From: Cyclobacteriaceae bacterium
GTDB taxonomy: Bacteria > Bacteroidota > Bacteroidia > Cytophagales > Cyclobacteriaceae
Reading direction: 5' to 3'
DNA length: 64,000 nucleotides
NCBI GenBank assembly: GCA_016787565.1
Contig: JAEUUG010000012.1
Span: 124,001 to 188,000, forward strand
How positions within the stretch are numbered: the first letter of the stretch is position 1; the number at the start of each line of letters is the position of its first letter. Shown in pieces: positions 1 to 64,000 of the stretch. The notes under the pieces are model-generated. The model saw only the letters and a program-made list of their open reading frames with translations. It did not search any database and had not been told where the DNA came from. The translations under genes and the position numbers were made by a program.

Positions 1-3000
1 GTCAGTAATAGCATTAACAGCTTGCGCTTCCTCGCTAAAACAGACTGGCGTGATTTTGTTGAAAACATGAGTGTTGTTGAAAAAACTTTACGTGGTGATG
101 TACATAGTGTGTATGCCACCATGGACTTCTATACACGTGACCATTACCGCCATGCCGTAGAGGACATTGCCAACCACAGCGGCTTATCGGAAAGTGATGT
201 GGCGCGTCTAGCCATTGATCTCGCCCGTAAAAGTTTCGAAGAAAATGTTGAAGACGAACGAAAAGCTCATGTGGGATATTACTTGCTCGAAGCCGGACTC
301 GTTCAAACTGAATCTGCTGCACGCGTTCACTTGCCTTTATGGAAAATAGCGCAAAAAAAAATAGTTCGCTCAGCTGGTATCCTGTATACCATCACAGCAG
401 TACTGACTACCATACTCATTGCAGGTGGAATGGTTTTGGTGGCTGCCGATGGCATTCCGAAAGGCTGGCTGATACTGGTTGGAATAATGTCACTGATAAG
501 CGCAAGTCATTTTGCCTTGTCTATAGCAAATTGGTGGTCAACGTTATGGATTAAACCTGCTCCTTTACCAAAGCTGGACTATTCATCAGGGATTCCTGCT
601 GAAAATAGAACCCTGGTAGTGGTGCCAACTTTACTCGTGAGTCCGGCACAGATTGAAAAATTAATAGAGGAACTTGAAGTTCGCTTCTTGTCAAATCGCG
701 ATCCAAATCTCTTATTTGGATTAGTAACAGATTTTCGTGACGCACCCGAACAAATATTGCCTGAAGATGAAAATCTCATTCAACTGGCCACGGAAAGAAT
801 AATCGGATTAAACACGCGGTATAACCGTTCAACAAACGACACATTTTTTTTATTTCATCGTCCACGAACCTGGAATGATGTTGATCAAATCTGGATGGGA
901 TATGAGCGTAAACGAGGAAAGCTCACACATCTCAATCACCTTCTCCGGGGCAGGTCACACGACAAGTTTTCGGTCATACTAGGTGATGAGCAAATCTATA
1001 AAACTGTCAAGTACATCATTACGCTTGATACGGATACACAACTGCCTCGGGAAGCAGCCTGGAAATTAGTAGGCCTGATGGCACATCCACTTAACAAACC
1101 CCATTTTGACGAAACCAAGAACCGGGTAACAGAAGGCTATACCATTATTCAACCGCGTATTGCCATTAGCCTTCATGGCGCCCCGCGATCAGGCTTTACC
1201 CGTCTGTATGAAAATGATTCTGGTATTGATCCTTACACGCGTGTAACATCAGATGTGTATCAGGACTTGTTTGGGGAAGGTTCCTACATTGGAAAAGGAA
1301 TTTACGAAATCGATGCTTTTGAAAAAGCATTGAACAACCGCCTTCGGGAAAACAGAATTCTTAGTCATGATTTATTGGAAGGATCATACGCTCGCTGCGG
1401 ATTTGCAAGTGATATTCAGTTTTATGAAGACTACCCCGCACGCTACGCGGTTGACATCAACAGAAGGCATCGCTGGATTCGAGGTGACTGGCAAATTGGA
1501 AACTGGTTTTTGCCGATTGTGCCCGGAGCAAAAAAACGATCAGAAAAAAATCCGATTTCCCTACTATCCAAATGGAAAATTTTTGATAACCTCAGGCGCA
1601 GTGTAGTACCTATCGCTCATTTGATGCTGCTGATTGGCGGCTGGACACTGTTACCTGCTTCGTGGTTTTGGACGCTTTCCATTATCGCCATCATGCTGCT
1701 TCCATCGGTTCTTAGTGCCCTATGGAGCAGTATCCGTAAACCCAAAGAAATAGGCCTTACACAACACATTAATAATACTGTTGGCCTTACGTCAAAGAGT
1801 ATTCTTCAATCTTTATTTGCATTTGTATGTCTGCCGTACGAAGCCTTTGTCAGTTTTGACGCAATCGCACGTACACTGTGGCGCATTCATATTTCGCGAA
1901 AAAAACTTTTAGAATGGAACCCATCTGGACTGAATAAGAAACAGAACACAGGTCTGCTCAACACATACAAAGTAATGTGGATAGCCCCCGTTCTTTCGGC
2001 CGGAATACTGAGCTTCATGGTATGGCAAGGCTCCATCCCTCAACTATTAATTGCTATACCTTTTCTTATCCTTTGGATCTTATCTCCTGCTATTGTTTCA
2101 TTTATAGACAAACCGCTCAACAACTCCAAGTCAACAATACATGATACTCAAAAAATCTATTTGCGGGAACTTGCCCGAAAATCATGGTCATTTTTCGAGA
2201 ACCTGATCGGAACTGAAGATCACTGGCTTCCACCCGATAATTTACAACAATACCCCATACCCGTAATTGCGCATCGAACCTCCCCGACTAACATAGGCCT
2301 TTCTGTATTAGCCAACCTTTCAGCATGTGATTTCGGTTACGCTACCACCACACAACTCATCGAGCGAACGGTAAGCACCTTCACAACGCTACAAAAGTTA
2401 GAACGCTACCAAGGTCATTTTTACAATTGGTACGACACGCAAACATTAAGTGTGCTGAGCCCACGATACATTTCAACCGTTGACAGCGGTAACCTCGCTG
2501 GTCATTTACTAACATTCAGGCAAGGTTTGTTGGGCATTCCACAACAAAGAATACTAGAAAGGAAAATCATGCATGGACTGCAGGATACACTTCGATTAGT
2601 CATTCATGAAATTTCCACTACCGAAAACGGACTTCGTGCAGCCCTAACCACGTTACATGATTCCATTGCAGGCTGGAATTTTCAGCTACCCGCGTTAAAA
2701 GAGCATATTGAAAATACATTGCGACAATACCTGGATCTCACGTCAGCGCTACCGAAGGAAGGTTGGTCTTTAGCATTTGAGCAGCACTTGAACCGGGTGC
2801 TCAAAGAAATAACATTGTTAGCACCGTGGGTCACCGAAGTAACCATACCTGAAAAATTTAAAGACTGGCAAACCGTAACTCAAATCCCCACACTTGAAGA
2901 AGTGGCGAGAATGCAAACTGAACTAGAACCAGCATTGAGCAGACTGCGACTTCTTGAAAACTCAGAAGAAGAGACACACTGGCTACATCATGTTGAAAAA

Positions 3001-6000
3001 TCAATTCAGAAAGCGAGTGAAGTTGCCCGGGAACGTATTGCAACTTTACACCTATTGGCAACACAGTCGGCTGAATTTGCTGACATGGAATACAACTTTC
3101 TGTACGACAAATCCCAGCACCTGCTGGCTATTGGCTATCATGTATCGGAGCACTACCGTGATTTAAGCTATTATGATCTGTTGGCATCTGAGGCCAGACT
3201 AAGCTCATTTGTAGCAATCGCGCAGGGAAAAATTCCACAAGAAAATTGGTTTGCGCTAGGAAGAAGACTGACCACAGCCGGCAACACTCCTGTGCTGCTT
3301 TCCTGGAGCGGTTCGATGTTCGAATACCTGATGCCGGGGCTGGTCATGCCAACGTACAAAAACACACTACTGGATGAGATGTGCATGGGGACCGTAATCA
3401 AACAAATTGAGTATGGTGAACAACAAGACGTGCCCTGGGGAATTTCCGAGTCATGTTATAACCTGGTTGACGCACACCTTACCTATCAGTACCGGGCGTT
3501 TGGAATTCCGGGCCTTGGCTTTAAACGCGGTCTCGGGCAGGATTTGGTGATCGCACCGTATGCCACCATTCTCGCGCTGATGGTTGATCCGAGGGCAGCG
3601 TGTGAAAACCTTGAAAGAATGAAAGCTAAGGGTTTTGAAGGTCAATATGGTTTTTATGAAGCCATTGATTATACCCCCATTCGCTTAGCGCGTGATCAGC
3701 GTCACGCGGTCATCAAAACGTTTATGGCGCACCACCAGGGCATGAGCCTCCTCTCGTTAGCTTACTTGTTACTCGATCAGCCCATGCAAAAAAGATTTGA
3801 GGCGGATACACAAGTTCAAACTGCACTACTCCTGTTGCAGGAGCAAGTACCCAAGTCGGTAGGATTTTATGCGGGATCATCTGATCATGAAGAAATAGCA
3901 CACGTTTCGATTGCCTCCGAAATTCGTTTTGTTAAAATATCAGATTCTCCGGTACCCGAAGTACAACTTCTTTCGAATGGTCATTATTTTGTTATGCTTT
4001 CGAATGCAGGCGGAGGCTATAGTCGCTGGAAAGAACTCGCTGTTACGCGTTGGCGTGAAGATGCCACGTGCGATCATTGGGGTACATTTTGTTACATCAA
4101 CGATCGTGATAAAAATCAATTCTGGTCTACCGCGCATCAGCCAACCTTAAAGGAAGCAGATCAATACGAAGCCATATTCTCGCAGGGCAAAGTAGAATTT
4201 CGCAGACGCGATAATGAAATAGAAACATACACGACCGTAATTGTATCACCGGAGGATGATGTAGAAGTGAGGCGAATACACCTTACCAATCATGCGCTAA
4301 CAAAAAGAAAATTATCAGTAACCAGTTATAGCGAAGTTGTGCTGGCAGCGGCTTCAGCAGACGATGCCCACCCTGCGTTTAGTAATCTTTTTGTTCAAAC
4401 CGAAATTAACGAACATCAACACACGATTAGTTGTACCAGGCGGCCCCGTTCAAAAGATGAACATCCTCCGTGGATGTTTCATTTAATGAAAGTAAATGGT
4501 GTCGAAGTGAAACAGGTGTCGTATGAAACGGACCGAACTAAATTTATCGGGAGAGGCCATACGCTTGTTCATCCACAGGTAATGGATCAAACCAAACCAC
4601 TTTCAGGTGCACAGGGCTCTGTATTAGATCCTATTGTTGCTATTCAATATAAAATAACATTGGAACCCGGTGAATCAGCCATCGTAGACATGGTAACCGG
4701 TGTTGCCGAAACGAAAGAAGTAAATCAAAGTTTAATCGACAAATATCAGGATCGCCACTTACGCGATCGTGCATTCGAATTGTCATGGACACACAGCCAG
4801 GTTGTTCTCCGGCAAATTGGCGCAACAGAGGCTGATGCACAAGTGTATGGAAAACTCGCAAGCTCTATACTCTATATGAATCCGACATTGCGGGCGCAAC
4901 CCAACATTGTTCTTAAAAATCAACGGCAACAATCATCCTTGTGGAGTTATTCCATCTCCGGTGATTTGCCCATCGTGCTATTGATTATATCAGATTTCGA
5001 AAACATTTCTCTTGTTAAACAGCTCATCAAAGCAAAAGCGTATTGGCAGATAAAAGGTCTTGCTGTGGACCTGGTTATTCTCAACGAAGACCCGGGTGGG
5101 TACAGGCAAGTTCTGCAAGATCAAATTCAAGGACTGATTGCCGCAGGCATAGGTGTACCATCGATTGAAAAACAAGGGCGAATATTCGTCAGACCTATCG
5201 ATCAGGTATCTGAAGAAGATCGGATGTTGTTTCAGGCTGTTGCGCGCATTATCATTTCAGATAAAAAAGGAACACTGGAAGATCAGGTAAACAGGCGCGC
5301 CCCAAGCACGCTACCGGCAAAAAAACTTATTCTTGCTAAGGCCTATCCGTACCAAAATCAAGCAATAGCGTTACCCACAGGACTTCAATATTTTAATGGA
5401 ACCGGAGGTTTTTCTCCTGATGGAAAAGAGTATGTAATTATTACGGATCAGAAAAAACGCACACCCCTACCCTGGATAAATGTAATTGCAAACGCACACT
5501 TCGGTACCATCGTATCGGAGAGCGGCTCTTCCTACACCTGGTTTGAAAATGCACACGAGTTCAGACTCACACCCTGGAAAAATGATCCGCTTTTGGACAG
5601 CAGTGGAGAGGCATTTTATATTCGCGATGAAGAAAGTGGTTTTTTCTGGTCGCCTATGGGACTGCCCTCATTAGGCAAAACTCCCTATGTTGCAAAACAC
5701 GGATTTGGCTATAGTACGTTTGAACATACCGAAGAGGGCATTCACACTGAAGTGCGTATGCATGTTGACCGCGAATCACCGGTGAAGTTCGTGGTCATCA
5801 CCGTTACCAATCAATCCGATCGACTGCGCAAACTTACCGCTACCGGCTATGTTGAGTGGGTGCTCGGTGAGTTACGCTCAAAATCTGCTATGCACATCGC
5901 TACGGAGTATGACATTACAAGTCGTGCGCTCATCGCCAGAAACCGGTACCAGGCAGATTTTCAACACCATGTCGCATTTTTTGATGTTGATGAAAAAGAA

Positions 6001-7815
6001 TACACCTACACAACGGATCGCACCGAATTTATCGGACGCAATGGCACGCTTCAAAATCCTGATGCTATGCGTTACGCACTACTTTCCGGTAAGTCAGGGG
6101 CTTGCCTGGATGCCTGCGCAGCGATACAAGTACCGTTTGAGCTGGAGACCGGAAGGAAACGCAAAATCATTTTCAAGATTGGTGCAGGCAAAGATATAGA
6201 CGATTGCCGGGCCACGCTTCAACGCTTTAAGCGGACCGATGCTGCAATCCATTCGCTGGAACAGGTAAATCAATTTTGGAACGCAACACTGGGAGCCGTA
6301 CAAGTTGAAACACCCGATACCTCAATCAATATTTTAGCAAACGGCTGGTTGCTTTACCAGGTTTTATCGTGCCGGTTATGGGGTCGCAGTGGTTTATATC
6401 AGTCAGGGGGTGCTTTTGGTTTCCGTGATCAACTTCAGGATGTACTGGCACTCATGCATACACAACCTACGTTAACACGACAACAGATTTTAGTTTGTGC
6501 TTCCCGTCAATTCCAGGATGGTGATGTACAGCATTGGTGGCATCCGCCAACCGGGCGCGGAGTAAGAACACTGTGCTCAGACGATTACTTGTGGTTGCCC
6601 TTTGTTACCAGCAGATATGTATCAACCACAGGCGATGATGCACTGTTGGATGAACCGGTTTCTTTTCTGCAGGGACGCAAATTGAATATGGAGGAAGAAT
6701 CCTATTACGATTTACCGGTTATCTCCGACCAGCACGCTAGTGTGTATAGTCATTGCAAGCAATCGATCGTACATGCCTTGCGCTTTGGTGAGCATGGATT
6801 ACCATTAATGGGCTCAGGTGACTGGAACGATGGTATGAACATGGTGGGAATACACGGCAAAGGTGAAAGCATATGGCTTGCATTTTTTCTGTACGATGTG
6901 CTTATCCGTTTCACAAAAATTGCATCGCTTCAGGGTGATCTTGATTTTGTTGCGAAATGTGAAAAGCATGCTAAGCAACTCAAGAGAAACATTAAAACAC
7001 ATGCGTGGGATGGTGAATGGTATTTGCGTGCCTTTTTTGACGATGGTTCGCCCCTGGGCTCAAAAAGCAATGATGAATGTAAAATTGATGCAATCTCTCA
7101 AAGCTGGTCTGTACTATCAGGAGGTGGGGAGTCTACGCGATCGCTTTTGGCCATGCAGGCTGTCAATACATTTCTCATAAATAGAGAGAAGAGTTTGATT
7201 CAATTATTAAATCCCCCTTTTGATACCTCCTCTATGGATCCAGGTTATATAAAGGGATATGTACCAGGTGTACGTGAAAACGGTGGCCAATATAGCCATG
7301 CAGCAATTTGGATGATTATGGCTTTTGCCAAACTGGGCGATCAGGATAAAACAGCTGAACTACTAAACATGATTAACCCTATCCATCATAACACAACTCC
7401 AGAAGAAGTCAAAATATACAAAGCAGAACCATACGTAATTGCAGCTGATGTATACGGTGTAGAGCCGCATACAGGCAGAGGCGGCTGGACGTGGTATACG
7501 GGCTCGGCTGGCTGGATGTACCAGCTAATCCTTGAATCATTTCTTGGACTCAAACGGGAAGGAAATACACTAAAATTTGAACCGTGTACACCAAAGGGCT
7601 GGAAATCCTTTGCGGTCAAATATTGCTTTAAAGAGACAGTCTACCACATCCATGTGCAGCTGGACGAAACTAAAAAAATCACTACACTACGCTTGGATGG
7701 TGTTACCCAAACCACAGCCGTCATACCATTGGTAAATGATAAACTTGATCATCATATAATCCTTTCCTTAAAATCGCAATACAGGAGTGTGGCAGGGGAA
7801 ACCTCAGAAGTGTAG
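1..7815 (+). CDS. ndvB: Cyclic beta-1,2-glucan synthase (NdvB/Cgs-like), 5'-truncated by window edge
   Basis: The reading frame is open from base 1. The TTG at 22 sits inside family sequence (SINSLRFLAKTDWRDFVE), so the true start is upstream and roughly 250-300 residues are missing. About 2,600 residues remain. Numbering from that TTG, two membrane helices lie at about 114-176. A GT84-type glycosyltransferase follows, with TLDTDTQLP near 334 and RRHRWIRGDWQ near 482, then membrane helices around 524-700. A glycoamylase-like domain carries SWSGSMFEYLMPG (about 1094) and MAHHQGMS (about 1235). Two GH94-type supersandwich/phosphorylase repeats follow, with GSGDWNDGMN at about 2264. The family initiates, elongates, sizes and cyclises beta-1,2-glucan at the inner membrane. 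Cyclising activity here is inferred from the full domain order. Confidence 0.9.
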   Translation, partial: VSNSINSLRFLAKTDWRDFVENMSVVEKTLRGDVHSVYATMDFYTRDHYRHAVEDIANHSGLSESDVARLAIDLARKSFEENVEDERKAHVGYYLLEAGLVQTESAARVHLPLWKIAQKKIVRSAGILYTITAVLTTILIAGGMVLVAADGIPKGWLILVGIMSLISASHFALSIANWWSTLWIKPAPLPKLDYSSGIPAENRTLVVVPTLLVSPAQIEKLIEELEVRFLSNRDPNLLFGLVTDFRDAPEQILPEDENLIQLATERIIGLNTRYNRSTNDTFFLFHRPRTWNDVDQIWMGYERKRGKLTHLNHLLRGRSHDKFSVILGDEQIYKTVKYIITLDTDTQLPREAAWKLVGLMAHPLNKPHFDETKNRVTEGYTIIQPRIAISLHGAPRSGFTRLYENDSGIDPYTRVTSDVYQDLFGEGSYIGKGIYEIDAFEKALNNRLRENRILSHDLLEGSYARCGFASDIQFYEDYPARYAVDINRRHRWIRGDWQIGNWFLPIVPGAKKRSEKNPISLLSKWKIFDNLRRSVVPIAHLMLLIGGWTLLPASWFWTLSIIAIMLLPSVLSALWSSIRKPKEIGLTQHINNTVGLTSKSILQSLFAFVCLPYEAFVSFDAIARTLWRIHISRKKLLEWNPSGLNKKQNTGLLNTYKVMWIAPVLSAGILSFMVWQGSIPQLLIAIPFLILWILSPAIVSFIDKPLNNSKSTIHDTQKIYLRELARKSWSFFENLIGTEDHWLPPDNLQQYPIPVIAHRTSPTNIGLSVLANLSACDFGYATTTQLIERTVSTFTTLQKLERYQGHFYNWYDTQTLSVLSPRYISTVDSGNLAGHLLTFRQGLLGIPQQRILERKIMHGLQDTLRLVIHEISTTENGLRAALTTLHDSIAGWNFQLPALKEHIENTLRQYLDLTSALPKEGWSLAFEQHLNRVLKEITLLAPWVTEVTIPEKFKDWQTVTQIPTLEEVARMQTELEPALSRLRLLENSEEETHWLHHVEKSIQKASEVARERIATLHLLATQSAEFADMEYNFLYDKSQHLLAIGYHVSEHYRDLSYYDLLASEARLSSFVAIAQGKIPQENWFALGRRLTTAGNTPVLLSWSGSMFEYLMPGLVMPTYKNTLLDEMCMGTVIKQIEYGEQQDVPWGISESCYNLVDAHLTYQYRAFGIPGLGFKRGLGQDLVIAPYATILALMVDPRAACENLERMKAKGFEGQYGFYEAIDYTPIRLARDQRHAVIKTFMAHHQGMSLLSLAYLLLDQPMQKRFEADTQVQTALLLLQEQVPKSVGFYAGSSDHEEIAHVSIASEIRFVKISDSPVPEVQLLSNGHYFVMLSNAGGGYSRWKELAVTRWREDATCDHWGTFCYINDRDKNQFWSTAHQPTLKEADQYEAIFSQGKVEFRRRDNEIETYTTVIVSPEDDVEVRRIHLTNHALTKRKLSVTSYSEVVLAAASADDAHPAFSNLFVQTEINEHQHTISCTRRPRSKDEHPPWMFHLMKVNGVEVKQVSYETDRTKFIGRGHTLVHPQVMDQTKPLSGAQGSVLDPIVAIQYKITLEPGESAIVDMVTGVAETKEVNQSLIDKYQDRHLRDRAFELSWTHSQVVLRQIGATEADAQVYGKLASSILYMNPTLRAQPNIVLKNQRQQSSLWSYSISGDLPIVLLIISDFENISLVKQLIKAKAYWQIKGLAVDLVILNEDPGGYRQVLQDQIQGLIAAGIGVPSIEKQGRIFVRPIDQVSEEDRMLFQAVARIIISDKKGTLEDQVNRRAPSTLPAKKLILAKAYPYQNQAIALPTGLQYFNGTGGFSPDGKEYVIITDQKKRTPLPWINVIANAHFGTIVSESGSSYTWFENAHEFRLTPWKNDPLLDSSGEAFYIRDEESGFFWSPMGLPSLGKTPYVAKHGFGYSTFEHTEEGIHTEVRMHVDRESPVKFVVITVTNQSDRLRKLTATGYVEWVLGELRSKSAMHIATEYDITSRALIARNRYQADFQHHVAFFDVDEKEYTYTTDRTEFIGRNGTLQNPDAMRYALLSGKSGACLDACAAIQVPFELETGRKRKIIFKIGAGKDIDDCRATLQRFKRTDAAIHSLEQVNQFWNATLGAVQVETPDTSINILANGWLLYQVLSCRLWGRSGLYQSGGAFGFRDQLQDVLALMHTQPTLTRQQILVCASRQFQDGDVQHWWHPPTGRGVRTLCSDDYLWLPFVTSRYVSTTGDDALLDEPVSFLQGRKLNMEEESYYDLPVISDQHASVYSHCKQSIVHALRFGEHGLPLMGSGDWNDGMNMVGIHGKGESIWLAFFLYDVLIRFTKIASLQGDLDFVAKCEKHAKQLKRNIKTHAWDGEWYLRAFFDDGSPLGSKSNDECKIDAISQSWSVLSGGGESTRSLLAMQAVNTFLINREKSLIQLLNPPFDTSSMDPGYIKGYVPGVRENGGQYSHAAIWMIMAFAKLGDQDKTAELLNMINPIHHNTTPEEVKIYKAEPYVIAADVYGVEPHTGRGGWTWYTGSAGWMYQLILESFLGLKREGNTLKFEPCTPKGWKSFAVKYCFKETVYHIHVQLDETKKITTLRLDGVTQTTAVIPLVNDKLDHHIILSLKSQYRSVAGETSEV

Positions 7816-7925
7816 AGAATTATCCCGGTGAACTAGTGTTTTTAGCGCAAAATCAAACGGTATGATTTTAGTGATCAAGCTGCATATAAGGAAATTAATA
7901 AATCATGTTACTTAAAACTAAAAGT

Positions 7926-8495
7926 ATGAAATCAATAATCAGTAAAACGTTAACAGTGCTAATGCTGGTAGCGGTGTTCATTGCCTGTGAATCAAAAAAA
8001 CAAGATGACAGCGCAACGATTGCTAAAGAAATCAATGATGCCGTGTTGGATGATCGTGATGATGAAAAAGATGCAGACTTTATTGTGAACACCATTGCCG
8101 CCAATTATGGTGAGGTTAAAATGGCCCAACTAGCCTTAACACGGTCTACAGACACAGGTGTAAAAAAGATGGCTACCATGCTGGAGAACGATCACAATAA
8201 GATTATCAAAGATCTGAAAGGGTATGCTGCCAAAAACGGTATTACTATTCCGCTCGAAGAAACCGATGAGCAGAAAAAGGATATCACTAAACTGGCAGAA
8301 GAAAGTGATGCTACAAAGTTTAATGAAAAATGGTGCGATATGGTAGAGGGCAAGCATGAAAAAACCATCAATAAATTTGAAAGTCGACTCAACAAAACAG
8401 AAGACCTCGAATTAAAGAATTGGATTACTGCAACACTTCCCGCGCTGAGAAATCATCAGGTTATGCTGAAAAATTATGAGGAACGTGTAAAGTAA
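7926..8495 (+). CDS. DUF4142 lipoprotein
   Basis: A 189-residue exported protein. It has a short basic N-terminus, a hydrophobic stretch and a lipobox ending VFIAC. The rest is the helical DUF4142 (ferritin-like four-helix) domain, with DADFIVNTIAANYGEVKMAQLA and paired His/Glu-rich helices. I chose the ATG at 7926 because the signal peptide then begins directly MKSIISK; an ATG at 7905 in the same frame adds seven residues and cannot be excluded. The gene stands alone and is followed by a strong terminator at 8512. DUF4142 proteins are common periplasmic or outer-membrane lipoproteins in Bacteroidota, often stress-linked; no biochemical function is established. Confidence 0.8.
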   Translation: MKSIISKTLTVLMLVAVFIACESKKQDDSATIAKEINDAVLDDRDDEKDADFIVNTIAANYGEVKMAQLALTRSTDTGVKKMATMLENDHNKIIKDLKGYAAKNGITIPLEETDEQKKDITKLAEESDATKFNEKWCDMVEGKHEKTINKFESRLNKTEDLELKNWITATLPALRNHQVMLKNYEERVK

Positions 8496-8511
8496 AGAAT
8501 AACACGTTAGT

Positions 8512-8542
8512 AGCCGGGTCAGAAATGACCTGGCTTTTTTTT
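8512..8542 (+). terminator. Rho-independent terminator after the DUF4142 gene
   Basis: The stem AGCCGGGTCA / TGACCTGGCT (10 bp, one G-T pair) closes on a GAAA loop and is followed by a run of eight T. It lies 17 bp past the stop codon at 8495. Confidence 0.85.
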
Positions 8543-8679
8543 GACTTAATATATCTAACCCGGCTACTTAATTCAACTCAAGAACTATTGTAAAGTGTTC
8601 TTACTCACCAAACCCTTCTGGTTTAGTGATTTGACGGAGAATCAAAAGTATGGAAGAGGCTAAACGGAAAGCACCATAG

Positions 8680-8907
8680 TTACTGGCTTTTAAAAAAACC
8701 TTTTCCTTTATGCATAATGGAAATGAGGAATAGAGCCACTAATAAAATAAGCAATACAAGATTTGAAAAAACCATGAACCAGTCATTATTCAAATAGCCA
8801 TAACAAATTTTATTACAGGTTAGTAAGGGAAACTTTCTATGTTCAATTCGAACGCCCTTCATTCCAAAGCCTGAACTACTGGTTACGGATCTAAAAATGC
8901 GAACCAT
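8680..8907 (-). CDS. Small hypothetical protein with one membrane helix
   Basis: Seventy-five residues. The N-terminal half is polar with two cysteines (LLTCNKICYGYL). A long hydrophobic segment (WFMVFSNLVLLILLVALFL) is followed by a basic tail (MHKGKGFFKSQ), consistent with a single-pass inner-membrane protein. The ATG lies 8 bp after the stop of 8916-9266 on the same strand, so the two are probably co-transcribed. I do not recognise the family. Gene status rests on the spacing and on the clean helix plus positively charged flank. Confidence 0.5.
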   Translation of the reverse strand: MVRIFRSVTSSSGFGMKGVRIEHRKFPLLTCNKICYGYLNNDWFMVFSNLVLLILLVALFLISIMHKGKGFFKSQ

Positions 8908-8915
8908 AAGTTTAC

Positions 8916-9266
8916 TTAATCTTTACGCTTCTTTTGTATATCCTCAACATCACGAATGAAATCAGAAATATTAACATCCGCTTCTGCTCCATACGCATCA
9001 ATCAAGGTGCCTTTTCTTCCATCCATTGTTTCGATTAAATACAAGATGGAATTATCCTGGGGATCGGAGTAACCCTCAAAACGGTAGAAGTCTGCGATCT
9101 TAATATTATCCGGTATATAAACACATTTTTCATCCTGGGAGGAGAGGCCTTTGGCTATAACTATAAAATTCTCGATATATCCACGTGCAAGCGCCTCATT
9201 AACCCGTTCGGAAAGTGTTTTCATTTTTTGCGTTGCATCATATTGATTTGGGTTCATATCATTCAT
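8916..9266 (-). CDS. Small cytosolic hypothetical protein
   Basis: Up to 116 residues, with no signal peptide or membrane helix. The core begins MKTLSERVNEALARGYIENF and continues with FYRFEGYSDPQDNSILYLIE and a KGTLIDAYGAEAD block. This resembles a small Bacteroidota family sometimes mis-annotated as 'phosphoribosylpyrophosphate synthetase'. There is no PRPP-binding loop, so that name should not be carried over. Homologues tend to begin at the MKTLSE methionine (9224 here); the ATG at 9266 adds 14 residues. It is probably the first gene of a two-gene unit with 8680-8907. Confidence 0.65.
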   Translation of the reverse strand: MNDMNPNQYDATQKMKTLSERVNEALARGYIENFIVIAKGLSSQDEKCVYIPDNIKIADFYRFEGYSDPQDNSILYLIETMDGRKGTLIDAYGAEADVNISDFIRDVEDIQKKRKD

Positions 9267-9789
9267 GTTTATGTAACACTAACAGAAATTGTTGTCAACT
9301 TTTCTTATACCATTATTCAAAAATGGAGCCACTCGAAAATCTGACTTAATTAGATCACTTCAGGAATCAAATACTGTAAAGCGATGGGATTCTTACACAA
9401 TACTGTTGCCATACATACCCAAGCCAACTATTAATTCTTTACAATCCGTCAGCTTGATTGCATCGAAACTGGCACACCTTTTTCATGAGGCACTTTACAA
9501 ACTTTAGTCGGAGGTGTTTCATGCAACACTGAAACTGAGATTATACTCCAACTACCTGATCCGGATTGTGCTGGCGTAGGTTATGATTAAGGATTTGTAG
9601 GGGCTCGAAAGGGCCCCTTTTTTTATTACTTGAATTTTTTTCTAGTGGGAATACTTGCCACAGGTTGTGGAATAATTTCAATGTCACAAAAATGCCCTGT
9701 AAACAATAGCCGGTGAAACAATCTCAATCGCATCATTTTACTTTGGCACAATCCTTATACTCTACCAACCAAACTTAAAATATTCGATT
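9267..9789. other. 523-bp intergenic region with an orphan terminator and a possible gene remnant
   Basis: No convincing gene. The 72-codon plus-strand frame at 9289-9507 has no domain, signal peptide or ribosome-binding context. A different frame, 9489-9590, is open for 33 codons after a TGA, has no start codon, and ends VSCNTETEIILQLPDPDCAGVGYD, which is protein-like in composition. A terminator at 9599-9625 follows it directly. The simplest reading is the decayed 3' end of a lost gene; this is inference. Confidence 0.3.
9599..9625 (+). terminator. Rho-independent terminator with no intact upstream gene
   Basis: AGGGGC / GCCCCT stem (6 bp) with an 8-nt loop, followed by eight T. It faces the plus strand, but the nearest intact plus-strand gene upstream ends more than 1 kb away at 8495. 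Confidence 0.7.
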
Positions 9790-10434
9790 ATGACTAGTAA
9801 AAATAACATTCTTCTATTGACACTTTTTTCAACGCTTCTGGCTTGTGTAACCTTTCAGAGCGCAACAGCTCAGGGAAATTCTACTAGAAGGGCCGGTATA
9901 AAAGGAGGTTTGAATGTCAGCAATCTATTTGTTGACAACGTAAGTGACGAAAATGCACGATTAGGTTACAATGTTGGGATTTTTGGTGAATTGGTTTCGA
10001 GTGAAAGTTTTGCGCTTCAGGCTGAACTACTTTTTTCGACCAAAGGATCTACAAATCAATATGGCTCACCATTCAATCAAGAAATCAAGTACAATTTAAA
10101 TTACATTGATTTACCCCTGCTGGCCGTTTTTAAACTCGGAGCTGTTGATTTTCATTTAGGCGGTTACGCCAGTTATCTGGTAGGATCAACTATTGCGTAC
10201 AAAGGAGATTTTATCAATGGTGTAGATCAAATTGATAAGGATAATCTGAAGTCTTTTGACTACGGATTAGTTGGCGGTTTAGCCGTTAATTTCGGAGCCC
10301 TGCAAGTAGGTGCCCGGTATAATTACGGCCTTGTGAAGATTGCTGATAGTAATGCCGCAGAAGTATTGATCGGGGATTCTAAAAATTCAGTTGCACAACT
10401 TTATTTAGCTATCAATCTTAATTCTAAAAGATAA
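9790..10434 (+). CDS. Outer-membrane beta-barrel protein (PorT/OMP_b-brl_2 type)
   Basis: A 214-residue protein with a clear signal peptide (hydrophobic stretch ending SATAQ, cleavage near residue 27). The mature part alternates hydrophobic and polar residues in short strands. The opening RRAGIKGGLNVSNLF is the hallmark first strand of the Bacteroidota barrel family PF13568. Repeated glycine/aromatic strands end in LAINLNSKR. It should be an eight-stranded outer-membrane barrel. No partner genes are adjacent and no specific role can be assigned. A terminator follows at 10481. Confidence 0.8.
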   Translation: MTSKNNILLLTLFSTLLACVTFQSATAQGNSTRRAGIKGGLNVSNLFVDNVSDENARLGYNVGIFGELVSSESFALQAELLFSTKGSTNQYGSPFNQEIKYNLNYIDLPLLAVFKLGAVDFHLGGYASYLVGSTIAYKGDFINGVDQIDKDNLKSFDYGLVGGLAVNFGALQVGARYNYGLVKIADSNAAEVLIGDSKNSVAQLYLAINLNSKR

Positions 10435-10480
10435 TTCCCTCAGACGGAGGGCATTTTAAAGGTGGTTTGGTTTAGGTTTG

Positions 10481-10515
10481 AAGAGTTATTCTGTTTACAG
10501 GATAACTCTTCATTT
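10481..10515 (+). terminator. Rho-independent terminator after the barrel gene
   Basis: AAGAGTTAT / ATAACTCTT arms, extended by CTG/CAG across one mismatch, close on TTTA. A T-run follows the descending arm after CA. Confidence 0.7.
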
Positions 10516-10571
10516 TTGCAGTGCTCCTGAAATACTTTTGATGTGGCTATCAGATGAACAGCTTGATTTGT

Positions 10572-10683
10572 TTATAAAAAGAGGTCGCCTCTCGACAACC
10601 TCCTCTTAATTTGTAGTCGGGGTGAGATGATTCGAACATCCGACCCTCCCGACTCTGTCGGGATGCGCCACATGGCTACTCTA
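10572..10683 (-). pseudogene. Decayed partial copy of tRNA-Pro and its terminator
   Basis: Bases 10617-10646 match the T-arm and 3' acceptor strand of the intact tRNA-Pro at 10778-10852 exactly. The 5' acceptor strand (CGGGGTG) is absent, the D-arm is only loosely recognisable, and the anticodon arm is replaced by a perfect 7-bp inverted repeat (TCCCGAC/GTCGGGA). Downstream, the terminator hairpin is repeated with two mismatches in its stem. It cannot fold as a tRNA, so I call it a pseudogene from tandem duplication. Confidence 0.7.
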
Positions 10684-10734
10684 GAAAAAAAACTCTCTCG
10701 TATTTCTACTCCAAGGATAATCACATTGAATTTT

Positions 10735-10765
10735 ATAAAAAAAGAGGTTGTCTCTCGACAACCTC
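10735..10765 (-). terminator. Terminator of the tRNA-Pro gene
   Basis: On the minus strand the 9-bp stem GAGGTTGTC / GACAACCTC with a 4-nt loop is followed by seven T. It begins 12 bp after the tRNA 3' end. Confidence 0.8.
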
Positions 10766-10777
10766 CTCTTTCTTTTG

Positions 10778-10852
10778 TCGGGGTGAGATGATTCGAACAT
10801 CCGACCCCCACGTCCCTAACGTGGTGCGCTAACCGGGCTGCGCTACACCCCG
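10778..10852 (-). tRNA. tRNA-Pro, anticodon read as AGG
   Basis: Seventy-five nucleotides fold by eye into a complete cloverleaf. Acceptor CGGGGTG/CACCCCG; D-arm GCGC/GCGC; anticodon stem CCACG/CGTGG with loop TTAGGGA; 5-nt variable loop; T-arm GGATG/CATCT around TTCGAAT; discriminator A. The C1-G72 pair, A73 and G35-G36 are proline identity elements. The loop gives A at position 34 (anticodon AGG), which is unusual for bacteria. CCA is not encoded. A GIY-YIG gene ends 5 bp upstream on the same strand. Confidence 0.9.
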
Positions 10853-10857
10853 AACTA

Positions 10858-11103
10858 TTACTTCAGAAAGTATTCTGAAAAGCTTGTGCGAATGTAGTTT
10901 TTATTCCTCATTCGCTTCAATAGAAACTCAAACTTTAGAGCTTCTGATTTATCTTCAAAATCCCTGCGAAAAATTAACTCCCAAGGACCTTTAAACCGTG
11001 TCCATTTGGCGCGATTACTATTATGATCCGCCACGCGTTGAATCACATTTTCAGTGGAACCATAGTACCACTTCCCTGCTGCTGATTCAATTATATAAAC
11101 ACT
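10858..11103 (-). pseudogene. GIY-YIG nuclease domain gene lacking a normal start codon
   Basis: The frame reads S-VYIIESAAGKWYYGST, the GIY-YIG core (VYI...WYYG), followed by IQRVADHN, GPWELIFRRDF and a C-terminal KSEALKFEFLLKRMRN helix. This is the full small UPF0213/UvrC-N-like domain of about 80 residues. However, a TAA (11104-11106) precedes the domain by one codon and no ATG, GTG or TTG lies before it. The first possible start, GTG at 11046, would delete the catalytic Tyr/Gly motif. It is either a pseudogene with a lost start or frameshifted N-terminus, or uses a non-standard start. Its stop is 5 bp from tRNA-Pro. Confidence 0.7.
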
Positions 11104-11232
11104 TTAGACACCACTTATTCCTATCAATCCATCCGACCCTAAAATGGGGGAGCAATAATAATAACGGAAGTTCCTCAAACCAAATAAATTAAGGCAGAAT
11201 TCAACAAAAATAGAGGGAACAGGAAACGAAGG

Positions 11233-11865
11233 CTATTTTTTCTTATCCTTCTTGAGGCTATTAAAAAACTTTGCCCAGTTAAAAGGATTCAAAAATGGGT
11301 TGGTGACCGGTTGAAATTTATCACTCTGCGAACTGGCCCATTGGTTCATATAATACCGCTGGTTCTGATAGCCATCCATCGGTGTAGTTTTCAAGATAAG
11401 CGCCAATAATTCCTGATTAAGATTGCGTTGATCAATACTTTGGTCACGGGTGGGAATGTTAAGCGCAAGAATCGCTTCTTTGAAGACCTCTTCGGTCGGG
11501 AATTCGGTAATGATCACATCGCTCAGGTATGTCGCATCTTCCACGAGTGTCACCACAATAGTGAGGTACTCATTGGAATGTTGAGGGACAATATAGTGCT
11601 TTCGTTTATACCCAACCGAACTGATTACGATGCTATCTCCTGCTAAAACTGGCATGGAGAAAAACCCTACTCCGTTGGTTGTGGTACCGCGGCCCGCCTT
11701 GGGCACATAAATGTGTACACCCGGCAAGCCAACAGAATCCATCACAATACCCGATAACTGGATAATTCGTTTTTGGGTCTGTCCGAAAGCTTCCCACGAC
11801 CCGGTCACTGCTGCTATGACCAGCACCATTCCAAGAAGAAAAGAAGTATTACGATTCAGCTTCAC
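11233..11865 (-). CDS. Carboxypeptidase-like regulatory domain protein
   Basis: A 210-residue exported protein. A signal peptide (residues 1-29, ending AFGQ) leads into a CarboxypepD_reg-like fold at about 35-115 (IIQLSGIVMDSVGLPGVHIYV...GRGTTTNGVGFFSMPVLAGDSIVISSVGYK). This is the same prealbumin-like module found at the start of SusC-type transporters. The C-terminal 90 residues are helical and polar, ending in a lysine cluster. No TonB plug or barrel follows, so it is not a truncated SusC. Bacteroidota have many such stand-alone proteins of unknown role. It is divergent from the ArsR-like gene at 11955. Confidence 0.75.
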   Translation of the reverse strand: MKLNRNTSFLLGMVLVIAAVTGSWEAFGQTQKRIIQLSGIVMDSVGLPGVHIYVPKAGRGTTTNGVGFFSMPVLAGDSIVISSVGYKRKHYIVPQHSNEYLTIVVTLVEDATYLSDVIITEFPTEEVFKEAILALNIPTRDQSIDQRNLNQELLALILKTTPMDGYQNQRYYMNQWASSQSDKFQPVTNPFLNPFNWAKFFNSLKKDKKK

Positions 11866-11954
11866 AATTCACATTTAATTGACGTTTTCAAATATAGAGA
11901 TAAGCAATATAACTGCCTAATTACATAACTTTGAGTGCTTCACTAAAGTTGCTC

Positions 11955-12341
11955 ATGCGACTCAAAAACTTCAATCTTACGCTTGGTTCGCAAATTTTCA
12001 AGGCCTGTGCAGACGAATCGCGGGTCCGTATCCTGCACCTGATTTTTATGAACGGTGAAATGTGTATTTCCGACCTTGAAAAAATTCTGGATTTTACGCA
12101 AGCAAAAACCTCTCGCCACCTTATTTATTTGAAAAATTCTGGCATCCTCAGTTACAGACGATATAACCACTGGGTGTTTTACCAGATCAAAGACGAAGTT
12201 GGCGATATTATCAATCAAATTTTCCAGTTTTTACGGAAAGACCAACAATTGCAAAAAGATCAGCAACTCTATCAAACTTTATTTACCAATCGGGAGTTAG
12301 CCATCAATAATATTAAAATTGAAGAATGGCGAAAATCGTAA
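11955..12341 (+). CDS. ArsR/SmtB-type winged-helix regulator
   Basis: 128 residues from the ATG at 11955; a TTG at 11931 in frame would add eight. The winged helix-turn-helix spans about residues 10-95: FKACADESRVRILHLIF, the recognition helix TQAKTSRHLIYLKNSGIL, and the wing YRRYNHWVFYQI. No clear ArsR metal-binding cysteine box is visible (isolated Cys only), so the ligand is unknown. The glutamine-rich C-terminal helix (RKDQQLQKDQQLYQ) probably extends the dimer interface. The HAD phosphatase gene begins 13 bp after its stop, so the two form an operon. Confidence 0.75.
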   Translation: MRLKNFNLTLGSQIFKACADESRVRILHLIFMNGEMCISDLEKILDFTQAKTSRHLIYLKNSGILSYRRYNHWVFYQIKDEVGDIINQIFQFLRKDQQLQKDQQLYQTLFTNRELAINNIKIEEWRKS

Positions 12342-12354
12342 CCTCCTAGCCACC

Positions 12355-13050
12355 ATGAACCACTATACCTGCCTGTTTTTTGATCTGGATCATACCCTTT
12401 GGGATTATGAGACCAATTCGCTTGAAACACTCCGTGAACTTTTTGTTGCGCACGATCTTCCGGGTAAAGGTGTCGCAGATTTTACAAGTTTTCACCTGCG
12501 GTTTAAAGAAGTAAACAAGCAATTATGGGAGTTGTATGATCATGGCAAAATCACAAGCGAAATCATTCGCAAGGAGCGCTTCAAACAAATTCTTAAACCA
12601 TTTTATGTTACGGATGACAGGTTAAGCGATGTACTCTCGTACGAATACCTCCATGAGTGCCCCAAGAAAAGCAACCTTATACCACACGCCATCGAAACAC
12701 TGGAATACCTGGTAGGCAAATACAAAATGACTGTCATCACCAATGGCTTCGAGGAAATCCAGAACACCAAATTAAGCTCTGGCAACCTGCACCATTTTTT
12801 TGACCACGTCATCACATCACAAAAAGCAGGATGTAAAAAACCCGCACGCGAAATTTTTGAGTTTGCCCTGAATGCGAATGCGATACAATCCGATCAGGCG
12901 GCCATGATTGGCGATAATTTAATTACCGATATTGGAGGTGCACGAAACGCCTCTGTGGATACCGTATTTTATAACCCGGATGCGCTTGAACACGCAGAAG
13001 AAGTAACGCACGAAATCAACACCTTGCAACAACTTCGGGAAATCTTATAG
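12355..13050 (+). CDS. yjjG: YjjG-family HAD nucleotidase
   Basis: 231 residues from the ATG at 12355, chosen because the HAD motif follows at once and the longer frame overlaps the upstream gene. Motif I is FFDLDHTLWD (nucleophile and acid/base Asp). Motif II is TVITNGF, motif III the Lys in GCKKPAREIF, and motif IV GDNLITDIGGA. A helical cap occupies about residues 20-95. The family dephosphorylates (non-canonical) pyrimidine nucleoside monophosphates in the cytoplasm, a house-cleaning role. Substrate preference here is inferred from family only. Confidence 0.85.
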   Translation: MNHYTCLFFDLDHTLWDYETNSLETLRELFVAHDLPGKGVADFTSFHLRFKEVNKQLWELYDHGKITSEIIRKERFKQILKPFYVTDDRLSDVLSYEYLHECPKKSNLIPHAIETLEYLVGKYKMTVITNGFEEIQNTKLSSGNLHHFFDHVITSQKAGCKKPAREIFEFALNANAIQSDQAAMIGDNLITDIGGARNASVDTVFYNPDALEHAEEVTHEINTLQQLREIL

Positions 13051-13073
13051 TGAAGCGGATCACTCTGAAATAT

Positions 13074-13081
13074 TAACTTTG
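13074..13081 (+). promoter_or_regulatory. Candidate -7 element for pruA
   Basis: TAACTTTG matches the Bacteroidota TAnnTTTG element exactly, 41 bp before the pruA ATG. No good TTG/TTTG -33 element is seen at 19-21 bp. Confidence 0.45.
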
Positions 13082-13121
13082 CATATCAATTCACAACTCA
13101 TTAACCTATAAATAGTGTTTT

Positions 13122-14753
13122 ATGCCGAAAGGATTTTATAATGTTCCGGTACCGAAAAATGAACCCGTTCTCAGTTATGCACCAGGCAGCAAAGAACGAA
13201 AGGCCCTTAAAAAGGCCATTGATGAAGCCCGTGCAGTTGAACTGGATATTCCCATGTACATTGGCAGCGAAGAAGTTCGTACCAATACTAAAAAAAGATT
13301 ATCGCCTCCGCATGACCATCATCATACGTTAGGTTATTTTCATGAAGGTGATGCCTCACATGTTGAGCAGGCCATTCAGGCTGCTCTCGGTGCCAAGGAT
13401 CTTTGGGCCTCACTGGGTTGGGAACACCGGGCCAGTATTTTTTTAAAAGCAGCAGAACTTCTGGCGGGTCCGTACCGGTATAAAATCAATGCCGCCACCA
13501 TGTTGGGTCAATCTAAGAGTCCCTATCAGGCCGAGATTGATTCCGCCTGCGAGTTGATTGATTTTCTGCGGTTCAATGTGCATTTTATGAGTGAGATTTA
13601 CCGCGATCAGCCAGAATCGTCACCCGGTGTTTGGAACAGAATGGAATATCGTCCACTCGAAGGATTTACCTTTGCCCTAACGCCCTTCAACTTCACCGCC
13701 ATTGCCGGCAATCTTCCCACCAGTATGGCCATGATGGGAAATACGGTGGTATGGAAACCAGCTAATACGCAAATTTATGCCGCCAATGTGATCATGCAGG
13801 TGCTAAAAGAAGCCGGTCTTCCGGATGGTGTCATCAACTTGATTTATGTAACCGGACCAACGGCCGGAGATGTAATTTTCAGCCACCGCGATTTTGCCGG
13901 ACTTCATTTTACTGGAAGCACCGGAGTATTTCAAAATATGTGGAAGACTATTGGTAATAATATCCATACCTATAAATCCTATCCCCGAATTGTTGGCGAA
14001 ACCGGAGGAAAGGACTTTGTGATGGTACATAAAAGTGCTAACCCAAGAGAAGTTTCTACTGCCCTTTCCCGTGGTGCGTTTGAGTACCAGGGGCAGAAAT
14101 GCTCGGCAGCATCCAGAGCCTATATTCCCTCCAATCTTTGGGACGATGTGAAGCAATTTCTGCTGGAAGATTTGAAGAGCTTCAAAATGGGGGGAACCGA
14201 GGACTTTGGTAATTTCTTCAATGCTGTAATTGATGAGAAGGCCTTTACTTCTATAACCGGTTACATTGAAAAAGCGAGACAGAATCCGCTAAACGAAATC
14301 ATTGCCGGGGGAAAATATGATAAGTCGAAAGGATACTTCATCGAGCCAACAGTTTTTGTCAGCAAAGATCCTTCTTCCCTTACCATGTGTGAAGAGATTT
14401 TTGGTCCTGTTTTAACAATCTACGTTTACCATGCAGAAAATTTCGAACAGACGCTGGAACTGGTCGATCAAACTTCTCCCTATGCACTGACCGGCTCCAT
14501 CATAGCAAAAGATCGCTATGCGATTGAACTTGCTACCAAAAAACTTTCGAATGCTGCAGGTAATTTCTACATCAATGATAAACCTACCGGAGCGGTAGTG
14601 GGCCAACAACCGTTTGGTGGAGCCCGTGGATCTGGAACAAATGATAAGGCTGGTGCCAAGGTAAACCTGCTACGCTGGGTTTCGCTACGTACCATAAAAG
14701 AAACTTTTGTTCCACCAGTAGATTACCGCTACCCCTTCCTCGATAAGGAATAA
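13122..14753 (+). CDS. pruA: L-glutamate gamma-semialdehyde (1-pyrroline-5-carboxylate) dehydrogenase
   Basis: 543 residues, full length for the stand-alone P5C dehydrogenase of the PruA type. The enzyme oxidises glutamate semialdehyde to glutamate with NAD+ as the second step of proline catabolism. Visible signatures are the N-terminal PVPKNEPVLSYAPGS, the Rossmann loop FTGSTGVF, the general base Glu293 in VGETGGKDF, the nucleophile Cys327 in YQGQKCSAASRAY, and the C-terminal QQPFGGARGSGTN. No proline dehydrogenase gene is adjacent. The transcript ends at the shared hairpin at 14778-14806. Confidence 0.95.
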   Translation: MPKGFYNVPVPKNEPVLSYAPGSKERKALKKAIDEARAVELDIPMYIGSEEVRTNTKKRLSPPHDHHHTLGYFHEGDASHVEQAIQAALGAKDLWASLGWEHRASIFLKAAELLAGPYRYKINAATMLGQSKSPYQAEIDSACELIDFLRFNVHFMSEIYRDQPESSPGVWNRMEYRPLEGFTFALTPFNFTAIAGNLPTSMAMMGNTVVWKPANTQIYAANVIMQVLKEAGLPDGVINLIYVTGPTAGDVIFSHRDFAGLHFTGSTGVFQNMWKTIGNNIHTYKSYPRIVGETGGKDFVMVHKSANPREVSTALSRGAFEYQGQKCSAASRAYIPSNLWDDVKQFLLEDLKSFKMGGTEDFGNFFNAVIDEKAFTSITGYIEKARQNPLNEIIAGGKYDKSKGYFIEPTVFVSKDPSSLTMCEEIFGPVLTIYVYHAENFEQTLELVDQTSPYALTGSIIAKDRYAIELATKKLSNAAGNFYINDKPTGAVVGQQPFGGARGSGTNDKAGAKVNLLRWVSLRTIKETFVPPVDYRYPFLDKE

Positions 14754-14777
14754 AATAGTAAGTTGATATTGAAAGTA

Positions 14778-14806
14778 AAGAGGCTGTCTTTTTTCGACAG
14801 CCTCTT
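14778..14806. terminator. Bidirectional terminator between pruA and creD
   Basis: An 11-bp perfect stem (AAGAGGCTGTC / GACAGCCTCTT) with a 7-nt T-rich loop between two convergent genes. Confidence 0.8.
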
Positions 14807-14811
14807 ATTAT

Positions 14812-16233
14812 TTATTCGGATACCTTGGTGGTGTCGTGATACCAATTAATTTTTCGGGAGAAATACATCAGCGCTGCAATGATCAGGAATAATCCGATAC
14901 TGCCCAGCAGCAACGAGAAATCTTGCTGTAATATTATAATAAAGATAAAAGAGTAGAATATGATAAGCAGCGTGGTAAACAAAATTACCAAACCCCTTCT
15001 CTTTAAAAATGTGGTGGAATAAAAACTGATCAACGCTACAGTCGCAAGCGTTGAAATAATGTACGACAGATTATAACCCAAGTGCTCTGAGATACTCAAT
15101 AATAAAATGTAGTAGATAATCAAGGCAGCTCCAATCAATATATATTGAAACGGATGAATCCGTATCTTCTGTGAAATTTCCACCATAAAAAGTGCAACGA
15201 AAGTCAGCAAAATAATGAGTTGACCATACTTGGATGTTCGCATGCTTTTCTGGTACTGATCAACTGGAATAAGCAATTTCAATCCGAAATCAGCGCCACT
15301 TAATTTCTGATCACCCTCCTTCCAGGATTGCAAAAAAGGACGATTGAAATGCAGCACTTTCCACGAGGCAGAAAAACCTTCCGTTGTGATTTCCCTTTCT
15401 GCCGGTAAAAATTCCCCGTCAAAACTCGGATCGCGCCATGGTCCGGAAAGCGTAACGGAGGTGGTTTTACCCACCGGAACAAAATCAAGTCTTCGGCTTC
15501 CTTTCAAATTTAAATTCACGACCACATTTCCATTAAAATTTTCAGCCTGTTCCCACTTCAATTTGGCAATGATACCGTGACTCGAAAAATGATTTCCGTC
15601 AGAGGATACCGGCATATAATCATCATCGGATGAATCCACTTTTTGCTGAACCGAGATACCCAGGTTTTTGGAGGGCTCAGTGGATAACGGTAAGCCGCCA
15701 ACTGTAAAAAGTGGATTGTCACTGATGCCTCGCAAATCGGTAATACCAAAAACCATATAGGCATCGCCCCATTGCACGCGGTCATCCGGAATAGCAAGGG
15801 CCTTAAAATCGGGTTTGTTAAATACGGATTTAATACTCATCGAAGATTCATACACCACAGCATCAAAAATTCCCCGGTGCAGGGTTTGAGGATTTATCGT
15901 TCCACTTATCGTAAGATCCTCTGGAAGGAAAAATGCTTTTTCAATTTGCTCACGAATTTCCGTTCCGTCTTTGCCCCGATCAATTATGATTTGCTTACGA
16001 TAGGGCACAACTAAGACAGGTCCTGAAATGGTTTGGCTACCCGACCATTTATCAGCCACTTCCTGCATAACATCAGCTGCACGTTGCTGTCGCTCCACAA
16101 TAACCTCCTTGATCCACGAAGCCGGGATCAGCAAGATTAAAATGAGAAAGCCGATAGACATCATTTTTACAGTGATTGATTCCTGTATCCAGCGATTCAA
16201 TCGCTCAAAGAGATTAGTTGAAGGTTGTTCCAT
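14812..16233 (-). CDS. creD: Inner-membrane protein CreD family
   Basis: 473 residues, typical CreD length. One N-terminal helix (VKMMSIGFLILILLIPASWI, about 23-42) precedes the signature VERQQRAADVMQEVADKWSG and a large periplasmic region (about 50-330) with GPVLVVPY. Five or six closely spaced helices fill about 335-465. CreD proteins are cell-envelope integrity factors linked in Gammaproteobacteria to the CreBC system and colicin tolerance; the mechanism is unknown. It lies downstream of its probable regulator (16289-16591). A palindrome half-matching the operator at 17212 sits at 16246-16261, just before its start. Confidence 0.9.
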   Translation of the reverse strand: MEQPSTNLFERLNRWIQESITVKMMSIGFLILILLIPASWIKEVIVERQQRAADVMQEVADKWSGSQTISGPVLVVPYRKQIIIDRGKDGTEIREQIEKAFFLPEDLTISGTINPQTLHRGIFDAVVYESSMSIKSVFNKPDFKALAIPDDRVQWGDAYMVFGITDLRGISDNPLFTVGGLPLSTEPSKNLGISVQQKVDSSDDDYMPVSSDGNHFSSHGIIAKLKWEQAENFNGNVVVNLNLKGSRRLDFVPVGKTTSVTLSGPWRDPSFDGEFLPAEREITTEGFSASWKVLHFNRPFLQSWKEGDQKLSGADFGLKLLIPVDQYQKSMRTSKYGQLIILLTFVALFMVEISQKIRIHPFQYILIGAALIIYYILLLSISEHLGYNLSYIISTLATVALISFYSTTFLKRRGLVILFTTLLIIFYSFIFIIILQQDFSLLLGSIGLFLIIAALMYFSRKINWYHDTTKVSE

Positions 16234-16245
16234 AAATTATTATTT

Positions 16246-16261
16246 TTAAAAGTACTTTGTA
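16246..16261. promoter_or_regulatory. Candidate operator upstream of creD
   Basis: TTAAAAGTACTTTGTA shares its first 13 bases with the perfect palindrome at 17212-17227. It lies 13 bp before the creD start codon. Proposed target of the HTH protein encoded at 16289-16591. Confidence 0.5.
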
Positions 16262-16288
16262 TTTAAAAGTCATAAATCAAAAAAAAAA

Positions 16289-16591
16289 TTACTGTTTCTG
16301 TTGTTTCACCACGGTCTCCAGTGCATCAATATGTTTTCGGAAAGCATTACGACCGCGTTCCGTTGCTTTGTACTTCGTACTGGGTTTTCGATCGATAAAG
16401 GATTTGCTTACCGTAATATATTTCTCCTTCTCCAGGGCTTTCATGTGTGTTGCGAGGTTTCCATCGGTAACCGCCAGCATTTCTTTCAGGGAACTGAAGT
16501 CGTACGAGTCATTGGCGATCAGCACAGACATAATTTGCAACCGAACGCGATGCTCCAGTACTTTATCCAGATTCTCAAAAGGATTTTTCAC
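16289..16591 (-). CDS. Winged-helix transcriptional regulator (HTH_34-like)
   Basis: A 100-residue protein that is essentially one winged helix: VLEHRVRLQIMSVLIANDSYDFSSLKEML, then the recognition helix TDGNLATHMKALEKEKYI and the wing SFIDRKPSTKYKATERG. It belongs to the small MarR/ArsR-like HTH_34 regulators. Its ATG overlaps the upstream gene's stop by 4 bp (16588-16591), showing translational coupling. CreD follows 55 bp downstream. The palindromes at 17212 and 16246 are its likely binding sites, making this an autoregulated envelope-stress module. That regulatory link is inference. Confidence 0.85.
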   Translation of the reverse strand: MKNPFENLDKVLEHRVRLQIMSVLIANDSYDFSSLKEMLAVTDGNLATHMKALEKEKYITVSKSFIDRKPSTKYKATERGRNAFRKHIDALETVVKQQKQ

Positions 16592-17211
16592 CGGTCGTAT
16601 TTATTGTACATAATGGCACCATAAACAATATGGAGTACCCCAAAGCCAAGCGCCCAAAACAAAAGTCCGAAGCCGGCAAAAAAAGAAGCGATCAATCCCA
16701 ATGCGATCTCTGAAATTCCAAGATAGCGCACTTCATCATAGGTGTTGGAACTTCCCTGAATGAGTGCAAGGCCATAAAATATCAAACTGGCTGGTGCGGC
16801 AATTCCAAAATGCCCATTGTATAATAAAGCAAGTATAAAAATACCACCCGCAACAAGAGGTATGGAGATGTTTAGTAATAAGCTTTTGCTTGTGGCGTTC
16901 CACAATTTAACACCATGCAGTCTGGCTTTGCGAATACTCAACCAAAGGCCCGTGGCTATTGATGCCAGTAAAACAGCTGATGCCAGCACCAGAAGTTTCC
17001 AAAGTTTGTCTGGCTCCTGAATGGAATAGATTCGATATTGAAAAGGAGAAACCGGATAATAGGTAATGAAATAGGCTATTACGGCACCCGCGAGCGCATA
17101 CACTCCAGCCAATACACCAGACAATCCACTCAACGAAATAAACTTGGCCGACCGCTCCATCATCGTACGGATGGAGGCTAAGTCTTTTTCATACTCCTTT
17201 ACTTCTTTCAT
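16588..17211 (-). CDS. Hypothetical inner-membrane protein of the creD-regulator operon
   Basis: 207 residues with no signal peptide. A charged N-terminus (MKEVKEYEKDLASIRTMMERS) is followed by about five membrane helices: 28-50 (GLSGVLAGVYALAGAVIAYF), 75-95, 110-130, 135-150 and 170-195. The pattern matches uncharacterised Bacteroidota membrane proteins that regularly precede a small HTH regulator. It is the first gene of the unit, read from the promoter at 17231-17260. It could be an anti-regulator or signal-sensing partner of the HTH protein, by analogy with other membrane-protein/HTH pairs; nothing in the sequence proves this. Confidence 0.75.
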   Translation of the reverse strand: MKEVKEYEKDLASIRTMMERSAKFISLSGLSGVLAGVYALAGAVIAYFITYYPVSPFQYRIYSIQEPDKLWKLLVLASAVLLASIATGLWLSIRKARLHGVKLWNATSKSLLLNISIPLVAGGIFILALLYNGHFGIAAPASLIFYGLALIQGSSNTYDEVRYLGISEIALGLIASFFAGFGLLFWALGFGVLHIVYGAIMYNKYDR

Positions 17212-17227
17212 TTAAAAGTACTTTTAA
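17212..17227. promoter_or_regulatory. Perfect palindromic operator at the transcription start
   Basis: TTAAAAGTACTTTTAA is a perfect 16-bp palindrome immediately before the ATG at 17211 and 3 bp after the -7 element. A repressor bound here would block initiation. A related site precedes creD. Confidence 0.65.
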
Positions 17228-17230
17228 TTA

Positions 17231-17260
17231 CAAAGTTAAAGAACGAATGTTCTGATCAAA
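17231..17260 (-). promoter_or_regulatory. Bacteroidota-type promoter of the creD-regulator operon
   Basis: On the minus strand TTTG (17260-17257), 18 bp, then TAACTTTG (17238-17231), an exact TAnnTTTG. Transcription would start within the palindrome at 17212-17227. Confidence 0.65.
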
Positions 17261-17310
17261 AGGTTATTCAAATTGTTTTTTTTAGGATAGTTCGTTTAAG
17301 AAGCCTTGCA

Positions 17311-17856
17311 CTACGGTGCAGGGCTATGCGCTGGAAGAAATTTGGGGTTTCGGAGCAATGAAGCACTGACCAGGGAAATCAACAAACCTACAGGTAGTAT
17401 TTCCATCAGGGTCATGACAAACCGTATCAGCGGATTTCGATACAAGGCATTAAATTCCTCCATTTCAATTCGGGCAGCCTGAAGTTCAACTTCAGGTACT
17501 CCCTTCAACTTCATTTTCTCAATGGACTTTTCATTCATTTGTTGCATAAAATCTCCCGCAATAGTGTTGTAAGCTATTTCCCAACTCAGGGCATATAGGA
17601 CAGACGCCACCAGCGTTATCAGTAATCCAATTTTTAATCCCGTGAGGAAAGAAATTGACCCACTTCGGTGGTTGTCACGATAATTTTTCACCCCTACAAA
17701 GACAAGGGACAGTGCAATCACCATGGTAGTATAGCCCAGCACCATACCACTGTCCATATTCAAAATACCTTTTTCATGCAGCGGCATGGAAATCATGAGC
17801 ATACCACCTGTAATCGCTCCCGCGATGAGTCCGTAAACAAGAATTATTCTTTTCAT
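17311..17856 (-). CDS. DUF4199 membrane protein
   Basis: 181 residues from the ATG at 17856; an upstream in-frame ATG at 17877 would add seven residues (MIKNLNP) before the natural start MKRIILVYGLIAGA. Four membrane helices (about 5-25, 35-58, 68-92, 140-165) have a charged loop between the third and fourth (MQQMNEKSIEKMKLKGVPEVELQAARIEMEEF). This is the DUF4199 arrangement, common and uncharacterised in Bacteroidota. It lies about 100 bp downstream of the membrane-anchored LuxR-type regulator on the same strand, a recurrent pairing that suggests shared function. Confidence 0.8.
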   Translation of the reverse strand: MKRIILVYGLIAGAITGGMLMISMPLHEKGILNMDSGMVLGYTTMVIALSLVFVGVKNYRDNHRSGSISFLTGLKIGLLITLVASVLYALSWEIAYNTIAGDFMQQMNEKSIEKMKLKGVPEVELQAARIEMEEFNALYRNPLIRFVMTLMEILPVGLLISLVSASLLRNPKFLPAHSPAP

Positions 17857-17954
17857 AGGATTTAAATTTTTAATCAAAACAAACTATTGCCTGCTCATCA
17901 TCATTCACCCGAAAGGATGATTTAACCATTATTCCACGAAACCACCCGAAAGCA

Positions 17955-18404
17955 CTATGGAATAAGTCTTAGCTCTTTGGCCTTTTTGATAGCCTGAGTT
18001 CTTCTGCTCACATCCAACTTAACAAAGAGGTTGGCGGTGTGTGTTTTGATAGTATTTAGGGACACAAAAAGCTTATCAGCAATTTCCTGGTTTGACAGTC
18101 CGGATGCCATGAGAGCCAGTACTTCCTGCTCGCGCTTGCTGATACCGGTGCGCTTTCGAGATTCTTCATCCGAGATGATATTTCCGGTTTCGTCAGCCCG
18201 TACAATTCTCTTTATGATCGTTAGCCGGAAACCAGCCCAAATTCCTAAACCGGTAAAGAAAACAGCAATAACACCAAGGTATACTTCAACTGACAGATCG
18301 TGAATTAAATAGCGATACTCCAGATATTTTAACAGAAACACCAGCATAGCAAGCGCCACCCCATAGAACAAAACTATTTTCCCCGTGCTGGTATGCTGAG
18401 CCAT
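17955..18404 (-). CDS. Membrane-anchored LuxR-type transcriptional regulator
   Basis: 149 residues. Two N-terminal membrane helices (about 9-28 and 40-62) are followed by a short linker and a GerE/LuxR DNA-binding domain at about 85-146: ISKREQEVLALMASGLSNQEIADKLFVSLNTIKTHTANLFVKL. There is no receiver, PAS or autoinducer domain. The HTH is at the C-terminus on the cytoplasmic side, so DNA would have to be bound at the membrane unless the domain is released. The DUF4199 gene lies downstream and is the obvious target or partner. Confidence 0.85.
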   Translation of the reverse strand: MAQHTSTGKIVLFYGVALAMLVFLLKYLEYRYLIHDLSVEVYLGVIAVFFTGLGIWAGFRLTIIKRIVRADETGNIISDEESRKRTGISKREQEVLALMASGLSNQEIADKLFVSLNTIKTHTANLFVKLDVSRRTQAIKKAKELRLIP

Positions 18405-18432
18405 TCAGTAAGCAAAATTGACCTATGGCAAA

Positions 18433-18945
18433 TTACTCGATTATTTTTATTTCCCTCGTTGAGGTGTCGAAGATTGTGGTACCTAGAATTTGATTGTATC
18501 CTTTAAGCCGTTCAATAAGAACATCCTTATCCTTATCGCTATCTAACAGAATTTTTGCACCGTCATCAAACTTCAAAAAACATTTATAAACTGAATCTCT
18601 GAACTCGGTGACTGGCAAAACCGTAGGTGCATAGGCGGTAACATTTGCCACCAGATTGACTTTATTAACAAATAGTTTTTCAATAGAATTGAATTTTATT
18701 GCTTCGCCAAACTTGAATCCCATAATCCAGAGGTAGTCTCTGTAATATTTTTCAGTAACGTTAACCTCAAGGAAATTTCTGGCCGTTACTGCAGAACAGG
18801 ATAGCAAGAAAATAAATACCTGCAGAACATAACTGGCAGCAGTAGAAGAACCGCTGATAAAATTTATCGCAATGGAAATCATGAAGATGAAGAGCACGAC
18901 TCGTGCCGCAAGCGGCAACCAATAATCCTGTTTTGTTCTAATCAT
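18433..18945 (-). CDS. Hypothetical two-helix membrane protein
   Basis: 170 residues. Two membrane helices at about 10-28 and 37-55 are followed by a soluble, beta-rich region (60-165) including YYRDYLWIMGFKFGEAIKF and FLKFDDGAKILLDSDKDKDVLIERL. The layout resembles bacterial PH-like (YdbT/DUF304) proteins, but no diagnostic motif is seen, so I leave it unnamed. It begins 15 bp after the stop of 18961-20499 on the same strand and 28 bp before the LuxR gene, so it is probably co-transcribed with one or both. Confidence 0.65.
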   Translation of the reverse strand: MIRTKQDYWLPLAARVVLFIFMISIAINFISGSSTAASYVLQVFIFLLSCSAVTARNFLEVNVTEKYYRDYLWIMGFKFGEAIKFNSIEKLFVNKVNLVANVTAYAPTVLPVTEFRDSVYKCFLKFDDGAKILLDSDKDKDVLIERLKGYNQILGTTIFDTSTREIKIIE

Positions 18946-18960
18946 TTCGTTAAACTTAAT

Positions 18961-20499
18961 TTAACCGGCCCACCCTTCCCTATCCAGACTTCGATACTGA
19001 ATGGCTTCGGCTAAATGTTCTACTTTTATTTCGGGTGAACCGGACAGATCTGCGATTGTCCGGGATACTTTCAATATCCGGTCGTACGCACGCGCGGATA
19101 GGCCGAGGCGTTCCATAGCGGTTTTCAATAACGCTCTTCCGGCTTCGGTAATTTCACAAACTTCTTTAACCATGTTCGAAGGCATCATGGCGTTGCAATA
19201 AACATCACGTTGGTTCCTGAAACGTTCGGATTGGATTTCACGTGCATGTACCACACGCACCCGGATTTCAGTACTTGTTTCCGATCTGCGATTGGCAGTC
19301 ATCTCGTCAAATCCTACAGGTACCACCTCCACATGCAAGTCAATACGATCTAACAGCGGGCCAGATATTTTGCTCAGGTAACGCTGCACAATGCCCGGAC
19401 CACACACGCACTCTTTTTCAGGATGATTGTAGTAGCCACACGGACAGGGATTCATGCTGACAATCAGCATAAAGTTGGTCGGGTAATCAATTGAAACTTT
19501 GGCGCGCGAAATCGTGACGCGTCTTTCTTCCATGGGCTGCCGCATCACTTCTAAAACCGTACGTTTAAATTCGGGCAGCTCATCTAAAAACAACACACCA
19601 TTGTGCGACAGTGAGATTTCTCCTGGTTGTGGGTTTCCTCCACCGCCCACCAGGGCAACATCTGAAATGGTATGATGCGGACTACGAAAGGGGCGAGTTG
19701 TCAATAGTGTTGCATCCTTGCCGAGCCGTCCTGCAACAGAATGAATTTTGGTAGTTTCAAGTGCTTCCTGCAGCGTCAACGGGGGTAAGATCGTGGGCAA
19801 ACGTTTTGCGAGCATGGTTTTTCCGGCACCGGGCGGACCAATCATGATTACATTATGGCCACCGGCCGCGGCAATCTCTAAGGCGCGCTTAATATTCTCC
19901 TGCCCCTGAACATCTTTGAAGTCTGTATCATACGCATTGAGCCTGGTGGCAAACACATCACGTGTATCAATATGTACCGGATGGATTGAAATTTTTCCTT
20001 CCAGAAGATCAACTGCTTCTTTCAAACTACTGACCGGCAGTACCTCCAGGTTGCTGACGATGGCTGCCTCGCGGGCATTATCGAATGGAAGAATAAACCC
20101 TTTGAAACCCTCTTTCTTCGCCTGAATGGCGATGGGTAAGACTCCCTTGATCGGTCGCAACATCCCGTCCAATGACAACTCACCCATGATAATATACTGG
20201 TCAAGTTTTTCAGAAGTCAATTGCCCCGATGCTTTCAGCACACATAACGCAATGGGAAGATCATACGCAGAGCCCTCTTTCCGGATATCGGCTGGCGCCA
20301 GATTCACAACGGTTTTGTTACGCGGCATAAAATAGCCAACATCTTTGAGCGCAGATTCAACACGATGCTGACTTTCTTTAACAGCACCATCGGGCAGACC
20401 ACTCATAAAAAATCGAGTGCCCTGGCCTACACTCACCTCAACCATAATTATTCTGGCATCAACCCCGTGGACGGCTCCACCAAAGGTTTTCGCTAACAT
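18961..20499 (-). CDS. comM: YifB/ComM family Mg-chelatase-like AAA+ ATPase
   Basis: 512 residues, full length. The N-terminal Lon-protease-like fold (about 1-170) includes MSGLPDGAVKESQHRVESAL and LPIALCVLKASGQ. The AAA+ core has Walker A GPPGAGKT (221-228), the Mg-chelatase H2 insert, Walker B GVLFLDELPEF, and a four-cysteine stretch in CPCGYYNHPEKECVCG. The C-terminal helical lid carries LSARAYDRILKVSRTIADL. ComM of naturally competent bacteria is a helicase driving branch migration during integration of transforming DNA; a homologous-recombination role is inferred here. The downstream ORF starts 15 bp later. Confidence 0.92.
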   Translation of the reverse strand: MLAKTFGGAVHGVDARIIMVEVSVGQGTRFFMSGLPDGAVKESQHRVESALKDVGYFMPRNKTVVNLAPADIRKEGSAYDLPIALCVLKASGQLTSEKLDQYIIMGELSLDGMLRPIKGVLPIAIQAKKEGFKGFILPFDNAREAAIVSNLEVLPVSSLKEAVDLLEGKISIHPVHIDTRDVFATRLNAYDTDFKDVQGQENIKRALEIAAAGGHNVIMIGPPGAGKTMLAKRLPTILPPLTLQEALETTKIHSVAGRLGKDATLLTTRPFRSPHHTISDVALVGGGGNPQPGEISLSHNGVLFLDELPEFKRTVLEVMRQPMEERRVTISRAKVSIDYPTNFMLIVSMNPCPCGYYNHPEKECVCGPGIVQRYLSKISGPLLDRIDLHVEVVPVGFDEMTANRRSETSTEIRVRVVHAREIQSERFRNQRDVYCNAMMPSNMVKEVCEITEAGRALLKTAMERLGLSARAYDRILKVSRTIADLSGSPEIKVEHLAEAIQYRSLDREGWAG

Positions 20500-20512
20500 A
20501 TACTACGATAAC

Positions 20513-20836
20513 TTATTTTTTTACTTCGGGGGTTTGGGCTGCTTTTTTTTCTGCCTCTTGCAGATCAAACAATTTTGCCTTTAACATATTAAGCTCGTGT
20601 GTTAATGCACCAACTTCCTTCTGTGAATCGCGATGGATTAACCATGACCAAACAGCATCTACGCTAACGAAAAGTAAACCAAGCATGGCGCCATACTTCA
20701 TCCAGGAAATCCACTTCAGCACTTCAAATAAAAAATTAAAATCATCTTTCCGTGATTCAATAAAAAAAGTGAAGATCACAAGGAACAAATGAAATCCTCC
20801 AAATATGGAATAGAAAATGAGTCTGTTTTTATTCAT
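20513..20836 (-). CDS. Hypothetical small membrane protein with C-terminal coiled coil
   Basis: 107 residues from the ATG at 20836; the longer frame to 20941 lacks a convincing N-terminus. Two membrane helices (about 7-25 and 45-65) are followed by a basic segment and a heptad-like helix (HRDSQKEVGALTHELNMLKAKLFDLQEAEKKAA), giving a LapA-like topology with the coil in the cytoplasm. No named family is recognised. It ends 13 bp before the YifB start, so the two are probably co-transcribed behind the ABC transporter. Confidence 0.6.
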   Translation of the reverse strand: MNKNRLIFYSIFGGFHLFLVIFTFFIESRKDDFNFLFEVLKWISWMKYGAMLGLLFVSVDAVWSWLIHRDSQKEVGALTHELNMLKAKLFDLQEAEKKAAQTPEVKK

Positions 20837-20957
20837 CGAAGTCTGGTTAGCACCACAAGATTTGACTAAAGTTAAAAGAAAATAAATCAAAATACGTGAC
20901 CCCACTATCGAATTGTTAGCCATGTCAAGGGTGCCTGCCAACGAATATCGACCTATT

Positions 20958-22787
20958 TTATCGGCTTACCGTCTGAATTTCATTCAACTTCCGATACAGC
21001 CCTCCTTGTTTAACAAGGGTTTCATGATTTCCACGTTCCAGAATTTCTCCATTTTGAATAACAATAATTTCGTCAGCATGCTGAATGGTGCTAAGGCGGT
21101 GGGCTATAACAATTGAAGTACGACTCTTCATCAGTCTATTCAGCGCATCTTGAACCAGGCGTTCGGATTCTGAATCTAATGCCGAAGTTGCTTCGTCTAA
21201 AATTAAAATGGATGGGTTTTTCAAAACAGCGCGGGCAATACTTAGGCGCTGGCGTTGCCCTCCGGAAAGTTTTGAGCCACGCTCACCGATCAGGGTCTGA
21301 TAGCCCTGCTCTGTTTGCATGATGAAGTCGTGTGCATTGGCAATTTTTGCTGCCTCTACAACATCTTCCTCCCGCACGTTTTCCATTCCAAAGGCTATAT
21401 TATTCAAAATTGTATCATTAAATAATATGGACTCTTGCGTAACCACACCCATTTGTTGACGGAGGGATTCTACTTCATAATCACGCAAGGAAATACCATC
21501 CAGTACTACGTCCCCGTCTACGGGATCGTAAAAGCGTGGGACCAAATCCGCCAGCGTTGATTTGCCTCCACCCGATGGACCAACTAATGCAATGGTCTTT
21601 CCTTTTTCAACTTTTAAGTTGATGTTTTTCAAGACCAGGTCCTTTTCATAGGCAAAGCTTACATTTTTAAATTCAATGGAATCTTCAAATTTTTCAAGGT
21701 GCGTTGCATTCGGCTTGCTTTGAATGGCTGACTTTGTATCAACAATAGCAAAGATGCGTTGCGCTGAAATTGTTCCTTTTTGCAAGGATGTAATTCCATT
21801 TGAGAAATTTTTGGCCGGTTGAATAACCATCGCAAAAACTCCCAGAAAGCCCAGGAATACTTCGGGCTCCAATACATGTTCACGCAACACAAGGTTACCA
21901 CCAAAAAAGATTATTCCGACCATGATCATCACACCCAGCATTTCTGAAACCGGTGAAGCCAGTTCATTCTTATAGGCCATCGATTTACTCACTTTTCGAT
22001 AGTGTGAGCTTTCATCTTCAATTTTGCGAAGTACAAAATTACGTGCATTGAAAGCTTTGATTACGCGCATACCGGAGAAAGTCTCATCGAGTATATTCAC
22101 AATTCTTCCCAGCGATTCCTGACTGAGTTTGGCTTTCCGTTTCAACCGCTTAATAATTTCTGCCAGCACACCTCCTGTCAGCGGCAAAACGAGCAGGGTA
22201 AACAGCATGAGTTTTGGCGACATGGTAAACAACACCACAAAATACACAATGATAGTGATCGGCTCTTTCAACACTGCTTTTAAGCTATTGACAACAGCCG
22301 CTTCAACTTCCTGAACATCGTTTGTAAACCGCGAAATCAAATCACCTTTTCGGTTGGAATTGAAAAATCCGATGTGCAAAAGAGAAACGCTCCGAAAAAT
22401 ATCCATCCGCATATTTTTCACAAGGTCCACTCGGATTTTAGTGGCCATGACCCGCTCCAGGTAGCGAAATACGTTCGCCAGTACTACCGAAATAACAATC
22501 AGCGCACAAACAAAAAGCAATGCATTTAACGGACCATTTTCGACAATGATTTTGATAAAAAAATGATTGAACGTTTTTACGATGTAATCGATGCTCAACG
22601 AAAAATCCGGGAGGGCAGGAATATCTACAGGTTCCTTTCCAGCCTTGAAGAGAACACTCATCATGGGCACAACCAAAACGATGTTAAAGGTTCCAAAAAT
22701 AATTCCCAGTATAGCAAACAGAAAAAAGAGAAATAACTGCGATTTGAATAAAGGAGCGTATGCTAATATCCGAAGGTAAGTCTTCAT
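20958..22787 (-). CDS. MsbA-like ABC exporter (fused permease and ATPase)
   Basis: 609 residues: a type-1 exporter half-transporter with six membrane helices (about 15-330) and one nucleotide-binding domain. Walker A is GPSGGGKST (about 397), the Q-loop VTQES, the signature LSGGQRQR, Walker B ILILDEATSALD, and the switch AHRLSTIQHADE. Length and architecture match lipid flippases (MsbA) and lipid-linked exporters, and it acts as a homodimer. The envelope-assembly neighbour at 22809-24527 supports lipid or polysaccharide export, but multidrug export cannot be excluded. It starts 21 bp after the upstream gene's stop. Confidence 0.85.
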   Translation of the reverse strand: MKTYLRILAYAPLFKSQLFLFFLFAILGIIFGTFNIVLVVPMMSVLFKAGKEPVDIPALPDFSLSIDYIVKTFNHFFIKIIVENGPLNALLFVCALIVISVVLANVFRYLERVMATKIRVDLVKNMRMDIFRSVSLLHIGFFNSNRKGDLISRFTNDVQEVEAAVVNSLKAVLKEPITIIVYFVVLFTMSPKLMLFTLLVLPLTGGVLAEIIKRLKRKAKLSQESLGRIVNILDETFSGMRVIKAFNARNFVLRKIEDESSHYRKVSKSMAYKNELASPVSEMLGVMIMVGIIFFGGNLVLREHVLEPEVFLGFLGVFAMVIQPAKNFSNGITSLQKGTISAQRIFAIVDTKSAIQSKPNATHLEKFEDSIEFKNVSFAYEKDLVLKNINLKVEKGKTIALVGPSGGGKSTLADLVPRFYDPVDGDVVLDGISLRDYEVESLRQQMGVVTQESILFNDTILNNIAFGMENVREEDVVEAAKIANAHDFIMQTEQGYQTLIGERGSKLSGGQRQRLSIARAVLKNPSILILDEATSALDSESERLVQDALNRLMKSRTSIVIAHRLSTIQHADEIIVIQNGEILERGNHETLVKQGGLYRKLNEIQTVSR

Positions 22788-22808
22788 GCGTTAGAGTTAA
22801 CCGGTGAT

Positions 22809-24527
22809 TTAGAATTCGTACAATCGCCTGGCGATATTCCATCGCAAAGCTAAGGAAGTTACCGTAGTATTATTGTGATAGGCCGGGAGTTCACTATCAC
22901 TCTTGCGCAGCACCACATTAAAATCAATAAAGAGATTGTGTTTGAATTGGTAGGATGCCGTCAGTGTTCCTAAAAGAATATCATTCGCAAACCCCTGGCC
23001 AATGGTATTACCATAATTCAGATTGCTTGTTCCTCCGTTTTTCCGATCGGTATTATTCTTCAATACATCACTACCCCAGTTGTATTTTACCCCGGTTGAA
23101 TCTCGCCCAATATTCGTCAAAATAAGTTTGCCCGAAATATTGAGTTTTGGAATAGGCTGATAGCGCACAATGCCTACCAGCTCTGTGAAGTTCGCTCCCA
23201 GCGGATGCGCAATGGGCTGCCGGTAACTCGAGTAATTGTTATACTGCGAGTTATGAGAATAGGTGTACGGTCTGACAATGTTCACTTCTCCCTGTAAATC
23301 GAGATTGGAGACGTTAAAGGCATCGATATATTTTGCACCCGCTTGAATGGCAAATTTATTGGCCCACCAGCCATTACCATCCTTAATGTTTTCCAATACA
23401 AATTCATCGAGTACAAATTGCCCATAGAAGGAAAGTTTTTTGATGGCATTCCATTTAAAATCCAATCCGAGAATTGCATTATCGGTACTGCCATTCTGCT
23501 GTTCAATCGACCGGTAAAAAATAATGGGATTGAGGTAGTCAAACCTGAATTTCCCTGAACTCACCGAATCATCGGGACTGTAAATAACGGATTCAAAAAC
23601 ACCAATATTCAGTTTCTTACCGATGTTTACACTCAGGTGATGAAAGGCTACAAACTTATCCGGGTATCCCCCGGCCTGCTGTCCGCTTCCACCGATATTA
23701 CTCTTTACATCGGCAGTCATTTTATTGATCATAAATAAATAATTGATCTTCCATATTTTAACATTGCCCTTCAGAAACATGGAAGGTGGCGCGTAGTCAG
23801 AGAATATGAGTGATCGGTATCCATTGCCAATAAAAAAACGATCATGGCCAAACTGAAGGTTGATGTGTTTTGTGGCTTCGAATGTGATATAACCTCGGGC
23901 CTGGAAAAAATCAACACCCTTGCCATCTTTAAAATCCTTCCAGAATCCTTCATGCGGGATGACCGGGTTATCACTCAGACGCATTTGATCCGTAACATAC
24001 GATGGCAAAACTGCCTGATTGTCGGTTAGGTATGTGTAGAGCCCAACCTTTTGATCGATCATTCCGCGAACTTCCAGGCCACGCGTATTGATAAAAGACA
24101 TGTCTTCATTCCGGGAATCTTTTCCAATACCCAGGTACAAAACCGGGTTTACGTGTAGGTCGAATTCAGGCATGTCAACATAAAACAGATCCGATTTCTT
24201 TTTATAAAAATGTTTTAAAAAACGCTTTTTGCTGCTGCTGGATTCCGATCGCGACCATTCCCAGCTATCATTCCGCAAATAGTCCTGATTGAATTGATCA
24301 GCACGGGACGCAAAAACCCCGTATTGCCCAACTGAATCAAGAAAAGCGACAATATCCGATCGCTTATAGGGCTTCACAGCAGTAAAAATTTCTGGTCTTA
24401 TCCGGCCAGCCTTAATTTCATAGCGATCGATGGTGTGATAATAGTCCTCATTGAGGGTTGCGTAGTTGCTTTGGGCCGATAAAGTGCCCGAAAAGAGTAA
24501 AAAAAGGGTTATTGTATAAATCCTCAT
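22809..24527 (-). CDS. Wzi-like (capsule assembly) outer-membrane barrel protein
   Basis: 572 residues from the ATG at 24527, where a clean signal peptide begins (MRIYTITLFLLFSGTLSAQ); the frame runs further upstream without one. After an N-terminal helical segment (EDYYHTIDRYEIKAGRIRPEIF) the rest is a long series of amphipathic strands ending NIARRLYEF, with an aromatic last residue as expected for a BAM substrate. The pattern, with GHDRFFIGNGYRSLIF, fits the Wzi family and RemB-like proteins. Wzi anchors capsule at the cell surface; that role is inferred from family. Confidence 0.7.
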   Translation of the reverse strand: MRIYTITLFLLFSGTLSAQSNYATLNEDYYHTIDRYEIKAGRIRPEIFTAVKPYKRSDIVAFLDSVGQYGVFASRADQFNQDYLRNDSWEWSRSESSSSKKRFLKHFYKKKSDLFYVDMPEFDLHVNPVLYLGIGKDSRNEDMSFINTRGLEVRGMIDQKVGLYTYLTDNQAVLPSYVTDQMRLSDNPVIPHEGFWKDFKDGKGVDFFQARGYITFEATKHINLQFGHDRFFIGNGYRSLIFSDYAPPSMFLKGNVKIWKINYLFMINKMTADVKSNIGGSGQQAGGYPDKFVAFHHLSVNIGKKLNIGVFESVIYSPDDSVSSGKFRFDYLNPIIFYRSIEQQNGSTDNAILGLDFKWNAIKKLSFYGQFVLDEFVLENIKDGNGWWANKFAIQAGAKYIDAFNVSNLDLQGEVNIVRPYTYSHNSQYNNYSSYRQPIAHPLGANFTELVGIVRYQPIPKLNISGKLILTNIGRDSTGVKYNWGSDVLKNNTDRKNGGTSNLNYGNTIGQGFANDILLGTLTASYQFKHNLFIDFNVVLRKSDSELPAYHNNTTVTSLALRWNIARRLYEF

Positions 24528-24589
24528 GAGGCAAAATACTCGTTTTTGATTCAACTTACTGATTAGTGCCAAAAATAAGGAATTGACGA

Positions 24590-24620
24590 TTTGTATATGT
24601 TTCGATTGTCTCTATCTTTG
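24590..24620 (+). promoter_or_regulatory. Bacteroidota-type promoter of the L31 gene
   Basis: TTTG (24590-24593), 19-bp spacer, TATCTTTG (24613-24620): an exact -33/-7 pair with consensus spacing, placing the start of transcription about 25 bp before the rpmE2 ATG. Confidence 0.85.
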
Positions 24621-24652
24621 CAGTCCTTTTACAGAGAAAAGCAAGAATTGAT

Positions 24653-24901
24653 ATGAAAAAAGGCATTCATCCTGAATACAAAGACGTGGTTTTTTGGGAC
24701 ACTTCCAGCGATCACAAGTTTTTATCGCGTTCAACCCAGGCTCCCAAGGAGACCATCAAGTGGGAAGACGGAAAAGAGTATCCTGTCATTAAAGTGGAAG
24801 TTAGCTCCGCTTCTCACCCCTTTTTTACGGGTAAGAAGTTGTTTGTTGATACCGCAGGACGCGTAGAAAAATTCAAGAACAAGTATCAGAAAAAAGCATA
24901 G
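24653..24901 (+). CDS. rpmE2: 50S ribosomal protein L31, type B
   Basis: 82 residues, opening [29 protein letters not shown] and ending [19 protein letters not shown], the type B L31 pattern. The zinc-binding cysteines of the zinc-ribbon (C+) form are absent, so it is the zinc-independent version. L31 bridges the large and small ribosomal subunits at the central protuberance. It is monocistronic, with a consensus promoter at 24590 and a terminator at 24931. Confidence 0.97.
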
Positions 24902-24930
24902 TTTCTTCTTCTTTGGAGAGAGAAGAGAGA

Positions 24931-24957
24931 AGCCCAGCGAAAGCCGGGCTTTTTTTA
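24931..24957 (+). terminator. Terminator of rpmE2
   Basis: AGCCC-A-GC / GC-C-GGGCT stem closed by a GAAA loop and followed by seven T. Confidence 0.85.
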
Positions 24958-25042
24958 TGCGCACATCAAAATAATTTATCCGGTTTGCCCGCACACATCC
25001 TGCTTTCATTCCAGCAAGCACAGCAATACCGCACCGGTACAC

Positions 25043-25072
25043 TTGCGCCATGCACAGCATGTTTTAATTTTG
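25043..25072 (+). promoter_or_regulatory. Promoter overlapping the start of the GlmU-like gene (possible leaderless mRNA)
   Basis: TTG (25043-25045), 19-bp spacer, TAATTTTG (25065-25072). The -7 element ends 4 bp before the ATG at 25077, so transcription would start at or next to the initiator codon. Confidence 0.5.
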
Positions 25073-25076
25073 ATCC

Positions 25077-26258
25077 ATGAACGTTATCCTTTTTGATGAT
25101 CCTGCCATTCGCATCGATCTCTTACCTTTTACTTTTACAAGACCAGTCAGCAAAATCAGAGTCGGTATCTTAACCATTGACGAGAAGTGGGAAAAGTGGC
25201 TTAATACGAGCGTCTCTTTTCAGACAGAAGCTTATCTGCAGAAAAAATTTCCGTTGCGGTCAGCCAATGATAATCTGCTGATCAACGGAGCGCTTTGCCC
25301 GGATATGAAACTGATCATGGCTATTCATGCGTTGGCACCGGGTCAATTTTTAGTTAAGGATAAAACCCTGCTGGCAGCCCGAAAGCCCGAAGTGGAGATG
25401 AATGCGATCAACACGATTGCCTATACAGAGCCCATCACCCTTATTGACAAGACGTGGAAAATTTTTCGTGAAAATGCAGCCCAGATAAAATCAGATTTTG
25501 CGCTTGTCACCACAGGAAGAACATCGGCAAGTATTCACGATAAGCATACCGTGGTCTACAATCCACAACATGTATTTGTTGAAGAAGGTGTTTATGTCCG
25601 CTCGGCTATTTTAAACGCAGAGACGGGGCCCATTTATCTTGGCAAGAACAGTATCGTACAGGAAGGCGCAATCATTCGCGGTTCGTTTGCTTTGTGCGAA
25701 GGAGCCCACGTGAACATGGGCGCCAAAATACGCGGAGATGTAACGGTGGGGCCATTTTCAAAAGTGGGTGGAGAAATCAGTACTGCTGTTCTCTTTGGTT
25801 ACAGCAACAAAGCGCACGATGGTTTTTTAGGATGTTCCGTACTTGGTGAGTGGTGTAACCTGGGCGCTGATACCAACACTTCTAACCTCAAAAACAATTA
25901 CGACAACGTAAAACTCTGGAGCCATGCAACCGGGCATTTTGAAAACACAGGCTTACAGTTTTGCGGATTGATGATGGGCGATCATAGCAAATGCAGCATC
26001 AACCTGATGTTCAATACCGGAACGGTGGTGGATGTTTCCGCAAATGTTTTTGGCGAGGGATTCCCCAGAAACTATATTCCCTCCTTCTCCTGGGGAGGTT
26101 CTGGCGGATACTTGACCTACCGGATAGACAAAGCGCTGGAAACCGCCAGTCGTGTTATGGCAAGAAGAAATGTGGTGCTGGATGATGTAGAGAAGGAAAT
26201 ACTTACCCACGTATATGAACAAACGGTTGCGCATCGAAATTGGGAAAAGAAAAGTTGA
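25077..26258 (+). CDS. GlmU-family putative sugar-nucleotide transferase
   Basis: 393 residues: the alternative Bacteroidota GlmU-like form. The N-terminal half (1-150) lacks a normal pyrophosphorylase loop but keeps the family's opening (MNVILFDDPAIRIDLLPFTFTRPVSKIRVGIL). The C-terminal half (about 165-360) is a left-handed beta-helix with hexapeptide repeats (GPIYLGKNSIVQEGAIIRG, GAHVNMGAKIRGDVTVG), ending in the acetyltransferase-like GDHSKCSINLMFNTGTVV. The presumed role is UDP-GlcNAc synthesis from glucosamine-1-phosphate; the substrate is unproven. It may be expressed from a leaderless transcript. Confidence 0.85.
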   Translation: MNVILFDDPAIRIDLLPFTFTRPVSKIRVGILTIDEKWEKWLNTSVSFQTEAYLQKKFPLRSANDNLLINGALCPDMKLIMAIHALAPGQFLVKDKTLLAARKPEVEMNAINTIAYTEPITLIDKTWKIFRENAAQIKSDFALVTTGRTSASIHDKHTVVYNPQHVFVEEGVYVRSAILNAETGPIYLGKNSIVQEGAIIRGSFALCEGAHVNMGAKIRGDVTVGPFSKVGGEISTAVLFGYSNKAHDGFLGCSVLGEWCNLGADTNTSNLKNNYDNVKLWSHATGHFENTGLQFCGLMMGDHSKCSINLMFNTGTVVDVSANVFGEGFPRNYIPSFSWGGSGGYLTYRIDKALETASRVMARRNVVLDDVEKEILTHVYEQTVAHRNWEKKS

Positions 26259-26331
26259 TTCGTTAGCCGGTTATTCGTTGATTCGTAAAAAATCCATTCA
26301 ATATTATTTTTTTTGAACCTGAACATTCAAC

Positions 26332-27453
26332 ATGAAGTTCGCTGACATTCCTGGTCTTTCTGAAACGAAAAAGTTGTTGATGGATGCTGTTATCAGTAAC
26401 CACATTGCCCACGCACAACTCTTTGTAGGAGCAGAAGGTGCGTTGAACTTACCCATGGCACTGGCCTATGCCACGTATTTACATTGTCAGCAAAAAGGTG
26501 ATGATGCCTGTGGTGTTTGCCCGGCCTGCTCTAAAAATCTAAAATACATACACCCCGATACACACTTTGTTTTTCCACTGAGTAATGTTAAAAGCGACAA
26601 GGACGAAGAACGTTTCAAGGCAGAGATCACGAAATCGTGGCGTGCATTTTTACTGGAGCAGCCACTCGGTAATCTGGACGACTGGACAAATTATTATGGT
26701 GGTGAGGATAAACAAGCGCTGATATCACGCGAAGAAAGCCGGGAGATTGTAAAGGCACTTTCACTGAAGCCCTTTGAAAGTCCACACAAAGTCATGATCA
26801 TCTGGCAACCTGAATTGATGCATCCTTCGGCTGCGAATGGCATTCTCAAAATTCTGGAAGAACCACCCCCGCATACCTATTTCATTTTGGTAACCAATGC
26901 TGCCGACAGGCTTTTGCCCACTATCATTTCGCGTACACAGATTGTAACCATTCCCCTGCTTCGCGATGCCGAACTAGAATCTTATTTAAGAACACGACAC
27001 CAGCTGGATGAATCCCGTGCTGCCAAGATTGCGCAATTGGCCGATGGCAATATTAACCTTGCCATCAAACTTCTTGAAAACACGGAAGACGATAATACCC
27101 AACGGTTTACTGAATGGATGCGGGCCTGTTTCAAAAAGAATTATGGCGCCTTGCTTTCCATGGCCGATGATTATCATGGTATGGACAAACTGAGTCAGAA
27201 AAATTTATTAAGCTACAGCATCAATATGATGCGCGAATCACTCTTGTTTCAGGCTGGCGCAACTTCGATTAACCGCACACGCGGAGAAGAACTAAAATTT
27301 GTTCAGGATTTCAGCAAGGTGCTGAACCTGGATAAAATCGAGAAATCGTTTCGCCTGATGAACGATGCCACCTACCACCTGGAACGGAATGGTAGCGCCA
27401 AGATGATCTTTCTGGATTTATCCTTGAAATTATCCACCACAATTAATCCGTAA
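26332..27453 (+). CDS. holB: DNA polymerase III delta' subunit
   Basis: 373 residues. The AAA+ clamp-loader fold opens FADIPGLSETKKLLMDAV...HAQLFVGAEGALN. The P-loop position reads GAEGALN instead of GxxGxGKT, so ATP binding is lost, as expected for delta' rather than the DnaX ATPase. The zinc-binding CQQKGDDACGVCPAC module and the sensor region AANGILKILEEPPPHTYFILVT are present, and the C-terminal collar domain (about 240-370) is complete. The subunit loads the beta clamp at the replication fork. hemC follows 40 bp later on the same strand. Confidence 0.92.
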   Translation: MKFADIPGLSETKKLLMDAVISNHIAHAQLFVGAEGALNLPMALAYATYLHCQQKGDDACGVCPACSKNLKYIHPDTHFVFPLSNVKSDKDEERFKAEITKSWRAFLLEQPLGNLDDWTNYYGGEDKQALISREESREIVKALSLKPFESPHKVMIIWQPELMHPSAANGILKILEEPPPHTYFILVTNAADRLLPTIISRTQIVTIPLLRDAELESYLRTRHQLDESRAAKIAQLADGNINLAIKLLENTEDDNTQRFTEWMRACFKKNYGALLSMADDYHGMDKLSQKNLLSYSINMMRESLLFQAGATSINRTRGEELKFVQDFSKVLNLDKIEKSFRLMNDATYHLERNGSAKMIFLDLSLKLSTTINP

Positions 27454-27493
27454 TTCGATTTCTTTTCCTAAGTTTTAGAACAATTAGGAAACT

Positions 27494-28426
27494 ATGAATA
27501 GAATCATCCGCATTGGTACCCGTGGAAGCAAACTTGCCCTCTGGCAGGCCGACTATGTATCCCGTCTCATTCAGCCCTCCGGTTATCAAACCGAGATTGT
27601 TCCCATCGATACACGAGGCGATCAAATGCTGGACGTGACCATTGCCAAAATTGGAAGCAAAGGAGTTTTTACCGAAGAGATTGAAGCCAGGCTGCTCGAT
27701 GGCAATATCGACATTGCCGTACACAGCGCGAAAGATTTATCCTCAGAGATACCCGATGAACTCGAACTGATTGCTTTCACCGAAAGGGAACTGGTGAATG
27801 ATGTCGTCATCAGCACGAAAAAAAATTTCAGTCTCGCTGAGGGCCACGTTAAAGTCGGCACTTCTGCAACACGAAGAGTTGCTTTTCTGAAGCATTATTA
27901 CCCGGAAGCGGAAGCTGTTTCTATTCGTGGCAATCTGCAAACGCGATTAAGCAAGCTGCAGGCAGGTGAATGCGATGCCCTTATTCTTGCCTATGCCGGT
28001 GTACACCGGATGGGATTTGATAACTACATCGTTGAAAAAATTGAAACCAGTTATTTTGTTCCTCCAGTCGGGCAAGGATGCATTGCTATAGAGTGTCATA
28101 AAAAGCTGAGCTTCGATAAGAAACAAGTTATTGAGCGCTGGGTGAATCACCCTGAAACGGAAGATTGCGTTCGGGCCGAACGCTCTTTTCTGAAAACATT
28201 GCAAGGTGGGTGCAGCATTCCGTCTTTTGGCTACGCGCATTATGAAGGCAACCTCATCACCTTAAAGGCTGGTTTGATCTCCCTGGATGGCCAGCGCCTG
28301 ATCAAAGTCAAGCACTCGGCCGCGCCAATGGAAACCAAAGAGTTGGGCGAACGTGTTGCACGTGAGGTTTTGGAGAATGGCGGAGAACAGATTTTGTGGG
28401 AAATCCGGCAAGGCGTTACCGCTTAG
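27494..28426 (+). CDS. hemC: Hydroxymethylbilane synthase (porphobilinogen deaminase)
   Basis: 310 residues, full length. The enzyme joins four porphobilinogens into hydroxymethylbilane in haem biosynthesis. Signatures are IRIGTRGSKLALWQADYV, VHSAKDLSSEIP, the Arg-rich TSATRRVAFLK and SIRGNLQTRLSKL, and the dipyrromethane cofactor Cys240 in LQGGCSIPSFGYA. No other haem genes are adjacent. It follows holB closely and may share its transcript. Confidence 0.97.
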   Translation: MNRIIRIGTRGSKLALWQADYVSRLIQPSGYQTEIVPIDTRGDQMLDVTIAKIGSKGVFTEEIEARLLDGNIDIAVHSAKDLSSEIPDELELIAFTERELVNDVVISTKKNFSLAEGHVKVGTSATRRVAFLKHYYPEAEAVSIRGNLQTRLSKLQAGECDALILAYAGVHRMGFDNYIVEKIETSYFVPPVGQGCIAIECHKKLSFDKKQVIERWVNHPETEDCVRAERSFLKTLQGGCSIPSFGYAHYEGNLITLKAGLISLDGQRLIKVKHSAAPMETKELGERVAREVLENGGEQILWEIRQGVTA

Positions 28427-28466
28427 CACCCGGTCATCTTTATTTTTTCTACTTCTGTAAAGGTCT

Positions 28467-28474
28467 TATTTTTG
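28467..28474 (+). promoter_or_regulatory. Candidate -7 element for the cyclophilin gene
   Basis: TATTTTTG matches TAnnTTTG. It overlaps an upstream in-frame start (28472), which supports translation from the later ATG at 28496. No clear -33 element. Confidence 0.4.
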
Positions 28475-28495
28475 ACCGCTCAAAATTCAATTTTT

Positions 28496-29356
28496 ATGAA
28501 CCGATTATTTGCTGCACTTCTCTTATGCAGTTTTATGCTCACGAGTTGCGCTCAAAAAAGTGACTATGTGGTAACCATTAAAACAAGCTATGGTGATATG
28601 GTAGCCATCCTGTATAATGAGACACCCAAACACAAAAAGAATTTCGTCAAATTGGCAAAGGAACATTACTTCGACAGTCTGCTATTTCACCGGGTAATAC
28701 AGGGCTTTATGATTCAAGGTGGCGATCCGGATTCTAAAAAAGCTCAACCCGGTCAGCATCTTGGCATGGGAGGTCCTGGCTATACCATTGATGCAGAATT
28801 TAATCCAAAATATTTCCACGAGAAAGGTGCGCTATCTGCCGCCCGGTTAGGCGATCAACAAAATCCTACCAAGGCATCCAGCGGAAGTCAGTTCTATATT
28901 GTGCAGGGAACAACATATTCTGAAGATGAACTCAAAACCGACCAACATAAACTCAATCAGGCATTACAGCAATATTGTCAAAATCCGGCAAACAAATCCG
29001 ATTACGATTCTATTGTAAAATTCTATCAATCCAACAACATGAAGGGATACCAATCCTATCTGATCAGTCTGAAGCCGAAAGTGGAAAAAGAAACCGGAAT
29101 ATCATTGAATAAGGATATTGCCCCTGAACGATTAAAGGCGTACACCACCATTGGTGGAGCGCATCATCTCGATGACCAGTATACCGTTTTTGGTAAAGTT
29201 ATTAAAGGCCTGGAAGTAATCGATCGCATTGCGGCTGTACCCAAGGGTGCGGGTGACCGGCCACGTGAAGACATCCGGATGATCGTAACGGTTGAGGAGA
29301 TGTCGAAGAAGAAAATTGAAAAGCTTTATGGCTATACCTATCCTGAAGCACAGTAG
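28496..29356 (+). CDS. Cyclophilin-type peptidyl-prolyl isomerase lipoprotein
   Basis: 286 residues from the ATG at 28496, chosen because a lipoprotein signal follows at once (FAALLLCSFMLTSC). The cyclophilin fold is split. The first part holds FHRVIQGFMIQGGDPDS and SSGSQFYIVQG; then comes a helical insert of about 75 residues (DQHKLNQALQQYCQNPANKSDY...) and the closing strand DDQYTVFGKVIKGLEVIDRIA. Such inserts are usual in Bacteroidota cyclophilins. It should catalyse prolyl isomerisation in the periplasm, anchored by lipid. The downstream reductase begins 17 bp after its stop. Confidence 0.92.
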   Translation: MNRLFAALLLCSFMLTSCAQKSDYVVTIKTSYGDMVAILYNETPKHKKNFVKLAKEHYFDSLLFHRVIQGFMIQGGDPDSKKAQPGQHLGMGGPGYTIDAEFNPKYFHEKGALSAARLGDQQNPTKASSGSQFYIVQGTTYSEDELKTDQHKLNQALQQYCQNPANKSDYDSIVKFYQSNNMKGYQSYLISLKPKVEKETGISLNKDIAPERLKAYTTIGGAHHLDDQYTVFGKVIKGLEVIDRIAAVPKGAGDRPREDIRMIVTVEEMSKKKIEKLYGYTYPEAQ

Positions 29357-29373
29357 AAAATAATTTGAACAGA

Positions 29374-30267
29374 ATGAAAATTCTTGTTACCGGATCAAAT
29401 GGCTTACTCGGGCAAAAGCTCACACAACTGCTTCAGCAGGACGCATCGGTTGAGTTAGTTGCCACGGCCCGCGGAGCTTCTGTAATCACCATCAACCGTG
29501 GTGCGTATTTTTCGCTGGATATTACCGATGCGGAACAAGTAGAAAAGATTATTACGCAAGTCAAACCCGATATTATCATCAACACTGCGGCCATGACCAA
29601 TGTTGATCAGTGCGAAACACAACAGGAAGCATGCTGGTCAGCCAATGTAACAGCGGTTGAAAATCTGATTGCAGCTTGTGAAAAAGTGCATGCTCATCTC
29701 ATTCACGTATCAACCGATTTTATTTTTGACGGAAGTCATGGCCCGTTAGACGAAACGGAAAAACCATCGCCCGTAAATTATTATGGAGAAAGTAAACTGG
29801 CCGCTGAACAACGTGTGATCAACAGCAGTTTATCGTGGTGCATTTTGCGCACCGTTCTGGTATATGGCATAACCCATGACATGAGCCGTTCGAACATTGT
29901 ATTGTGGGTGAAAAATAGTTTAGAGCAAGGTAAAACCATTCAGGTAGTGAATGATCAATGGCGGACACCAACATTAGCAGAAGACCTGGCCATGGGCTGC
30001 TACCTTGCGGCCAAAAAGAAAGCATCAGGAATATTTCACATCTCCGGAAAAGATTTTTTGAGCCCCTATGATATTGCCATCAAAACAGCAGAGTATTTTT
30101 CGCTCGATCAATCCCTCATCAAACCAACCGATTCGACCCAGTTTAAGCAGCCTGCAAGAAGACCCTTAACCACAGGATTCATCATTGAGAAAGCAAGAAA
30201 AGAATTAGGTTACGAACCACACTCCTTTGAAGAAGGCTTGCGTGTGTTGGCTGAGCAAATTCGATAG
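29374..30267 (+). CDS. RmlD-like NAD(P)-dependent sugar-nucleotide reductase
   Basis: 297 residues from the ATG at 29374; an in-frame TTG at 29365 adds three. It is an extended SDR with the dinucleotide loop VTGSNGLLGQKL, the conserved IINTAAMTNVDQCE, STDFIFDG, and catalytic YYGESK (Tyr-x3-Lys). It matches dTDP-4-dehydrorhamnose reductase in length and motif order, but no rmlABC genes are nearby, so the substrate could be another dTDP/UDP-sugar. It acts in the cytoplasm and is probably co-transcribed with the cyclophilin gene. Confidence 0.85.
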   Translation: MKILVTGSNGLLGQKLTQLLQQDASVELVATARGASVITINRGAYFSLDITDAEQVEKIITQVKPDIIINTAAMTNVDQCETQQEACWSANVTAVENLIAACEKVHAHLIHVSTDFIFDGSHGPLDETEKPSPVNYYGESKLAAEQRVINSSLSWCILRTVLVYGITHDMSRSNIVLWVKNSLEQGKTIQVVNDQWRTPTLAEDLAMGCYLAAKKKASGIFHISGKDFLSPYDIAIKTAEYFSLDQSLIKPTDSTQFKQPARRPLTTGFIIEKARKELGYEPHSFEEGLRVLAEQIR

Positions 30268-30333
30268 GCATTTTCGAATAAAGAAAAACCAAAATAATTG
30301 TTGTCCTTTACTTGAATCTAAAAAATAAGTCTC

Positions 30334-31479
30334 ATGAAATTCGGAACAAAAGCAGTTCATGCCGGTGTAGAACCTGATCCTTCAACAGGTGCGATAATGA
30401 CACCCATTTTTCAAACGTCTACTTATGTTCAGGAGTCACCCGCAAAGCATAAAGGATACGCGTATGCGCGGGGTGCGAATCCAACCCGCAATGCCTTACA
30501 AAAAAGCATTGCCGCCCTCGAGAACGGAAAGTTTGCATTATGCTTTTCTTCCGGCATGGGTGCTACCGATGCGGTGATCAAACTGTTGAATCCGGGTGAT
30601 GAAGTTATCACCAGCAATGATTTGTATGGGGGAACTTACCGGATGTTCAGACGGGTATTTGAAAAGTATGGTATTAAATTCCATTTCATCAACTTGTCCG
30701 ACATCAACAATGCCTTACCCTACATCAATGCCAAAACAAAACTATTCTGGCTGGAAACACCAACGAATCCGTTGATGAATATTGTCGACATACAGGCCTG
30801 TGTTGATCTCGCGAAAAAAAATAATATATGGGTAGCAGTCGACAATACCTTTGCTTCACCCTATTTACAGAATCCGTTGGATCTTGGTGCTGATATCGTG
30901 ATGCATTCTGTAACCAAATATCTTGGAGGGCACTCTGATGTAGTGATGGGTGCTCTTGTGATGAATGATGAAAAACTTTACCAGGATCTAGCCTTCATTC
31001 ATAACTCGTGTGGTGCTGTACCCGGACCACAGGATTCTTTTTTAGTGCTGCGCGGAATAAAAACGCTGCATCTCCGCATGGAGCGGCATTGCCTGAACGG
31101 AAGAAAGATTGCAACATTCTTAAAGGCTCATCCTAAGATTGGCAACGTGTACTGGCCTGGATTTACCGATCACCCAAACCATGGCATCGCCAAAAAACAA
31201 ATGCGTGATTTTGGCGGCATGCTTTCGTTCACTTTAAAAGATGACAGCCTTGAAAAAGCCATTACGTTAATGGAAAGTGTTGCGCTATTTTCACTGGCAG
31301 AATCACTGGGTGGCGTTGAATCACTTATCAATCATCCTGCCTCAATGACACACGCCAGCATTCCGAAAGAAGAACGTCTTCAAGGCGGACTGGTTGATTC
31401 TCTGATCAGACTCAGTATTGGCGTAGAGGATGCAGAAGATTTGATTGAAGACCTGGAGCAGGCGCTTTCCAAGGTATAA
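30334..31479 (+). CDS. metB: Cystathionine gamma-synthase/lyase-type PLP enzyme
   Basis: 381 residues of the Cys/Met-metabolism PLP family. Diagnostic segments are the N-terminal KFGTKAVHAGVEPDPSTGAIMTPIFQTSTY, YARGANPTRNALQKSIAALE, CFSSGMGATDAVI, the cofactor lysine 195 in SVTKYLGGHSDVVMGA, and the C-terminal ESLGGVESLINHPASMTHAS. Motifs do not separate gamma-synthase (O-acylhomoserine plus cysteine) from gamma-lyase or beta-lyase, so the symbol is a best guess. The transcript ends at the long hairpin at 31484. Confidence 0.85.
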   Translation: MKFGTKAVHAGVEPDPSTGAIMTPIFQTSTYVQESPAKHKGYAYARGANPTRNALQKSIAALENGKFALCFSSGMGATDAVIKLLNPGDEVITSNDLYGGTYRMFRRVFEKYGIKFHFINLSDINNALPYINAKTKLFWLETPTNPLMNIVDIQACVDLAKKNNIWVAVDNTFASPYLQNPLDLGADIVMHSVTKYLGGHSDVVMGALVMNDEKLYQDLAFIHNSCGAVPGPQDSFLVLRGIKTLHLRMERHCLNGRKIATFLKAHPKIGNVYWPGFTDHPNHGIAKKQMRDFGGMLSFTLKDDSLEKAITLMESVALFSLAESLGGVESLINHPASMTHASIPKEERLQGGLVDSLIRLSIGVEDAEDLIEDLEQALSKV

Positions 31480-31483
31480 AATA

Positions 31484-31516
31484 AGTTGTCTGACCACTTG
31501 CAGTGGTCAGACAACT
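31484..31516. terminator. Bidirectional terminator, 15-bp perfect hairpin
   Basis: AGTTGTCTGACCACT / AGTGGTCAGACAACT with a 3-nt TGC loop, midway between the convergent genes ending at 31479 and 31524. The stem is unusually long and GC-balanced and there is no strong T-run, so it may act mainly as a 3'-end stabiliser. Confidence 0.65.
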
Positions 31517-31523
31517 AGACTAC

Positions 31524-34304
31524 TTAATTCTTAGTTCCTGTTTTTACTTCACCGGTTGGTTGCAGCGGATTACCATCCGCATCAATCATAATAATTTCAC
31601 TGAAACCAAGTTCCTTTAATCCGTCAAGAATTTTTGCCTTATCGCCCACCACAAACCAGGTGAGGTTTGCGGGAACAATAATTTTCTTACTTAACTTCTG
31701 CACTTCATCCAATGTAAGGGAGCGGAAGTTTTTATCATAGTTTTTGAAGTAATCATCGGGCAATCCGTATTTCACTATTTCGTCCAATGAGCCCCGCACA
31801 GCTGCATTGGTTTCCCAGCGGCCGGGCAATTGCATGATGCCATTATTTTTAGTTCTGTCAAATTCTTCTTTTGTAACCGGTTTGTCGCCAACAATGGCTT
31901 TAAACTCCTTAACAATTTCCTGTGCTGATTCTTTTGTCTTGTCGGTTTGTACCGGAGCAAAAGCCAGCATCATGCGCTGACCTTTCGCATCCCAAAGAAA
32001 ACTAAAGGCACCGTATGACCAATGCTTATCTTCGCGTAAGTTCATGTTGAGGCGCGAAACAAAATCACCACCCAATGTACTCATCAACGATTCGCGCGCG
32101 ATCTCATTTATTTTTCCATACGGCTCCGTCACATACCCGGCAATGATTACCGATTGTTGCGATTCAGGTCGATCCATCAGGTAGAGCTTATTTGCTTTGG
32201 TATTCGATACTGTTGCAATATTTTTCTTGGGCACTTCTGCACGCTTCCATTTATCAAAACGCTTCTCAACTTTAGCAATCAGGTCTTTCATTTCAATATC
32301 GCCCACAACGACTAAGGTTGAGTTGTTTGGCTTCACCCAGGTGTCATAAAACTTCAACACATCCTCTCGCATCAGTTTGGAAACCGATTCTTCATATCCG
32401 GAGCCTGTGAGGGGTTGACTGTACGCATGACCTTCTCCGTACATGAACTTCGGAAAAACACGTAAGGCCATTTGCACCGGCTGTGTTCTTTCCCTTCGGA
32501 TTGTATTGATTTGATCTTGTTTCAACCGTTGAAAATCTGCATCACCAAATCCCGGATTAAGCACAACATCAGCAAAAAGATCAAGTGATTCATCCAGGGA
32601 AGGCTTAAGAGCACTCATCCGGACATACGAAATATCGAGATCCGAAAAAGTATTCAGTGAACTTCCAATCGACTGAAGTTTATCACTGATTTGCAACGCA
32701 TTTAACGTCTTCGTTCCTTCATCCAGCAGGTTCATTGTAAGACTTGCCGTACCCGGTTTGGCAAACTGATCAGCTGCATAGCCTGCGTCAATCATTAAAT
32801 CTATGGCAACAGTTGGAACATCCTTGCGTTGCGCCAGCACGATTTTCAATCCATTTTTTAAGGCAGCAGTTTGAATCGTGGGAAAACTTGAAGCGGGTTG
32901 TGTAGCCAGCGCAGGCATTTTACTACGATCAGCATCTGTTCCGGAAACCTGATAGTTCGGGAAGGGTGTACAAATCAACGTATACTTTCCACCCGTCAGC
33001 CAGTGTTTGATAGTCTGGTGCACATCCTGAATCGTAGCCTCGGCCACAAACTTCAAATACGTTTTGTAGTACTCGGGGTTTTTACCATACACTTGCGATT
33101 CGGCCAGCACATCCGACTTTCCACCAAAACCACCAATCCGTTCCAGTCCCTTGATGAAGTTGGCGAAGTACTCTGATTTCACGCGTTGCAACTCTTCCAC
33201 TGTTGGACCTTTCTCAATAAACTCCTTCACAATACTATTTATAGTCTCCTCAACCTTAACATGATCAACACCCTGTTTAACATTGGCTGTGATGTTAAAA
33301 ATACCACTGATCTCCATGGAATAATTATAGGAATAAACATTTCCAACCGTCTGATCTTCATAGCGGAGTTTCTTATACAACCTGGAACTTTTTCCACTGG
33401 ACAAAACGGAAGAAGCCAGATCAAGCAAAGCAGCTTCCCTCGTTCCCCACTGCGGAACATTCCAGTACATACTGATGCGAGACTCATTCACGCGGTCTTC
33501 ATACGATTGCCGGATATCGCCCGGTAACTTCGGAACACTGGCCGTATAGCGCGACAAGGTTGGACCGGCCGGAATGTTACCGAAATACTTTTTTACTTTT
33601 TGATAAATATCATCCGCAACGATATCACCTGCAACAACGAGAACAGCATTGTCCGGTCCGTAATATGATTTAAACCAATCCTTCACATCATCAAGCGAAG
33701 CAGCATTGAGATCTTCCATCGATCCGATGACAGTCCATGAATAGGGATGACCTGCCGGAAAAAGTGCCTTCGTTGACAATTCATCTTCCCTGCCATACGG
33801 CTGATTTTCACCCTGGCGTTTTTCATTTTGCACAACACCGCGTTGCTCATCCAGCCTGGCCTGATCAATAACTCCTAAGAGATGGCCCATGCGATCAGAC
33901 TCAAGCCACAACACCTGATCTAGTGCAGCCAGCGGAACATTCTGAAAATAATTGGTTCGGTCGGTATTGGTTGTTCCATTCAGATCGGTAGCGCCAATGG
34001 ATTCCAATGCTTTAAAATAATCGTTGTTATAATGTTCCGACCCATTAAACATAAGGTGCTCAAATAAATGCGCGAATCCACTTTTACCCGGTCGTTCGTT
34101 TTTTGATCCGACATGGTACCACACGTTTACAGCAACAATGGGTGCTTTGTGATCTTCATGAACAAGTAATGTTAACCCGTTATCCAACACATACTTTTTG
34201 TGCGGAATGGATATATTTTCCAGATTCACCAGATTGACTTGTTGCGCCCACGCAACAACAACCAGTGCCAGAAACAAACATGTTGAAAGGATTTTTTTTG
34301 TCAT
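31524..34304 (-). CDS. M16-family zinc metalloprotease (pitrilysin-like), exported
   Basis: 926 residues with a signal peptide (LFLALVVVAWAQ). It is a tandem of two M16 halves. The N-terminal half carries the inverted zinc motif HLFEH (79-83), with a downstream conserved Glu region and RVNESRISMYWNVP. The C-terminal half (about 480-900) keeps the fold (GLKIVLAQRKDVPTVAIDLMIDAGY, SYVRMSALKPSLDESLDLF) but not the HxxEH motif, as usual for the regulatory half. It should degrade short peptides in the periplasm. It is a single gene between terminators. Confidence 0.93.
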   Translation of the reverse strand: MTKKILSTCLFLALVVVAWAQQVNLVNLENISIPHKKYVLDNGLTLLVHEDHKAPIVAVNVWYHVGSKNERPGKSGFAHLFEHLMFNGSEHYNNDYFKALESIGATDLNGTTNTDRTNYFQNVPLAALDQVLWLESDRMGHLLGVIDQARLDEQRGVVQNEKRQGENQPYGREDELSTKALFPAGHPYSWTVIGSMEDLNAASLDDVKDWFKSYYGPDNAVLVVAGDIVADDIYQKVKKYFGNIPAGPTLSRYTASVPKLPGDIRQSYEDRVNESRISMYWNVPQWGTREAALLDLASSVLSSGKSSRLYKKLRYEDQTVGNVYSYNYSMEISGIFNITANVKQGVDHVKVEETINSIVKEFIEKGPTVEELQRVKSEYFANFIKGLERIGGFGGKSDVLAESQVYGKNPEYYKTYLKFVAEATIQDVHQTIKHWLTGGKYTLICTPFPNYQVSGTDADRSKMPALATQPASSFPTIQTAALKNGLKIVLAQRKDVPTVAIDLMIDAGYAADQFAKPGTASLTMNLLDEGTKTLNALQISDKLQSIGSSLNTFSDLDISYVRMSALKPSLDESLDLFADVVLNPGFGDADFQRLKQDQINTIRRERTQPVQMALRVFPKFMYGEGHAYSQPLTGSGYEESVSKLMREDVLKFYDTWVKPNNSTLVVVGDIEMKDLIAKVEKRFDKWKRAEVPKKNIATVSNTKANKLYLMDRPESQQSVIIAGYVTEPYGKINEIARESLMSTLGGDFVSRLNMNLREDKHWSYGAFSFLWDAKGQRMMLAFAPVQTDKTKESAQEIVKEFKAIVGDKPVTKEEFDRTKNNGIMQLPGRWETNAAVRGSLDEIVKYGLPDDYFKNYDKNFRSLTLDEVQKLSKKIIVPANLTWFVVGDKAKILDGLKELGFSEIIMIDADGNPLQPTGEVKTGTKN

Positions 34305-34356
34305 ACCTATTGGGATTATATTTTAATAACGCCCCGAATTTAAGGTAATTCCTCAT

Positions 34357-34386
34357 AAAAAAAGCCCTCCAATTTGGGGGCTTTTT
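34357..34386 (-). terminator. Terminator after the basic exported protein gene
   Basis: On the minus strand, AAAAAGCCCCC pairs with GGAGGGCTTTTTTT around a short loop (one G-T pair), ending in a T-run. It lies about 20 bp past the stop at 34406. Confidence 0.75.
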
Positions 34387-34405
34387 CATCACTAAACTAC
34401 AGCTT

Positions 34406-34729
34406 TTAGTTAGCGGAAGGTCGTTCCTGCCGGTCGTTCTTATTTCTGTGTAACTGGCGGCTTGCTTTGTTTTGTTTACGGTGCAGCCGGGCGCTTTCAT
34501 GCGGTGTAACCGTACCATCTGCCTTGGCTCTGCGTTCTGCCCTACGGATGTGGCGTTGGTCGCGTGCGGCATGAGCTGTCTCTCTCCGCGTAAGTTCACC
34601 GCTTGTCACACCTTGTTTGATTCTTTGTTTTTGATTTTCCTGCCGTTGATCAACGCGTGGCGCTTGCTGAGCCAGCACCGTTGCCATCATGAATAAAAAG
34701 AAGGAGAATGTTAACATAATTTTTTTCAT
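34406..34729 (-). CDS. Small exported Arg/Lys/Gln-rich hypothetical protein
   Basis: 107 residues from the ATG at 34729 (MKKIMLTFSFFLFMMATVLAQ, signal peptide of about 21). The mature part is very polar and basic, with GVTSGELTRRETAHAARDQRHIRRAERRAKADGTVTPHESARLHRKQNKASRQLHR. This looks like EF-hand-like or helical-hairpin repeats around GELTRRE and DGTVTPHE. Similar small secreted proteins are widespread in Bacteroidota and have no known function. An ATG at 34759 would add ten residues ahead of the signal peptide and is less likely. Confidence 0.7.
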   Translation of the reverse strand: MKKIMLTFSFFLFMMATVLAQQAPRVDQRQENQKQRIKQGVTSGELTRRETAHAARDQRHIRRAERRAKADGTVTPHESARLHRKQNKASRQLHRNKNDRQERPSAN

Positions 34730-34792
34730 AGTCTTATCATTTTTATGCCCCTTTGACAAGTCGACTATGAAAAGGTTTAAACAGGATGAAAT

Positions 34793-36865
34793 TTAAGTTG
34801 TGGGGTTCAGGGGAAATCGAACAATAAATTCACTTCCCTTACTTTTTTCAGACTTCAATTCAATCTGGCCTTTCAGGCGATCAACCAGAATTTTAACGAT
34901 GGCCAGCCCTAATCCGTTGGAACTCTCTCCGGCTGTAGGGCGTGCACTCAGTTTTTTGAATTTCTGAAAGATGTGCATCTTATCAGTGTCTGAAAATCCC
35001 TGCCCCTGATCTTTCACTGATATCCAAAACTGATGATTCTCTTTACCGGATGTAATCTCAACAGTTGATTCCTTTCGTGAGAACTTGATCGCATTCGAAA
35101 TCAGGTTATCAACAATACGCCCCAGGTAGTCAGTATCGAGGAATATTTCTTCGTCTGGCGCTGAAGCAAGATTCAGGCGAATATTTTTTGCGTTTGCCGC
35201 TTGCCGGAAGGATTCAAGTTTCTCTGCCAAAAATTTTTGGATATCAAACGTTGAATAGGTTGGTTCAACATTTTCCTCTATCATATTGACATCCAGCAAA
35301 TCAGTGATCAGATCAAGCCCTGCTTGTGTGGATTCTTTTGCCAACCGGATATAATTCCGTTGATCCGGAGACAATCCCCCCTCCAGTTCCATCAGGTCTG
35401 TAATTCCCTTTATCCTGTTGAGAGGCGACTTTAAATCATGTGCCACAATACTCATCAGGGTATCCTTCTCATAATTCAACTCCGAAAGCTCCGTATTGCG
35501 CTTTGAGAGTTTCTCGTTTTGCTTGATAATTTCTTCGCGCTGTTTCTCAATCTCTTCTTTTTGAATCAATAGTGTGTCGCTAATGATTTTTCGTTTCTTG
35601 CTGTTGCGCCATTGTACAAAAAACAAAATCATAACAAAGCTCATAACAACAATCAACACAATGTTCTGCAACTTCTGCTGCTCAATGATGGCCTCACTTC
35701 TGGCCTCATTTAACTTCAGTAACTCATTCTCACGTTGTTTACGTTCAATCTCCATCTCAAACTGAAACCGCTCAACCTGCCGGGCGAGATCTAGATCTTT
35801 AATCGAGTCTTTCAATATCAGGTATTGATTATAATTCATCAATTCCTCTGACTTATTGTCTCTTCCTTGCGATACTTTCCAGAGAAAATAATGCGACTCC
35901 ATTTTTGAGTTAAGATCTTGTGTGCGCGAAGCAACCTCCAGCGCCTTGGTGAAATATTTCTTTGCAGCAACATCATCTCGCTTTGCCATGAGTATCTGTC
36001 CCATAGTCAGGTAGGCTTGTGGTACCATCCGCAGGTTGTTGGACTGAAGAATATAATCGAGCCCTTCCGAGCAGATTTTTTCTGCCTCCTTCAAGGATCC
36101 CTTGCTTAGATAGCTTTCGGCCGTAAACGTTTTTATTTCAGCCAGGTTAATAGCGTCATCAATAATATGACCGGCCGAGTCCGCCAGATGAAAATACTTC
36201 AAGGCTTTATCGTGCTGACCATTTTCCTGATACAGCCTTCCCAATTGCACGAGTGCCGACATAATGTCGCGGGTATTTTTGAGGGAAAGTCGAATGGTAT
36301 AAGCCGATAGATAGTAATTTTCTGATTTTTCAAAATCACGCTGTGATTTGTAAAGATTTGCCAGGCTTTGATAGGTGTAGGCTAATCCGGAAGGATCATT
36401 CAGTGCTTTAAAAATAGTCAATGCACTGACAAAGTAATCGTACGACTTCGCAAGCAAACCCTGATCAAAAAGCAAACGACCAATATTATTATTGGAGTGC
36501 GCAATTTGCAGCGAATCGAATTGGGTGGTGGCCAATGCCAATGCACGGTTGTAATAATCATACGCCTGAAGCCGATCGCCCTTATAATTATACGCTACAC
36601 CAATAAAATTTAACGATCGTGCCCGGTTAGTCTTTAAGGAAAGTTTAGCTCCGAGCTGATCAGCCTGAGTCGCATAAATTATGGTACTGTCCGGAAATGC
36701 CCAACGATACTCCCACGCAAGGTCGTTTAACAGGTCATACTTGCGCTCTCCTGTTGCTTGTACCAGCTGATGTTGTATACTGTCTATCAACTGAAGATTT
36801 TGACCAGACGCTAGCGTGATCAAAAACATCAGAAAGACTGTAAACAAACTGTTACGCATTTTCAA
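34793..36865 (-). CDS. TPR-repeat sensor histidine kinase
   Basis: 690 residues. A signal peptide (about 1-21) is followed by six or seven tetratricopeptide repeats (about 40-350) predicted to lie in the periplasm. Then come a coiled coil, one membrane helix (about 400-420), a second coiled coil (QKEEIEKQREEIIKQNEKLSKRN), the HisKA dimerisation helix with phospho-acceptor His in SIVAHDLKSPLNR (about 474), and a full HATPase_c with N-box DNLISNAIKFS, DQGQGF and SNGLGLAIVK. No response regulator is adjacent. It begins 36 bp after the stop of the GAF/HisKA gene and may share its operon. Confidence 0.9.
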   Translation of the reverse strand: MKMRNSLFTVFLMFLITLASGQNLQLIDSIQHQLVQATGERKYDLLNDLAWEYRWAFPDSTIIYATQADQLGAKLSLKTNRARSLNFIGVAYNYKGDRLQAYDYYNRALALATTQFDSLQIAHSNNNIGRLLFDQGLLAKSYDYFVSALTIFKALNDPSGLAYTYQSLANLYKSQRDFEKSENYYLSAYTIRLSLKNTRDIMSALVQLGRLYQENGQHDKALKYFHLADSAGHIIDDAINLAEIKTFTAESYLSKGSLKEAEKICSEGLDYILQSNNLRMVPQAYLTMGQILMAKRDDVAAKKYFTKALEVASRTQDLNSKMESHYFLWKVSQGRDNKSEELMNYNQYLILKDSIKDLDLARQVERFQFEMEIERKQRENELLKLNEARSEAIIEQQKLQNIVLIVVMSFVMILFFVQWRNSKKRKIISDTLLIQKEEIEKQREEIIKQNEKLSKRNTELSELNYEKDTLMSIVAHDLKSPLNRIKGITDLMELEGGLSPDQRNYIRLAKESTQAGLDLITDLLDVNMIEENVEPTYSTFDIQKFLAEKLESFRQAANAKNIRLNLASAPDEEIFLDTDYLGRIVDNLISNAIKFSRKESTVEITSGKENHQFWISVKDQGQGFSDTDKMHIFQKFKKLSARPTAGESSNGLGLAIVKILVDRLKGQIELKSEKSKGSEFIVRFPLNPTT

Positions 36866-36901
36866 TTAATATTTGCAAGGTGAAAGTTTGGTATAAACTT
36901 T

Positions 36902-38464
36902 TTAATTACCAAAGTCTTGTCGGTTAAAATGCTTTCCTGAATCCAGGGCATCATTAATCTTTCGCGTTATTCCATCCAACTCTTCACCAGATTGTTTGAT
37001 GTAGGCAATAATCTCTTCGTGCGATAATGTAATTACAGGATCTTTAAACAGATTTATCAATCCCAAGATGCGGCTTAATGGCGCCCGAAGCATATGGGAG
37101 TTGATAAACGCATACTCTGTTAACTGTGCGTTTTGTTTTTCCAATTCCAATGTTCGCTCTTTGACACGTTCCTCCAGGTATAGATTCATGCTGGCAATTT
37201 CATCATGCTGGTCTTGGATTTCACGTATATAGGCTTTTCGCTCCGCAGCTTTATAGCCGAGTGTTATGATATCAGCCAGTGACTTGACAAAAATTTTATC
37301 TTGACCAGACCAATTTCGTACCTCATCGCAATGCTCACAACACAGCACACCAGCCAACTTACCATCCAGGAAAAAAGGAATATCCAACATTGAGAAGATT
37401 CCCAACGGCTGTAAATAACTATCAGAAAAATTACTTGTAGCAGGATCGTTTTGAGCTTCATTCGCACATAAAATCTGCTCATGCAGGATCGCGTTGAAAT
37501 ATGCCGGATAATCAGATTGGAAAAGCTCAACCCCTTCTGAAAAAGCATTCGTTGCACGCTCATAAAGTTTAACACATACTATGCGCAACGGATCGGGCCT
37601 TAGCAACCAGATGCTGACTCGAGAAGTCTGCAAACCACTGGCAGCGGTGTAACAAATTTCCTGCATTGCCTCGACTAATAACCCATTTTGAATGCGTGGC
37701 GATTTAGCTAACCCCATCAGGATCAACGAATATTCTTCAAGCTTTTTCTTATTGCTCAAAATCTCTTTCTCGCGCAGAATTAATGATTCCTGAATGGATA
37801 CTAATTCTTCAATATTTTGCCGCAATTCTTCCTCTGAAGCTTTCAGTTGACAGTTTGAACTTTCCAATGCCACCATTAAATTCTCCTGTTGTTTGTCAAA
37901 AATCTGGTTCACCCATGTGAGCAATAAAATGATTCCTAATAAAACCGGCATTACAAAAAAGATAGTGGTTGTTTGCACCAGAAACGGAAGCGGTGTTGCC
38001 TGGATATCCACAATAGAAAAGCCGAGGATCAACAAACACGTGATAATGGCCCATATCCAGGCGCTTCCCCTACCAATGAGCAGTAGCGCAGAGACGGGAA
38101 TTAGCGTAAGCCACGACATAACAGCTGAACGAATTCCCCCGGAAACCAAGATGAGTAACAGACAGGTGAGCCAGCAAACTAATATGAAAAATTGTGCTAC
38201 AATGGTAACCTGAACTTGCTTGTACAGCAACCAAAGCAAGAATAAAAAAATGGCAATGTCCACCAGCATACCGTAGCGAATGATGGACATCTCGTGTATA
38301 TAGGATACTCCTATATACAGCACCGAAAAGAAACTGGCAATTGCTAAAAAGTAAACTAACAATCGCTTTCTTCGGCCAAAGTGTTCCTCCTCAATACAAA
38401 AGAGCTCCTCCACACTTTTCTGCGTGAAGTTGGCAATCTTAAGAAATGGTGAGAGGTTTCCCAT
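36902..38464 (-). CDS. Membrane GAF protein with a HisKA-like domain but no ATPase domain
   Basis: 520 residues. Five or six membrane helices (about 35-200) are followed by a coiled coil (about 205-250), a GAF domain (about 255-400, ending WSGQDKIFVKSLADIITLGYKA), a second coil (LEERVKERTLELEKQNAQL) and a HisKA-like hairpin, FINSHMLRAPLSRILGLINL (His near 455). The protein then stops: the HATPase_c domain of a kinase is missing. The frame ends naturally, with no kinase remnant downstream. It may be a phospho-acceptor or dimer partner for the TPR kinase encoded next. The ATG is 2 nt from the MFS gene's stop, implying coupled translation. Confidence 0.8.
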   Translation of the reverse strand: MGNLSPFLKIANFTQKSVEELFCIEEEHFGRRKRLLVYFLAIASFFSVLYIGVSYIHEMSIIRYGMLVDIAIFLFLLWLLYKQVQVTIVAQFFILVCWLTCLLLILVSGGIRSAVMSWLTLIPVSALLLIGRGSAWIWAIITCLLILGFSIVDIQATPLPFLVQTTTIFFVMPVLLGIILLLTWVNQIFDKQQENLMVALESSNCQLKASEEELRQNIEELVSIQESLILREKEILSNKKKLEEYSLILMGLAKSPRIQNGLLVEAMQEICYTAASGLQTSRVSIWLLRPDPLRIVCVKLYERATNAFSEGVELFQSDYPAYFNAILHEQILCANEAQNDPATSNFSDSYLQPLGIFSMLDIPFFLDGKLAGVLCCEHCDEVRNWSGQDKIFVKSLADIITLGYKAAERKAYIREIQDQHDEIASMNLYLEERVKERTLELEKQNAQLTEYAFINSHMLRAPLSRILGLINLFKDPVITLSHEEIIAYIKQSGEELDGITRKINDALDSGKHFNRQDFGN

Positions 38465-38466
38465 GG

Positions 38467-39717
38467 TTACTCTTCAATAAAATTCAAATCCCGGCCAAAC
38501 GTTTCATCTATAACCCGTAGCGCTGCAAATGCAACAAGAATTGTAAATACACCCACGATCAACGCACCATATATAATCCCTTGCTTTTCATCAGCCGTTG
38601 CCGCTGTAATCGTTTCACGTAAGAATTTAAATAGTAGCGTAAGTGGCACCACAGTGCCGCGAATAAAATTCGGAACAGAAGTAGCTACGGTTGAGCGCAG
38701 GTTCGTTCCAAATTGTTCGGCTGCAATGGTTACAAACAAAGCCCAATAGCCAATGCCAAAGCCAACACAAAAGCAGGTGAAGTAAAAAAACGTTGCCGTA
38801 TGGAAGGGTGGAAACAAATACAACAACACAAACCCCAGTGTCAGGAAAATAAATATCGCAACAACCTTCTTACGCGATCGAGCAATCTGGCTGGTCGTGC
38901 CGCTGGTAAGATCCCCGGCCGCCAATCCAAGGTAACTGAACATAACAGCATCTCCGGCTGACACACTTCCGGTAATACCAAGTACGCTTGAAAATTCGGG
39001 CGAGAAGGTAATCAGGATACCAATGGCAAACCATATGGGCAGCCCAATAAAAATGCAACCTGTAAAGCGGATAAACCGATCCCAGTTGGTAAAAAGTTGA
39101 AAGAAGTTGCCCCGTTGAACATTTTTTACTTTTGTCTCAAGAAAAATTCCCGATTCAAAAACGCTTACCCGCGCCAGCAGCAGCAACAGACCCAGGCCGC
39201 CACCAATGAAGTAGGCCGTTTGCCAATCAAAAATTTTTGAAACAAAGTTAGCGAGTACAGCACCCATCAATCCCACGGTTGCAATAATTGTTGTTCCATA
39301 ACCCCTCAGGTTTGGGGGCAGTGTTTCCGCTACTAGTGTTACACCTGCACCGAGTTCTCCCGCCAAACCGACACCGGCAATAAATCGCAGGATAGCATAT
39401 TGATCAACAGTAACAACAAAACCATTGGCAATGTTGGCCAGCGAATACATAATAATAGAACCAAAAAGTACCGATAACCGGCCCCGTTTATCACCCATAA
39501 TACCCCAAATCAGTCCACCCACTAATAAACCGGTCATCTGAACACGCAACAAATATTCACCCTGATTCAGAAGCTGATCTTCTGGTACACCCAACGAAAT
39601 CAAACTTGGACGCCTGACAATACTAAAGAGGAGAAGATCATAGATATCAACAAAATATCCCAACGCGGCAACAATCACCGGAACGCTGAAAAGTTTTTTA
39701 AGATTGTTGTGATTCAT
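38467..39717 (-). CDS. MFS transporter (metabolite/H+ symporter type)
   Basis: 416 residues with 12 predicted membrane helices. The signature GDKRGRLSVLFGSIIMYSLANI follows helix 2, and RFIAGVGLAGELGAGVTLVAE (helix 4) is the MHS/sugar-porter pattern. The central loop (ETKVKNVQRGNFFQLFTNWDR) divides two six-helix halves. The substrate cannot be read from sequence. It is the first gene of a minus-strand run, and the membrane GAF/HisKA gene starts 2 nt after its stop, recalling transporter-sensor pairs such as UhpC-UhpB. Confidence 0.85.
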   Translation of the reverse strand: MNHNNLKKLFSVPVIVAALGYFVDIYDLLLFSIVRRPSLISLGVPEDQLLNQGEYLLRVQMTGLLVGGLIWGIMGDKRGRLSVLFGSIIMYSLANIANGFVVTVDQYAILRFIAGVGLAGELGAGVTLVAETLPPNLRGYGTTIIATVGLMGAVLANFVSKIFDWQTAYFIGGGLGLLLLLARVSVFESGIFLETKVKNVQRGNFFQLFTNWDRFIRFTGCIFIGLPIWFAIGILITFSPEFSSVLGITGSVSAGDAVMFSYLGLAAGDLTSGTTSQIARSRKKVVAIFIFLTLGFVLLYLFPPFHTATFFYFTCFCVGFGIGYWALFVTIAAEQFGTNLRSTVATSVPNFIRGTVVPLTLLFKFLRETITAATADEKQGIIYGALIVGVFTILVAFAALRVIDETFGRDLNFIEE

Positions 39718-39857
39718 ACGGTAATTTGACTAAAATACTCGAAATCATACCAAGATTAGAATTTGTATGAAACATTTACCATCCCTGCAAAGAAAATTGC
39801 AACTTTGAAACCTCAACGCATTCACTGGATTTGAAGCCCCCTTATTTTTCTTCGCTT

Positions 39858-42800
39858 ATGTACCTTTTGTATCGGATTTTGAAATACACATTCAGAATCT
39901 TGATAAGCACAATTCCCTGGTTCATCGGGCATACTTATGCCCAGCCGAATGTTACACCCCTCAACCTGATGACGGCAACACAATGGGGTGGTGAAAATGG
40001 ATTGGTTTCAAACAACATTACCTCCGCCATCCAGGCCAGAAGTGGTTTCCTGTGGATTACAACGTACAACGGATTGATGCGCTTTGATGGTCATCGGCTG
40101 GATGTGTATGATCGCAGAACCATTCCCTTTCTAAGTACCGATGCTTTCTACCAGGCGTATGAACTGGCGGACGGATCGTTATGGTTTGCAGCGCAAGGAA
40201 GCGGTATCGTGCACCTCGACAATGGCCGATTTACTTCGTTCCCAAAACAACATCCTGATGCTTTACCAAAATCAATCCGGTGTTTGTATTTCGATAGCGA
40301 TGGAACGGTTTGGGCAGGATCAAATAATGTTGGACTCTATTCCATTCGTGGAAATGAAGTACGGGCTGTTGGTAGTACATTCCTCCACGACATCAGTATT
40401 ATGGATATTGTCCGTGATAAGAATAACATCTTATGGATTGGTACTGATGGGTACGGTCTTTTCAGATACGATGGTATTTCATTCAAACAATTCACAACGT
40501 ACGATGGCCTGAGCAGTGATTTTGTGAACGCCCTTGAAATCTCAGCGGAAGGAGAACTTCTCATTGGAACCAGCAATGGGCTAAGCATACTGGAGAACGG
40601 AAACATTGAACCGTATGACTCATTGATCGGCAAACACATCAATGCCATAACCGTAGATGTGCAAGGGTACGCCTGGATAGGAACCGAAAATGGATTGGCA
40701 AGAATCAGTAAGACAAAAAAATATTTTGAATTTGCCTCTGAAGAAAATGGCTTTCCGTACTCACGCATAAATGGAATTTCATTCGATCGCGAAGGCAGTG
40801 CATGGATCAGCACCGGCCGACATGGATTGATTCAGTTAAAGGAAACCGGGATCATCAATTACACGGCCACCCACGGGCTCTCTACCAACCGTACAAATAT
40901 TATTGTTGAGGGGCCCGGGCAAACGATGTTCATTGGCTCAGATGCCGGAACACTAGACATTTACAAAAATGGAGCAATCAAATCCTTACCGTTAAAGTCC
41001 TCACTCAACAATAACGGCATACGCGATATTTTAATCGCTCATCCGGATACTGTATGGATTGCAACGTACAAAGGTATTCTACGCATCACACCGAAAGAGG
41101 AAAAACTATTTACCAAGAATGACGGACTTCCAGCCGATGATATGCGGAGGATTTTAAAAGACACACGGGGCAATCTCTGGCTTGCTTCACGATCCGGGGG
41201 TGTTGCAAAATTCCGCAATAATAAGGTCATTGAAATCTACGATCGAAAAAACGGACTGGAATCAAACTACATCCTCGCTCTTGAGGAAGATCGCACAGGA
41301 AAAATTTATATCGGCACACATAATGGCGGGTTGACCATCATTGAACCCGATGAAACACTACACACCTACCACATCAATAAGGATGATGCAGGTATGCTCA
41401 TTTTTAATATCCACATTGATGATGCTTTGCGGGTGTGGGTGGTTACCAACACAGGATTATTTCATTTTGATGGCCGCACCTTCATACCCATCAAGCTTAA
41501 GAAGGTTTTCGTGGGCGAAACTTATTTTGACTGGACTGAGGATCAATACAACAATGTATGGGTAACCACCAACGTTGGCGTTATGCAGCTCAAAAAAAAT
41601 GAAGTGCTTCAATTCATTCAACAGACAGTTCCTGATGTGGCGGTAAAACTTTACGACAATCATGATGGTATGGTTAGCAAAGAGTGTACAGGCGCTACAC
41701 GATCTGTTGTAACTAGCACCGGTAAAATCTGGATACCCACGGTTGGAGGCGTTTCAATTTTTGATCCGTCCAAAATGAGCATCAATACACTTATTCCTTC
41801 TGTTTATATCACTGTCCTTCAAACCGATTCCCAACAATATTCGCCCGATTCAGTTTTTGAAATCCGTCCGGGCAACTTACGCTTTGCTTTTTCCTTTACA
41901 GCACTCAGTTTACTGTCGCCCGACCGTGTGGAATTCAAATACAAACTGAATGATGTCGACAAGTTTTGGGTAAATGCAGGAAAAGAGCGGTCAGCAGAAT
42001 ATACAAACCTGGCACCGGGCACCTATACATTTCAGGTAATTGCATCCAATAACGATGGCTTATGGAATGAACAAGGCGCCAGTATGACCTTTCGCGTGCT
42101 CCCACACTTTTACCAGACGTATTGGTTCTTTGCCGTTGTGGTGATACTTATTCTGTCAACATTTTTTGGTATCTATAAATGGCGGGTCCATGCCATTGAA
42201 AAAAATAACCGGGAACTCCGAAAAGTAAACAGCGAACTTGACCGCTTCGTGTACAGTGCTTCCCATGATCTGCGAGCGCCCCTTGCTTCTATCCTTGGCC
42301 TTGTTTCCCTGGCCCGCATTGATCGGGCGCACGATGTTGAAAGCTACCTTCAAAAAATTGAGAAAAGTGTACAACGACTGGATGGATTCGTCAAAGATAT
42401 TGTTGACTTCTCGCGGAATGCGAGGATCGAAATGACGATTCAGAAAATTGATTTTAATTTACTGATTCAGGAGGCTATTGACAACCTCAAATACCTGAAC
42501 GATCACAATAAAATTAAAATCCACCTGGCCATGCAGGGAACCCAGGTATTTTATACTGACCCAAAGCGATTGAGTATTATCTTAAATAATCTCATCGCCA
42601 ATGCTTTTAAATATTATAATCCTGAAATACCGAATCCATACATCAAAATTGGTGTAGTCTGTGAGGCCAACAAAAAATGTATTATAACCATTGCCGACAA
42701 TGGTATCGGAATCGGACCGGAACATATTGAAAGTATATTTAAAATGTTCTATCGTGCGAATGAACAAAGTCAGGGCTCAGGGCTTGGTCTTTACATTGTT

Positions 42801-42899
42801 CACGAAACCGTTGAAAAATTACGCGGCACTATCAAGGTGCAATCAGCGCTGGGAAAAGGGAGTACGTTTACCGTTACACTTCCATCACTGAAATTTTAA
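39858..42899 (+). CDS. Two-component sensor histidine kinase with beta-propeller sensor (Reg_prop/Y_Y_Y)
   Basis: 1,013 residues from the ATG at 39858; a TTG at 39831 would add nine. After a signal peptide ending HTYAQ comes a periplasmic sensor of two seven-bladed propellers (about 35-680), with repeated Reg_prop blades such as LWIGTDGYGLFRYDG and AWIGTENGLARIS. A Y_Y_Y domain (about 690-745, VEFKYKLNDVDKFWVNAG), one membrane helix (about 755-776), HisKA (SASHDLRAPLAS) and HATPase_c (GSGLGLYIVHETVEKL) follow. Hybrid systems of this type usually carry a receiver and AraC domain; both are absent. The ligand is unknown. Confidence 0.9.
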   Translation: MYLLYRILKYTFRILISTIPWFIGHTYAQPNVTPLNLMTATQWGGENGLVSNNITSAIQARSGFLWITTYNGLMRFDGHRLDVYDRRTIPFLSTDAFYQAYELADGSLWFAAQGSGIVHLDNGRFTSFPKQHPDALPKSIRCLYFDSDGTVWAGSNNVGLYSIRGNEVRAVGSTFLHDISIMDIVRDKNNILWIGTDGYGLFRYDGISFKQFTTYDGLSSDFVNALEISAEGELLIGTSNGLSILENGNIEPYDSLIGKHINAITVDVQGYAWIGTENGLARISKTKKYFEFASEENGFPYSRINGISFDREGSAWISTGRHGLIQLKETGIINYTATHGLSTNRTNIIVEGPGQTMFIGSDAGTLDIYKNGAIKSLPLKSSLNNNGIRDILIAHPDTVWIATYKGILRITPKEEKLFTKNDGLPADDMRRILKDTRGNLWLASRSGGVAKFRNNKVIEIYDRKNGLESNYILALEEDRTGKIYIGTHNGGLTIIEPDETLHTYHINKDDAGMLIFNIHIDDALRVWVVTNTGLFHFDGRTFIPIKLKKVFVGETYFDWTEDQYNNVWVTTNVGVMQLKKNEVLQFIQQTVPDVAVKLYDNHDGMVSKECTGATRSVVTSTGKIWIPTVGGVSIFDPSKMSINTLIPSVYITVLQTDSQQYSPDSVFEIRPGNLRFAFSFTALSLLSPDRVEFKYKLNDVDKFWVNAGKERSAEYTNLAPGTYTFQVIASNNDGLWNEQGASMTFRVLPHFYQTYWFFAVVVILILSTFFGIYKWRVHAIEKNNRELRKVNSELDRFVYSASHDLRAPLASILGLVSLARIDRAHDVESYLQKIEKSVQRLDGFVKDIVDFSRNARIEMTIQKIDFNLLIQEAIDNLKYLNDHNKIKIHLAMQGTQVFYTDPKRLSIILNNLIANAFKYYNPEIPNPYIKIGVVCEANKKCIITIADNGIGIGPEHIESIFKMFYRANEQSQGSGLGLYIVHETVEKLRGTIKVQSALGKGSTFTVTLPSLKF

Positions 42900-42972
42900 A
42901 CCAGCAATTACAAACCCGACTTCTTTGTTATTCCGCATTGGAAAATTACTTTTCTACCTGTAGCGCTGGGCT

Positions 42973-43140
42973 CTACTTATTCTTACCATAAAAATAGTAC
43001 ACAATGGGTCCAAGTATCGGAAGAAATACTACGGCTATAATCCAAAGAATTTTTTTTTCGTTATCCTTATTACCCTTTAAAATATCGATGATCACCAGGA
43101 TATCAATAACGACAATAAGCAAATAGATAATTCTTCCCAT
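42973..43140 (-). CDS. PLDc_N domain small membrane protein
   Basis: 55 residues, starting MGRIIYLLIVVIDILVIID and ending LPILGPIVYYFYGKNK. Two membrane helices surround a charged loop (LKGNKDNEKKILW). This is the 'phospholipase D nuclease N-terminal' (PLDc_N) arrangement, the membrane anchor of cardiolipin synthases, found alone in many Bacteroidota as tiny proteins of unknown function. The ATG is 11 bp after the stop of the OmpA-family gene, so it is probably the second gene of that unit. Confidence 0.8.
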   Translation of the reverse strand: MGRIIYLLIVVIDILVIIDILKGNKDNEKKILWIIAVVFLPILGPIVYYFYGKNK

Positions 43141-43151
43141 GGTGTTGTTGA

Positions 43152-44099
43152 TTAATTTGTTTCGAGAATTCTGAATAATTCACCCAGGTCTGGTGTAATA
43201 ATAATCTCCGTTCTTCTGTTCTTCTGCTTATTCTGCGGTGAGTCATTTGCCGCCAGCGGAGAAAACTCGCCCCTGCCCGAAGCGGTAATTTGTTTCGATG
43301 AAACGCCCGCGTTGGTTAGAATCTTGGTAATAGACGTTGCGCGCATCACACTCAGATCCCAGTTGTCATTCATGTATTGCGACTTTTTAGAAATGGGCAC
43401 ATTATCGGTATGACCCTCAACCATGATGTTAATATCCTTCTGATCTTTAATAGCCTTCGCTAACTGCTGCAAGGCTGTAACGCCCTTCTGATCTACCGTA
43501 ATACTTCCCGAACCAAACAACAATTGCTCTGCCAGCGAAACGTAAACTTTTCCATTTTTCACTTTTACGGTGATGTCACTTTCTTTAAAGTTCAATAGCG
43601 CATTGCTAATTTTATTCTTCAAATTTTGAACAGCCTTATCTTTATTGGAAAGTACGGTTTCCAGTTCAGCCACCTTCTTTTCACGTTCAGCCAAACTAAC
43701 GCTGAGGGAGTCATTCAGTTTTCGTGTTCGCTCCAGATTTTGCTGCATCGTCAACAATTGCTCCTGTTGTTGTGACATATCCCGATTTAATTTACCGCTG
43801 CTCGCCAGCAAATTTTTGTAATACGTATTGAGTTGCTGATGCTCATTCTCCAACGATGCGAGACGCTGACTGGAACTCCGAACGTCAATACCAAGACTTG
43901 TCGTATCATCCTTAAGTTTCCGCATAGACTCTTCTAAATCTTTCAGGTCAGCATTTGCCTTATCCAATTGAGCATTGCGATCAGCCAGATCAGCTTCCAT
44001 GCTCACCTTCTGCGCGAGCAGGTCATCGTATTTCTTTTTGGTAACAATGCAGGATGAAAGAGCAGACAATACAAAAAGGGCTACAAGCAGGTTCTTCAT
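43152..44099 (-). CDS. OmpA-family lipoprotein with coiled coil
   Basis: 315 residues. The lipoprotein signal is LFVLSALSSC (Cys17). A long coiled coil (about 25-165, ADLKDLEESMRKLKDD, QLLTMQQNLERTRKLND) leads into the OmpA C-terminal peptidoglycan-binding domain at about 195-305. That domain has the VEGHTDNVPIS motif, NWDLSVMRATSI and ASGRGEFSPLAAND...NRRTEIII. It should sit in the outer membrane and tether to peptidoglycan. The tiny PLDc_N gene follows closely. Confidence 0.9.
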   Translation of the reverse strand: MKNLLVALFVLSALSSCIVTKKKYDDLLAQKVSMEADLADRNAQLDKANADLKDLEESMRKLKDDTTSLGIDVRSSSQRLASLENEHQQLNTYYKNLLASSGKLNRDMSQQQEQLLTMQQNLERTRKLNDSLSVSLAEREKKVAELETVLSNKDKAVQNLKNKISNALLNFKESDITVKVKNGKVYVSLAEQLLFGSGSITVDQKGVTALQQLAKAIKDQKDINIMVEGHTDNVPISKKSQYMNDNWDLSVMRATSITKILTNAGVSSKQITASGRGEFSPLAANDSPQNKQKNRRTEIIITPDLGELFRILETN

Positions 44100-44235
44100 T
44101 GAGAATACGATTAAAAAGTATAGGCGAAGGTAATCATTATTGCAGCGCCATCGCTAGCTTCCTGCTTTGATTTTCTTCAGCGAACGTAAAAAAAGCTATC
44201 TTTAAATAGTTCAACCAATACTTTAACATCGCATT

Positions 44236-45096
44236 ATGGAAGGCATGCTCAAACCTAACGCCCTTAAAAACAAAACCATTATCATTACCGGTGGCGGTAC
44301 CGGACTGGGCCGCTCGATGGGAAAATATTTTTTGGAACTTGGTGCAAACCTGGTGATCACCAGCCGCAAGTTCGATGTATTGCAAAAAGCAGCGAATGAA
44401 CTGTCGCGCGAAACCGGTGGAAAGGTGCTGCCCGTTGCATGCGATGTGAGGAAGTATGAGGAGATTGAAAAAGTAATCAAAGAAGCTGAAGGAGAATTTG
44501 GCCAAATACATGGCGTGATGAATAACGCAGCTGGAAATTTTATTAGTCCAACAGAACGTCTTTCTCACCGCGCGTTTGACATTGTTGTTGATATTGTTTT
44601 AAAAGGAACCTACTATACCACATTAGCTGCCGGCAAAAACTGGATTGCCAAAAAGCAATCTGGAAACTTCCTGAACATCGTAACGACTTACGCGTGGACG
44701 GGCTCTGGCTATGTTGTTCCGTCTGCTTGCGGCAAAGCCGGTGTCCTGGCCTTGACACGATCGTTGGCTGTAGAGTGGGCAAAGTTTAACATCAGGAGTA
44801 ATGCCATTGCCCCCGGCCCATTTCCCACAGAGGGGGCCTGGAGCCGATTGCTTCCTGGAGAACTGGTGAAGAAGTTTGATCCCGCACAACGTATTCCGTT
44901 GAAGCGCGTAGGCGAACATCAGGAGTTAGCCAACCTTGCTGCGTATTTGATTTCCGATTATTCCGGGTATATCAACGGAGAAGTGATTACCATCGATGGG
45001 GGTGAATGGCTACGCAACGGAGGAGAATTCAGTCACCTTGAATTGATACCGGATGCGATGTGGGATATGTTGGAAAAAAACAGAGGGAAGCAATGA
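44236..45096 (+). CDS. SDR-family 2,4-dienoyl-CoA reductase
   Basis: 286 residues of the classical SDR fold. NADP(H) loop TGGGTGLGRSMG, NNAAGNFI, and the segment TTYAWTGSGYVVPSACGKAGVLALTRSLAVEW, which closely parallels mitochondrial DECR1, as does APGPFPTEGAWSRL. It lacks the flavin/iron-sulfur architecture of bacterial FadH. It should reduce 2,4-dienoyl-CoA during degradation of unsaturated fatty acids. No beta-oxidation genes are adjacent. An internal ATG at 44245 is an alternative start. Its stop lies in the loop of the shared terminator hairpin. Confidence 0.88.
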   Translation: MEGMLKPNALKNKTIIITGGGTGLGRSMGKYFLELGANLVITSRKFDVLQKAANELSRETGGKVLPVACDVRKYEEIEKVIKEAEGEFGQIHGVMNNAAGNFISPTERLSHRAFDIVVDIVLKGTYYTTLAAGKNWIAKKQSGNFLNIVTTYAWTGSGYVVPSACGKAGVLALTRSLAVEWAKFNIRSNAIAPGPFPTEGAWSRLLPGELVKKFDPAQRIPLKRVGEHQELANLAAYLISDYSGYINGEVITIDGGEWLRNGGEFSHLELIPDAMWDMLEKNRGKQ

Positions 45097-45108
45097 TTAC
45101 TTCCCTCT
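45082..45108. terminator. Bidirectional terminator overlapping the dienoyl-CoA reductase stop codon
   Basis: AGAGGGAAG / CTTCCCTCT (9 bp) with a 9-nt loop that contains the TGA stop of the plus-strand gene; the convergent gene ends at 45131. Confidence 0.6.
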
Positions 45109-45130
45109 TCCATTAAAGACTCTCAAAAGT

Positions 45131-45661
45131 TTATAACCCAAAATGATAACCAATACTGAAGGCAATCGGTATTGGCTCCGTTTGAAATTCAATGGCTGAA
45201 TTATTCTTGAGATCATCAACGTCATCATAAAATGCTTGCGGGCGAAAAGGAATAATCAACTCCAGATTAAAATAATTTTTTGGGTTGCGTGTTCTGAATT
45301 CAACACCACCACCAATTGAGGCACCGTAATAAGCTTTATCAAACTGGCTGGCGTTTTGAACTTTAATCACACCATTATAGCCGTACATGGCATTAATAGT
45401 CGGACATACACGCTTGGCAGGTAAAAAGCGATACGTGGCTCCTACATTATAACCAGCTCCAACCAGATTATAGCCCAGTCCAAGAAATAACCCGAAACGT
45501 TCAGCTGGCAAAACGGTGAACCTTCCTCCAAATCCACCATAGTCTATCCCAATACCAAGTCCGATATTAACTTTTGACCATTCTGCGGAAGGATCCTGAT
45601 CCTGGGCCATAACCGGTAATTGCATTACGATGAGGCATGTTATTACGATAATCGTTTTCAT
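45131..45661 (-). CDS. Hypothetical outer-membrane beta-barrel protein
   Basis: 176 residues with a signal peptide (IIVITCLIVMQLPVMAQ). The mature chain is a run of short amphipathic strands rich in Gly and aromatics (VNIGLGIGIDYGGFGGRF, FGLFLGLGYNLVGAGYNVGATYRF) and ends IAFSIGYHFGL, giving a likely eight-strand barrel. No specific family motif is recognised. It is a single gene. Confidence 0.65.
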   Translation of the reverse strand: MKTIIVITCLIVMQLPVMAQDQDPSAEWSKVNIGLGIGIDYGGFGGRFTVLPAERFGLFLGLGYNLVGAGYNVGATYRFLPAKRVCPTINAMYGYNGVIKVQNASQFDKAYYGASIGGGVEFRTRNPKNYFNLELIIPFRPQAFYDDVDDLKNNSAIEFQTEPIPIAFSIGYHFGL

Positions 45662-45782
45662 CTCTGGATATTTTAGTGAATACTAAGTTGACATTTATCT
45701 ATTAAAAGCGAACAAAGAGATCGATGATAGTTCTCATCATAATCCGGAATTAATATCACTTACCAGCAGTAACATTTATTCA

Positions 45783-46538
45783 TTACTCCCCGATAGTTTC
45801 ATCTACCCTATTCATGATTGCCGCAGCAGTAGCCGCCAAAATAAGTTTTGTAGGCTCGTCTAAATCGTTGCGTAACCAAACAAATCGTTTCTGAAATGTG
45901 TCCGGACTGGCTTGCACTGCAGCAATGGATTGGCTTCCGTTGAAAAACTCATACCCGATAATCGCATTGAAGGCTGCGGCCTTTCCACTTTCCCATTGCT
46001 TTACCTCCCGAATCTGAATTTCAGCGCTTCCATTGGTTAACATACCATCAGCCTGGTATTTCCCTTCAACCTGCGCACCGCTACGACTCACCAGCATGAG
46101 CCTCCAGGTTATCGTATCCAATGAAGTTGTCATGATTGCAGCGAAATTTTCCGTGCTCTCATTTAACATCGACCAATCATTGACATTTAATTCACGCGTG
46201 CTCGTATTCGTTGACATGTTTACCACAACCGTGTCTTTATCATGGCCCACAAAAACCAATGAGGACTTCCTCCTGGATTCAACTTTGGTTTCCCAACTGA
46301 AAAACTTCGTGTTCGACTTTGACTTTGTCCACCCTGCTTTTCCACTAATGATCCGATACGGCCCGTAATTATATTTAATGGGCATAGTGGTGACAGCTTT
46401 TCGTTTAACTTCCAGTGCCTCAGCCTTACCCTTAAGGTCAGAATCTAGTTTCATTATTTTTTGACCCCTCACACAAACTGTGCTCATAACCATCAAAGCA
46501 ATGCAAGCAGCGAGTTGTACATAGTTCATAACATTCAT
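45783..46538 (-). CDS. Hypothetical exported protein
   Basis: 251 residues. The signal peptide (QLAACIALMVMSTVCVRG) is followed by a beta-rich soluble protein with no lipobox (the cysteines lie within the signal). Features include KYNYGPYRIISGKAGWTKSKSNTKFFSWE, several short strands, and a C-terminal helix LDEPTKLILAATAAAIMNRVDE. I do not recognise the family. A second in-frame ATG three codons later is equally good. Confidence 0.6.
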   Translation of the reverse strand: MNVMNYVQLAACIALMVMSTVCVRGQKIMKLDSDLKGKAEALEVKRKAVTTMPIKYNYGPYRIISGKAGWTKSKSNTKFFSWETKVESRRKSSLVFVGHDKDTVVVNMSTNTSTRELNVNDWSMLNESTENFAAIMTTSLDTITWRLMLVSRSGAQVEGKYQADGMLTNGSAEIQIREVKQWESGKAAAFNAIIGYEFFNGSQSIAAVQASPDTFQKRFVWLRNDLDEPTKLILAATAAAIMNRVDETIGE

Positions 46539-46899
46539 GTTAAATAGTAAACCAAGTTAGCTATCAAAATCAAGTAGTATTGGATGATAAAAGAATCTTT
46601 ATCAATATCATCAGAAATTAAGAGTTTCATCAACGAAATTTGAAAATTTTGGTACTATACTCCAAGCCACAGACTGAAGACTGCTAATGCCGGATTGAAT
46701 TCAGTCAATTTAATTTCATTTTACGCTACTCAACCAACGGGATTGCTTCAAAAATTATACTCTTTGACCAGATTGTAGTAACCCTGCGGGTCGTAAATCA
46801 GGTACATTCGATTAACAGTGAAATAATATTTTATCATTGAATTTAAACAACAATCAAAAAATTTGACGAAATTTTAATACGATTCAAATTCCTCAATCC
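46539..46899. other. 361-bp divergent intergenic region
   Basis: AT-rich sequence between two divergent genes. I see no gene, RNA fold or repeat. No exact TTG-N19-TAnnTTTG promoter pair was found for the lipoprotein gene at 46900; promoters for both directions should lie here. Confidence 0.5.
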
Positions 46900-47313
46900 A
46901 TGAAAAATAAAACCTTTCTGATGGTGATGCTGGCCCTGCTTTGGAGCACCTGCAAAGAGGAGGAGTTCACTATTCGGTTTCTCAATCAAATACAACTTAT
47001 CCAGCCAGATGAGGGAGCCCTGATGGACAATGCCTGCATGACGACAGCCGATCCCTTGGTGTGGGAATTCCAATGGGGTATGCCTTTCGGAGCTGATCAG
47101 TATGAATTGTATGTGATTGCAAACAATGCCACGGAACCCTTGATCGATTACATCCTCTATGAACCATACTATTATTACTATTGTGATACCTGTTACATTT
47201 CCAACGCCAATAAAAATTGGAAATGGAAAGTACGCGCGATGATCAATGGCATTTGGCAACCCTGGAGTGAAGAAAGAAATTTCATAGTCGAGGATCTGGA
47301 TACAGACTGCTAA
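46900..47313 (+). CDS. Surface-type lipoprotein with an FN3-like domain
   Basis: 137 residues. The signal peptide ends LALLWSTC, with Cys18 as the probable lipidation site. The next residues, KEEE, match the Bacteroidota lipoprotein export signal (Lys followed by acidic residues), which sends lipoproteins to the cell surface. The body reads as one fibronectin-III-like sandwich: PLVWEFQWGMPFGADQYELYV, WKWKVRAMINGIWQPWSEERNFIVE. A tyrosine run with two Cys (YYYYYCDTC) is notable. The stop is 20 bp before the first Lgt-like gene, so it is probably the first gene of the run and may be a client of those proteins. Confidence 0.75.
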   Translation: MKNKTFLMVMLALLWSTCKEEEFTIRFLNQIQLIQPDEGALMDNACMTTADPLVWEFQWGMPFGADQYELYVIANNATEPLIDYILYEPYYYYYCDTCYISNANKNWKWKVRAMINGIWQPWSEERNFIVEDLDTDC

Positions 47314-47333
47314 CAAAAATTTAACGCTCTCAT

Positions 47334-49208
47334 ATGGAAACGTTTATCCTGGAAGACATCACCTTTCCGAATTATCAATTCTTTTATGCGTTGGCTTTTC
47401 TGGTGGTCACGTTGATACTCCTTTACGAAGGAAAAAAGCAGAAACTCCCCGCTATATCCTGGTTGATGGTCATGGGGACCGGATTTCTTTTTTTTGTAGT
47501 CGGCTGTAAAATTATCGTGCTGAGTCTAGAGGACTGGAATTCAATTCTTCAATTAAAACCCCTTCACCATCCAACAGGTGCAACCGTGATAGGAGGAATT
47601 ATTTTTAGCTTTTCAGGAATATTGCTCGCTCGCTATGTGCTCAAGCTTCCGTGGCGTATGTTGGATGCTTATGCATTTGTCATTCCGATAGGCATGTTTA
47701 TTCAGCGCTTTGGATGCTTGCTGGCCGGGTGCTGCTACGGAAATCGAAGTGACTTACCCTGGGCGGTTCATTACGGTAAAACATCTACTGTATATTATCA
47801 ACAGCTGCACGAACAGCTCATTCCGGAAGGTGCAGCTCATTCCCTGGGTATTCATCCGGTACAAGTTTATGAATCCATCGGTTGCCTTCTCATTGTTTAC
47901 GTATTGATACGGCTGAAGAATTACTTTAATGCGCCCGGTAATTTCATTCTCTTCTCGGGTTTAAGTTATTACGTTATTCGATTTGTTCTCGAATTTTTCA
48001 GAGCCGATGCCGGGCATGCCTTTGGAGGAGCAAGCATCGGCTGGCTAAACCAGATTCAGTTGATCTTTGCTATTCTGGTAGTTGCTTCCATCGGCATTAT
48101 CATTTTCCGCGAAAAGCGAACACGATCGAATAAAAATTCAAATCAGCCATTGACCTTATCTTCACTGCGGTATGTCGGCTACTTTTTATGCCTCGCATTT
48201 CTTTTTGCACTAACATCCATCTGGCTAAACAGAACAGAAACACTTGTTGTGCTTATGGTCTTTGCTCCGATTGCGGTTCTCTTACTCATCCATATCTACA
48301 CCGTAGTCACCGTTCCCAACCTACGGTTGGCGACACTAAGCCTGATGGGGTGCTCCTTCCTGTTCATGAGCCAGGCAACTATTGAGAATCCAGATAAATC
48401 TGATGCTGACAAAAAAAATGCTGTCATTGAAACATTCTATGAAATTTCAGGGGGTGGAATGTTCGGAAACCACGAACTCAAAGATCAAACTGGAGAGATA
48501 CCTGGATCTGGTGGAAGCTGCGGATCAGCACCTACCCCGCTGTATACCAATGTTCACATTCATTATTCATCCGGGTCACTAGGTCTTTCACGAACATGGG
48601 TAAAGGCAGATGGGCAAACCTTAAAAGTAGGTCTTTACGGAACAGGCGGATCCATCCGGGAAGAAGTTGCCTCCGACTATCAATATGAAACTTCTAACCG
48701 CGTCAATTTCTGGAATATAAACCCAACTTTCAGACTTGAGCAAAAAGATATTGGGTTCGGCATTGGTGCTCTGGTTGGTGACTTGCATCGTATGGATACC
48801 CGCATAGACGGTGATGACTTCAACAACATTAGCGGTACGGGTAAACCTTCTCTTCTCAAATCATCATCGTTTCTTCCGCAACTCAGCCTGAGACTTGGTA
48901 ACCGGGAGAAATGGTTTGTAGAAGGTGGAATAAATGATCTCATGCCGACAGGCTTACCAGCAACCACCTATAAGGTTGGGGTGGGATTTGGCTTTAACAA
49001 CAAATCGGGTTCCTACTTATCGCTTGGTCATGCATCCTATAGCGCTCTTTACCTTGCACCCAAAGTCGTTATTAACAACAGTGTAACACTTGAGCCATTC
49101 CTTGGCTTTGGTAATAGCTTCCTGAACTCAATTGAAAGCGAAACCAATTTTATTGGTTCACTGAATCTTTCAGTCCGGTTGGGTCAAAGAAAAATCAGTC
49201 GTGAGTAA
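47334..49208 (+). CDS. Lgt-like membrane protein fused to a C-terminal beta-barrel-like domain (copy 1)
   Basis: 624 residues. Residues 1-265 form a seven-helix Lgt-type fold: IQRFGCLLAGCCYG at 123-136 (Lgt Arg/Gly box), HPVQVYESIG near 174, YYVIRFVLEFFR near 212. The Lgt HGG motif is replaced by ATVIGG (83-88), so the catalytic His is missing. Helices at about 282-303, 307-331 and 330-350 follow. The last, LRLATLSLMGCSFLFMSQA (330-348), looks like an exported-protein signal peptide with a lipobox. Residues 355-624 are beta-rich and barrel-like (AVIETFYEISGGGMFG, LGLSRTWV, LNLSVRLG). Housekeeping Lgt ends near 280. I infer a non-canonical acyl/diacylglyceryl-transferase-like polyprotein. Confidence 0.75.
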   Translation: METFILEDITFPNYQFFYALAFLVVTLILLYEGKKQKLPAISWLMVMGTGFLFFVVGCKIIVLSLEDWNSILQLKPLHHPTGATVIGGIIFSFSGILLARYVLKLPWRMLDAYAFVIPIGMFIQRFGCLLAGCCYGNRSDLPWAVHYGKTSTVYYQQLHEQLIPEGAAHSLGIHPVQVYESIGCLLIVYVLIRLKNYFNAPGNFILFSGLSYYVIRFVLEFFRADAGHAFGGASIGWLNQIQLIFAILVVASIGIIIFREKRTRSNKNSNQPLTLSSLRYVGYFLCLAFLFALTSIWLNRTETLVVLMVFAPIAVLLLIHIYTVVTVPNLRLATLSLMGCSFLFMSQATIENPDKSDADKKNAVIETFYEISGGGMFGNHELKDQTGEIPGSGGSCGSAPTPLYTNVHIHYSSGSLGLSRTWVKADGQTLKVGLYGTGGSIREEVASDYQYETSNRVNFWNINPTFRLEQKDIGFGIGALVGDLHRMDTRIDGDDFNNISGTGKPSLLKSSSFLPQLSLRLGNREKWFVEGGINDLMPTGLPATTYKVGVGFGFNNKSGSYLSLGHASYSALYLAPKVVINNSVTLEPFLGFGNSFLNSIESETNFIGSLNLSVRLGQRKISRE

Positions 49209-49343
49209 CGTAACACCAGTATGGATTAGAAATACCAGAATATGAACGATTCGTAGTAACAAATGTGCTAAAGGCTTCCCTACATTCGAAGTACCAAAAT
49301 ACCAACTAGTGCTTCACCTTCAGCTAACCTAACTACTGAGATC

Positions 49344-51113
49344 ATGTTCACCCATTCATTCCTTACATACCAGTCCTTTTACCTGCTGGCATTTCTGACT
49401 GCAATCGTTGTGTTGATTCTGGAGGGAAGAAAACGACACATACCGGCACTTCCCTGGTTTATGCTTATCTGCACTGGCTTCATATTTTTTATGGTTGGAG
49501 CGAAAGCAGCTTCACTTACTGACCATGATTGGAGGACAGTGTCACAATTTAAACCCTTAAACTATTCACCGGGCATAACTGTAATCGGAGGCATCCTCTT
49601 CAGTTTCGTTGGACTATTACTAGCCCGGTATTCGCTAAAACTTCCCTGGAGTATACTGGATGCATTTGCCTTTACAATACCCATCGGAATGTGCATTCAA
49701 CGCTTCGGATGCCTTCAGGCTGGTTGTTGCTATGGAACGGCTAGCGAAGTACCGTGGGCCATTACTCAAAAAATTGACGACCATCAAATACTGCAGAGTA
49801 CGGTTCATCCTGTTCAGCTATATGAATCTATTGGTTGTGTACTCATCGTGTTGCTCTTACTCAAGATGCGTAATCGATTCAAGGCCCCGGTGAACTTTCT
49901 GTTCTTTTCGGCTATGTGCTACTACGTTTTACGCTTTTGTCTTGACTTCTTCAGGGATATTCATGCGTATGCTTTTAACGTAAACTATTTTGCCGGGCTT
50001 ACGTCTGTGCAGTGGTTGTTATTTGCACTAATCATATGTTCCACCGTGATCATCTCCTGTCGTGAAAAATTCTATACGCTGAAAAAAGATAATCCTATAC
50101 ACATCTCGCGTTTGCGACACATCTTCTTCTTCGTGGTTCTATGCCTGATTGTACAAGCAGGTTCTTTGTGGATGAACAGCGTTGACCGTGTGATTATGTT
50201 CATTACGCTCACCCCTATTGTTGTTATCCTGATCATGAAGACTTACAGCGCTGTGATTATTCCTCCATTACGATTGGCAGCCTTCGCTTTGATTGGCTGT
50301 GCAGTACTTCTGATGAGCCAGACAACAGTTGAGTCTCGATCTGTAAAAAACGAAGTAACAGAGACATACAATACTATTTCTGGTGGCATTATGAGTGGGA
50401 AAATCAATTTCGAAAAGGAACTGGTAACTGGAGGAGGTACCTCCTGTGACGGATCAAGCGCACCGTATACAACTTCTAACCTGGCCTTCAAAGAAAAATA
50501 CTCATCGTTGGGTGGAGGTTATGCAAGAACATGGGTTAGAGGTGAGCAGAGCAAGCTAACGGCTGGACTAAATCTCGTTGCTTCTACATTCAGGGAAACC
50601 ATTGAAGTTGATTATAATGAGTTCTCTTCAAAAAAGAATACCTATTTCACAGCTAATCCATACCTCACCTCAGACTTCAAATATATTGGCTTCACAGCAG
50701 GCATGCACCTTGGCAACTCCAGCATCATCCAATATGATGATAGCGAGTATGCAGAAAGCATGCTTACAAATTCAACCTTTAAACCTCAATTTGGTATCCG
50801 GGCAGGGCGAGCGGATGGTGTCTATTTTGCGGGTCACATCTATGATAATTCCATTCCTCTAGGTCTGATACCATGGCAACTCGGAATCGGATTTGGAAGC
50901 AAAAAAATTGCTGGCAATTCGGTAGAACTAGGAGTTTCAGCTTACTCAATACTTTACATTGCCCCAACCTTTGTCATAAAGCAAAACGTAGTGCTAAAGC
51001 CTTATGTGGGTATAGGTCCGGGCTTTAACGCGGCCCTTGGCGAATCTGAATCATCTACAGGAATTGTTGGCGCATTCAGCGTATCGACCATTGTTGGGCG
51101 AAAAAAACGATAG
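49344..51113 (+). CDS. Lgt-like membrane protein fused to a C-terminal beta-barrel-like domain (copy 2)
   Basis: 589 residues, a divergent paralogue of 47334-49208 in the same order. Shared blocks are CIQRFGCLQAGCCYG, HPVQLYESIG and YYVLRFCLDFF, again with VIGG in place of the Lgt HGG. The final membrane segment LRLAAFALIGCAVLLMSQT (309-327) is again signal-peptide-like with LIGC. A barrel-like C-terminus follows (LGGGYARTWV, GAFSVSTIVG). Both copies have one conserved Cys soon after the junction (GGSCGSAP / GGTSCDGSSAP). The gap to copy 1 is 135 bp. Retention of the fusion in both copies argues against an annotation artefact. Confidence 0.75.
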   Translation: MFTHSFLTYQSFYLLAFLTAIVVLILEGRKRHIPALPWFMLICTGFIFFMVGAKAASLTDHDWRTVSQFKPLNYSPGITVIGGILFSFVGLLLARYSLKLPWSILDAFAFTIPIGMCIQRFGCLQAGCCYGTASEVPWAITQKIDDHQILQSTVHPVQLYESIGCVLIVLLLLKMRNRFKAPVNFLFFSAMCYYVLRFCLDFFRDIHAYAFNVNYFAGLTSVQWLLFALIICSTVIISCREKFYTLKKDNPIHISRLRHIFFFVVLCLIVQAGSLWMNSVDRVIMFITLTPIVVILIMKTYSAVIIPPLRLAAFALIGCAVLLMSQTTVESRSVKNEVTETYNTISGGIMSGKINFEKELVTGGGTSCDGSSAPYTTSNLAFKEKYSSLGGGYARTWVRGEQSKLTAGLNLVASTFRETIEVDYNEFSSKKNTYFTANPYLTSDFKYIGFTAGMHLGNSSIIQYDDSEYAESMLTNSTFKPQFGIRAGRADGVYFAGHIYDNSIPLGLIPWQLGIGFGSKKIAGNSVELGVSAYSILYIAPTFVIKQNVVLKPYVGIGPGFNAALGESESSTGIVGAFSVSTIVGRKKR

Positions 51114-51150
51114 AATTAAAATGTTTAGTTAACGGGCATAATTATACAAA

Positions 51151-52179
51151 TTGAAATCTTTTCCTGCTTTCTTATCCGGCTCATCCCTCTATAACATCAT
51201 TCACTTGTTGAAGAAGCACGCTGTGTCAAGAAAATTAACTTATAAACTACCCGATATATTCTTTTGGCCATTGCTGATGTTTCCGTTAGCCCTTTTCGAA
51301 AGAATCGTTTTTTACCTCCCCATCTCCAAAACTACTGTCATCAATCCGGTTTTCATTATCGGGCATTGGCGAAGCGGCACAACCTACCTGCACTACTTGC
51401 TGTCGCAGGATAAATCGTTCTATGCCCCCACCAATCTGGATGCATTTGTTCCGGAAGTAAACATACTAGGTGGCGCGTTGGCTAAAAAAATATTGCATCA
51501 TCGTTTGCCTCAAACACGCCCGATGGATGATGTTGAACTTCACCCGGACTTACCGCAGGAAGAAGAATTTGCTATTGCCAATCTTTCACCGTACTCTTTC
51601 TATCACGCATTGACTTTTCCAGATCATTTTAGAAAGTTGTTCAACCAATTTGTTTTGTTGAGAAATAGCTCAGAAAAGAAGTTACTGCGTTGGGAAAAAG
51701 TTTACACAACATATTTAAAAAAAATACAATACAAGGCTGGTAAGAAAAGGTTGTTACTTAAAAATCCTGTCAACACAGCACGCATACAGACACTCCTCAA
51801 ACTCTATCCGGACGCTAAATTCATATACCTCCATCGCGACCCAACAGAAGTGAAGCATTCAACCTTTCGTATGTTTCATGCATTGATAAAAATTAACACA
51901 TTACAACCCTTTGATACGGCTCAGTTGAAAAAGGATATCACCACCTGTTATACCGAAATGATGGAGGTTTATGAAAACCAACGAACTATACTAACACCGG
52001 AAAATTTAATTGAATTATCCTACCAGGATTTACTTGCAAATCCAGCGCATGTTGTTGCTTCCATTTATTCTCAATTTCAATGGAAGGGACTTGAAGCAAA
52101 TCAGTCAAACTTTGAACGATTTATAGAAAACCAAAAAGATTACAAACCTCATCTTTATACAGAAACAATAGTAAACTAA
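51151..52179 (+). CDS. Sulfotransferase-family protein (PAPS-dependent)
   Basis: 342 residues from a TTG start; a stop lies four codons upstream in frame, so no earlier start is available. The 5'-phosphosulfate loop is IIGHWRSGTTYLH (GHWRSGTTY at 71-79) and the 3'-phosphate element FIYLHRDPTEVKHSTFR (Arg229, Ser237), placing it in the Sulfotransfer_3 group. A hydrophobic segment at about 36-57 may associate it with the membrane. The acceptor is unknown; lipid or glycan is plausible next to the Lgt-like genes. The KAS III-like gene starts 8 bp after its stop, so the pair is almost certainly co-transcribed. Confidence 0.85.
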   Translation: MKSFPAFLSGSSLYNIIHLLKKHAVSRKLTYKLPDIFFWPLLMFPLALFERIVFYLPISKTTVINPVFIIGHWRSGTTYLHYLLSQDKSFYAPTNLDAFVPEVNILGGALAKKILHHRLPQTRPMDDVELHPDLPQEEEFAIANLSPYSFYHALTFPDHFRKLFNQFVLLRNSSEKKLLRWEKVYTTYLKKIQYKAGKKRLLLKNPVNTARIQTLLKLYPDAKFIYLHRDPTEVKHSTFRMFHALIKINTLQPFDTAQLKKDITTCYTEMMEVYENQRTILTPENLIELSYQDLLANPAHVVASIYSQFQWKGLEANQSNFERFIENQKDYKPHLYTETIVN

Positions 52180-52187
52180 AAAGAAAT

Positions 52188-53069
52188 ATGGGGACCCTCA
52201 TTTCACATATGCATAGCACCTTCAATCGGTCGAATGACTATACCCACACAGTGCTCAACCTCGCTGTGGATGTTCTTTCTCCCCTGTTGAGTAACGGAGC
52301 ACCAAAGACATTTTCTCACCTGGTGGTTTCCACAACTTGTCCTGATACACTGGCGCCTTCGTTGGGTCAGACCATCAATCAACACTTTTACCCGCGGTTC
52401 GCCAATGCTCATGTATTTGATCTAGTGCAGGGGTGTGCCGGTGGTGTTTCAGCACTCGTGTTGGCAAGCCAGTTAAGCGAAATCTCGAAAAGTCATGTAG
52501 CTGTTTTACTGGCCGATGCAGCACGACAATCGGTATCCGATCAAAATAATATCCGTCCTTTCTTTGGCAATGGAGCCTTCACCTGCGTCATCTCGACTAC
52601 TAAAGGCGACCAACGCATGATTCATCACAAAACAAAACAATATGAAAATCTGTCGGAACTGGTAACCGTAAAGTTGGGTCATCGGGCACATCAGGAAATT
52701 CTTCAAGGCAAGGAAAAGGTTTTACAAGACCCACTTGATCAGCTTGGGCTGCACATGAATCCTGTGTTAGCACTAAAGCTACTCCGGCATGCTGAAGAAT
52801 TCTATCACGAATTTCTGGAGGAATGCAAGACAAAACCGGATATGATGATTTTCCACCAGGTAAATCCTGAAATTCTGAACCTCTTACAGGGAGTATTCAC
52901 ACCGCATGTGGCCGAGTTTGTGAACCTGGCGGATGTCGTAGGCAACTGCGGTTCGGCCTCCTTTGCCATTGCGCTGGATCTGGTAAAAGAAAAAATACCG
53001 GGTAAAAAAGTCTTTCTATGCAGCTTCGGCACAGGTGGAGTAATCAGTGCCGGGTTATGGCAATTTTGA
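52188..53069 (+). CDS. Beta-ketoacyl-ACP synthase III-like enzyme
   Basis: 293 residues; the thiolase fold lacks about 30-40 N-terminal residues compared with FabH. The Cys-His-Asn triad is intact: Cys83 in FDLVQGCAGGVSAL, His223 in IFHQVNPEIL, Asn253 in VGNCGSASFAIAL. FFGNGAF matches the FabH FGDGA loop with Asp replaced by Asn. The last strand ends GTGGVISAGLWQF. It should condense an acyl-CoA starter with malonyl-ACP or transfer an acyl group. Context allows two readings: a partner of the sulfotransferase, or a BioZ-like starter enzyme for biotin, since bioFDA begins 1 kb downstream. Confidence 0.8.
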   Translation: MGTLISHMHSTFNRSNDYTHTVLNLAVDVLSPLLSNGAPKTFSHLVVSTTCPDTLAPSLGQTINQHFYPRFANAHVFDLVQGCAGGVSALVLASQLSEISKSHVAVLLADAARQSVSDQNNIRPFFGNGAFTCVISTTKGDQRMIHHKTKQYENLSELVTVKLGHRAHQEILQGKEKVLQDPLDQLGLHMNPVLALKLLRHAEEFYHEFLEECKTKPDMMIFHQVNPEILNLLQGVFTPHVAEFVNLADVVGNCGSASFAIALDLVKEKIPGKKVFLCSFGTGGVISAGLWQF

Positions 53070-53110
53070 TCATTGATTATATTGCAAGTAAAATTTATAC
53101 CCGAAAGCCT

Positions 53111-54019
53111 ATGAGCAAGTATATCACACGGACTTTGGTGACAGGAGCATTAGCACTCACAATAATACTCTTCTTTTCATCGAAGAGTTTTGCTCAAACC
53201 GACTCCACCCAGGTTCAGGTAGAAACCAACGATGGTAATGAATTCATTGGAACCATTACCTATCAGGACAATGAGAAAATAAAACTAGTCACCATAAAGT
53301 TTGGGGAGCTTACACTTAAACGGGTTGACATCGTACGGATAACACCCATTGTTACACAACAACTCAAAGCGGGTGTCTATTGGTTCGAAAACCCCCAAGC
53401 AACACGCTACTTCTGGTCAGCCAACGGATACGGACTAAAAAAAGGTGAGGGCTATTATCAAAATGTATGGGTATTATTTAACCAGGTCAGTGTGGGTATC
53501 ACCGATAATATTTCTTTTGGCGCAGGCCTTGTGCCCTTATTCCTTTTTGGAGGAACAGCCACACCCGTTTGGGTAACACCAAAAGTTTCGATTCCGGTAC
53601 AAAAAGATAAATTCAACCTGGGAATAGGAGCCTTGTTAGGCGCCACTTTAGGAGAGGAAGGAACAAGCTTTGGCTTACTATACGGCATCAGTACATTTGG
53701 TAGTCGCGATAAAAATTTTAGCATCGGCATCGGGTATGGGTATGCCGATGGTGAACTGGCCGACCGGCCGACATTATCCTTCAGCAGCATGATACGAACC
53801 GGGCAACGCAGCTATTTCATGACGGAAAATTATTACATCGGAACAGGTGACGAGGCTCTAATACTCTTGTCACTGGGAGGAAGGAGAATTATAAAAAAGG
53901 CCGGGCTTGATTTTGGTTTGTTTATTCCCTTCACCACCGAGCAGGATACCTTTATAGCAATACCCTGGCTTGGACTTACGTTGCCTTTTGGAAATGTCAC
54001 TCAGGCAAATAAGCGGTAA
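53111..54019 (+). CDS. Hypothetical exported barrel-like protein
   Basis: 302 residues from the ATG at 53111, where a signal peptide begins (RTLVTGALALTIILFFSSKSFAQ); the longer frame overlaps the preceding gene and has no signal. An N-terminal beta domain (about 30-90), VQVETNDGNEFIGTITYQDNEKIKL...GELTLKRVDIVRI, looks Sm/PEGA-like. It is followed by about ten amphipathic strands (FGAGLVPLFLFGGTATPVWV, SIGIGYGYADGEL) ending WLGLTLPFGN. The family is seen in Bacteroidota without known function. It lies between the KAS III-like gene (42 bp) and bioF (83 bp). Confidence 0.65.
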   Translation: MSKYITRTLVTGALALTIILFFSSKSFAQTDSTQVQVETNDGNEFIGTITYQDNEKIKLVTIKFGELTLKRVDIVRITPIVTQQLKAGVYWFENPQATRYFWSANGYGLKKGEGYYQNVWVLFNQVSVGITDNISFGAGLVPLFLFGGTATPVWVTPKVSIPVQKDKFNLGIGALLGATLGEEGTSFGLLYGISTFGSRDKNFSIGIGYGYADGELADRPTLSFSSMIRTGQRSYFMTENYYIGTGDEALILLSLGGRRIIKKAGLDFGLFIPFTTEQDTFIAIPWLGLTLPFGNVTQANKR

Positions 54020-54102
54020 TACTTCGTTTCGATCTTTATTGATACGATAGTCGGATACATGAAATTTGATTCCTTATTTTGCATCGAAAATAAACGATCA
54101 CG

Positions 54103-55251
54103 ATGCTGGAAGATGCGCTGTCGCAAAAACTGGAAAAGCGTAAACAGGAAAGTTTGCTTCGAAGCCTTATCACCACCTCAGGCTTAACAGACTTTTATTC
54201 CAACGATTACCTTGGGCTGGCCCGTTCGGAAGAACTCTATCAACAAATTCAGAACACTGTTCAAAACCTTCCGCATCAAAATGGAGCAACCGGCTCCCGA
54301 CTGTTATCCGGAAACAATGCTTATACAGAATCGGTAGAGCAGCAACTGGCAACCGTATTCGCTGGAGAACGCGCCCTCATTTTTAATTCCGGGTACACCG
54401 CTAACCTTGCTGTACTTTCTGCTTTACCCCAACGAGGGGATTCCATTCTGTATGATGAGCGGGCACACACGTGCATGAAAGATGGCGCACGACTAAGTCT
54501 GGCGCAACATTTTTCCTTTCGCCACAACGATTTAAATGATCTGGAACAAAAGTTAAAAAAAGCTTCAGGTCAAATCTTCCTTGCTGTTGAATCCATCTAT
54601 TCGATGGATGGTGATGAATGCCCGCTTACTGATTTGGTTACCTTGGCTGAAAAATACAATGCGAATATTGTTTTAGATGAAGCCCACAGCACGGGTGCTT
54701 ATGGTAAAAATGGCAGCGGGCTGGCATGTGCCGTATCGCTCCAACACAAAATTCCTGTTCGCATTTACACGTTTGGAAAAGCAATGGGCATCCACGGTGC
54801 CTGCATTGTCGGGTCTGAAAAAATTATTCAATATCTGATCAATTTTGCCAGGCCTTTTATCTATACCACAGCATTACCCCCGCATAGCATTGCCTCCATA
54901 GCATGTGCCTTTAAATTTCTGTCGAACACTATTTCACTACAAAATACATTACAGTCCAGAATAAACACATTTCTCGTAAACAGTAAATCCATTGCGCAGC
55001 GAATAGAAAGCAAAAGCGCTATTCAAACCGTTTTATTTCCTGGCAACGAAAACGCTCGATCGGCTGCGCACTATTTGCAACAAAATAGACTTGATGTCCG
55101 GGCTATCCTTTCTCCAACTGTTCCAGAAGGATCAGAACGCTTGAGAGTTTGCCTGCATACCTACAACACAGATGAAGAAATTCTAACACTATGCAAAGCA
55201 ATCAAATATCTCACAACAGAAAAAAAACAACATCTTGAACACCTAGATTAA
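54103..55251 (+). CDS. bioF: 8-amino-7-oxononanoate synthase
   Basis: 382 residues of the alpha-oxoamine synthase family, first committed enzyme of the biotin ring pathway (pimeloyl-ACP/CoA plus alanine). DFYSNDYLGLARS, NGATGSRLLSGN, VDEAHSTGAYGKNGSG-type block (VLDEAHSTGAYG), PLP lysine 226 in YTFGKAMGIHGACIVG. Serine palmitoyltransferase-like or sulfonolipid (cysteate) synthases belong to the same superfamily, but bioD and bioA directly behind it settle the assignment. bioD begins 5 bp after its stop. Confidence 0.92.
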   Translation: MLEDALSQKLEKRKQESLLRSLITTSGLTDFYSNDYLGLARSEELYQQIQNTVQNLPHQNGATGSRLLSGNNAYTESVEQQLATVFAGERALIFNSGYTANLAVLSALPQRGDSILYDERAHTCMKDGARLSLAQHFSFRHNDLNDLEQKLKKASGQIFLAVESIYSMDGDECPLTDLVTLAEKYNANIVLDEAHSTGAYGKNGSGLACAVSLQHKIPVRIYTFGKAMGIHGACIVGSEKIIQYLINFARPFIYTTALPPHSIASIACAFKFLSNTISLQNTLQSRINTFLVNSKSIAQRIESKSAIQTVLFPGNENARSAAHYLQQNRLDVRAILSPTVPEGSERLRVCLHTYNTDEEILTLCKAIKYLTTEKKQHLEHLD

Positions 55252-55256
55252 GCAGG

Positions 55257-55868
55257 ATGAACTACTTCATAACAGGAATCGATACGGATAGCGGCAAAAC
55301 ACTAGTTGCGGCTATTCTTTGCGAAGCGCTATTGGCCGACTACTGGAAACCCATACAGGCCGGACTCCCAAAAGATTCCGATACGGTAAAATCATTGATT
55401 CAAAATTCCAGATCATACATTCATTCTGAAAAGTTTTTGCTCCGCACTCCAGCCTCTCCGCATGCAGCGGCAAAAATTGATGGCGTTACCATTTCCCTGG
55501 CTGACTTTGTGCTACCAAAAACATCAAACACATTAATTATTGAGGGAGCAGGAGGTTGCCTCGTTCCCATCAATGATCAGGATTTCATCATTGATCTTGC
55601 GGCACACCTGCATACCGAAATTATTCTGGTTGCCGATCTTTACCTGGGCAGTATTAACCATACGCTGCTTACCATCGAAGCGTTGAAAAAAAGAAACCTC
55701 AACGTCAAAGGGATTATTTTTAACGGAGAGTCAAACCCGGAAAGTGAACGAATTATTCTTTTGCATTCGGGATTTCGATGCTTGTTGCGGATTCCAAAAG
55801 AACACGCAATTAATTCCGCCATCATCACTAAATACGCACAAATCGTGAACACCACCTGGAATGAATAA
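55257..55868 (+). CDS. bioD: ATP-dependent dethiobiotin synthetase
   Basis: 203 residues, slightly shorter than the usual 220-240. P-loop GIDTDSGKTLVAA, the substrate segment YWKPIQAGLPKDSDT, SPHAAAKIDG, and the EGAGGCLVPIND motif of BioD. It closes the ureido ring of dethiobiotin from DAPA, CO2 and ATP. Its end overlaps the bioA start by 8 bp, so translation is coupled. The C-terminal third is the shortened part. Confidence 0.92.
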   Translation: MNYFITGIDTDSGKTLVAAILCEALLADYWKPIQAGLPKDSDTVKSLIQNSRSYIHSEKFLLRTPASPHAAAKIDGVTISLADFVLPKTSNTLIIEGAGGCLVPINDQDFIIDLAAHLHTEIILVADLYLGSINHTLLTIEALKKRNLNVKGIIFNGESNPESERIILLHSGFRCLLRIPKEHAINSAIITKYAQIVNTTWNE

Positions 55869-57138
55869 ATTGTTGGAAATTGATAAAAAAAATATCTGGC
55901 ATCCGTTCACACCCCTGGCCGGAGGGATTGAGCCGTTGCTGATCACATCAGCATCAGGTATTTACCTGCATACGCAAGATGGCAGATCAATACTTGATGC
56001 CATTTCATCATGGTGGGTAAACCTCCACGGACATGCCCATCTGCATCTTGCTGAAGCCCTGGCCACACAAGCCAAAAAGTTGGAGCATGTTATTTTTGCG
56101 GGATTCACCCATGAACCAGCCATACAACTCTCCAAAAACCTATTGAGCATCGTACCCTCCAATCAATCTAAAATTTTCTTTTCTGACAATGGAAGTACTG
56201 CCGTTGAAGTGGCGCTGAAGATGGCCTTACAATACTGGCACAATCAAAAAATAGAGAAACGAAAAATCATTGCATTCGAAGGCGCATACCACGGTGATAC
56301 CTTTGGTGCTATGTCAGTGGGCGATCGTGGAATTTTCACCGCACCCTTTTCCAAATATTTGTTTGATGTTGAGTTTATTCCCTTTCCGGATCAAGCCAAT
56401 CACCAACAGGTTATCGATCAGTTCCAGAAAAGCGTAGCAGACCAAACCGTTGCTGCCTTCATCTTCGAACCACTGGTGCAAGGTGCTGCCGGTATGCGTA
56501 TGTATTCCCCGAAAATTCTGGATGAACTCATTGCCCTGGCGCATCAACACGATGTAGTTTGTATAGCCGATGAAGTCTTTACCGGATTTGGCCGTACCGG
56601 AAAACTCTTTGCATCAGACTACCTTAGAAATAAACCGGATATCATAACCCTTTCAAAAGGATTAACCGGAGGCATGATGCCCATGGGCATTACAACATGC
56701 GCTGAAAAAATTGTTGTCGCCTTTGATACGGATGAATTTTTAAAAACATTTTTCCATGGCCACTCCTATACCGGCAATCCATTAGCCTGTGCTGTTGCAA
56801 ATGCAAGTTTTGAATTGCTGATGCAGGATGAATGCGCTGCCAGTATTAATCGGATTACCAGGCAACATGAGAAATTTGCAGAAAAGCTGGATGGTCATCC
56901 TAACCTGCATGACGTACGGACACTGGGAACCATTCTAGCCATCGAGTTAAAAACAGAAGGAGGAAGTTCGTATACCAGTGACATCCGAAAAAAAATATAC
57001 CCGTACTTTTTAGACCGGAACATTCTCCTCCGGCCGTTGGGTAATATCCTGTATATCCTGCCACCCTATTGTATCACCAATGAAGAGCTGAGCATCATTT
57101 ACAGAACTATTGAAGATTTTCTATCGGGCTTAAAATAA
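55861..57138 (+). CDS. bioA: Adenosylmethionine-8-amino-7-oxononanoate aminotransferase
   Basis: 425 residues, class III PLP aminotransferase. IWHPFTPLAG, SSWWVNLHGHAHLHLAEAL (the BioA-specific active-site block), FEGAYHGDTFGAMSVGD, IADEVFTGFGRTG, cofactor lysine 266 in LSKGLTGGMMPMG, and HGHSYTGNPLACAVA are all present. It converts KAPA to DAPA using S-adenosylmethionine as amino donor. It is last in the bioF-bioD-bioA run. bioB, bioC and bioH/G are not in the window. Confidence 0.95.
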   Translation: MNKLLEIDKKNIWHPFTPLAGGIEPLLITSASGIYLHTQDGRSILDAISSWWVNLHGHAHLHLAEALATQAKKLEHVIFAGFTHEPAIQLSKNLLSIVPSNQSKIFFSDNGSTAVEVALKMALQYWHNQKIEKRKIIAFEGAYHGDTFGAMSVGDRGIFTAPFSKYLFDVEFIPFPDQANHQQVIDQFQKSVADQTVAAFIFEPLVQGAAGMRMYSPKILDELIALAHQHDVVCIADEVFTGFGRTGKLFASDYLRNKPDIITLSKGLTGGMMPMGITTCAEKIVVAFDTDEFLKTFFHGHSYTGNPLACAVANASFELLMQDECAASINRITRQHEKFAEKLDGHPNLHDVRTLGTILAIELKTEGGSSYTSDIRKKIYPYFLDRNILLRPLGNILYILPPYCITNEELSIIYRTIEDFLSGLK

Positions 57139-57139
57139 A

Positions 57140-57165
57140 AAAGGTGCAAGTCACCTTACACCTTT
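57140..57165. terminator. Bidirectional terminator between bioA and the aromatic operon
   Basis: AAAGGTG-C-AAG / CTT-A-CACCTTT stem (one C-A mismatch) around TCAC, two bases after the bioA stop and 25 bp from the convergent gene's stop at 57190; A-run on one side supplies T for the minus transcript. Confidence 0.75.
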
Positions 57166-57189
57166 ATCGATTCCTATCATCGAGGACAT

Positions 57190-58293
57190 TTACACCCGCT
57201 CTGCCACCTGGTTCATCACCTTCGTTTGTACCTGTATTGATTCCTGGTGAATGAGTTTTAACAAATCGTTGGTAAAATCAGCATTCAAGCCCATCGCCTT
57301 TCCAAGTGAAATCCGGGTTTGAACAATCTCCTCCCACCGGGTTACCTGAAGAATGGTGACGTTATTTTCTTTTTTATACTGACCAATTTTTTCAGAAATC
57401 TTCATACGCGCAGCAATCTTCTGCATGATCTCATCATCCAAATGATCAATCTGGTCACGTAAAATACTCAGCGTATCTTTAAACGTTTTGTTATCCGACA
57501 TCACAGAGCGAACAACCAAACCATCAATAATTTTACTGAGTGCTGCAGGTGTCACCTGTTGTTTCGCATCACTCCAGGCCGCATCGGGGTTTATGTGGGC
57601 TTCAATCATCAAGCCTGCCATATCTAAATCCAATGCCTTCTGGCAAATCAGGGAAATCAATTCACGGTTTCCTGCAATGTGACTTGGATCACAGATGATA
57701 TCCAACTCTGGTATGCGCGTCTTCAATTCGATGGCCATATCCCACATAGGCGCGTTGCGAAATGGCCCTTTTTCAAAAGAAGAAAATCCGCGGTGAATGG
57801 CAGCCATCTTGGTAATGCCTGCTTTATTCAAACGCTCAAACGCTCCGATCCAAAGTTCCAGGTCCGGATTGATTGGATTTTTAATCATCACCGGTATGTC
57901 AACACCTTTCAGTGAATCAGCAACCTCCTGAACAGAGAATGGGTTCACGGTAGTGCGTGCGCCTATCCAAAGAATATCAACACCTGCCTTCAATGCTGCG
58001 TCCACGTGTGCTGCGTTGGCAACTTCTGTTGTCACCGGCAATCCTGTTTCCTTCTTTGCTGCCATGAGCCACTTCAGACCTTCCTCCCCGGCACCTTCAT
58101 ATTGACCTGGACGTGTACGTGGTTTCCAGATTCCAGCGCGCAATGCATGCACCTTTCCTGTGGCGGCCAGTTGCTTGGCTGTAGCAACGGTTTGCTCTTC
58201 TGTTTCCGCGCTGCAAGGGCCACTGATGATGATGGGTTTACTCGCAGTGGGTAACCAGGATGAAATAGATTCAAGTTGTAATACCTTTTTCAT
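57190..58293 (-). CDS. aroF: Bifunctional DAHP synthase / chorismate mutase (type II)
   Basis: 367 residues. The N-terminal 265 residues are a type I-beta DAHP synthase: ISGPCSAETEEQ, RAGIWKPRTRPGQYEGAGEEGL, IWIGARTTVNPFSVQEVA, CDPSHIAGNRELI. The C-terminal 90 are an AroQ chorismate mutase (LSILRDQIDHLDDEIMQKIAARMKISEKIGQYKKE). It makes DAHP at the entry of the shikimate pathway and turns chorismate into prephenate. In such fusions the mutase part often also mediates feedback inhibition. It is the last gene of the Phe/Tyr operon, 50 bp after tyrA. Confidence 0.94.
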   Translation of the reverse strand: MKKVLQLESISSWLPTASKPIIISGPCSAETEEQTVATAKQLAATGKVHALRAGIWKPRTRPGQYEGAGEEGLKWLMAAKKETGLPVTTEVANAAHVDAALKAGVDILWIGARTTVNPFSVQEVADSLKGVDIPVMIKNPINPDLELWIGAFERLNKAGITKMAAIHRGFSSFEKGPFRNAPMWDMAIELKTRIPELDIICDPSHIAGNRELISLICQKALDLDMAGLMIEAHINPDAAWSDAKQQVTPAALSKIIDGLVVRSVMSDNKTFKDTLSILRDQIDHLDDEIMQKIAARMKISEKIGQYKKENNVTILQVTRWEEIVQTRISLGKAMGLNADFTNDLLKLIHQESIQVQTKVMNQVAERV

Positions 58294-58343
58294 AGTTCGA
58301 TGATTGATAATTCGTAGTCAGTTTAATTTTATATTCAGTTTAA

Positions 58344-59255
58344 TTATGGCGTTACAGTTTTAGTAGTCGGCTCTGTGTTGTTTGCATTCAGGTTTTTAGA
58401 TTTTAATTCAATCCCCTCCAGTACCCTGCGTATTTGATTGGCATTACCCATAATCCGGTGAAGTTCTTTTGTATCCTTTTTCAGGAGGTGATAGTGAAAG
58501 CGCTGCAAGTGCATGATGTATTCCTGTAAGGCATTGCTCAGGTAGTCCAGGTTCTGCTCGAAAATCGGTGCCCACATATCGGGCGAACTCTTCGCCAGGC
58601 GCACAGTAGATGCAAAACCACTACCGGCCAATGCAAAAATATTTTTTTCGTCCTTCTCGATATCCAATACCGTTTGCCCCAACAGAAAAGAACTCACGTG
58701 CGACAAATGTGAAACATAGGCCACATGCTTATCGTGCTCCTCGGCCTCCATGAAGATGGTATTCAAACCCATGGCATCAAATACTTTTAATGCCACGGTC
58801 AAAGCCTGATCCGATGATTTATCACGTTCACAAATGATGTTCGTTTTGTTGCGCATCATACCTTCCAATGCAGCTTCCGGTCCGGAATTTTCGGTTCCCC
58901 AGATCGGGTGCGATGCCACATATTGATTCCGCTTCGGATGATTTCCAACGGATCGGCAAATGTTACTTTTTGTTGAGCCTGTATCAATCACAACCGCTTC
59001 AGGCTTTATAACATCCAGCACAGAAGAAAGTAGTTGGGTAATCGCGTTTACCGGTATGGCCATGATCACCACATCGGCCACAGCCAGGGCTTGATCCTCC
59101 GACAAGATTTTATCAACCAACCCAAGTTGCAATGCCTTTTGTGCATGCACTTCACGAAGATCAACACCAATCAACGAGGTCGCCAACCCAGACTTTCGCA
59201 AGTCCAGTGCCATCGATCCACCAATTAATCCCAAACCAATTATCGTTACATTCAT
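58344..59255 (-). CDS. tyrA: Prephenate dehydrogenase
   Basis: 303 residues from the ATG at 59255 (MNVTIIGLGLIGGSMALDL), which places the Rossmann loop GLGLIGGS at the start; the longer frame has no sensible N-terminus. DTGSTKSNICRSV, SHPIWGTENSGPEAAL and the dimer-forming helical C-terminal domain (HVAYVSHLSHVSSFLLGQTVL, GSGFASTVRLAKSSPDMW) match TyrA. It oxidises and decarboxylates prephenate to 4-hydroxyphenylpyruvate. No ACT domain follows. The gap to the aminotransferase stop is only 4 bp. Confidence 0.93.
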   Translation of the reverse strand: MNVTIIGLGLIGGSMALDLRKSGLATSLIGVDLREVHAQKALQLGLVDKILSEDQALAVADVVIMAIPVNAITQLLSSVLDVIKPEAVVIDTGSTKSNICRSVGNHPKRNQYVASHPIWGTENSGPEAALEGMMRNKTNIICERDKSSDQALTVALKVFDAMGLNTIFMEAEEHDKHVAYVSHLSHVSSFLLGQTVLDIEKDEKNIFALAGSGFASTVRLAKSSPDMWAPIFEQNLDYLSNALQEYIMHLQRFHYHLLKKDTKELHRIMGNANQIRRVLEGIELKSKNLNANNTEPTTKTVTP

Positions 59256-59259
59256 TTCC

Positions 59260-60468
59260 TTACACGTTATGATGAACAGTAGGCTGTTGACCGTTACCCG
59301 TTGACTTCTCCTGCACAAATCCCGCTATCCGAACTAACGCCTGCTTCAAAATTTCTTCGGTACAGCACAGTGAAATCCGGATATATCTTCGTCCGGTTTC
59401 TCCGAAAATAAAACCGGGTGTAATAAATACTTTCGTTGCATAGAGTATCTCATCAATCCACTTTTCCACATTTGGAATATGATCCGGGGCCTTGGCCCAT
59501 ACGAACAAGCCGGATTGCTGATCGTCATAACTACAACCCAACACTTCGAGAATTTGTTTTGCCACGTTCTTGCGGAGACTGTAAATTGTATTCAACGCTG
59601 TAAACCAACTCGTATCATTTTTCAGCGCCTCCACGGCAGCGTGCTGAAGGCCTAAAAACATACCCGAATCCATATTGCTTTTTACACGCAACACAGCATC
59701 GATATAACTGGCATGGCCTGCAACCCAACCAATACGCCAGCCAGCCATGTTATGCGATTTACTAAGTGAGTTCAACTCCAGCGCAACCTCTTCTGCTCCT
59801 TCTATTGAAAGAATGCTTAGCGGATGATCATTCAAAATCAGGCTATACGGATTGTCATTTACAATCAGAAACGCATGCTGACGGGCGAGGTCAACCAACG
59901 CTTTTAATTCTTCGCGCGATGCCACTCTTCCGGTAGGCATGTGCGGAAAATTCACCCACATCAATTTCACTCGTGAAAGATCCGCTTTTTTCAGCGCTTC
60001 CATATCAATACCCCAGTTCGATTCCTCGCGCAATGTGTAAGGCTTCAACGTTGCCCCAACCAGTTTAGCAACAGACGAATATGTTGGGTAACCAGGATTA
60101 GGAATCAGCACTTCATCGCCCTCGTTCAAAAAAGCCATGGAGATGTGCATGATACCTTCCTTCGATCCCATTAACGGCAGAATCATCGTCTCTGGATTCA
60201 GATCTGTTCCATAAATGCGTTGATTGAATTCCGCTATAGCTTTTCGCAACTGCGGAATGCCTTTATAATTTTGATACCCATGGTTTGCCGGATTTTTAGC
60301 AGAAGCAATCAATGCATCAATCGAACTATCCGAGGGTGCCTGATCCGGACTACCAATGCCCAAATTAATAACACGTAATTCAGGCGAATCGAGACTTCTT
60401 ACCTCAGCGAGTTTCTTGCTGAAATAATATTCCTCTACGTTGGCGATTCTGTTTGCTGTTTGTATCAT
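59260..60468 (-). CDS. Class I/II PLP aminotransferase (probable aromatic aminotransferase)
   Basis: 402 residues, fold type I. INLGIGSPDQAPSDSSIDAL, the nucleotide-loop PLMGSKEGIMHISMAFL, NPGYPTYSS, VNDNPYSLIL, cofactor lysine in LNSLSKSHNMAGWRIGWVAGH, and RYIRISLCCTEE with the substrate-carboxylate Arg. Its placement between pheA and tyrA indicates transamination of phenylpyruvate and 4-hydroxyphenylpyruvate; sequence alone would also allow LL-diaminopimelate or aspartate aminotransferase. The next gene starts 4 bp after its stop. Confidence 0.88.
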   Translation of the reverse strand: MIQTANRIANVEEYYFSKKLAEVRSLDSPELRVINLGIGSPDQAPSDSSIDALIASAKNPANHGYQNYKGIPQLRKAIAEFNQRIYGTDLNPETMILPLMGSKEGIMHISMAFLNEGDEVLIPNPGYPTYSSVAKLVGATLKPYTLREESNWGIDMEALKKADLSRVKLMWVNFPHMPTGRVASREELKALVDLARQHAFLIVNDNPYSLILNDHPLSILSIEGAEEVALELNSLSKSHNMAGWRIGWVAGHASYIDAVLRVKSNMDSGMFLGLQHAAVEALKNDTSWFTALNTIYSLRKNVAKQILEVLGCSYDDQQSGLFVWAKAPDHIPNVEKWIDEILYATKVFITPGFIFGETGRRYIRISLCCTEEILKQALVRIAGFVQEKSTGNGQQPTVHHNV

Positions 60469-60509
60469 GTTGTACTCACTTGTACTTGGGTTGTTGTAAT
60501 TCTACTCAC

Positions 60510-61352
60510 CTACCGGTATTCTATCTTACCCTTTTTATACTCACCTAATACATTCAAATTCTTTACCTGGCGGAGCACTTCCCGCATAGCAATGTCATAA
60601 CCCTTGCGTCTTTTCCATTCCACATCAATGTGAATGGAGTATTCGCTAGGCCTGCCAATAATAGGAATGGATTGAATCTTGGTCAGGTTAATGCTGTTGT
60701 TTTTAAAGGTCATCAAAGCCTCTGCTAAACTTCCCACTTCATTAGCAACCTCAAAACTTAACGATGCCTTGTTGCTCTCAGCTTTTCCGTTGCTGCGCTT
60801 CGTTAAGATCAAAAAGCGTGTAAAGTTTTTCTTATGCGTTTCAATTCGCTTCTCCAAAATCTGAAGTTTGTACTTCTTGGCGGCAAATTCATTCGCTATC
60901 GCGGCTGTATTTTTCAATTTAAATTCTTTCACGCGTTTTGCCGACAATGCCGTGTCATCGCTTTCGCGGATTTCCACACCCGTGAGTGCATGCAAATACT
61001 CAGCACATTGCCGGATGGCCATGGGGTGCGACTCAATAGTTTTAATGTCCGATAGTTTCACACCCGGCAGCGCCAGCAGGTGCATGTGGATAGGCAGGTA
61101 TAATTCTCCAATGATGTTGAAATGATATTCCTGCAGTAAAAAATAGTTGGGCAGGATGCTGCCGGCTATACTGTTTTCGATCGCCATAACAGCATAGTCG
61201 GCATGGCCATTGCGAAGACCTTCACACAATTGATGAAATGACAAGCACTCAACCGTTTCAATAGGCTCATTGAAATACGTCATGGCCGCAACCTCATGAA
61301 AGCTGGTAGCGATTCCCTGTATTGCAATGCGTAATTTCTTCTTCTTGGCCAT
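60510..61352 (-). CDS. pheA: Prephenate dehydratase
   Basis: 280 residues. LRIAIQGIATSFHEVAAMTYF, NGHADYAVMAIENSIAGSILPNY, SHPMAIRQCAEYL and the catalytic Thr-Arg-Phe in NFTRFLILTKR define the dehydratase domain (1-185). A C-terminal ACT domain (about 195-270, SLAEALMTFKNNSINLTKIQSIPI and GRPSEYSIHIDV) gives phenylalanine feedback. It makes phenylpyruvate. It is the first structural gene of the operon and lies behind the attenuator at 61398-61535; monofunctional, as the mutase is fused to the DAHP synthase. Confidence 0.94.
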   Translation of the reverse strand: MAKKKKLRIAIQGIATSFHEVAAMTYFNEPIETVECLSFHQLCEGLRNGHADYAVMAIENSIAGSILPNYFLLQEYHFNIIGELYLPIHMHLLALPGVKLSDIKTIESHPMAIRQCAEYLHALTGVEIRESDDTALSAKRVKEFKLKNTAAIANEFAAKKYKLQILEKRIETHKKNFTRFLILTKRSNGKAESNKASLSFEVANEVGSLAEALMTFKNNSINLTKIQSIPIIGRPSEYSIHIDVEWKRRKGYDIAMREVLRQVKNLNVLGEYKKGKIEYR

Positions 61353-61397
61353 TACTCAAATTCTTTCTTTAGTCGTATTTCATTATCCATCATGACA

Positions 61398-61480
61398 AAA
61401 TAAAAAGTCCCGGTTTTGCCGGGACTTTCGCTGAGGTTTTCGTTATTCTTTTTCAACAACACACCGCTCTTAAAGTCCCG
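61398..61480 (-). promoter_or_regulatory. Phe/Tyr transcription attenuator (terminator/antiterminator)
   Basis: Minus-strand segments: A, 61528-61518; B, 61480-61472 (CGGGACTTT, ending at the leader stop); C, 61463-61453; D, 61428-61419; E, 61413-61404. D and E form a 10-bp terminator hairpin (AAAGTCCCGG/CCGGGACTTT, 5-nt loop) followed by TTATTTT. B equals the 3' part of E and pairs 9 bp with D (antiterminator). A pairs perfectly with C over 11 bp and, because it encloses B, opposes B-D. Stalling on aromatic codons would mask A and favour antitermination; translation to the stop masks B and favours termination. Confidence 0.88.
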
Positions 61481-61535
61481 CTCGGGTACTAAAGAAGTAG
61501 TAATAAAAATAAAAAAATGTGTTGTTGACCTTCAT
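61470..61535 (-). CDS. pheL: Phe/Tyr leader peptide
   Basis: A 21-residue peptide, MKVNNTFFYFYYYFFSTRAGL, read in parts as MKVNNT, nine consecutive aromatic residues (five Phe, four Tyr), then STRAGL. The ATG is 18 bp after the -7 element at 61553, and the stop overlaps antiterminator segment B. The mix of both amino acids fits an operon making Phe and Tyr. The peptide itself need have no function. Symbol used by analogy with enteric pheL; no homology is claimed. Confidence 0.88.
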   Translation of the reverse strand: MKVNNTFFYFYYYFFSTRAGL

Positions 61536-61552
61536 TTCAATCTTGATGTGTT

Positions 61553-61584
61553 CAAAGATAAAAGCATTTTATTCGGAGTTGCAA
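61553..61584 (-). promoter_or_regulatory. Promoter of the Phe/Tyr operon
   Basis: Minus strand: TTG (61584-61582), 21-bp spacer, TATCTTTG (61560-61553), an exact TAnnTTTG. The transcript would start about 10 nt before the leader-peptide ATG. Confidence 0.75.
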
Positions 61585-61756
61585 GCCCGTGTTCCATCTT
61601 TTTTGATTTTTTTAAGAAACTAATGATTGTTAGTCAGCGAGTTATGCATCAACATCGGGCTACCGAAGCCGCCTGCTGTTACACCGTAACGGAAATGAAA
61701 CGGCAAACCATTTTTGGTTCACCAAGAACATGTAACTTTAATAAAAAATAAAGCAT

Positions 61757-62200
61757 ATGAAATCACGAAACTCTTTATTCCTTATTGTGATTGTTTTGGC
61801 CTGGGGTTGCGGACAAAAATCACACGAGCACGATCATCAACATGGCGAATCGTTGGATAGCGATGGAAACCAGGCTTTATATGATGAGGTGATGAAGGTA
61901 CACGATGAGGTAATGCCAAAGATGAATGACATCTATAAACTCAAAGAAGAACTGAAGAATAAAGTAGTACATGAAGCACTCTCAGACGAGCAGAAGAAGG
62001 AGATTGAATCTACTATTTCAAAACTCGATTCGGCCAGCAACAGCATGATGGTTTGGATGCGCGAGTTCAATCCTGTTCCGGATAGCATAGGTGAAGAAAA
62101 AGCCCGTGAATATCTTGAAAATGAAATGGAGCGGGTAAAAAAAGTGAAAGACAATATACTGGAAGCACTTGCTGCAGCAAAAGAGAAAACCGGCCAGTAA
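61757..62200 (+). CDS. His-rich lipoprotein, coiled-coil ('viral A-type inclusion-like')
   Basis: 147 residues. Lipoprotein signal IVIVLAWGC (Cys18), then a metal-binding-looking HEHDHQHGE stretch (about 23-31). The remainder is two or three long helices (YDEVMKVHDEVMPKMNDIYKLKEEL, NEMERVKKVKDNILEALAAA). Homologues in Bacteroidota are labelled 'viral A-type inclusion protein', a name without functional meaning. It should sit in the outer membrane facing the periplasm. It converges on lptD, with only 2 bp between stops. Confidence 0.75.
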   Translation: MKSRNSLFLIVIVLAWGCGQKSHEHDHQHGESLDSDGNQALYDEVMKVHDEVMPKMNDIYKLKEELKNKVVHEALSDEQKKEIESTISKLDSASNSMMVWMREFNPVPDSIGEEKAREYLENEMERVKKVKDNILEALAAAKEKTGQ

Positions 62201-62202
62201 GA

Positions 62203-64000
62203 TTATAGACTATCAAAAAATGGTTTTCTCCGCTCTACCTTTAAGTCTTTCAGCATCGATGATTTTACGTTGATCGTAAAATTATAAGACTGAAATCTTC
62301 CGAACGGAACCCAGGTGAGGCGCATTGTCCAGCAGTGCAGATCACGCGCAATTGTTATATTGGTTTGTGTAAACTCCTTTGATTGCAAATGATAGCCTGT
62401 ATTATAATTCACCTTCCAGTTTTCCGACAACGAAACGTCACCTGAAAGAGAAATCGCAGAGGTCACCGTTGGCGAAACATTCAACGGGTGACTATACGAC
62501 AAATTGAAATTGACATTCATACTCCAGGGGATATCAAAATCGACATAGGCATTTGGATTCTGTAGGTAAAATTGTTTCTCCTGTTCTGGCAGATCAGATT
62601 TTGCTATCCGCTCCTGACTCTGCTTTTGTTTTTCCCTTGCTTTGGGATTAAGATTCGAACCAATGGCTAAGGTAGCCGAAGTTATTCTTCCTAAACTACC
62701 GCCTTTCCAGGCATAGGTATCAAACCTTCTTTCAATTGACTTTCCCGTTTCTGAATCCAGAATAACTTTTTGATACGAGTATGGGTCCAGGTTGGCACTG
62801 AGGTTAATGTTGATCAGGTTATCTAATACGTTTGTGTTTGCCGCCAAACTAAAAGGTGCCAGCTTAAAAGAATCGGCCATCAGATTATAGCTTGAACCAA
62901 GGGACAGGTTGTTGATCAGCATCACCTTTCGGGCAACGGAATCCTTCTCACTTTTAACTTTCATTTCAAGGTTATTGCCAATACCAAAGCCCACCGCTCC
63001 GCTCCTTCCTAACGATGAACCACCATATACAAACCCTTCGTGCCGCGATTTGTAGGTTACCTGCGGGAGATAAACTGTTGAGGGCCCTGTTGGTTTTACA
63101 ATCACATTGAAATAATCCGGATTCCCGGAAAAATCAGGAGTATATCCAATCGAAACATTTGGATTCACGATATGCCGAATGGCTTTGACCTTGCCTCGTT
63201 TAAAAAAGTAGGTTCCATAAATTCGGGTATTGATACCGGCACTTACACTATAATTTGAAATCCTGTTAAAGCCCTGAATAGTATCTGCTTTCGCCTGATA
63301 ATTGCCATTTTCATCCTCAACATACCGCCAACTCAACTTTTCAAAATACCACTTCTCTTCGTAGTTAACCGAAGGCGACATGGTAAAGAATCGGAACAGC
63401 TTAAAAGAAAAAGAGGCAGGAATGGTATGACGAACACCTTTGCGTGCATTTTCAATAAAAGTCGGCAGGTTTGCCATCGTGAAGGGTGCAATGCTATCTT
63501 TGCTCGCTCCCGGCAATCTTCCCAGGTTATTGGTTATACGGTTGGTACCATTTAAGGTGTAGCTGACAGACAGGTTATCCATAGGACCCGTTCTTCCCTT
63601 TCGTTGAAAGGGATAAATATTTGTCATGTTAAAACTAACTGTGGGTAGTGGTAAATCAATTTGCCCTGAAACCAGGTCCTGATTGTGGCTGAGATTTACA
63701 CCTAAATTAAAAGGCGTACCAGGGAAGCGCTGGCTAAACGAAACATTGGAACTCAATTTTGTAGAGATGTTGCTTAATTGCCCGGTAGTATATTCATTTT
63801 GGTAGCCATAGTTCAGGTTGTTATTTTGGTTATACGTTGATGTGGCGGCATTCACCGAACCTGAAAAACGACTCGTTCCCTTCGATTGAGGTGAGTGACT
63901 CCAGGCAAGGCGGAAGTCCTTTGTTATCGATGGGCTTTCAACTTTATCGTTGTTAATATTTTTTGAGTAACTGAAATTCAATCCACCTGTATACGCATAG
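62203..64000 (-). CDS. lptD: LPS-assembly protein LptD, C-terminal part (start outside the window)
   Basis: The frame stays open to base 64000 (YAYTGG precedes a TTG at 63981), so the start lies outside; about 600 residues of the barrel are present. Long runs of alternating strands include SYSKNINNDKVESPSITKDFRLAWSH-type (FRLAWSHSPQSKGTSRFSGSVNA), TNIYPFQRKG, and the internal WSMNVNFNLSYSHPLNVSPT. Bacteroidota LptD proteins end in the same way, with a last strand FQSYNFTINVKSS. LptD and LptE insert LPS in the outer leaflet. The N-terminal OstA-like domain is not visible. Confidence 0.88.
   Translation of the reverse strand, partial: YAYTGGLNFSYSKNINNDKVESPSITKDFRLAWSHSPQSKGTSRFSGSVNAATSTYNQNNNLNYGYQNEYTTGQLSNISTKLSSNVSFSQRFPGTPFNLGVNLSHNQDLVSGQIDLPLPTVSFNMTNIYPFQRKGRTGPMDNLSVSYTLNGTNRITNNLGRLPGASKDSIAPFTMANLPTFIENARKGVRHTIPASFSFKLFRFFTMSPSVNYEEKWYFEKLSWRYVEDENGNYQAKADTIQGFNRISNYSVSAGINTRIYGTYFFKRGKVKAIRHIVNPNVSIGYTPDFSGNPDYFNVIVKPTGPSTVYLPQVTYKSRHEGFVYGGSSLGRSGAVGFGIGNNLEMKVKSEKDSVARKVMLINNLSLGSSYNLMADSFKLAPFSLAANTNVLDNLININLSANLDPYSYQKVILDSETGKSIERRFDTYAWKGGSLGRITSATLAIGSNLNPKAREKQKQSQERIAKSDLPEQEKQFYLQNPNAYVDFDIPWSMNVNFNLSYSHPLNVSPTVTSAISLSGDVSLSENWKVNYNTGYHLQSKEFTQTNITIARDLHCWTMRLTWVPFGRFQSYNFTINVKSSMLKDLKVERRKPFFDSL

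Follow-up and report, generated by a model that had tools for sequence, protein, structure and literature searches.

In Bradyrhizobium, the FbcH cytochrome b/c1 precursor joins a polytopic protein of the inner membrane and a second protein, which is exported, in one chain. This chain is cut at an internal signal peptide, and both products remain in the inner membrane as parts of one complex. We know of no described bacterial precursor whose halves are bound for different membranes. Among the signal peptidase I substrates of Bacteroidetes, most possess Gln at +1 (the Q-rule), with a mean of 71% across species (PMC5837995). Single-domain Cys-type paralogues of Lgt, recognised by the motif GCxxxGCCxG, are widespread and occur amongst others in Myxococcota, Elusimicrobiota, Acidobacteriota and Bacteroidota; distant Lgt proteins of the N146C type have been mentioned (PMC13251419). 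No description of an Lgt-like domain fused to a barrel was found in the literature, and the paper on lipidated RiPPs (PMC12636315) is unrelated.

The window analysed here, a stretch of 64,000 nucleotides from a Cyclobacteriaceae bacterium, contains two tandem genes with this architecture; these and all features given below lie on the + strand. Copy 1 (47334..49208) encodes 624 amino acids and consists of an Lgt-like domain, three helices and a predicted 12-stranded barrel. Copy 2 (49344..51113) encodes 589 amino acids with the same architecture, and the two are 42% identical in an alignment that spans their full length. The AlphaFold2 model of copy 1 has a mean pLDDT of 85.2; its best Foldseek match is E. 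coli Lgt (5azb), and the remaining 23 matches at E<=1e-3 are outer-membrane barrels. Neither a PDB sequence search with copy 1 alone nor a PHROGs search gave a match. A preliminary description of this DNA had given exactly these coordinates and lengths, and much else in it was borne out: AlphaFold2 gives three helices beyond the seven of Lgt, where about three had been counted, and predicts 12 C-terminal strands both in copy 1 and in the barrel modelled alone, and no known family describing this architecture, of which it had known no described protein, was found. It had also considered a sequencing-error fusion unlikely. Dozens of other genomes encode the identical architecture in an open frame, so that chance and a sequencing or assembly fusion are ruled out.

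The survey of genomes that it proposed yielded 48 fusions that are complete or nearly so, most of them from Hymenobacter and some from other Bacteroidota; a first contig scan with only two sequences had given no match. Within Hymenobacter and its family the fusion occurs commonly, in 39 of the 120 genomes sampled, and the residue counts given below for Hymenobacter refer to 39 copies. In the tree of the Lgt domains, all fusions group on one branch (SH-aLRT 99) together with L195, a natural split of the fusion into two ORFs. Conserved genes that appear to be unrelated (clusters C1 and C3-C6) surround the Hymenobacter locus, with a DUF2867 / NAD-binding gene upstream. Functional operon partnership of these flanking genes was rejected, as the locus looks like a syntenic site instead. 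For the lipoprotein-like ORF upstream in the window, 58 related genomes gave no match.

The N-terminal domain, with seven helices, covers residues 7-263 of copy 1 (47352..48122; from Pfam LGT, the AlphaFold2 helices and a profile match to 5azb at E 6.8e-47) and residues 8-237 of copy 2 (49365..50054; from Pfam LGT). Pfam LGT (PF01790) matches residues 7-257 of copy 1 (E 4e-25) and 8-237 of copy 2 (E 8e-26), scoring 89 and 91 bits against a curated cut-off of 24.9, and the modelled domain has the Lgt fold, 5azb being its best Foldseek match (TM-score 0.65 by target length). The scores fall well short of the cut-offs of the NCBIfam Lgt equivalogs (69 bits vs 334 and 46 vs 118.9). The motifs that had been read as markers of the Lgt fold are present in copy 1 / copy 2, namely RFGCLLAGCCYG / RFGCLQAGCCYG, HPVQVYES / HPVQLYES and YYVIRFVLEFF / YYVLRFCLDFF, but they belong to a Cys-type Lgt paralogue and not to canonical Lgt. 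The Cys-type motif is GCLLAGCCYG in copy 1 (residues 127-136; 47712..47741), where GNFINGELWG of E. coli Lgt aligns, and GCLQAGCCYG in copy 2 (residues 122-131; 49707..49736). The Asn146 equivalent is Cys in all fusions, and that of Glu151 is Cys in both window copies. His103 of the HGGL motif (or an aromatic Tyr, Trp or Phe) is lost, with Ile in both window copies and Leu in 39/39 Hymenobacter fusions. The equivalents of Tyr26, Arg143, Gly154 and Arg239 are kept in both window copies; in Hymenobacter that of Arg143 is Cys or Gly in 39/39 fusions, and those of Glu202 and Tyr235 vary. Cys128, Cys133, Cys134 and several glycines are invariant across the fusions, all of which also possess the Arg246 equivalent and most that of Arg239. 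The window's own genome encodes a canonical Lgt at another place, and a separate strong Lgt match was found in 18/18 genomes checked.

Judged by these residues, the Lgt part of the fusions is a non-canonical, Cys-type Lgt-like domain. The label 'Lgt enzyme' is not supported, because His103, Asn146 and Glu151 are replaced and the genome has a canonical Lgt in another location, and the automatic annotation 'prolipoprotein diacylglyceryl transferase' would mislead for these genes. The missing His103 and Asn146 equivalents, the further losses and variation at Arg143, Glu202 and Tyr235 in Hymenobacter and the separate strong Lgt match in every genome checked would suit a dead enzyme whose remaining role during export is to anchor or chaperone the barrel, or to bind lipid, in the service of assembly and not chemistry. 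Such a role appears unlikely: the invariance of three Cys, Arg246 and several glycines over very diverged fusions looks like retained chemistry, and stand-alone barrels manage without any Lgt-like part.

The C-terminal part is predicted to be an outer-membrane-type barrel. Its 12 modelled strands occupy residues 364-620 of copy 1 (48423..49193) and are obtained again when the barrel is modelled alone (pLDDT 82.5, pTM 0.79); the corresponding region of copy 2, placed by alignment with copy 1, extends from about residue 338 to the end (50355..51110). Structural matches of the barrel are outer-membrane barrels with Z up to 14.7, in agreement with a closed antiparallel barrel of amphipathic strands. 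No Pfam or NCBIfam family matches it, although a match to a known profile such as OMP_b-brl is not expected of every barrel. The AlphaFold2 topology and the confidence of the barrel are no proof of an outer-membrane location. Fourteen stand-alone relatives of the barrel were found, all with a signal-peptide-like N-terminus at the position of the fusions' proposed cut site and 13 with Gln at +1. In the barrel tree they nest inside the fusions, with four changes, indicating that barrels which lost the Lgt part persist as ordinary exported proteins.

Between the two parts of copy 1, AlphaFold2 places the three extra helices at residues 277-294, 300-325 and 328-346. The first two, TM8 and TM9, together cover residues 277-325 (48162..48308). 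The last (residues 328-346; 48315..48371) aligns with the N-terminal signal peptides of the stand-alone barrels and is proposed to act as the barrel's internal signal peptide, as is its counterpart in copy 2 at about residues 307-325 (50262..50318; by alignment with copy 1). Directly after this helix, Gln is found in 48/48 fusions despite only about 25% sequence identity. In copy 1 it is Gln347 (48372..48374), the proposed signal peptidase I +1 residue, and in copy 2 Gln326 (50319..50321). The residue at -1 is Ser in 32 fusions, Ala in nine, Asn in six and Gly in one, and that at -3 is Leu in 33, Phe in seven, Thr in five, Ser in two and Ile in one; G705 has F-Q, with no small residue preceding the Gln. 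The Q-rule holds for 8 of 13 candidate signal peptides in the window and for 38 of 50 in the Hymenobacter loci. In the model of copy 1 the helix ends at residue 346 and residues 348-357 are disordered, and the loop charges (positive-inside) place residue 347 in the periplasm. The Gln after the last helix could also be retained for some other reason.

Since [S/A/N/G]-Gln fits the Q-rule and the signal peptides of the stand-alone barrels end at this point, each gene probably gives rise to one precursor that is cut into an inner-membrane protein and an outer-membrane barrel. The seven-helix Lgt-like domain and TM8-9 would insert in the inner membrane with the N-terminus periplasmic, and the tenth helix would enter as the barrel's signal peptide. 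At the periplasmic end of this helix, signal peptidase I would then cut after the small residue and directly before the invariant Gln, and the released 12-stranded barrel would be folded into the outer membrane. We infer cleavage and outer-membrane insertion, and also the reason for production from a single gene, which is most likely an encounter in cis of the Cys-type Lgt-like domain with the barrel. The preliminary description had pointed out that a seven-helix enzyme and a barrel cannot sit in one membrane; it had not considered cleavage, and an internal signal-peptidase site probably solves the conflict.

The residues at -1 and -3 differ from those of ordinary signal peptides in these genomes: among the signal peptides from the Hymenobacter loci and from the window, Ala or Gly predominates at -1. 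Cleavage at the [S/A/N/G]-Gln site may therefore be slow, or the actual cut may fall 3-4 residues downstream, where many Hymenobacter copies possess xPA|DS. These weaker residues, and the AlphaFold2 model of copy 1, in which the last helix continues the membrane domain, would also fit a C-terminal part that is not cleaved and released as a separate outer-membrane barrel. We consider this quite improbable, given that the part folds in models, and searches, as an outer-membrane barrel, that its stand-alone relatives have cleavable-type signal peptides for export and that Gln is invariant at the proposed site. The linker from the cut site to strand 1 is moreover only 8-17 residues, at most about 6 nm, which is not long enough to bring an uncut chain to the outer membrane. 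An internal translation start before the last helix could also make the barrel separately and leave the fusion protein incidental. In copy 2, an ATG in frame, with a Lys codon next to it, lies about 28 codons before Gln326, but only 9/48 fusions have an in-frame ATG in the region 18-34 codons ahead of the Gln, and a start codon of any kind with a Shine-Dalgarno-like sequence occurs there in only 2/48. Bacteroidota often have no Shine-Dalgarno-like sequence. This very improbable reading was rejected.

In the cut-precursor model, the Lgt-like domain would have access to a Cys of the barrel, which, we suggest tentatively, it perhaps modifies before release. This is Cys396 of copy 1 (48519..48521), in a Gly-rich loop that links strands 1 and 2, and Cys368 of copy 2 (50445..50447). 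A Cys in this first outer loop is found in 48/48 fusions, in the context (S/G)-G-C-(S/G), and is the sole Cys of the mature barrel in 37/48, which leaves no internal disulfide. Active transferases whose dedicated substrate is loop 1 Cys of their own barrel, enzyme and substrate being fused and therefore delivered together, would add a step to the cut-precursor model and not replace it. Such self-modification seems rather doubtful. Only 2/14 stand-alone barrels have the loop Cys, and three of the four inferred losses of the Lgt part accompany its loss; on the tree, however, the independent events are too few for the association to reach significance (3 independent pairs, p 0.5), and L179 retains the Cys with no fusion at its locus. 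The invariant Cys trio and the Arg246 and Arg239 equivalents of the Lgt part speak for a transferase, against which stand the missing essential His103 and Asn146 equivalents and, in the Hymenobacter copies, that of Arg143. There is no lipobox at the loop Cys, although an Lgt-like enzyme, as yet unidentified, has been proposed to act on a non-lipobox Cys motif in work on myxosortase (PMC11980579). No barrel partner was found near single-domain Cys-type paralogues in the neighbourhoods of the window's own genome, which has one such paralogue on contig C18. The wider proposal, also unlikely, is that one gene class holds enzyme and substrate in one chain for two membranes, the Cys-type transferase lipidating or otherwise modifying the surface-loop Cys of its own barrel, with no lipobox, before signal peptidase I cuts. 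If it were true, it would suggest that the widespread single-domain paralogues modify cysteines outside lipoboxes.

Compared with known systems, the fusions share the fold of Lgt (PF01790; 5azb/5azc) over their first ~260 residues and retain the equivalents of Tyr26, Gly154, Arg239 and Arg246, with Arg143 also kept in the window copies, but differ in having Ile for His103, Cys for Asn146 and Glu151, extra helices and a barrel. In common with FbcH they would be cut internally, whereas their second part is a predicted outer-membrane barrel. The barrel resembles known 12-stranded barrels (autotransporter beta domains such as BrkA 3qq2, the COG4313 channel 4rl8 and FapF 5o65) in strand number and fold, with Z of 12-15; identity is about 10%, and no functional site shared with the structurally aligned barrels was recognised. 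Like Q-rule substrates of signal peptidase I (PMC5837995), the fusions have Gln right after a hydrophobic helix and a mostly small residue, on the predicted periplasmic side, but their signal is situated inside a polytopic protein, 325-350 residues from its start and not at the N-terminus, and -1 is mostly Ser or Asn. With the single-domain Cys-type paralogues they have in common the Cys trio and the Arg239 and Arg246 equivalents. Those paralogues stop at about 260-330 amino acids with no barrel and mostly have Tyr at position 103, where the fusions, on their own branch, have Leu or Ile. As a candidate partner with an invariant, mostly unpaired Cys is here fused to the Lgt-like domain, the fusions offer a way into the function of these widespread paralogues.

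The two tandem ORFs lie on the forward strand at 47334-49208 (copy 1, 624 amino acids) and 49344-51113 (copy 2, 589 amino acids), exactly where the preliminary description had placed them, and share 42% identity over their entire length. The LGT profile (PF01790) matches residues 7-257 of copy 1 (E 4e-25) and residues 8-237 of copy 2 (E 8e-26). Copy 1 possesses ten helices, on which hydropathy and AlphaFold2 agree; seven form the Lgt fold and three are additional (277-294, 300-325 and 328-346 in the AlphaFold2 model). Residues 348-357 are disordered and are followed by twelve strands within 364-620 (AlphaFold2, mean pLDDT 85.2); modelled by itself, the barrel again has twelve strands (pLDDT 82.5, pTM 0.79). 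Foldseek ranks E. coli Lgt (5azb) first and then 23 outer-membrane barrels, and structural alignment of the barrel alone gives Z up to 14.7 against 12-stranded autotransporter barrels and 12-13 against the COG4313 channel and FapF. The profile, AlphaFold2, Foldseek and structural-alignment results thus bear out both halves of the architecture proposed earlier, an Lgt-like N-terminal half and an outer-membrane-type barrel. A small lipoprotein-like ORF (46900-47313, forward strand, 137 amino acids, lipobox-like LLWSTC) stops 20 bases before copy 1, with which it is probably co-transcribed, and has no match among 58 related genomes. Downstream of copy 2, 51151-53069 on the same strand encodes a sulfotransferase (PF13469) and a KAS III-like ketosynthase.

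Full-length fusions were found in two genomes besides that of the window among 117 relatives searched. In a search of 390 genomes from the order, fusions cluster in one family and mostly in one genus, which named contigs identify as Hymenobacter; 39 of 120 genomes sampled from this family carry a fusion, counting one (G357) in which it is split into two ORFs, and eight carry only a stand-alone barrel. Other fusions occur in MAGs labelled Bacteroidetes, Bacteroidales, Flavobacteriales and Cryomorphaceae. The barrel domain was detected in 3 of 395 genomes of a phylum-wide sample, one of them (G705, locus L191) with a distant fusion from outside the class of the window. Tandem pairs like that of the window are also found in genomes G313 and G142. 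In a quick tree, a single branch (SH-aLRT 99) holds every fusion's Lgt domain together with that of the split copy and is separate from canonical Lgt, single-domain Cys-type paralogues (motif GCxxxGCCxG) and a third paralogue group, a pattern compatible with a single origin. A natural split into two adjoining ORFs, Lgt-like (268 amino acids) and TM8-10 plus barrel (331 amino acids), is seen at L195:5854-7686, in the same family as Hymenobacter.

Gln directly follows the last helix (Gln347 in copy 1, Gln326 in copy 2) in all 48 fusions of the set, which contains three barrel-identical pairs (about 45 distinct) and one member cut by a contig end (L067). The preceding residue is Ser in 32, Ala in 9, Asn in 6 and Gly in 1. 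Loop charges predict that this joint is periplasmic, the side on which signal peptidase I works. In Bacteroidetes, Gln occupies +1 in most signal peptidase I substrates, the share averaging 71% per species (PMC5837995), and by rough counts Gln holds this position in 8 of 13 candidate signal peptides of the window, 38 of 50 from Hymenobacter loci and 3 of 13 from loci of other phyla. The stretch between the Gln and strand 1 is just 8-17 residues long, so that an uncut chain would be unable to put the barrel in the outer membrane. All 14 stand-alone barrel relatives in the loci examined have a signal-peptide-like segment where the fusions have their last helix, with Gln at +1 in 13, mostly after Ala. 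They nest among the fusions on the barrel tree, with four changes required; the barrel has therefore persisted repeatedly as an ordinary exported protein in the absence of the Lgt part. Of the evidence that the last helix in the fusions is a signal peptide, these relatives provide the strongest part. The best-supported reading, which we consider rather probable, is that the fusion is a precursor which signal peptidase I would cut at the joint, giving an Lgt-like protein in the inner membrane and a barrel in the outer membrane. This reading is based on architecture, conservation, predicted topology, the Gln site and the orthodox signal peptides of the relatives; the cutting, location and chemistry of the products we infer. 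Its weak point is that ordinary signal peptides of the same genomes have more typical residues at -1 and -3 than the joint does.

Fusion residues were mapped to E. coli Lgt numbering and compared with those essential in E. coli (PMC4728403, PMC13251419). The equivalents of Tyr26, Gly154, Arg239 and Arg246 are present in both window copies, as is that of Arg143, which is Cys or Gly in 39 of 39 Hymenobacter fusions. His103 is replaced by Ile in the window copies and by Leu in all Hymenobacter fusions, and Asn146 and Glu151 by Cys in all fusions. In copy 1 numbering, Cys128, Cys133, Cys134, Arg223 (= Arg246) and Gln242 are invariant in a 20-sequence alignment. By fold and profile the fusions belong to PF01790, but two essential positions tested are not matched, and they are therefore not counted as functional Lgt. 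A strong Lgt match outside the fusion exists in 18 of 18 genomes checked, canonical by motif wherever classified (no class was assigned to the best copy in G346 or in G705); elsewhere in the genome of the window there are two genes for canonical Lgt and one for a single-domain Cys-type paralogue. With canonical Lgt so encoded, the fusions are dispensable for ordinary lipoprotein synthesis, which they probably do not carry out, judging from these residues and genes. On the plainer reading of the purpose of the fusion, its Lgt part would be a dead scaffold. The Cys-type paralogue of the window's genome (L003, contig C18:155518-156246, GCFLAGCCYG, about 265 amino acids) is flanked by genes apparently for a DUF1080 protein and a sorbosone dehydrogenase. 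Another single-domain group, mainly from Hymenobacter (L219-L224, L226, L031), has the motif GRLGCFFSGLEDGTYG, with NKTIVGG replacing HGG, and forms a separate branch in the Lgt-domain tree.

Besides the Gln and some glycines, the barrel has one invariant residue, a Cys (Cys396 in copy 1, Cys368 in copy 2) in the Gly-rich loop that joins strands 1 and 2, which would face the outer side if the N-terminus is periplasmic. All 48 fusions possess this Cys, 37 of them as the sole Cys of the predicted mature barrel, and so do 2 of the 14 stand-alone barrels; of the four events in which loss of the Lgt part is inferred, three coincide with loss of the Cys, too few events for significance. That the Lgt-like part modifies this Cys in cis is a doubtful account of the fusion's purpose, and one that, if true, would be categorically new. 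Two stand-alone barrels (L179:5679-6608 and L180:6550-7437) carry a CxxCG loop motif in place of the single Cys; the latter lies immediately downstream of a fusion, in the same orientation, and the L179 locus has none. The Flavobacteriales/Cryomorphaceae fusions L070:7911-9776 and L071:3-1859 have a loop with three Cys (C-x6-C-x4-C) rather than a single one, and Ala-Gln at the joint.

The context of the loop Cys is similar to the non-lipobox Cys motif found in MYXO-CTERM tags, on which an Lgt-like lipid transferase is proposed to act (PMC11980579); we take this as a lead only. A literature search, with subscription journals mostly outside its reach, found no paper on this Lgt-barrel architecture. 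For the internal signal peptide of the proposed precursor, FbcH is a bacterial precedent; both products of FbcH reside in the inner membrane, whereas the second product of the fusions is a predicted outer-membrane barrel.

Follow-up and report, generated by a model that had tools for sequence, protein, structure and literature searches.

Tandem Lgt-like/beta-barrel fusion genes in a Cyclobacteriaceae bacterium: candidate two-membrane polyproteins with an internal signal peptide

Introduction

One reading frame can code for both a polytopic protein of the inner membrane and a domain destined for export, the two being separated at an internal signal peptide, as in the cytochrome b/c1 polyprotein FbcH of Bradyrhizobium. 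The released part of FbcH remains anchored in the inner membrane, whereas the proteins described here would release an outer-membrane barrel. Two further systems bear on the comparison. The signal peptidase I substrates of Bacteroidota mostly start with Gln, a regularity known as the Q-rule, according to PMC5837995 and PMC10653852. E. coli Lgt (5azb) combines a seven-helix core with family PF01790, and changes at H103, R143 and E151 abolish its function, as reported in PMC4728403.

The present analysis concerns two tandem genes in a window of 64,000 nucleotides (contig JAEUUG010000012.1, positions 124,001 to 188,000), to which all coordinates refer unless a locus is named. Both products share the core and PF01790 with Lgt; in addition they have two more helices, a signal-peptide-like helix within the chain, and a barrel. 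As in the Q-rule substrates, Gln stands right after the hydrophobic segment of the exported part; in contrast to those substrates, the segment is internal and positions -3 and -1 are L/F and S/N instead of A-x-A. The literature searched describes neither an Lgt-barrel fusion nor the release of an outer-membrane barrel from an Lgt relative by way of an internal signal peptide. The Q-rule and signal peptides at internal positions are already known; the putative barrel release from an Lgt relative is new to the literature searched. A preprint on a lipidated peptide (PMC12636315) was set aside because it concerns a different system.

Results and discussion

The fusion and its distribution

Copy 1 (47334..49208, + strand) is an open reading frame of 624 aa and copy 2 (49344..51113, +) a tandem paralogue of 589 aa; the two are 41% identical. 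Both N-terminal halves belong to PF01790, with 89 bits for copy 1 (residues 7-257) and 91 bits for copy 2 against a curated cut-off of 24.9, and neither C-terminal half has a convincing Pfam family. Based on predicted helices and the match to E. coli Lgt, the seven-helix core of copy 1 covers residues 12-263 (47367..48122, +). It is followed by two additional predicted membrane helices, TM8 and TM9 (residues 277-324; 48162..48305, +).

Full-length fusions are present in related genomes. An order-wide search gave a match at E < 1e-70 in 35 of 390 genomes, 33 of these in one related family, and a phylum-wide search gave one in 3 of 395 genomes, so that the fusion is rare outside the order. The viral contigs searched returned a single distant relative, with the Lgt part only. 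The alignment used below (n = 48; 28 clusters at 60% identity) consists of 46 intact fusion open reading frames together with L017, truncated where its contig ends, and L103, in which an in-frame stop separates off the Lgt part. A more distant fusion found later, L179, stands outside the 48-row counts.

The Lgt-like half

When the fusions are mapped onto E. coli Lgt, none of the 47 rows compared retains the counterpart of H103, G142, N146 or E151. The R143 counterpart is changed in 41 of the 47 and kept in six, both window copies among them; of H103, R143 and E151, the window copies retain R143 alone. Conversely, the counterparts of Y26, R239 and R246 are mostly kept in the fusions. Where Lgt has its signature motif, the fusions carry CxxxxCC (C128, C133 and C134; 47715..47735, +, in copy 1), without variation among the 47 rows covering this motif, and Q124 together with these three Cys forms the strictly conserved centre of the fused half.

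Stand-alone "GCC-type" Lgt paralogues from many phyla share GCxxxGCC with the fusions, and their three Cys are present in 73 of 74 rows. They differ in keeping the counterparts of R143 (73/74), G142 (69/74) and Y235 (72/74), which the fusions mostly do not. This stand-alone class (L003 1447-2235; L024-L094), widespread across phyla, carries Cys for N146 and E151, with R143 kept. At 19 of 53 GCC-type loci the directly preceding gene belongs to one cluster, of which an example reads as LspA (label assigned by eye). The fused half thus descends from a plausible transferase, with a different, strictly conserved centre.

The last helix and the conserved Gln

Window positions 48321-48377 translate to LRLATLSLMGCSFLFMSQA (residues 330-348 of the 624-aa frame) and positions 50268-50324 to LRLAAFALIGCAVLLMSQT (residues 309-327 of the 589-aa frame). 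The original prediction had placed both 19-residue segments exactly, and in the predicted structure they are indeed the final hydrophobic helix ahead of the beta-barrel. The signal-peptide-like helix itself spans residues 330-346 in copy 1 (48321..48371, +) and 309-325 in copy 2 (50268..50318, +). It is the last of ten membrane helices in the structure model and, at 18 residues, tied for the shortest, the others having 18-25. Mean hydropathy and charge over the alignment, with some split predicted segments merged by eye, likewise give ten segments, the protein starting outside, the last segment running in-to-out and the C-terminal domain lying outside. In the 48 rows, the uncharged run ahead of the junction is mostly 12-19 residues long and preceded by R or K.

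At the helix end, a Gln that may form position +1 of a signal peptidase I cut is found in 47 of the 48 homologues (Q347 in copy 1, 48372..48374, +; Q326 in copy 2, 50319..50321, +). The sole exception, L018, has VTA↓Q four residues downstream (the arrow marks a putative cut), and the distant fusion L179 reads MGFQ at the junction. Upstream of the Gln, position -1 is S in 33 rows, N in six, A in five, G in three and Q in one; position -2 is T or M in 45/48; and position -3 is L or F in 41/48, with F in copy 1. Since a generic signal peptide does not need a conserved -2 residue, the motif may have another role. The Gln columns Q124 and Q242 of the inner-membrane part are equally conserved (47/48).

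The Q-rule habit is visible in this organism. In the sampled DNA of the genome, 44 of 78 signal-peptide-like N-termini that lack a lipobox have Gln near the hydrophobic end, in 26 of the 44 after Ala, and sampled N-termini of related genomes show the same. Genes of the signal peptidase I and glutaminyl-cyclase families are also present in the genome.

How strongly the junction resembles a cleavage site was assessed with a matrix built from 77 N-termini, which were picked by a simple rule and include some doubtful cases. Scored at the Gln, the junction reached a median of 3.0; true sites reached 6.6, with a lower quartile of 3.3. Within 16 positions, and with the Gln counted, the median best score was 3.5 at the junction versus 0.5 or less at the nine other helix ends. 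Leaving out the Gln lowered the junction median to -1.6, against 3.7 for true sites; this value corresponds to the 75th percentile of background windows from the same proteins and is ordinary for them. At -5 to -1 and at +2, with the Gln not considered, the junction is therefore unlike the cleavage sites of this group as the matrix describes them. Canonical residues do occur at the junction in certain clades, which read STA↓Q, ATA↓Q or VTA↓Q, but the junction is atypical overall, and neither N at -1 nor F at -3 suits signal peptidase I well. The relaxed -3/-1 rule was discarded as a test, as some other helix ends satisfy it equally often and it does not separate them from the junction. Given this dependence of the score on the Gln and the lack of separation by the relaxed rule, cleavage at the conserved Gln is rated as likely and no firmer. 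The plausible signal-peptidase site proposed earlier hence survives in its Gln, while the preceding residues make a weak signal peptidase I site; the suggested comparison of -3 and -1 across homologues gave a mixed result, with the Gln fixed and L/F and S/N at these positions.

The barrel domain and its invariant Cys

The full-length model of copy 1 has a mean pLDDT of 74.4 and a pTM of 0.49, with a poorly predicted linker. Modelled separately, the C-terminal domain (residues 364-620; 48423..49193, +) gave a barrel with pLDDT 77.6 and pTM 0.76; this model is a prediction from 10 sequences. Its 12 predicted strands agree with the even strand number of outer-membrane barrels. In Foldseek the top matches of the barrel were FadL, TodX and OmpG. 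A second structural comparison returned autotransporter barrels and KdgM with Z from 14.9 to 12.7 and rmsd mostly 3.2-4.0 (EstA 5.0), the best solved match being an autotransporter barrel (Z 14.9, rmsd 3.3 over 194 residues). Such likeness concerns the fold and does not imply a function. A sequence comparison of the barrel with the PDB gave no match. In copy 2, the linker and barrel domain were located by alignment at 50322..51110 (+).

Between the helix and the first strand of copy 1 lies a linker of about 17 residues (347-363; 48372..48422, +) with low pLDDT, strandless in the model and with one short helix at 358-362. A linker of this length is too short to bridge the periplasm, and an outer-membrane location of the barrel would consequently imply a cut.

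The loop between strands 1 and 2 holds C396 (48519..48521, +), which is Cys in 48/48 homologues, 30 to 53 residues after the Gln. By sequence and alignment, its counterpart in copy 2 is C368 (50445..50447, +). The surrounding loop is rich in G and S, and two free-standing barrels have CxxC there. As judged by conservation, C396 is a better candidate than C340 in the last helix (see below) for any Cys chemistry.

Free-standing relatives

The collected sequences include five barrels encoded by genes of their own, each with an N-terminal signal peptide. Four of them adjoin a fusion, and for the fifth, the solitary L127, genome G099 has a fusion between the same neighbours. Their cleavage sites scored 7.4-8.9 in four cases and 3.3 in the remaining one. 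In a barrel tree of 52 rows, which left out L017, the free-standing genes fall in three places and require three state changes; a single clade was rejected (p-AU 8.8e-53). The tree has long branches, above all the pair L108/L112, and we therefore rely on the two starred-branch placements, L126/L127 and L129.

Processing model and alternatives

The fusion, its conservation, the predicted topology and folds and the free-standing relatives were all obtained by computation; from them we infer that the protein is cut, where and by which enzyme, and where the barrel ends up. In the reading we prefer, with a probability of roughly 0.55, each gene encodes a two-membrane polyprotein in which an internal signal peptide is cut at or near the conserved Gln and the barrel goes to the outer membrane. 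The N-terminal part, with its seven Lgt-type helices and two more, would be an Lgt-derived inner-membrane protein. The tenth hydrophobic segment, which is short, has a basic start and is oriented N-in/C-out, would act as the internal signal peptide and thread the C-terminal domain into the periplasm via Sec. Signal peptidase I would then cut at or near the Gln, usually before it, and the freed 12-strand barrel would begin with Gln, as do other exported proteins of Bacteroidota, prior to its assembly into the outer membrane. The N-terminal part would not leave the inner membrane, and its last helix would be the spent signal peptide. Release of the barrel from a polyprotein had been put forward in the original prediction; the Gln, the N-in/C-out orientation, the barrel fold and the free-standing relatives speak for it indirectly, and the atypical residues at -5 to -1 against it.

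The same residues lend some weight to a helix that is not cut at all. As a transmembrane anchor, its TSQ, MSQ or TNQ end would cap the helix or contact the Lgt-like part, and the barrel would be tethered at the periplasmic side of the inner membrane. The odd residues at -3 to -1 make an anchor possible, and it fits the conserved T/M at -2, the equal conservation of Q124 and Q242 and, with the Gln disregarded, the dissimilarity of -5 to -1 to cleavage sites. However, the domain so tethered is modelled as a 12-strand outer-membrane barrel, it has free-standing exported relatives, and a linker of some 17 residues falls short of the outer membrane, which leaves the anchor an unlikely reading, albeit one of substance. 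Alternatively, another protease or another site could release the barrel, e.g. after an A-x-A further along the chain, such as APA↓D, VPA↓D or SQA↓T, the Gln being kept for other reasons. Nine of the 48 rows fail the relaxed rule at the Gln, and all nine have a stricter A-x-A-like site at most 10 residues downstream; copy 1 itself offers SQA↓T. Nevertheless, such strict sites also arise by chance in the vicinity of other helix ends (30/48 at the junction versus 37/47 at TM4) and the Gln is the fixed element, so a cut elsewhere appears improbable. An internal start codon just ahead of the last helix could also produce the barrel, with no cut required. In copy 2, an in-frame ATG followed by a basic residue is located 28 codons before the Gln, but in-frame ATGs at a distance of 15-45 codons upstream of the Gln are found in 14/48 rows only, at scattered positions. 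As it is not conserved, we rejected an internal start as very improbable.

A different processing route was part of the original prediction, in which Leu-x-Gly-Cys within the last helix served as a signal peptidase II-type lipobox and the Lgt-like part possibly diacylated its own internal Cys, C340 in copy 1 (48351..48353, +) and C319 in copy 2 (50298..50300, +). The motif does occur in both window copies, LIGC of copy 2 fitting the strict lipobox pattern and LMGC of copy 1 the loose one only, and the domain belongs to PF01790. Among the 48 aligned homologues, however, the loose pattern is confined to these two paralogues (2/48), and the column of C340 holds Cys in three rows and L, V, A, I, G or T in the others. 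Conservation of the Cys, proposed as a check, therefore failed. In a bacterial lipoprotein the conserved lipobox Cys closes the hydrophobic segment; the Cys of either window copy sits mid-helix and is followed by hydrophobic residues. The lipobox is accordingly best regarded, on the alignment, as a shared accident of two paralogues. The Lgt-like half argues in the same direction: the residues at the H103, G142, N146 and E151 positions and, in most rows, at R143 are described as essential or central in E. coli Lgt in PMC4728403, and their loss makes classical self-lipidation unlikely. Taken together, the lipobox route is close to excluded.

Returning to the polyprotein reading, a repurposed three-Cys enzyme might modify C396 of its own barrel in cis before the chain is cut, the weak site delaying release until then and the modification ending up in a surface loop at the outer membrane. 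We consider this elaboration a long shot. If the polyprotein reading holds, one open reading frame would supply integral proteins to both membranes of a diderm, an unusual way of building an envelope, and Sec, signal peptidase and BAM would be predicted to handle an internal signal peptide after nine other hydrophobic segments. The degraded Lgt centre and the invariant barrel Cys may point to an undescribed activity. Dozens of genomes in the order share the arrangement, so these predictions can be tested in culturable bacteria.

Genomic context

Neighbourhood analysis yielded no functional partners: the Hymenobacter-like loci show vertical synteny and occasional tandem copies only, and genes labelled by eye as SDR-like and topoisomerase-like are present at 23 and 17 loci, respectively. 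On the 3' side of the window pair (51151-57138) follow a sulfotransferase-like gene, a short ketoacyl synthase III-like gene and relatives of bioF, bioD and bioA, for which no connection to the fusion was found. The genome carries three more PF01790 genes, one of them the stand-alone GCC type (L003). Two Lgt genes in one genome (G000:C3:152714-153421 and G000:C11:436321-437379) match PF01790 with 221 and 212 bits, which makes Lgt multi-copy in that genome.

In L103 (1501-2307 and 2341-3336), a single TAA in frame, placed after the Lgt core and ahead of helix 8, leaves open reading frames of 268 and 331 aa; the split may be natural, decay or a sequencing error. L129 (1765-6627) carries a fusion, a free-standing barrel and another fusion, all on one strand, and this array is a sign of repeated tandem duplication, like the window pair.

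Follow-up and report, generated by a model that had tools for sequence, protein, structure and literature searches.

A probable ribosome-mediated attenuator with mixed Phe and Tyr codons before an aromatic amino-acid operon, and its relatives in Bacteroidota

How a member of the Cyclobacteriaceae might couple transcription of its aromatic amino-acid operon to the supply of charged tRNA, and which amino acids would count, is the question raised by one short region of the 64,000-nucleotide stretch analysed here (the window). In Proteobacteria, ribosome-mediated attenuation is a textbook mechanism; to our knowledge it is barely documented in Bacteroidota, which start translation without Shine-Dalgarno sequences. 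The region, 61584-61398 on the minus strand, lies directly 5' of four genes identified by Pfam:

60510..61352, minus strand: pheA, prephenate dehydratase with ACT domain (PF00800; PF01842 below its cut-off)
59260..60468, minus strand: class I/II aminotransferase (PF00155)
58344..59255, minus strand: tyrA, prephenate dehydrogenase (PF02153, PF20463)
57190..58293, minus strand: aroF-CM, DAHP synthase fused to chorismate mutase type II (PF00793, PF01817)

Convergent to this operon, three plus-strand genes at 54103-57138 resemble bioF, bioD and bioA of biotin synthesis by eye. The first-pass annotation had placed a promoter, a leader with nine aromatic codons and three helices before the operon, and both the coordinates, which match to the base, and the Pfam assignments agree with it. 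Sequence inspection and pairing analysis give the following parts:

61582..61584, minus strand: TTG, -33 element of a Bacteroidota-type promoter, 21-nt spacing to -7
61553..61560, minus strand: -7 element TATCTTTG, following the Bacteroidota consensus TAnnTTTG described in PMC7366714
61470..61535, minus strand: leader peptide ORF MKVNNTFFYFYYYFFSTRAGL, 21 aa plus TAA, conserved in relatives
61518..61528, minus strand: segment A, pairs with C over 11 bp
61491..61517, minus strand: nine consecutive Phe/Tyr codons, 5 Phe and 4 Tyr
61472..61480, minus strand: segment B, 5' arm of the antiterminator, 9 bp with D at 61428-61420
61453..61463, minus strand: segment C, partner of A
61419..61429, minus strand: segment D, 5' arm of the terminator and alternative partner of B
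61403..61413, minus strand: segment E, 3' arm of the terminator
61398..61407, minus strand: T-rich run of the intrinsic terminator

Leader codons 7-15 read TTT TTT TAT TTT TAT TAC TAC TTC TTT. A sigma-70 promoter scan of the region gave no match, as expected for Bacteroidota. The claimed lengths of A-C (11 bp) and B-D (9 bp) hold in the window sequence, where the pairings exceed those with shuffled partners (z = 6.2 and 4.8, respectively), and the whole leader folds with z = -2.6 against shuffles. The terminator was described as a 10-bp stem with a T-run; this is correct, and the D-E stem reaches 11 bp if one G-T pair is counted. Two further statements stand in part. The stop codon was said to lie in B, and the two do overlap, but the stop (61472-61470) shares only the last base of B. 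A-C and B-D were said to exclude each other because they cross; they do cross, but the connecting loops are long enough for an H-type pseudoknot, so crossing alone does not prove exclusion, and strict mutual exclusion is something we infer.

An attenuator of this kind is recognised by a short ORF rich in codons for the operon's end products, an intrinsic terminator between that ORF and the first gene, and an alternative antiterminator helix set by ribosome position. The first is present as a predicted ORF; the second is present as the 11-bp stem and T-run between the leader ORF and pheA, with a covarying D-E stem; the third comes from modelling, with a B-D helix that is specific to each locus. 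In a folding model that masks the ribosome footprint and folds the RNA made before E, the probability of B-D in the window stays at 0.97-0.98 while the A-site is on any of codons 7-15, drops to 0.24 at codon 16 and is 0.00 at codon 17 and every later position up to the stop. Counted from where the aromatic run ends, the modelled switch-off point falls between -2 and +3 codons in 77 of 79 loci, and this position holds for three footprint sizes in the 79 loci. B was picked as the stretch 3' of the run that best complements D, and therefore owes its downstream place partly to this construction, but not its closeness to the run. The switch thus runs, in the model, in the direction that the proposed attenuation logic predicts, and that logic is supported.

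The mechanism would involve ribosome stalling, polymerase termination, ribosome-polymerase coupling and a response to each amino acid. Transcription would start shortly 5' of the leader, and a ribosome would begin the leader peptide. With too little charged tRNA-Phe or tRNA-Tyr, the ribosome would stall in the aromatic run and cover A; with A blocked, A-C would not form, B would pair with D, and the operon would be transcribed. If both charged tRNAs were plentiful, the ribosome would enter B and the stop codon, B could not hold D, and D-E with its T-run would form, stopping RNA polymerase about 50 nt 5' of pheA. Were the leader left untranslated, A-C would form first and hold B in its loop, so that termination would again be favoured. 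In the ribosome-free model, A-C has a probability of 0.96-0.98 as long as D has not yet been transcribed. Over about the next 10 nt, B-D prevails at equilibrium, and with E present the favoured state is D-E together with A-C. Since B-D is ahead of A-C for about 10 nt before E, termination without translation rests on kinetics and is an expectation.

The place of the stop codon varies among relatives. In about a quarter of them, the leader ORF runs through B and stops at C, so a stop codon in B is not a general rule; in such leaders, ribosome release would have to let A-C form. The leader ORFs of L038-L051 and similar loci, for instance, read through B to a stop at C (..GLERESVC). Where the stop lies at C, the model retains B-D with a ribosome on the stop codon (18 of 79 loci).

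Comparison with relatives shows how constant the arrangement is. A scan for an aromatic leader ORF, a terminator and a B-D antiterminator, run over 151 pheA loci (1.30 Mb), matched 89 of them, every match lying within 420 bp 5' of pheA. Elsewhere in the 1.30 Mb it gave no match on the pheA strand and two on the opposite strand; the absence of same-strand matches away from pheA indicates that the arrangement is not due to chance. Within the family, the 16 close loci, that of the window among them, have PheA identities of 68-100%, and every one carries leader and terminator; of 14 more distant loci, 7 have the leader element. Examples of these leaders are MNLFINTFYFYFFSPRPGIME and METTTYFNYFFFYFRSKAPGLER. 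In a named collection, leaders were found in Chryseosolibacter, Parachryseolinea and many Cyclobacteriaceae MAGs, as well as in Sphingobacterium, Parapedobacter, Olivibacter and Desertivirga, and genomes of other Bacteroidota families again carry the leader directly 5' of pheA. From these sequences, the attenuator appears ancient and widespread in Bacteroidota. Homologous operons, to which the first-pass annotation had pointed as a check, bear it out: across several families of the phylum they retain leader and terminator, and A and C, like B and D, pair in a locus-specific way.

Two loci deserve separate mention. At L197, a tandem pair of aromatic leaders (2631-2900), both with a terminator of their own, stands before a single pheA. 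L076, filed under an Acidobacteria MAG, has both the leader and the operon, and its PheA groups within the Cyclobacteriaceae; the contig is probably a binning error, or else reflects transfer.

The helices themselves are maintained by matched changes. In a MAFFT alignment of 41 leaders, D-E is 99% paired, and 6 of its 10 pairs show double changes, where shuffles reach at most 4. In the same plain alignment, the covariation of A-C and B-D is weak, probably owing to leaders that are out of register with one another, and an anchored permutation of own against swapped partners is the better test of these helices. Across 37 non-redundant loci and 5000 permutations, the own-locus sum for A-C was 693.5 (permuted 558 +/- 17) and for B-D 698 (permuted 634 +/- 11), each above all 5000 permutations; significance per locus is modest for A-C, with p<0.05 in 15 of the 37. 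B, D and E co-vary, for example, as CGGGGCTT, AAAGCCCCGA and TCGGGGCTTT in L045 and as TCCGAGATC, GGGTCTCGGA and TTCGAGACC in L022. Within the codon run, differences over locus pairs comprise 506 synonymous, 783 aromatic-to-aromatic and 103 other changes, and the excess of the first two suggests that selection acts on aromatic identity. Taken with the anatomy and the modelled switch, these data lead us to put at about 0.92 the probability that the element controls the aromatic amino-acid operon by ribosome-mediated attenuation of transcription.

The leader also follows one particular gene. It is present in 85 of 99 pheA operons with aroF-CM and in none of 42 without it (Fisher 4e-24, a value not to be taken literally because the loci are related). 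Fourteen aroF-linked loci were unmatched by the scan, and five of these have visible leaders nonetheless. Among L113, L126 and L131-L144 are pheA-aminotransferase-tyrA operons lacking both aroF-CM and leader. A PheA tree of 108 rows requires four changes of the label "no aroF, no leader", and well-supported branches force at least three of them, so that aroF-CM and the leader have appeared or disappeared together more than once. In Sphingobacteriaceae, aroF-CM is the only one of the three partner genes found downstream of pheA; the leaders there retain Phe and Tyr codons, often with Trp as well.

This distribution bears on which amino acids are sensed. Among 71 distinct leaders, 66 contain at least two Phe and at least two Tyr codons, and 19 contain Trp. 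Phe and Tyr both occur among the first three aromatic codons in 64 of the 71, where 55.5 would be expected and the permutation maximum is 67, so that this order carries no weight in the argument. Leaders mixing Phe, Tyr and Trp codons fit the sensor one would expect for an operon containing the first step shared by all three aromatic amino-acid pathways. The attenuator could be real and yet answer essentially to Phe, with the Tyr codons as passengers or fine tuning, a reading we hold to be doubtful though worth serious attention: the Corynebacterium glutamicum leader aroR, which has Phe-Tyr-Phe before aroF, reportedly responds to Phe limitation and not to Tyr (PMC11802643), and Phe outnumbers Tyr in the aromatic runs (means of 4.1 and 3.1). 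The near-universal pairing of at least two codons of each kind speaks against it, as does the Phe/Tyr mix kept in the Sphingobacteriaceae operons, which are without tyrA; moreover, the window has four Tyr codons, the first at run position 3, inside the modelled antitermination zone. By its codon content, one leader sensing Tyr as well as Phe is plausible. A broader proposal, an ancient Bacteroidota-wide sensor of pooled aromatic aminoacyl-tRNAs (Phe and Tyr, with Trp in about a quarter of leaders) that is kept only while aroF-CM stays in the operon, has in our judgement an even chance of being right. If true, such a pooled-aromatic attenuator would imply coupling of ribosome and RNA polymerase in a phylum whose translation starts without Shine-Dalgarno sequences.

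Readings that dispense with the ribosome fare worse. A riboswitch-like terminator sensing a metabolite or protein, with the small ORF incidental, would suit a terminator and antiterminator taken alone and a stable full-length fold; it is nevertheless improbable, since the aromatic codon run is the most constant feature, with synonymous and Phe/Tyr/Trp exchanges, the sequences of A and C vary while their pairing persists, and the element matches no Rfam riboswitch. A constitutive terminator or mRNA-stability hairpin beside a fortuitous ORF, imaginable in A/T-rich intergenic DNA where chance alone yields many TTT and TAT codons, is the least credible reading and is already contradicted by the comparative data, namely the conservation of the leader across families, the zero same-strand and two reverse-strand matches away from pheA in 1.30 Mb, and the lack of leaders in all 42 pheA operons without aroF-CM.

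Ribosome-mediated attenuation at pheA would also have company in the same genome. A leader with five consecutive His codons, MNKAKNINIHHHHHVNCTVCGLSMF, precedes hisG with its own A-C, B-D and D-E (L223 1178-1307, contig C18), and on its sequence is a second complete candidate attenuator. A Trp leader, MMRLTNIAWWWHISKHDM, precedes trpE with a 10-bp antiterminator and a 13-bp terminator (L224 1289-1405, contig C11), and is not recognised by Rfam Bacteroid-trp. An Ile/Val/Leu-rich ORF with VVIILVILILKP, followed by a strong terminator (L227, reverse strand 240-411, contig C2), precedes an aminotransferase that resembles IlvE by eye and is itself upstream of ilvD; it is probably a branched-chain attenuator. 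With his, trp and probable ilv leaders together, attenuation looks like a general habit of the organism.

These leaders matter in several ways. No Rfam family recognises the window element, and regulon annotation benefits from knowing it, as the his, trp and probably ilv leaders emerged in the same genome once sought. Phylum-wide leaders with clear switches offer a ready test of transcription-translation coupling in Bacteroidota. The set also allows one to ask how a leader lacking a Shine-Dalgarno sequence starts in time and whether a single leader reports two or three aromatic amino acids.

Part of this ground has been touched before. Some Bacteroidetes/Chlorobi attenuators are reportedly listed by Vitreschak et al. 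2004. Small ORFs of B. thetaiotaomicron resemble attenuation leaders (PMC7366714), and a literature search for a described Phe/Tyr leader in Bacteroidota returned PMC9723704 only. That source reports clues to leader-peptide attenuation before amino-acid operons of F. psychrophilum and a conserved structured 5' element before pheA in Flavobacteriaceae with no Rfam hit. The first-pass annotation was therefore right about the phylum and implied more novelty than this earlier report allows. The F. psychrophilum element shares phylum and gene with the window attenuator and is likely the same element.

Other known elements were compared as well. Bacteroid-trp RNA (RF01692), a Bacteroidetes cis-regulatory motif named for trp (PMC2864571), shares phylum and cis-regulatory role and is not the window element: it has no match at the locus, and the best score elsewhere in the genome is 22.3 bits against a cut-off of 49. 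Sub-threshold Rfam matches to SpF25, STnc230, FasX and Thr_leader were rejected as chance, being mostly driven by the terminator. C. glutamicum aroR shares Phe and Tyr codons, a DAHP synthase operon and ribosome-mediated attenuation, but has only three aromatic codons, belongs to another phylum and operon, and reportedly responds to Phe only (PMC11802643). The uORFC-13-1 motif, found before aroF only in Acholeplasma and environmental sequences, shares a uORF with Phe codon(s) and a terminator before DAHP synthase (PMC8632094); its definition asks for at least one Phe codon only, and its structure is unlike that of the window leader.

A close parallel is E. coli pheL (RF01859, Phe_leader). The window aligns end to end with this model at 32.8 bits (E 5e-4), below the 55-bit gathering threshold, and the loci of 20 relatives gave no gathering-level match; given the shared layout and this sub-threshold score, the data support saying that the element works like pheL, not that it is Rfam Phe_leader. 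Side by side, both leaders precede pheA, and their A-C, B-D and D-E helices follow one order and cross in the same way, with A-C enclosing B and a stop codon adjoining B. Unlike pheL, the window leader contains Tyr besides Phe, its A adjoins the aromatic codons rather than lying within them, its A-C has 11 bp instead of 24 bp, and the operon it governs, from a Bacteroidota-type promoter, has four genes, those for tyrA and DAHP synthase among them. Since pheL has the same A-B-C-D-E layout, the window element would represent ordinary ribosome-mediated attenuation, a well-supported case of a known kind, and the new information is the broad distribution of such leaders and their linkage to aroF-CM.
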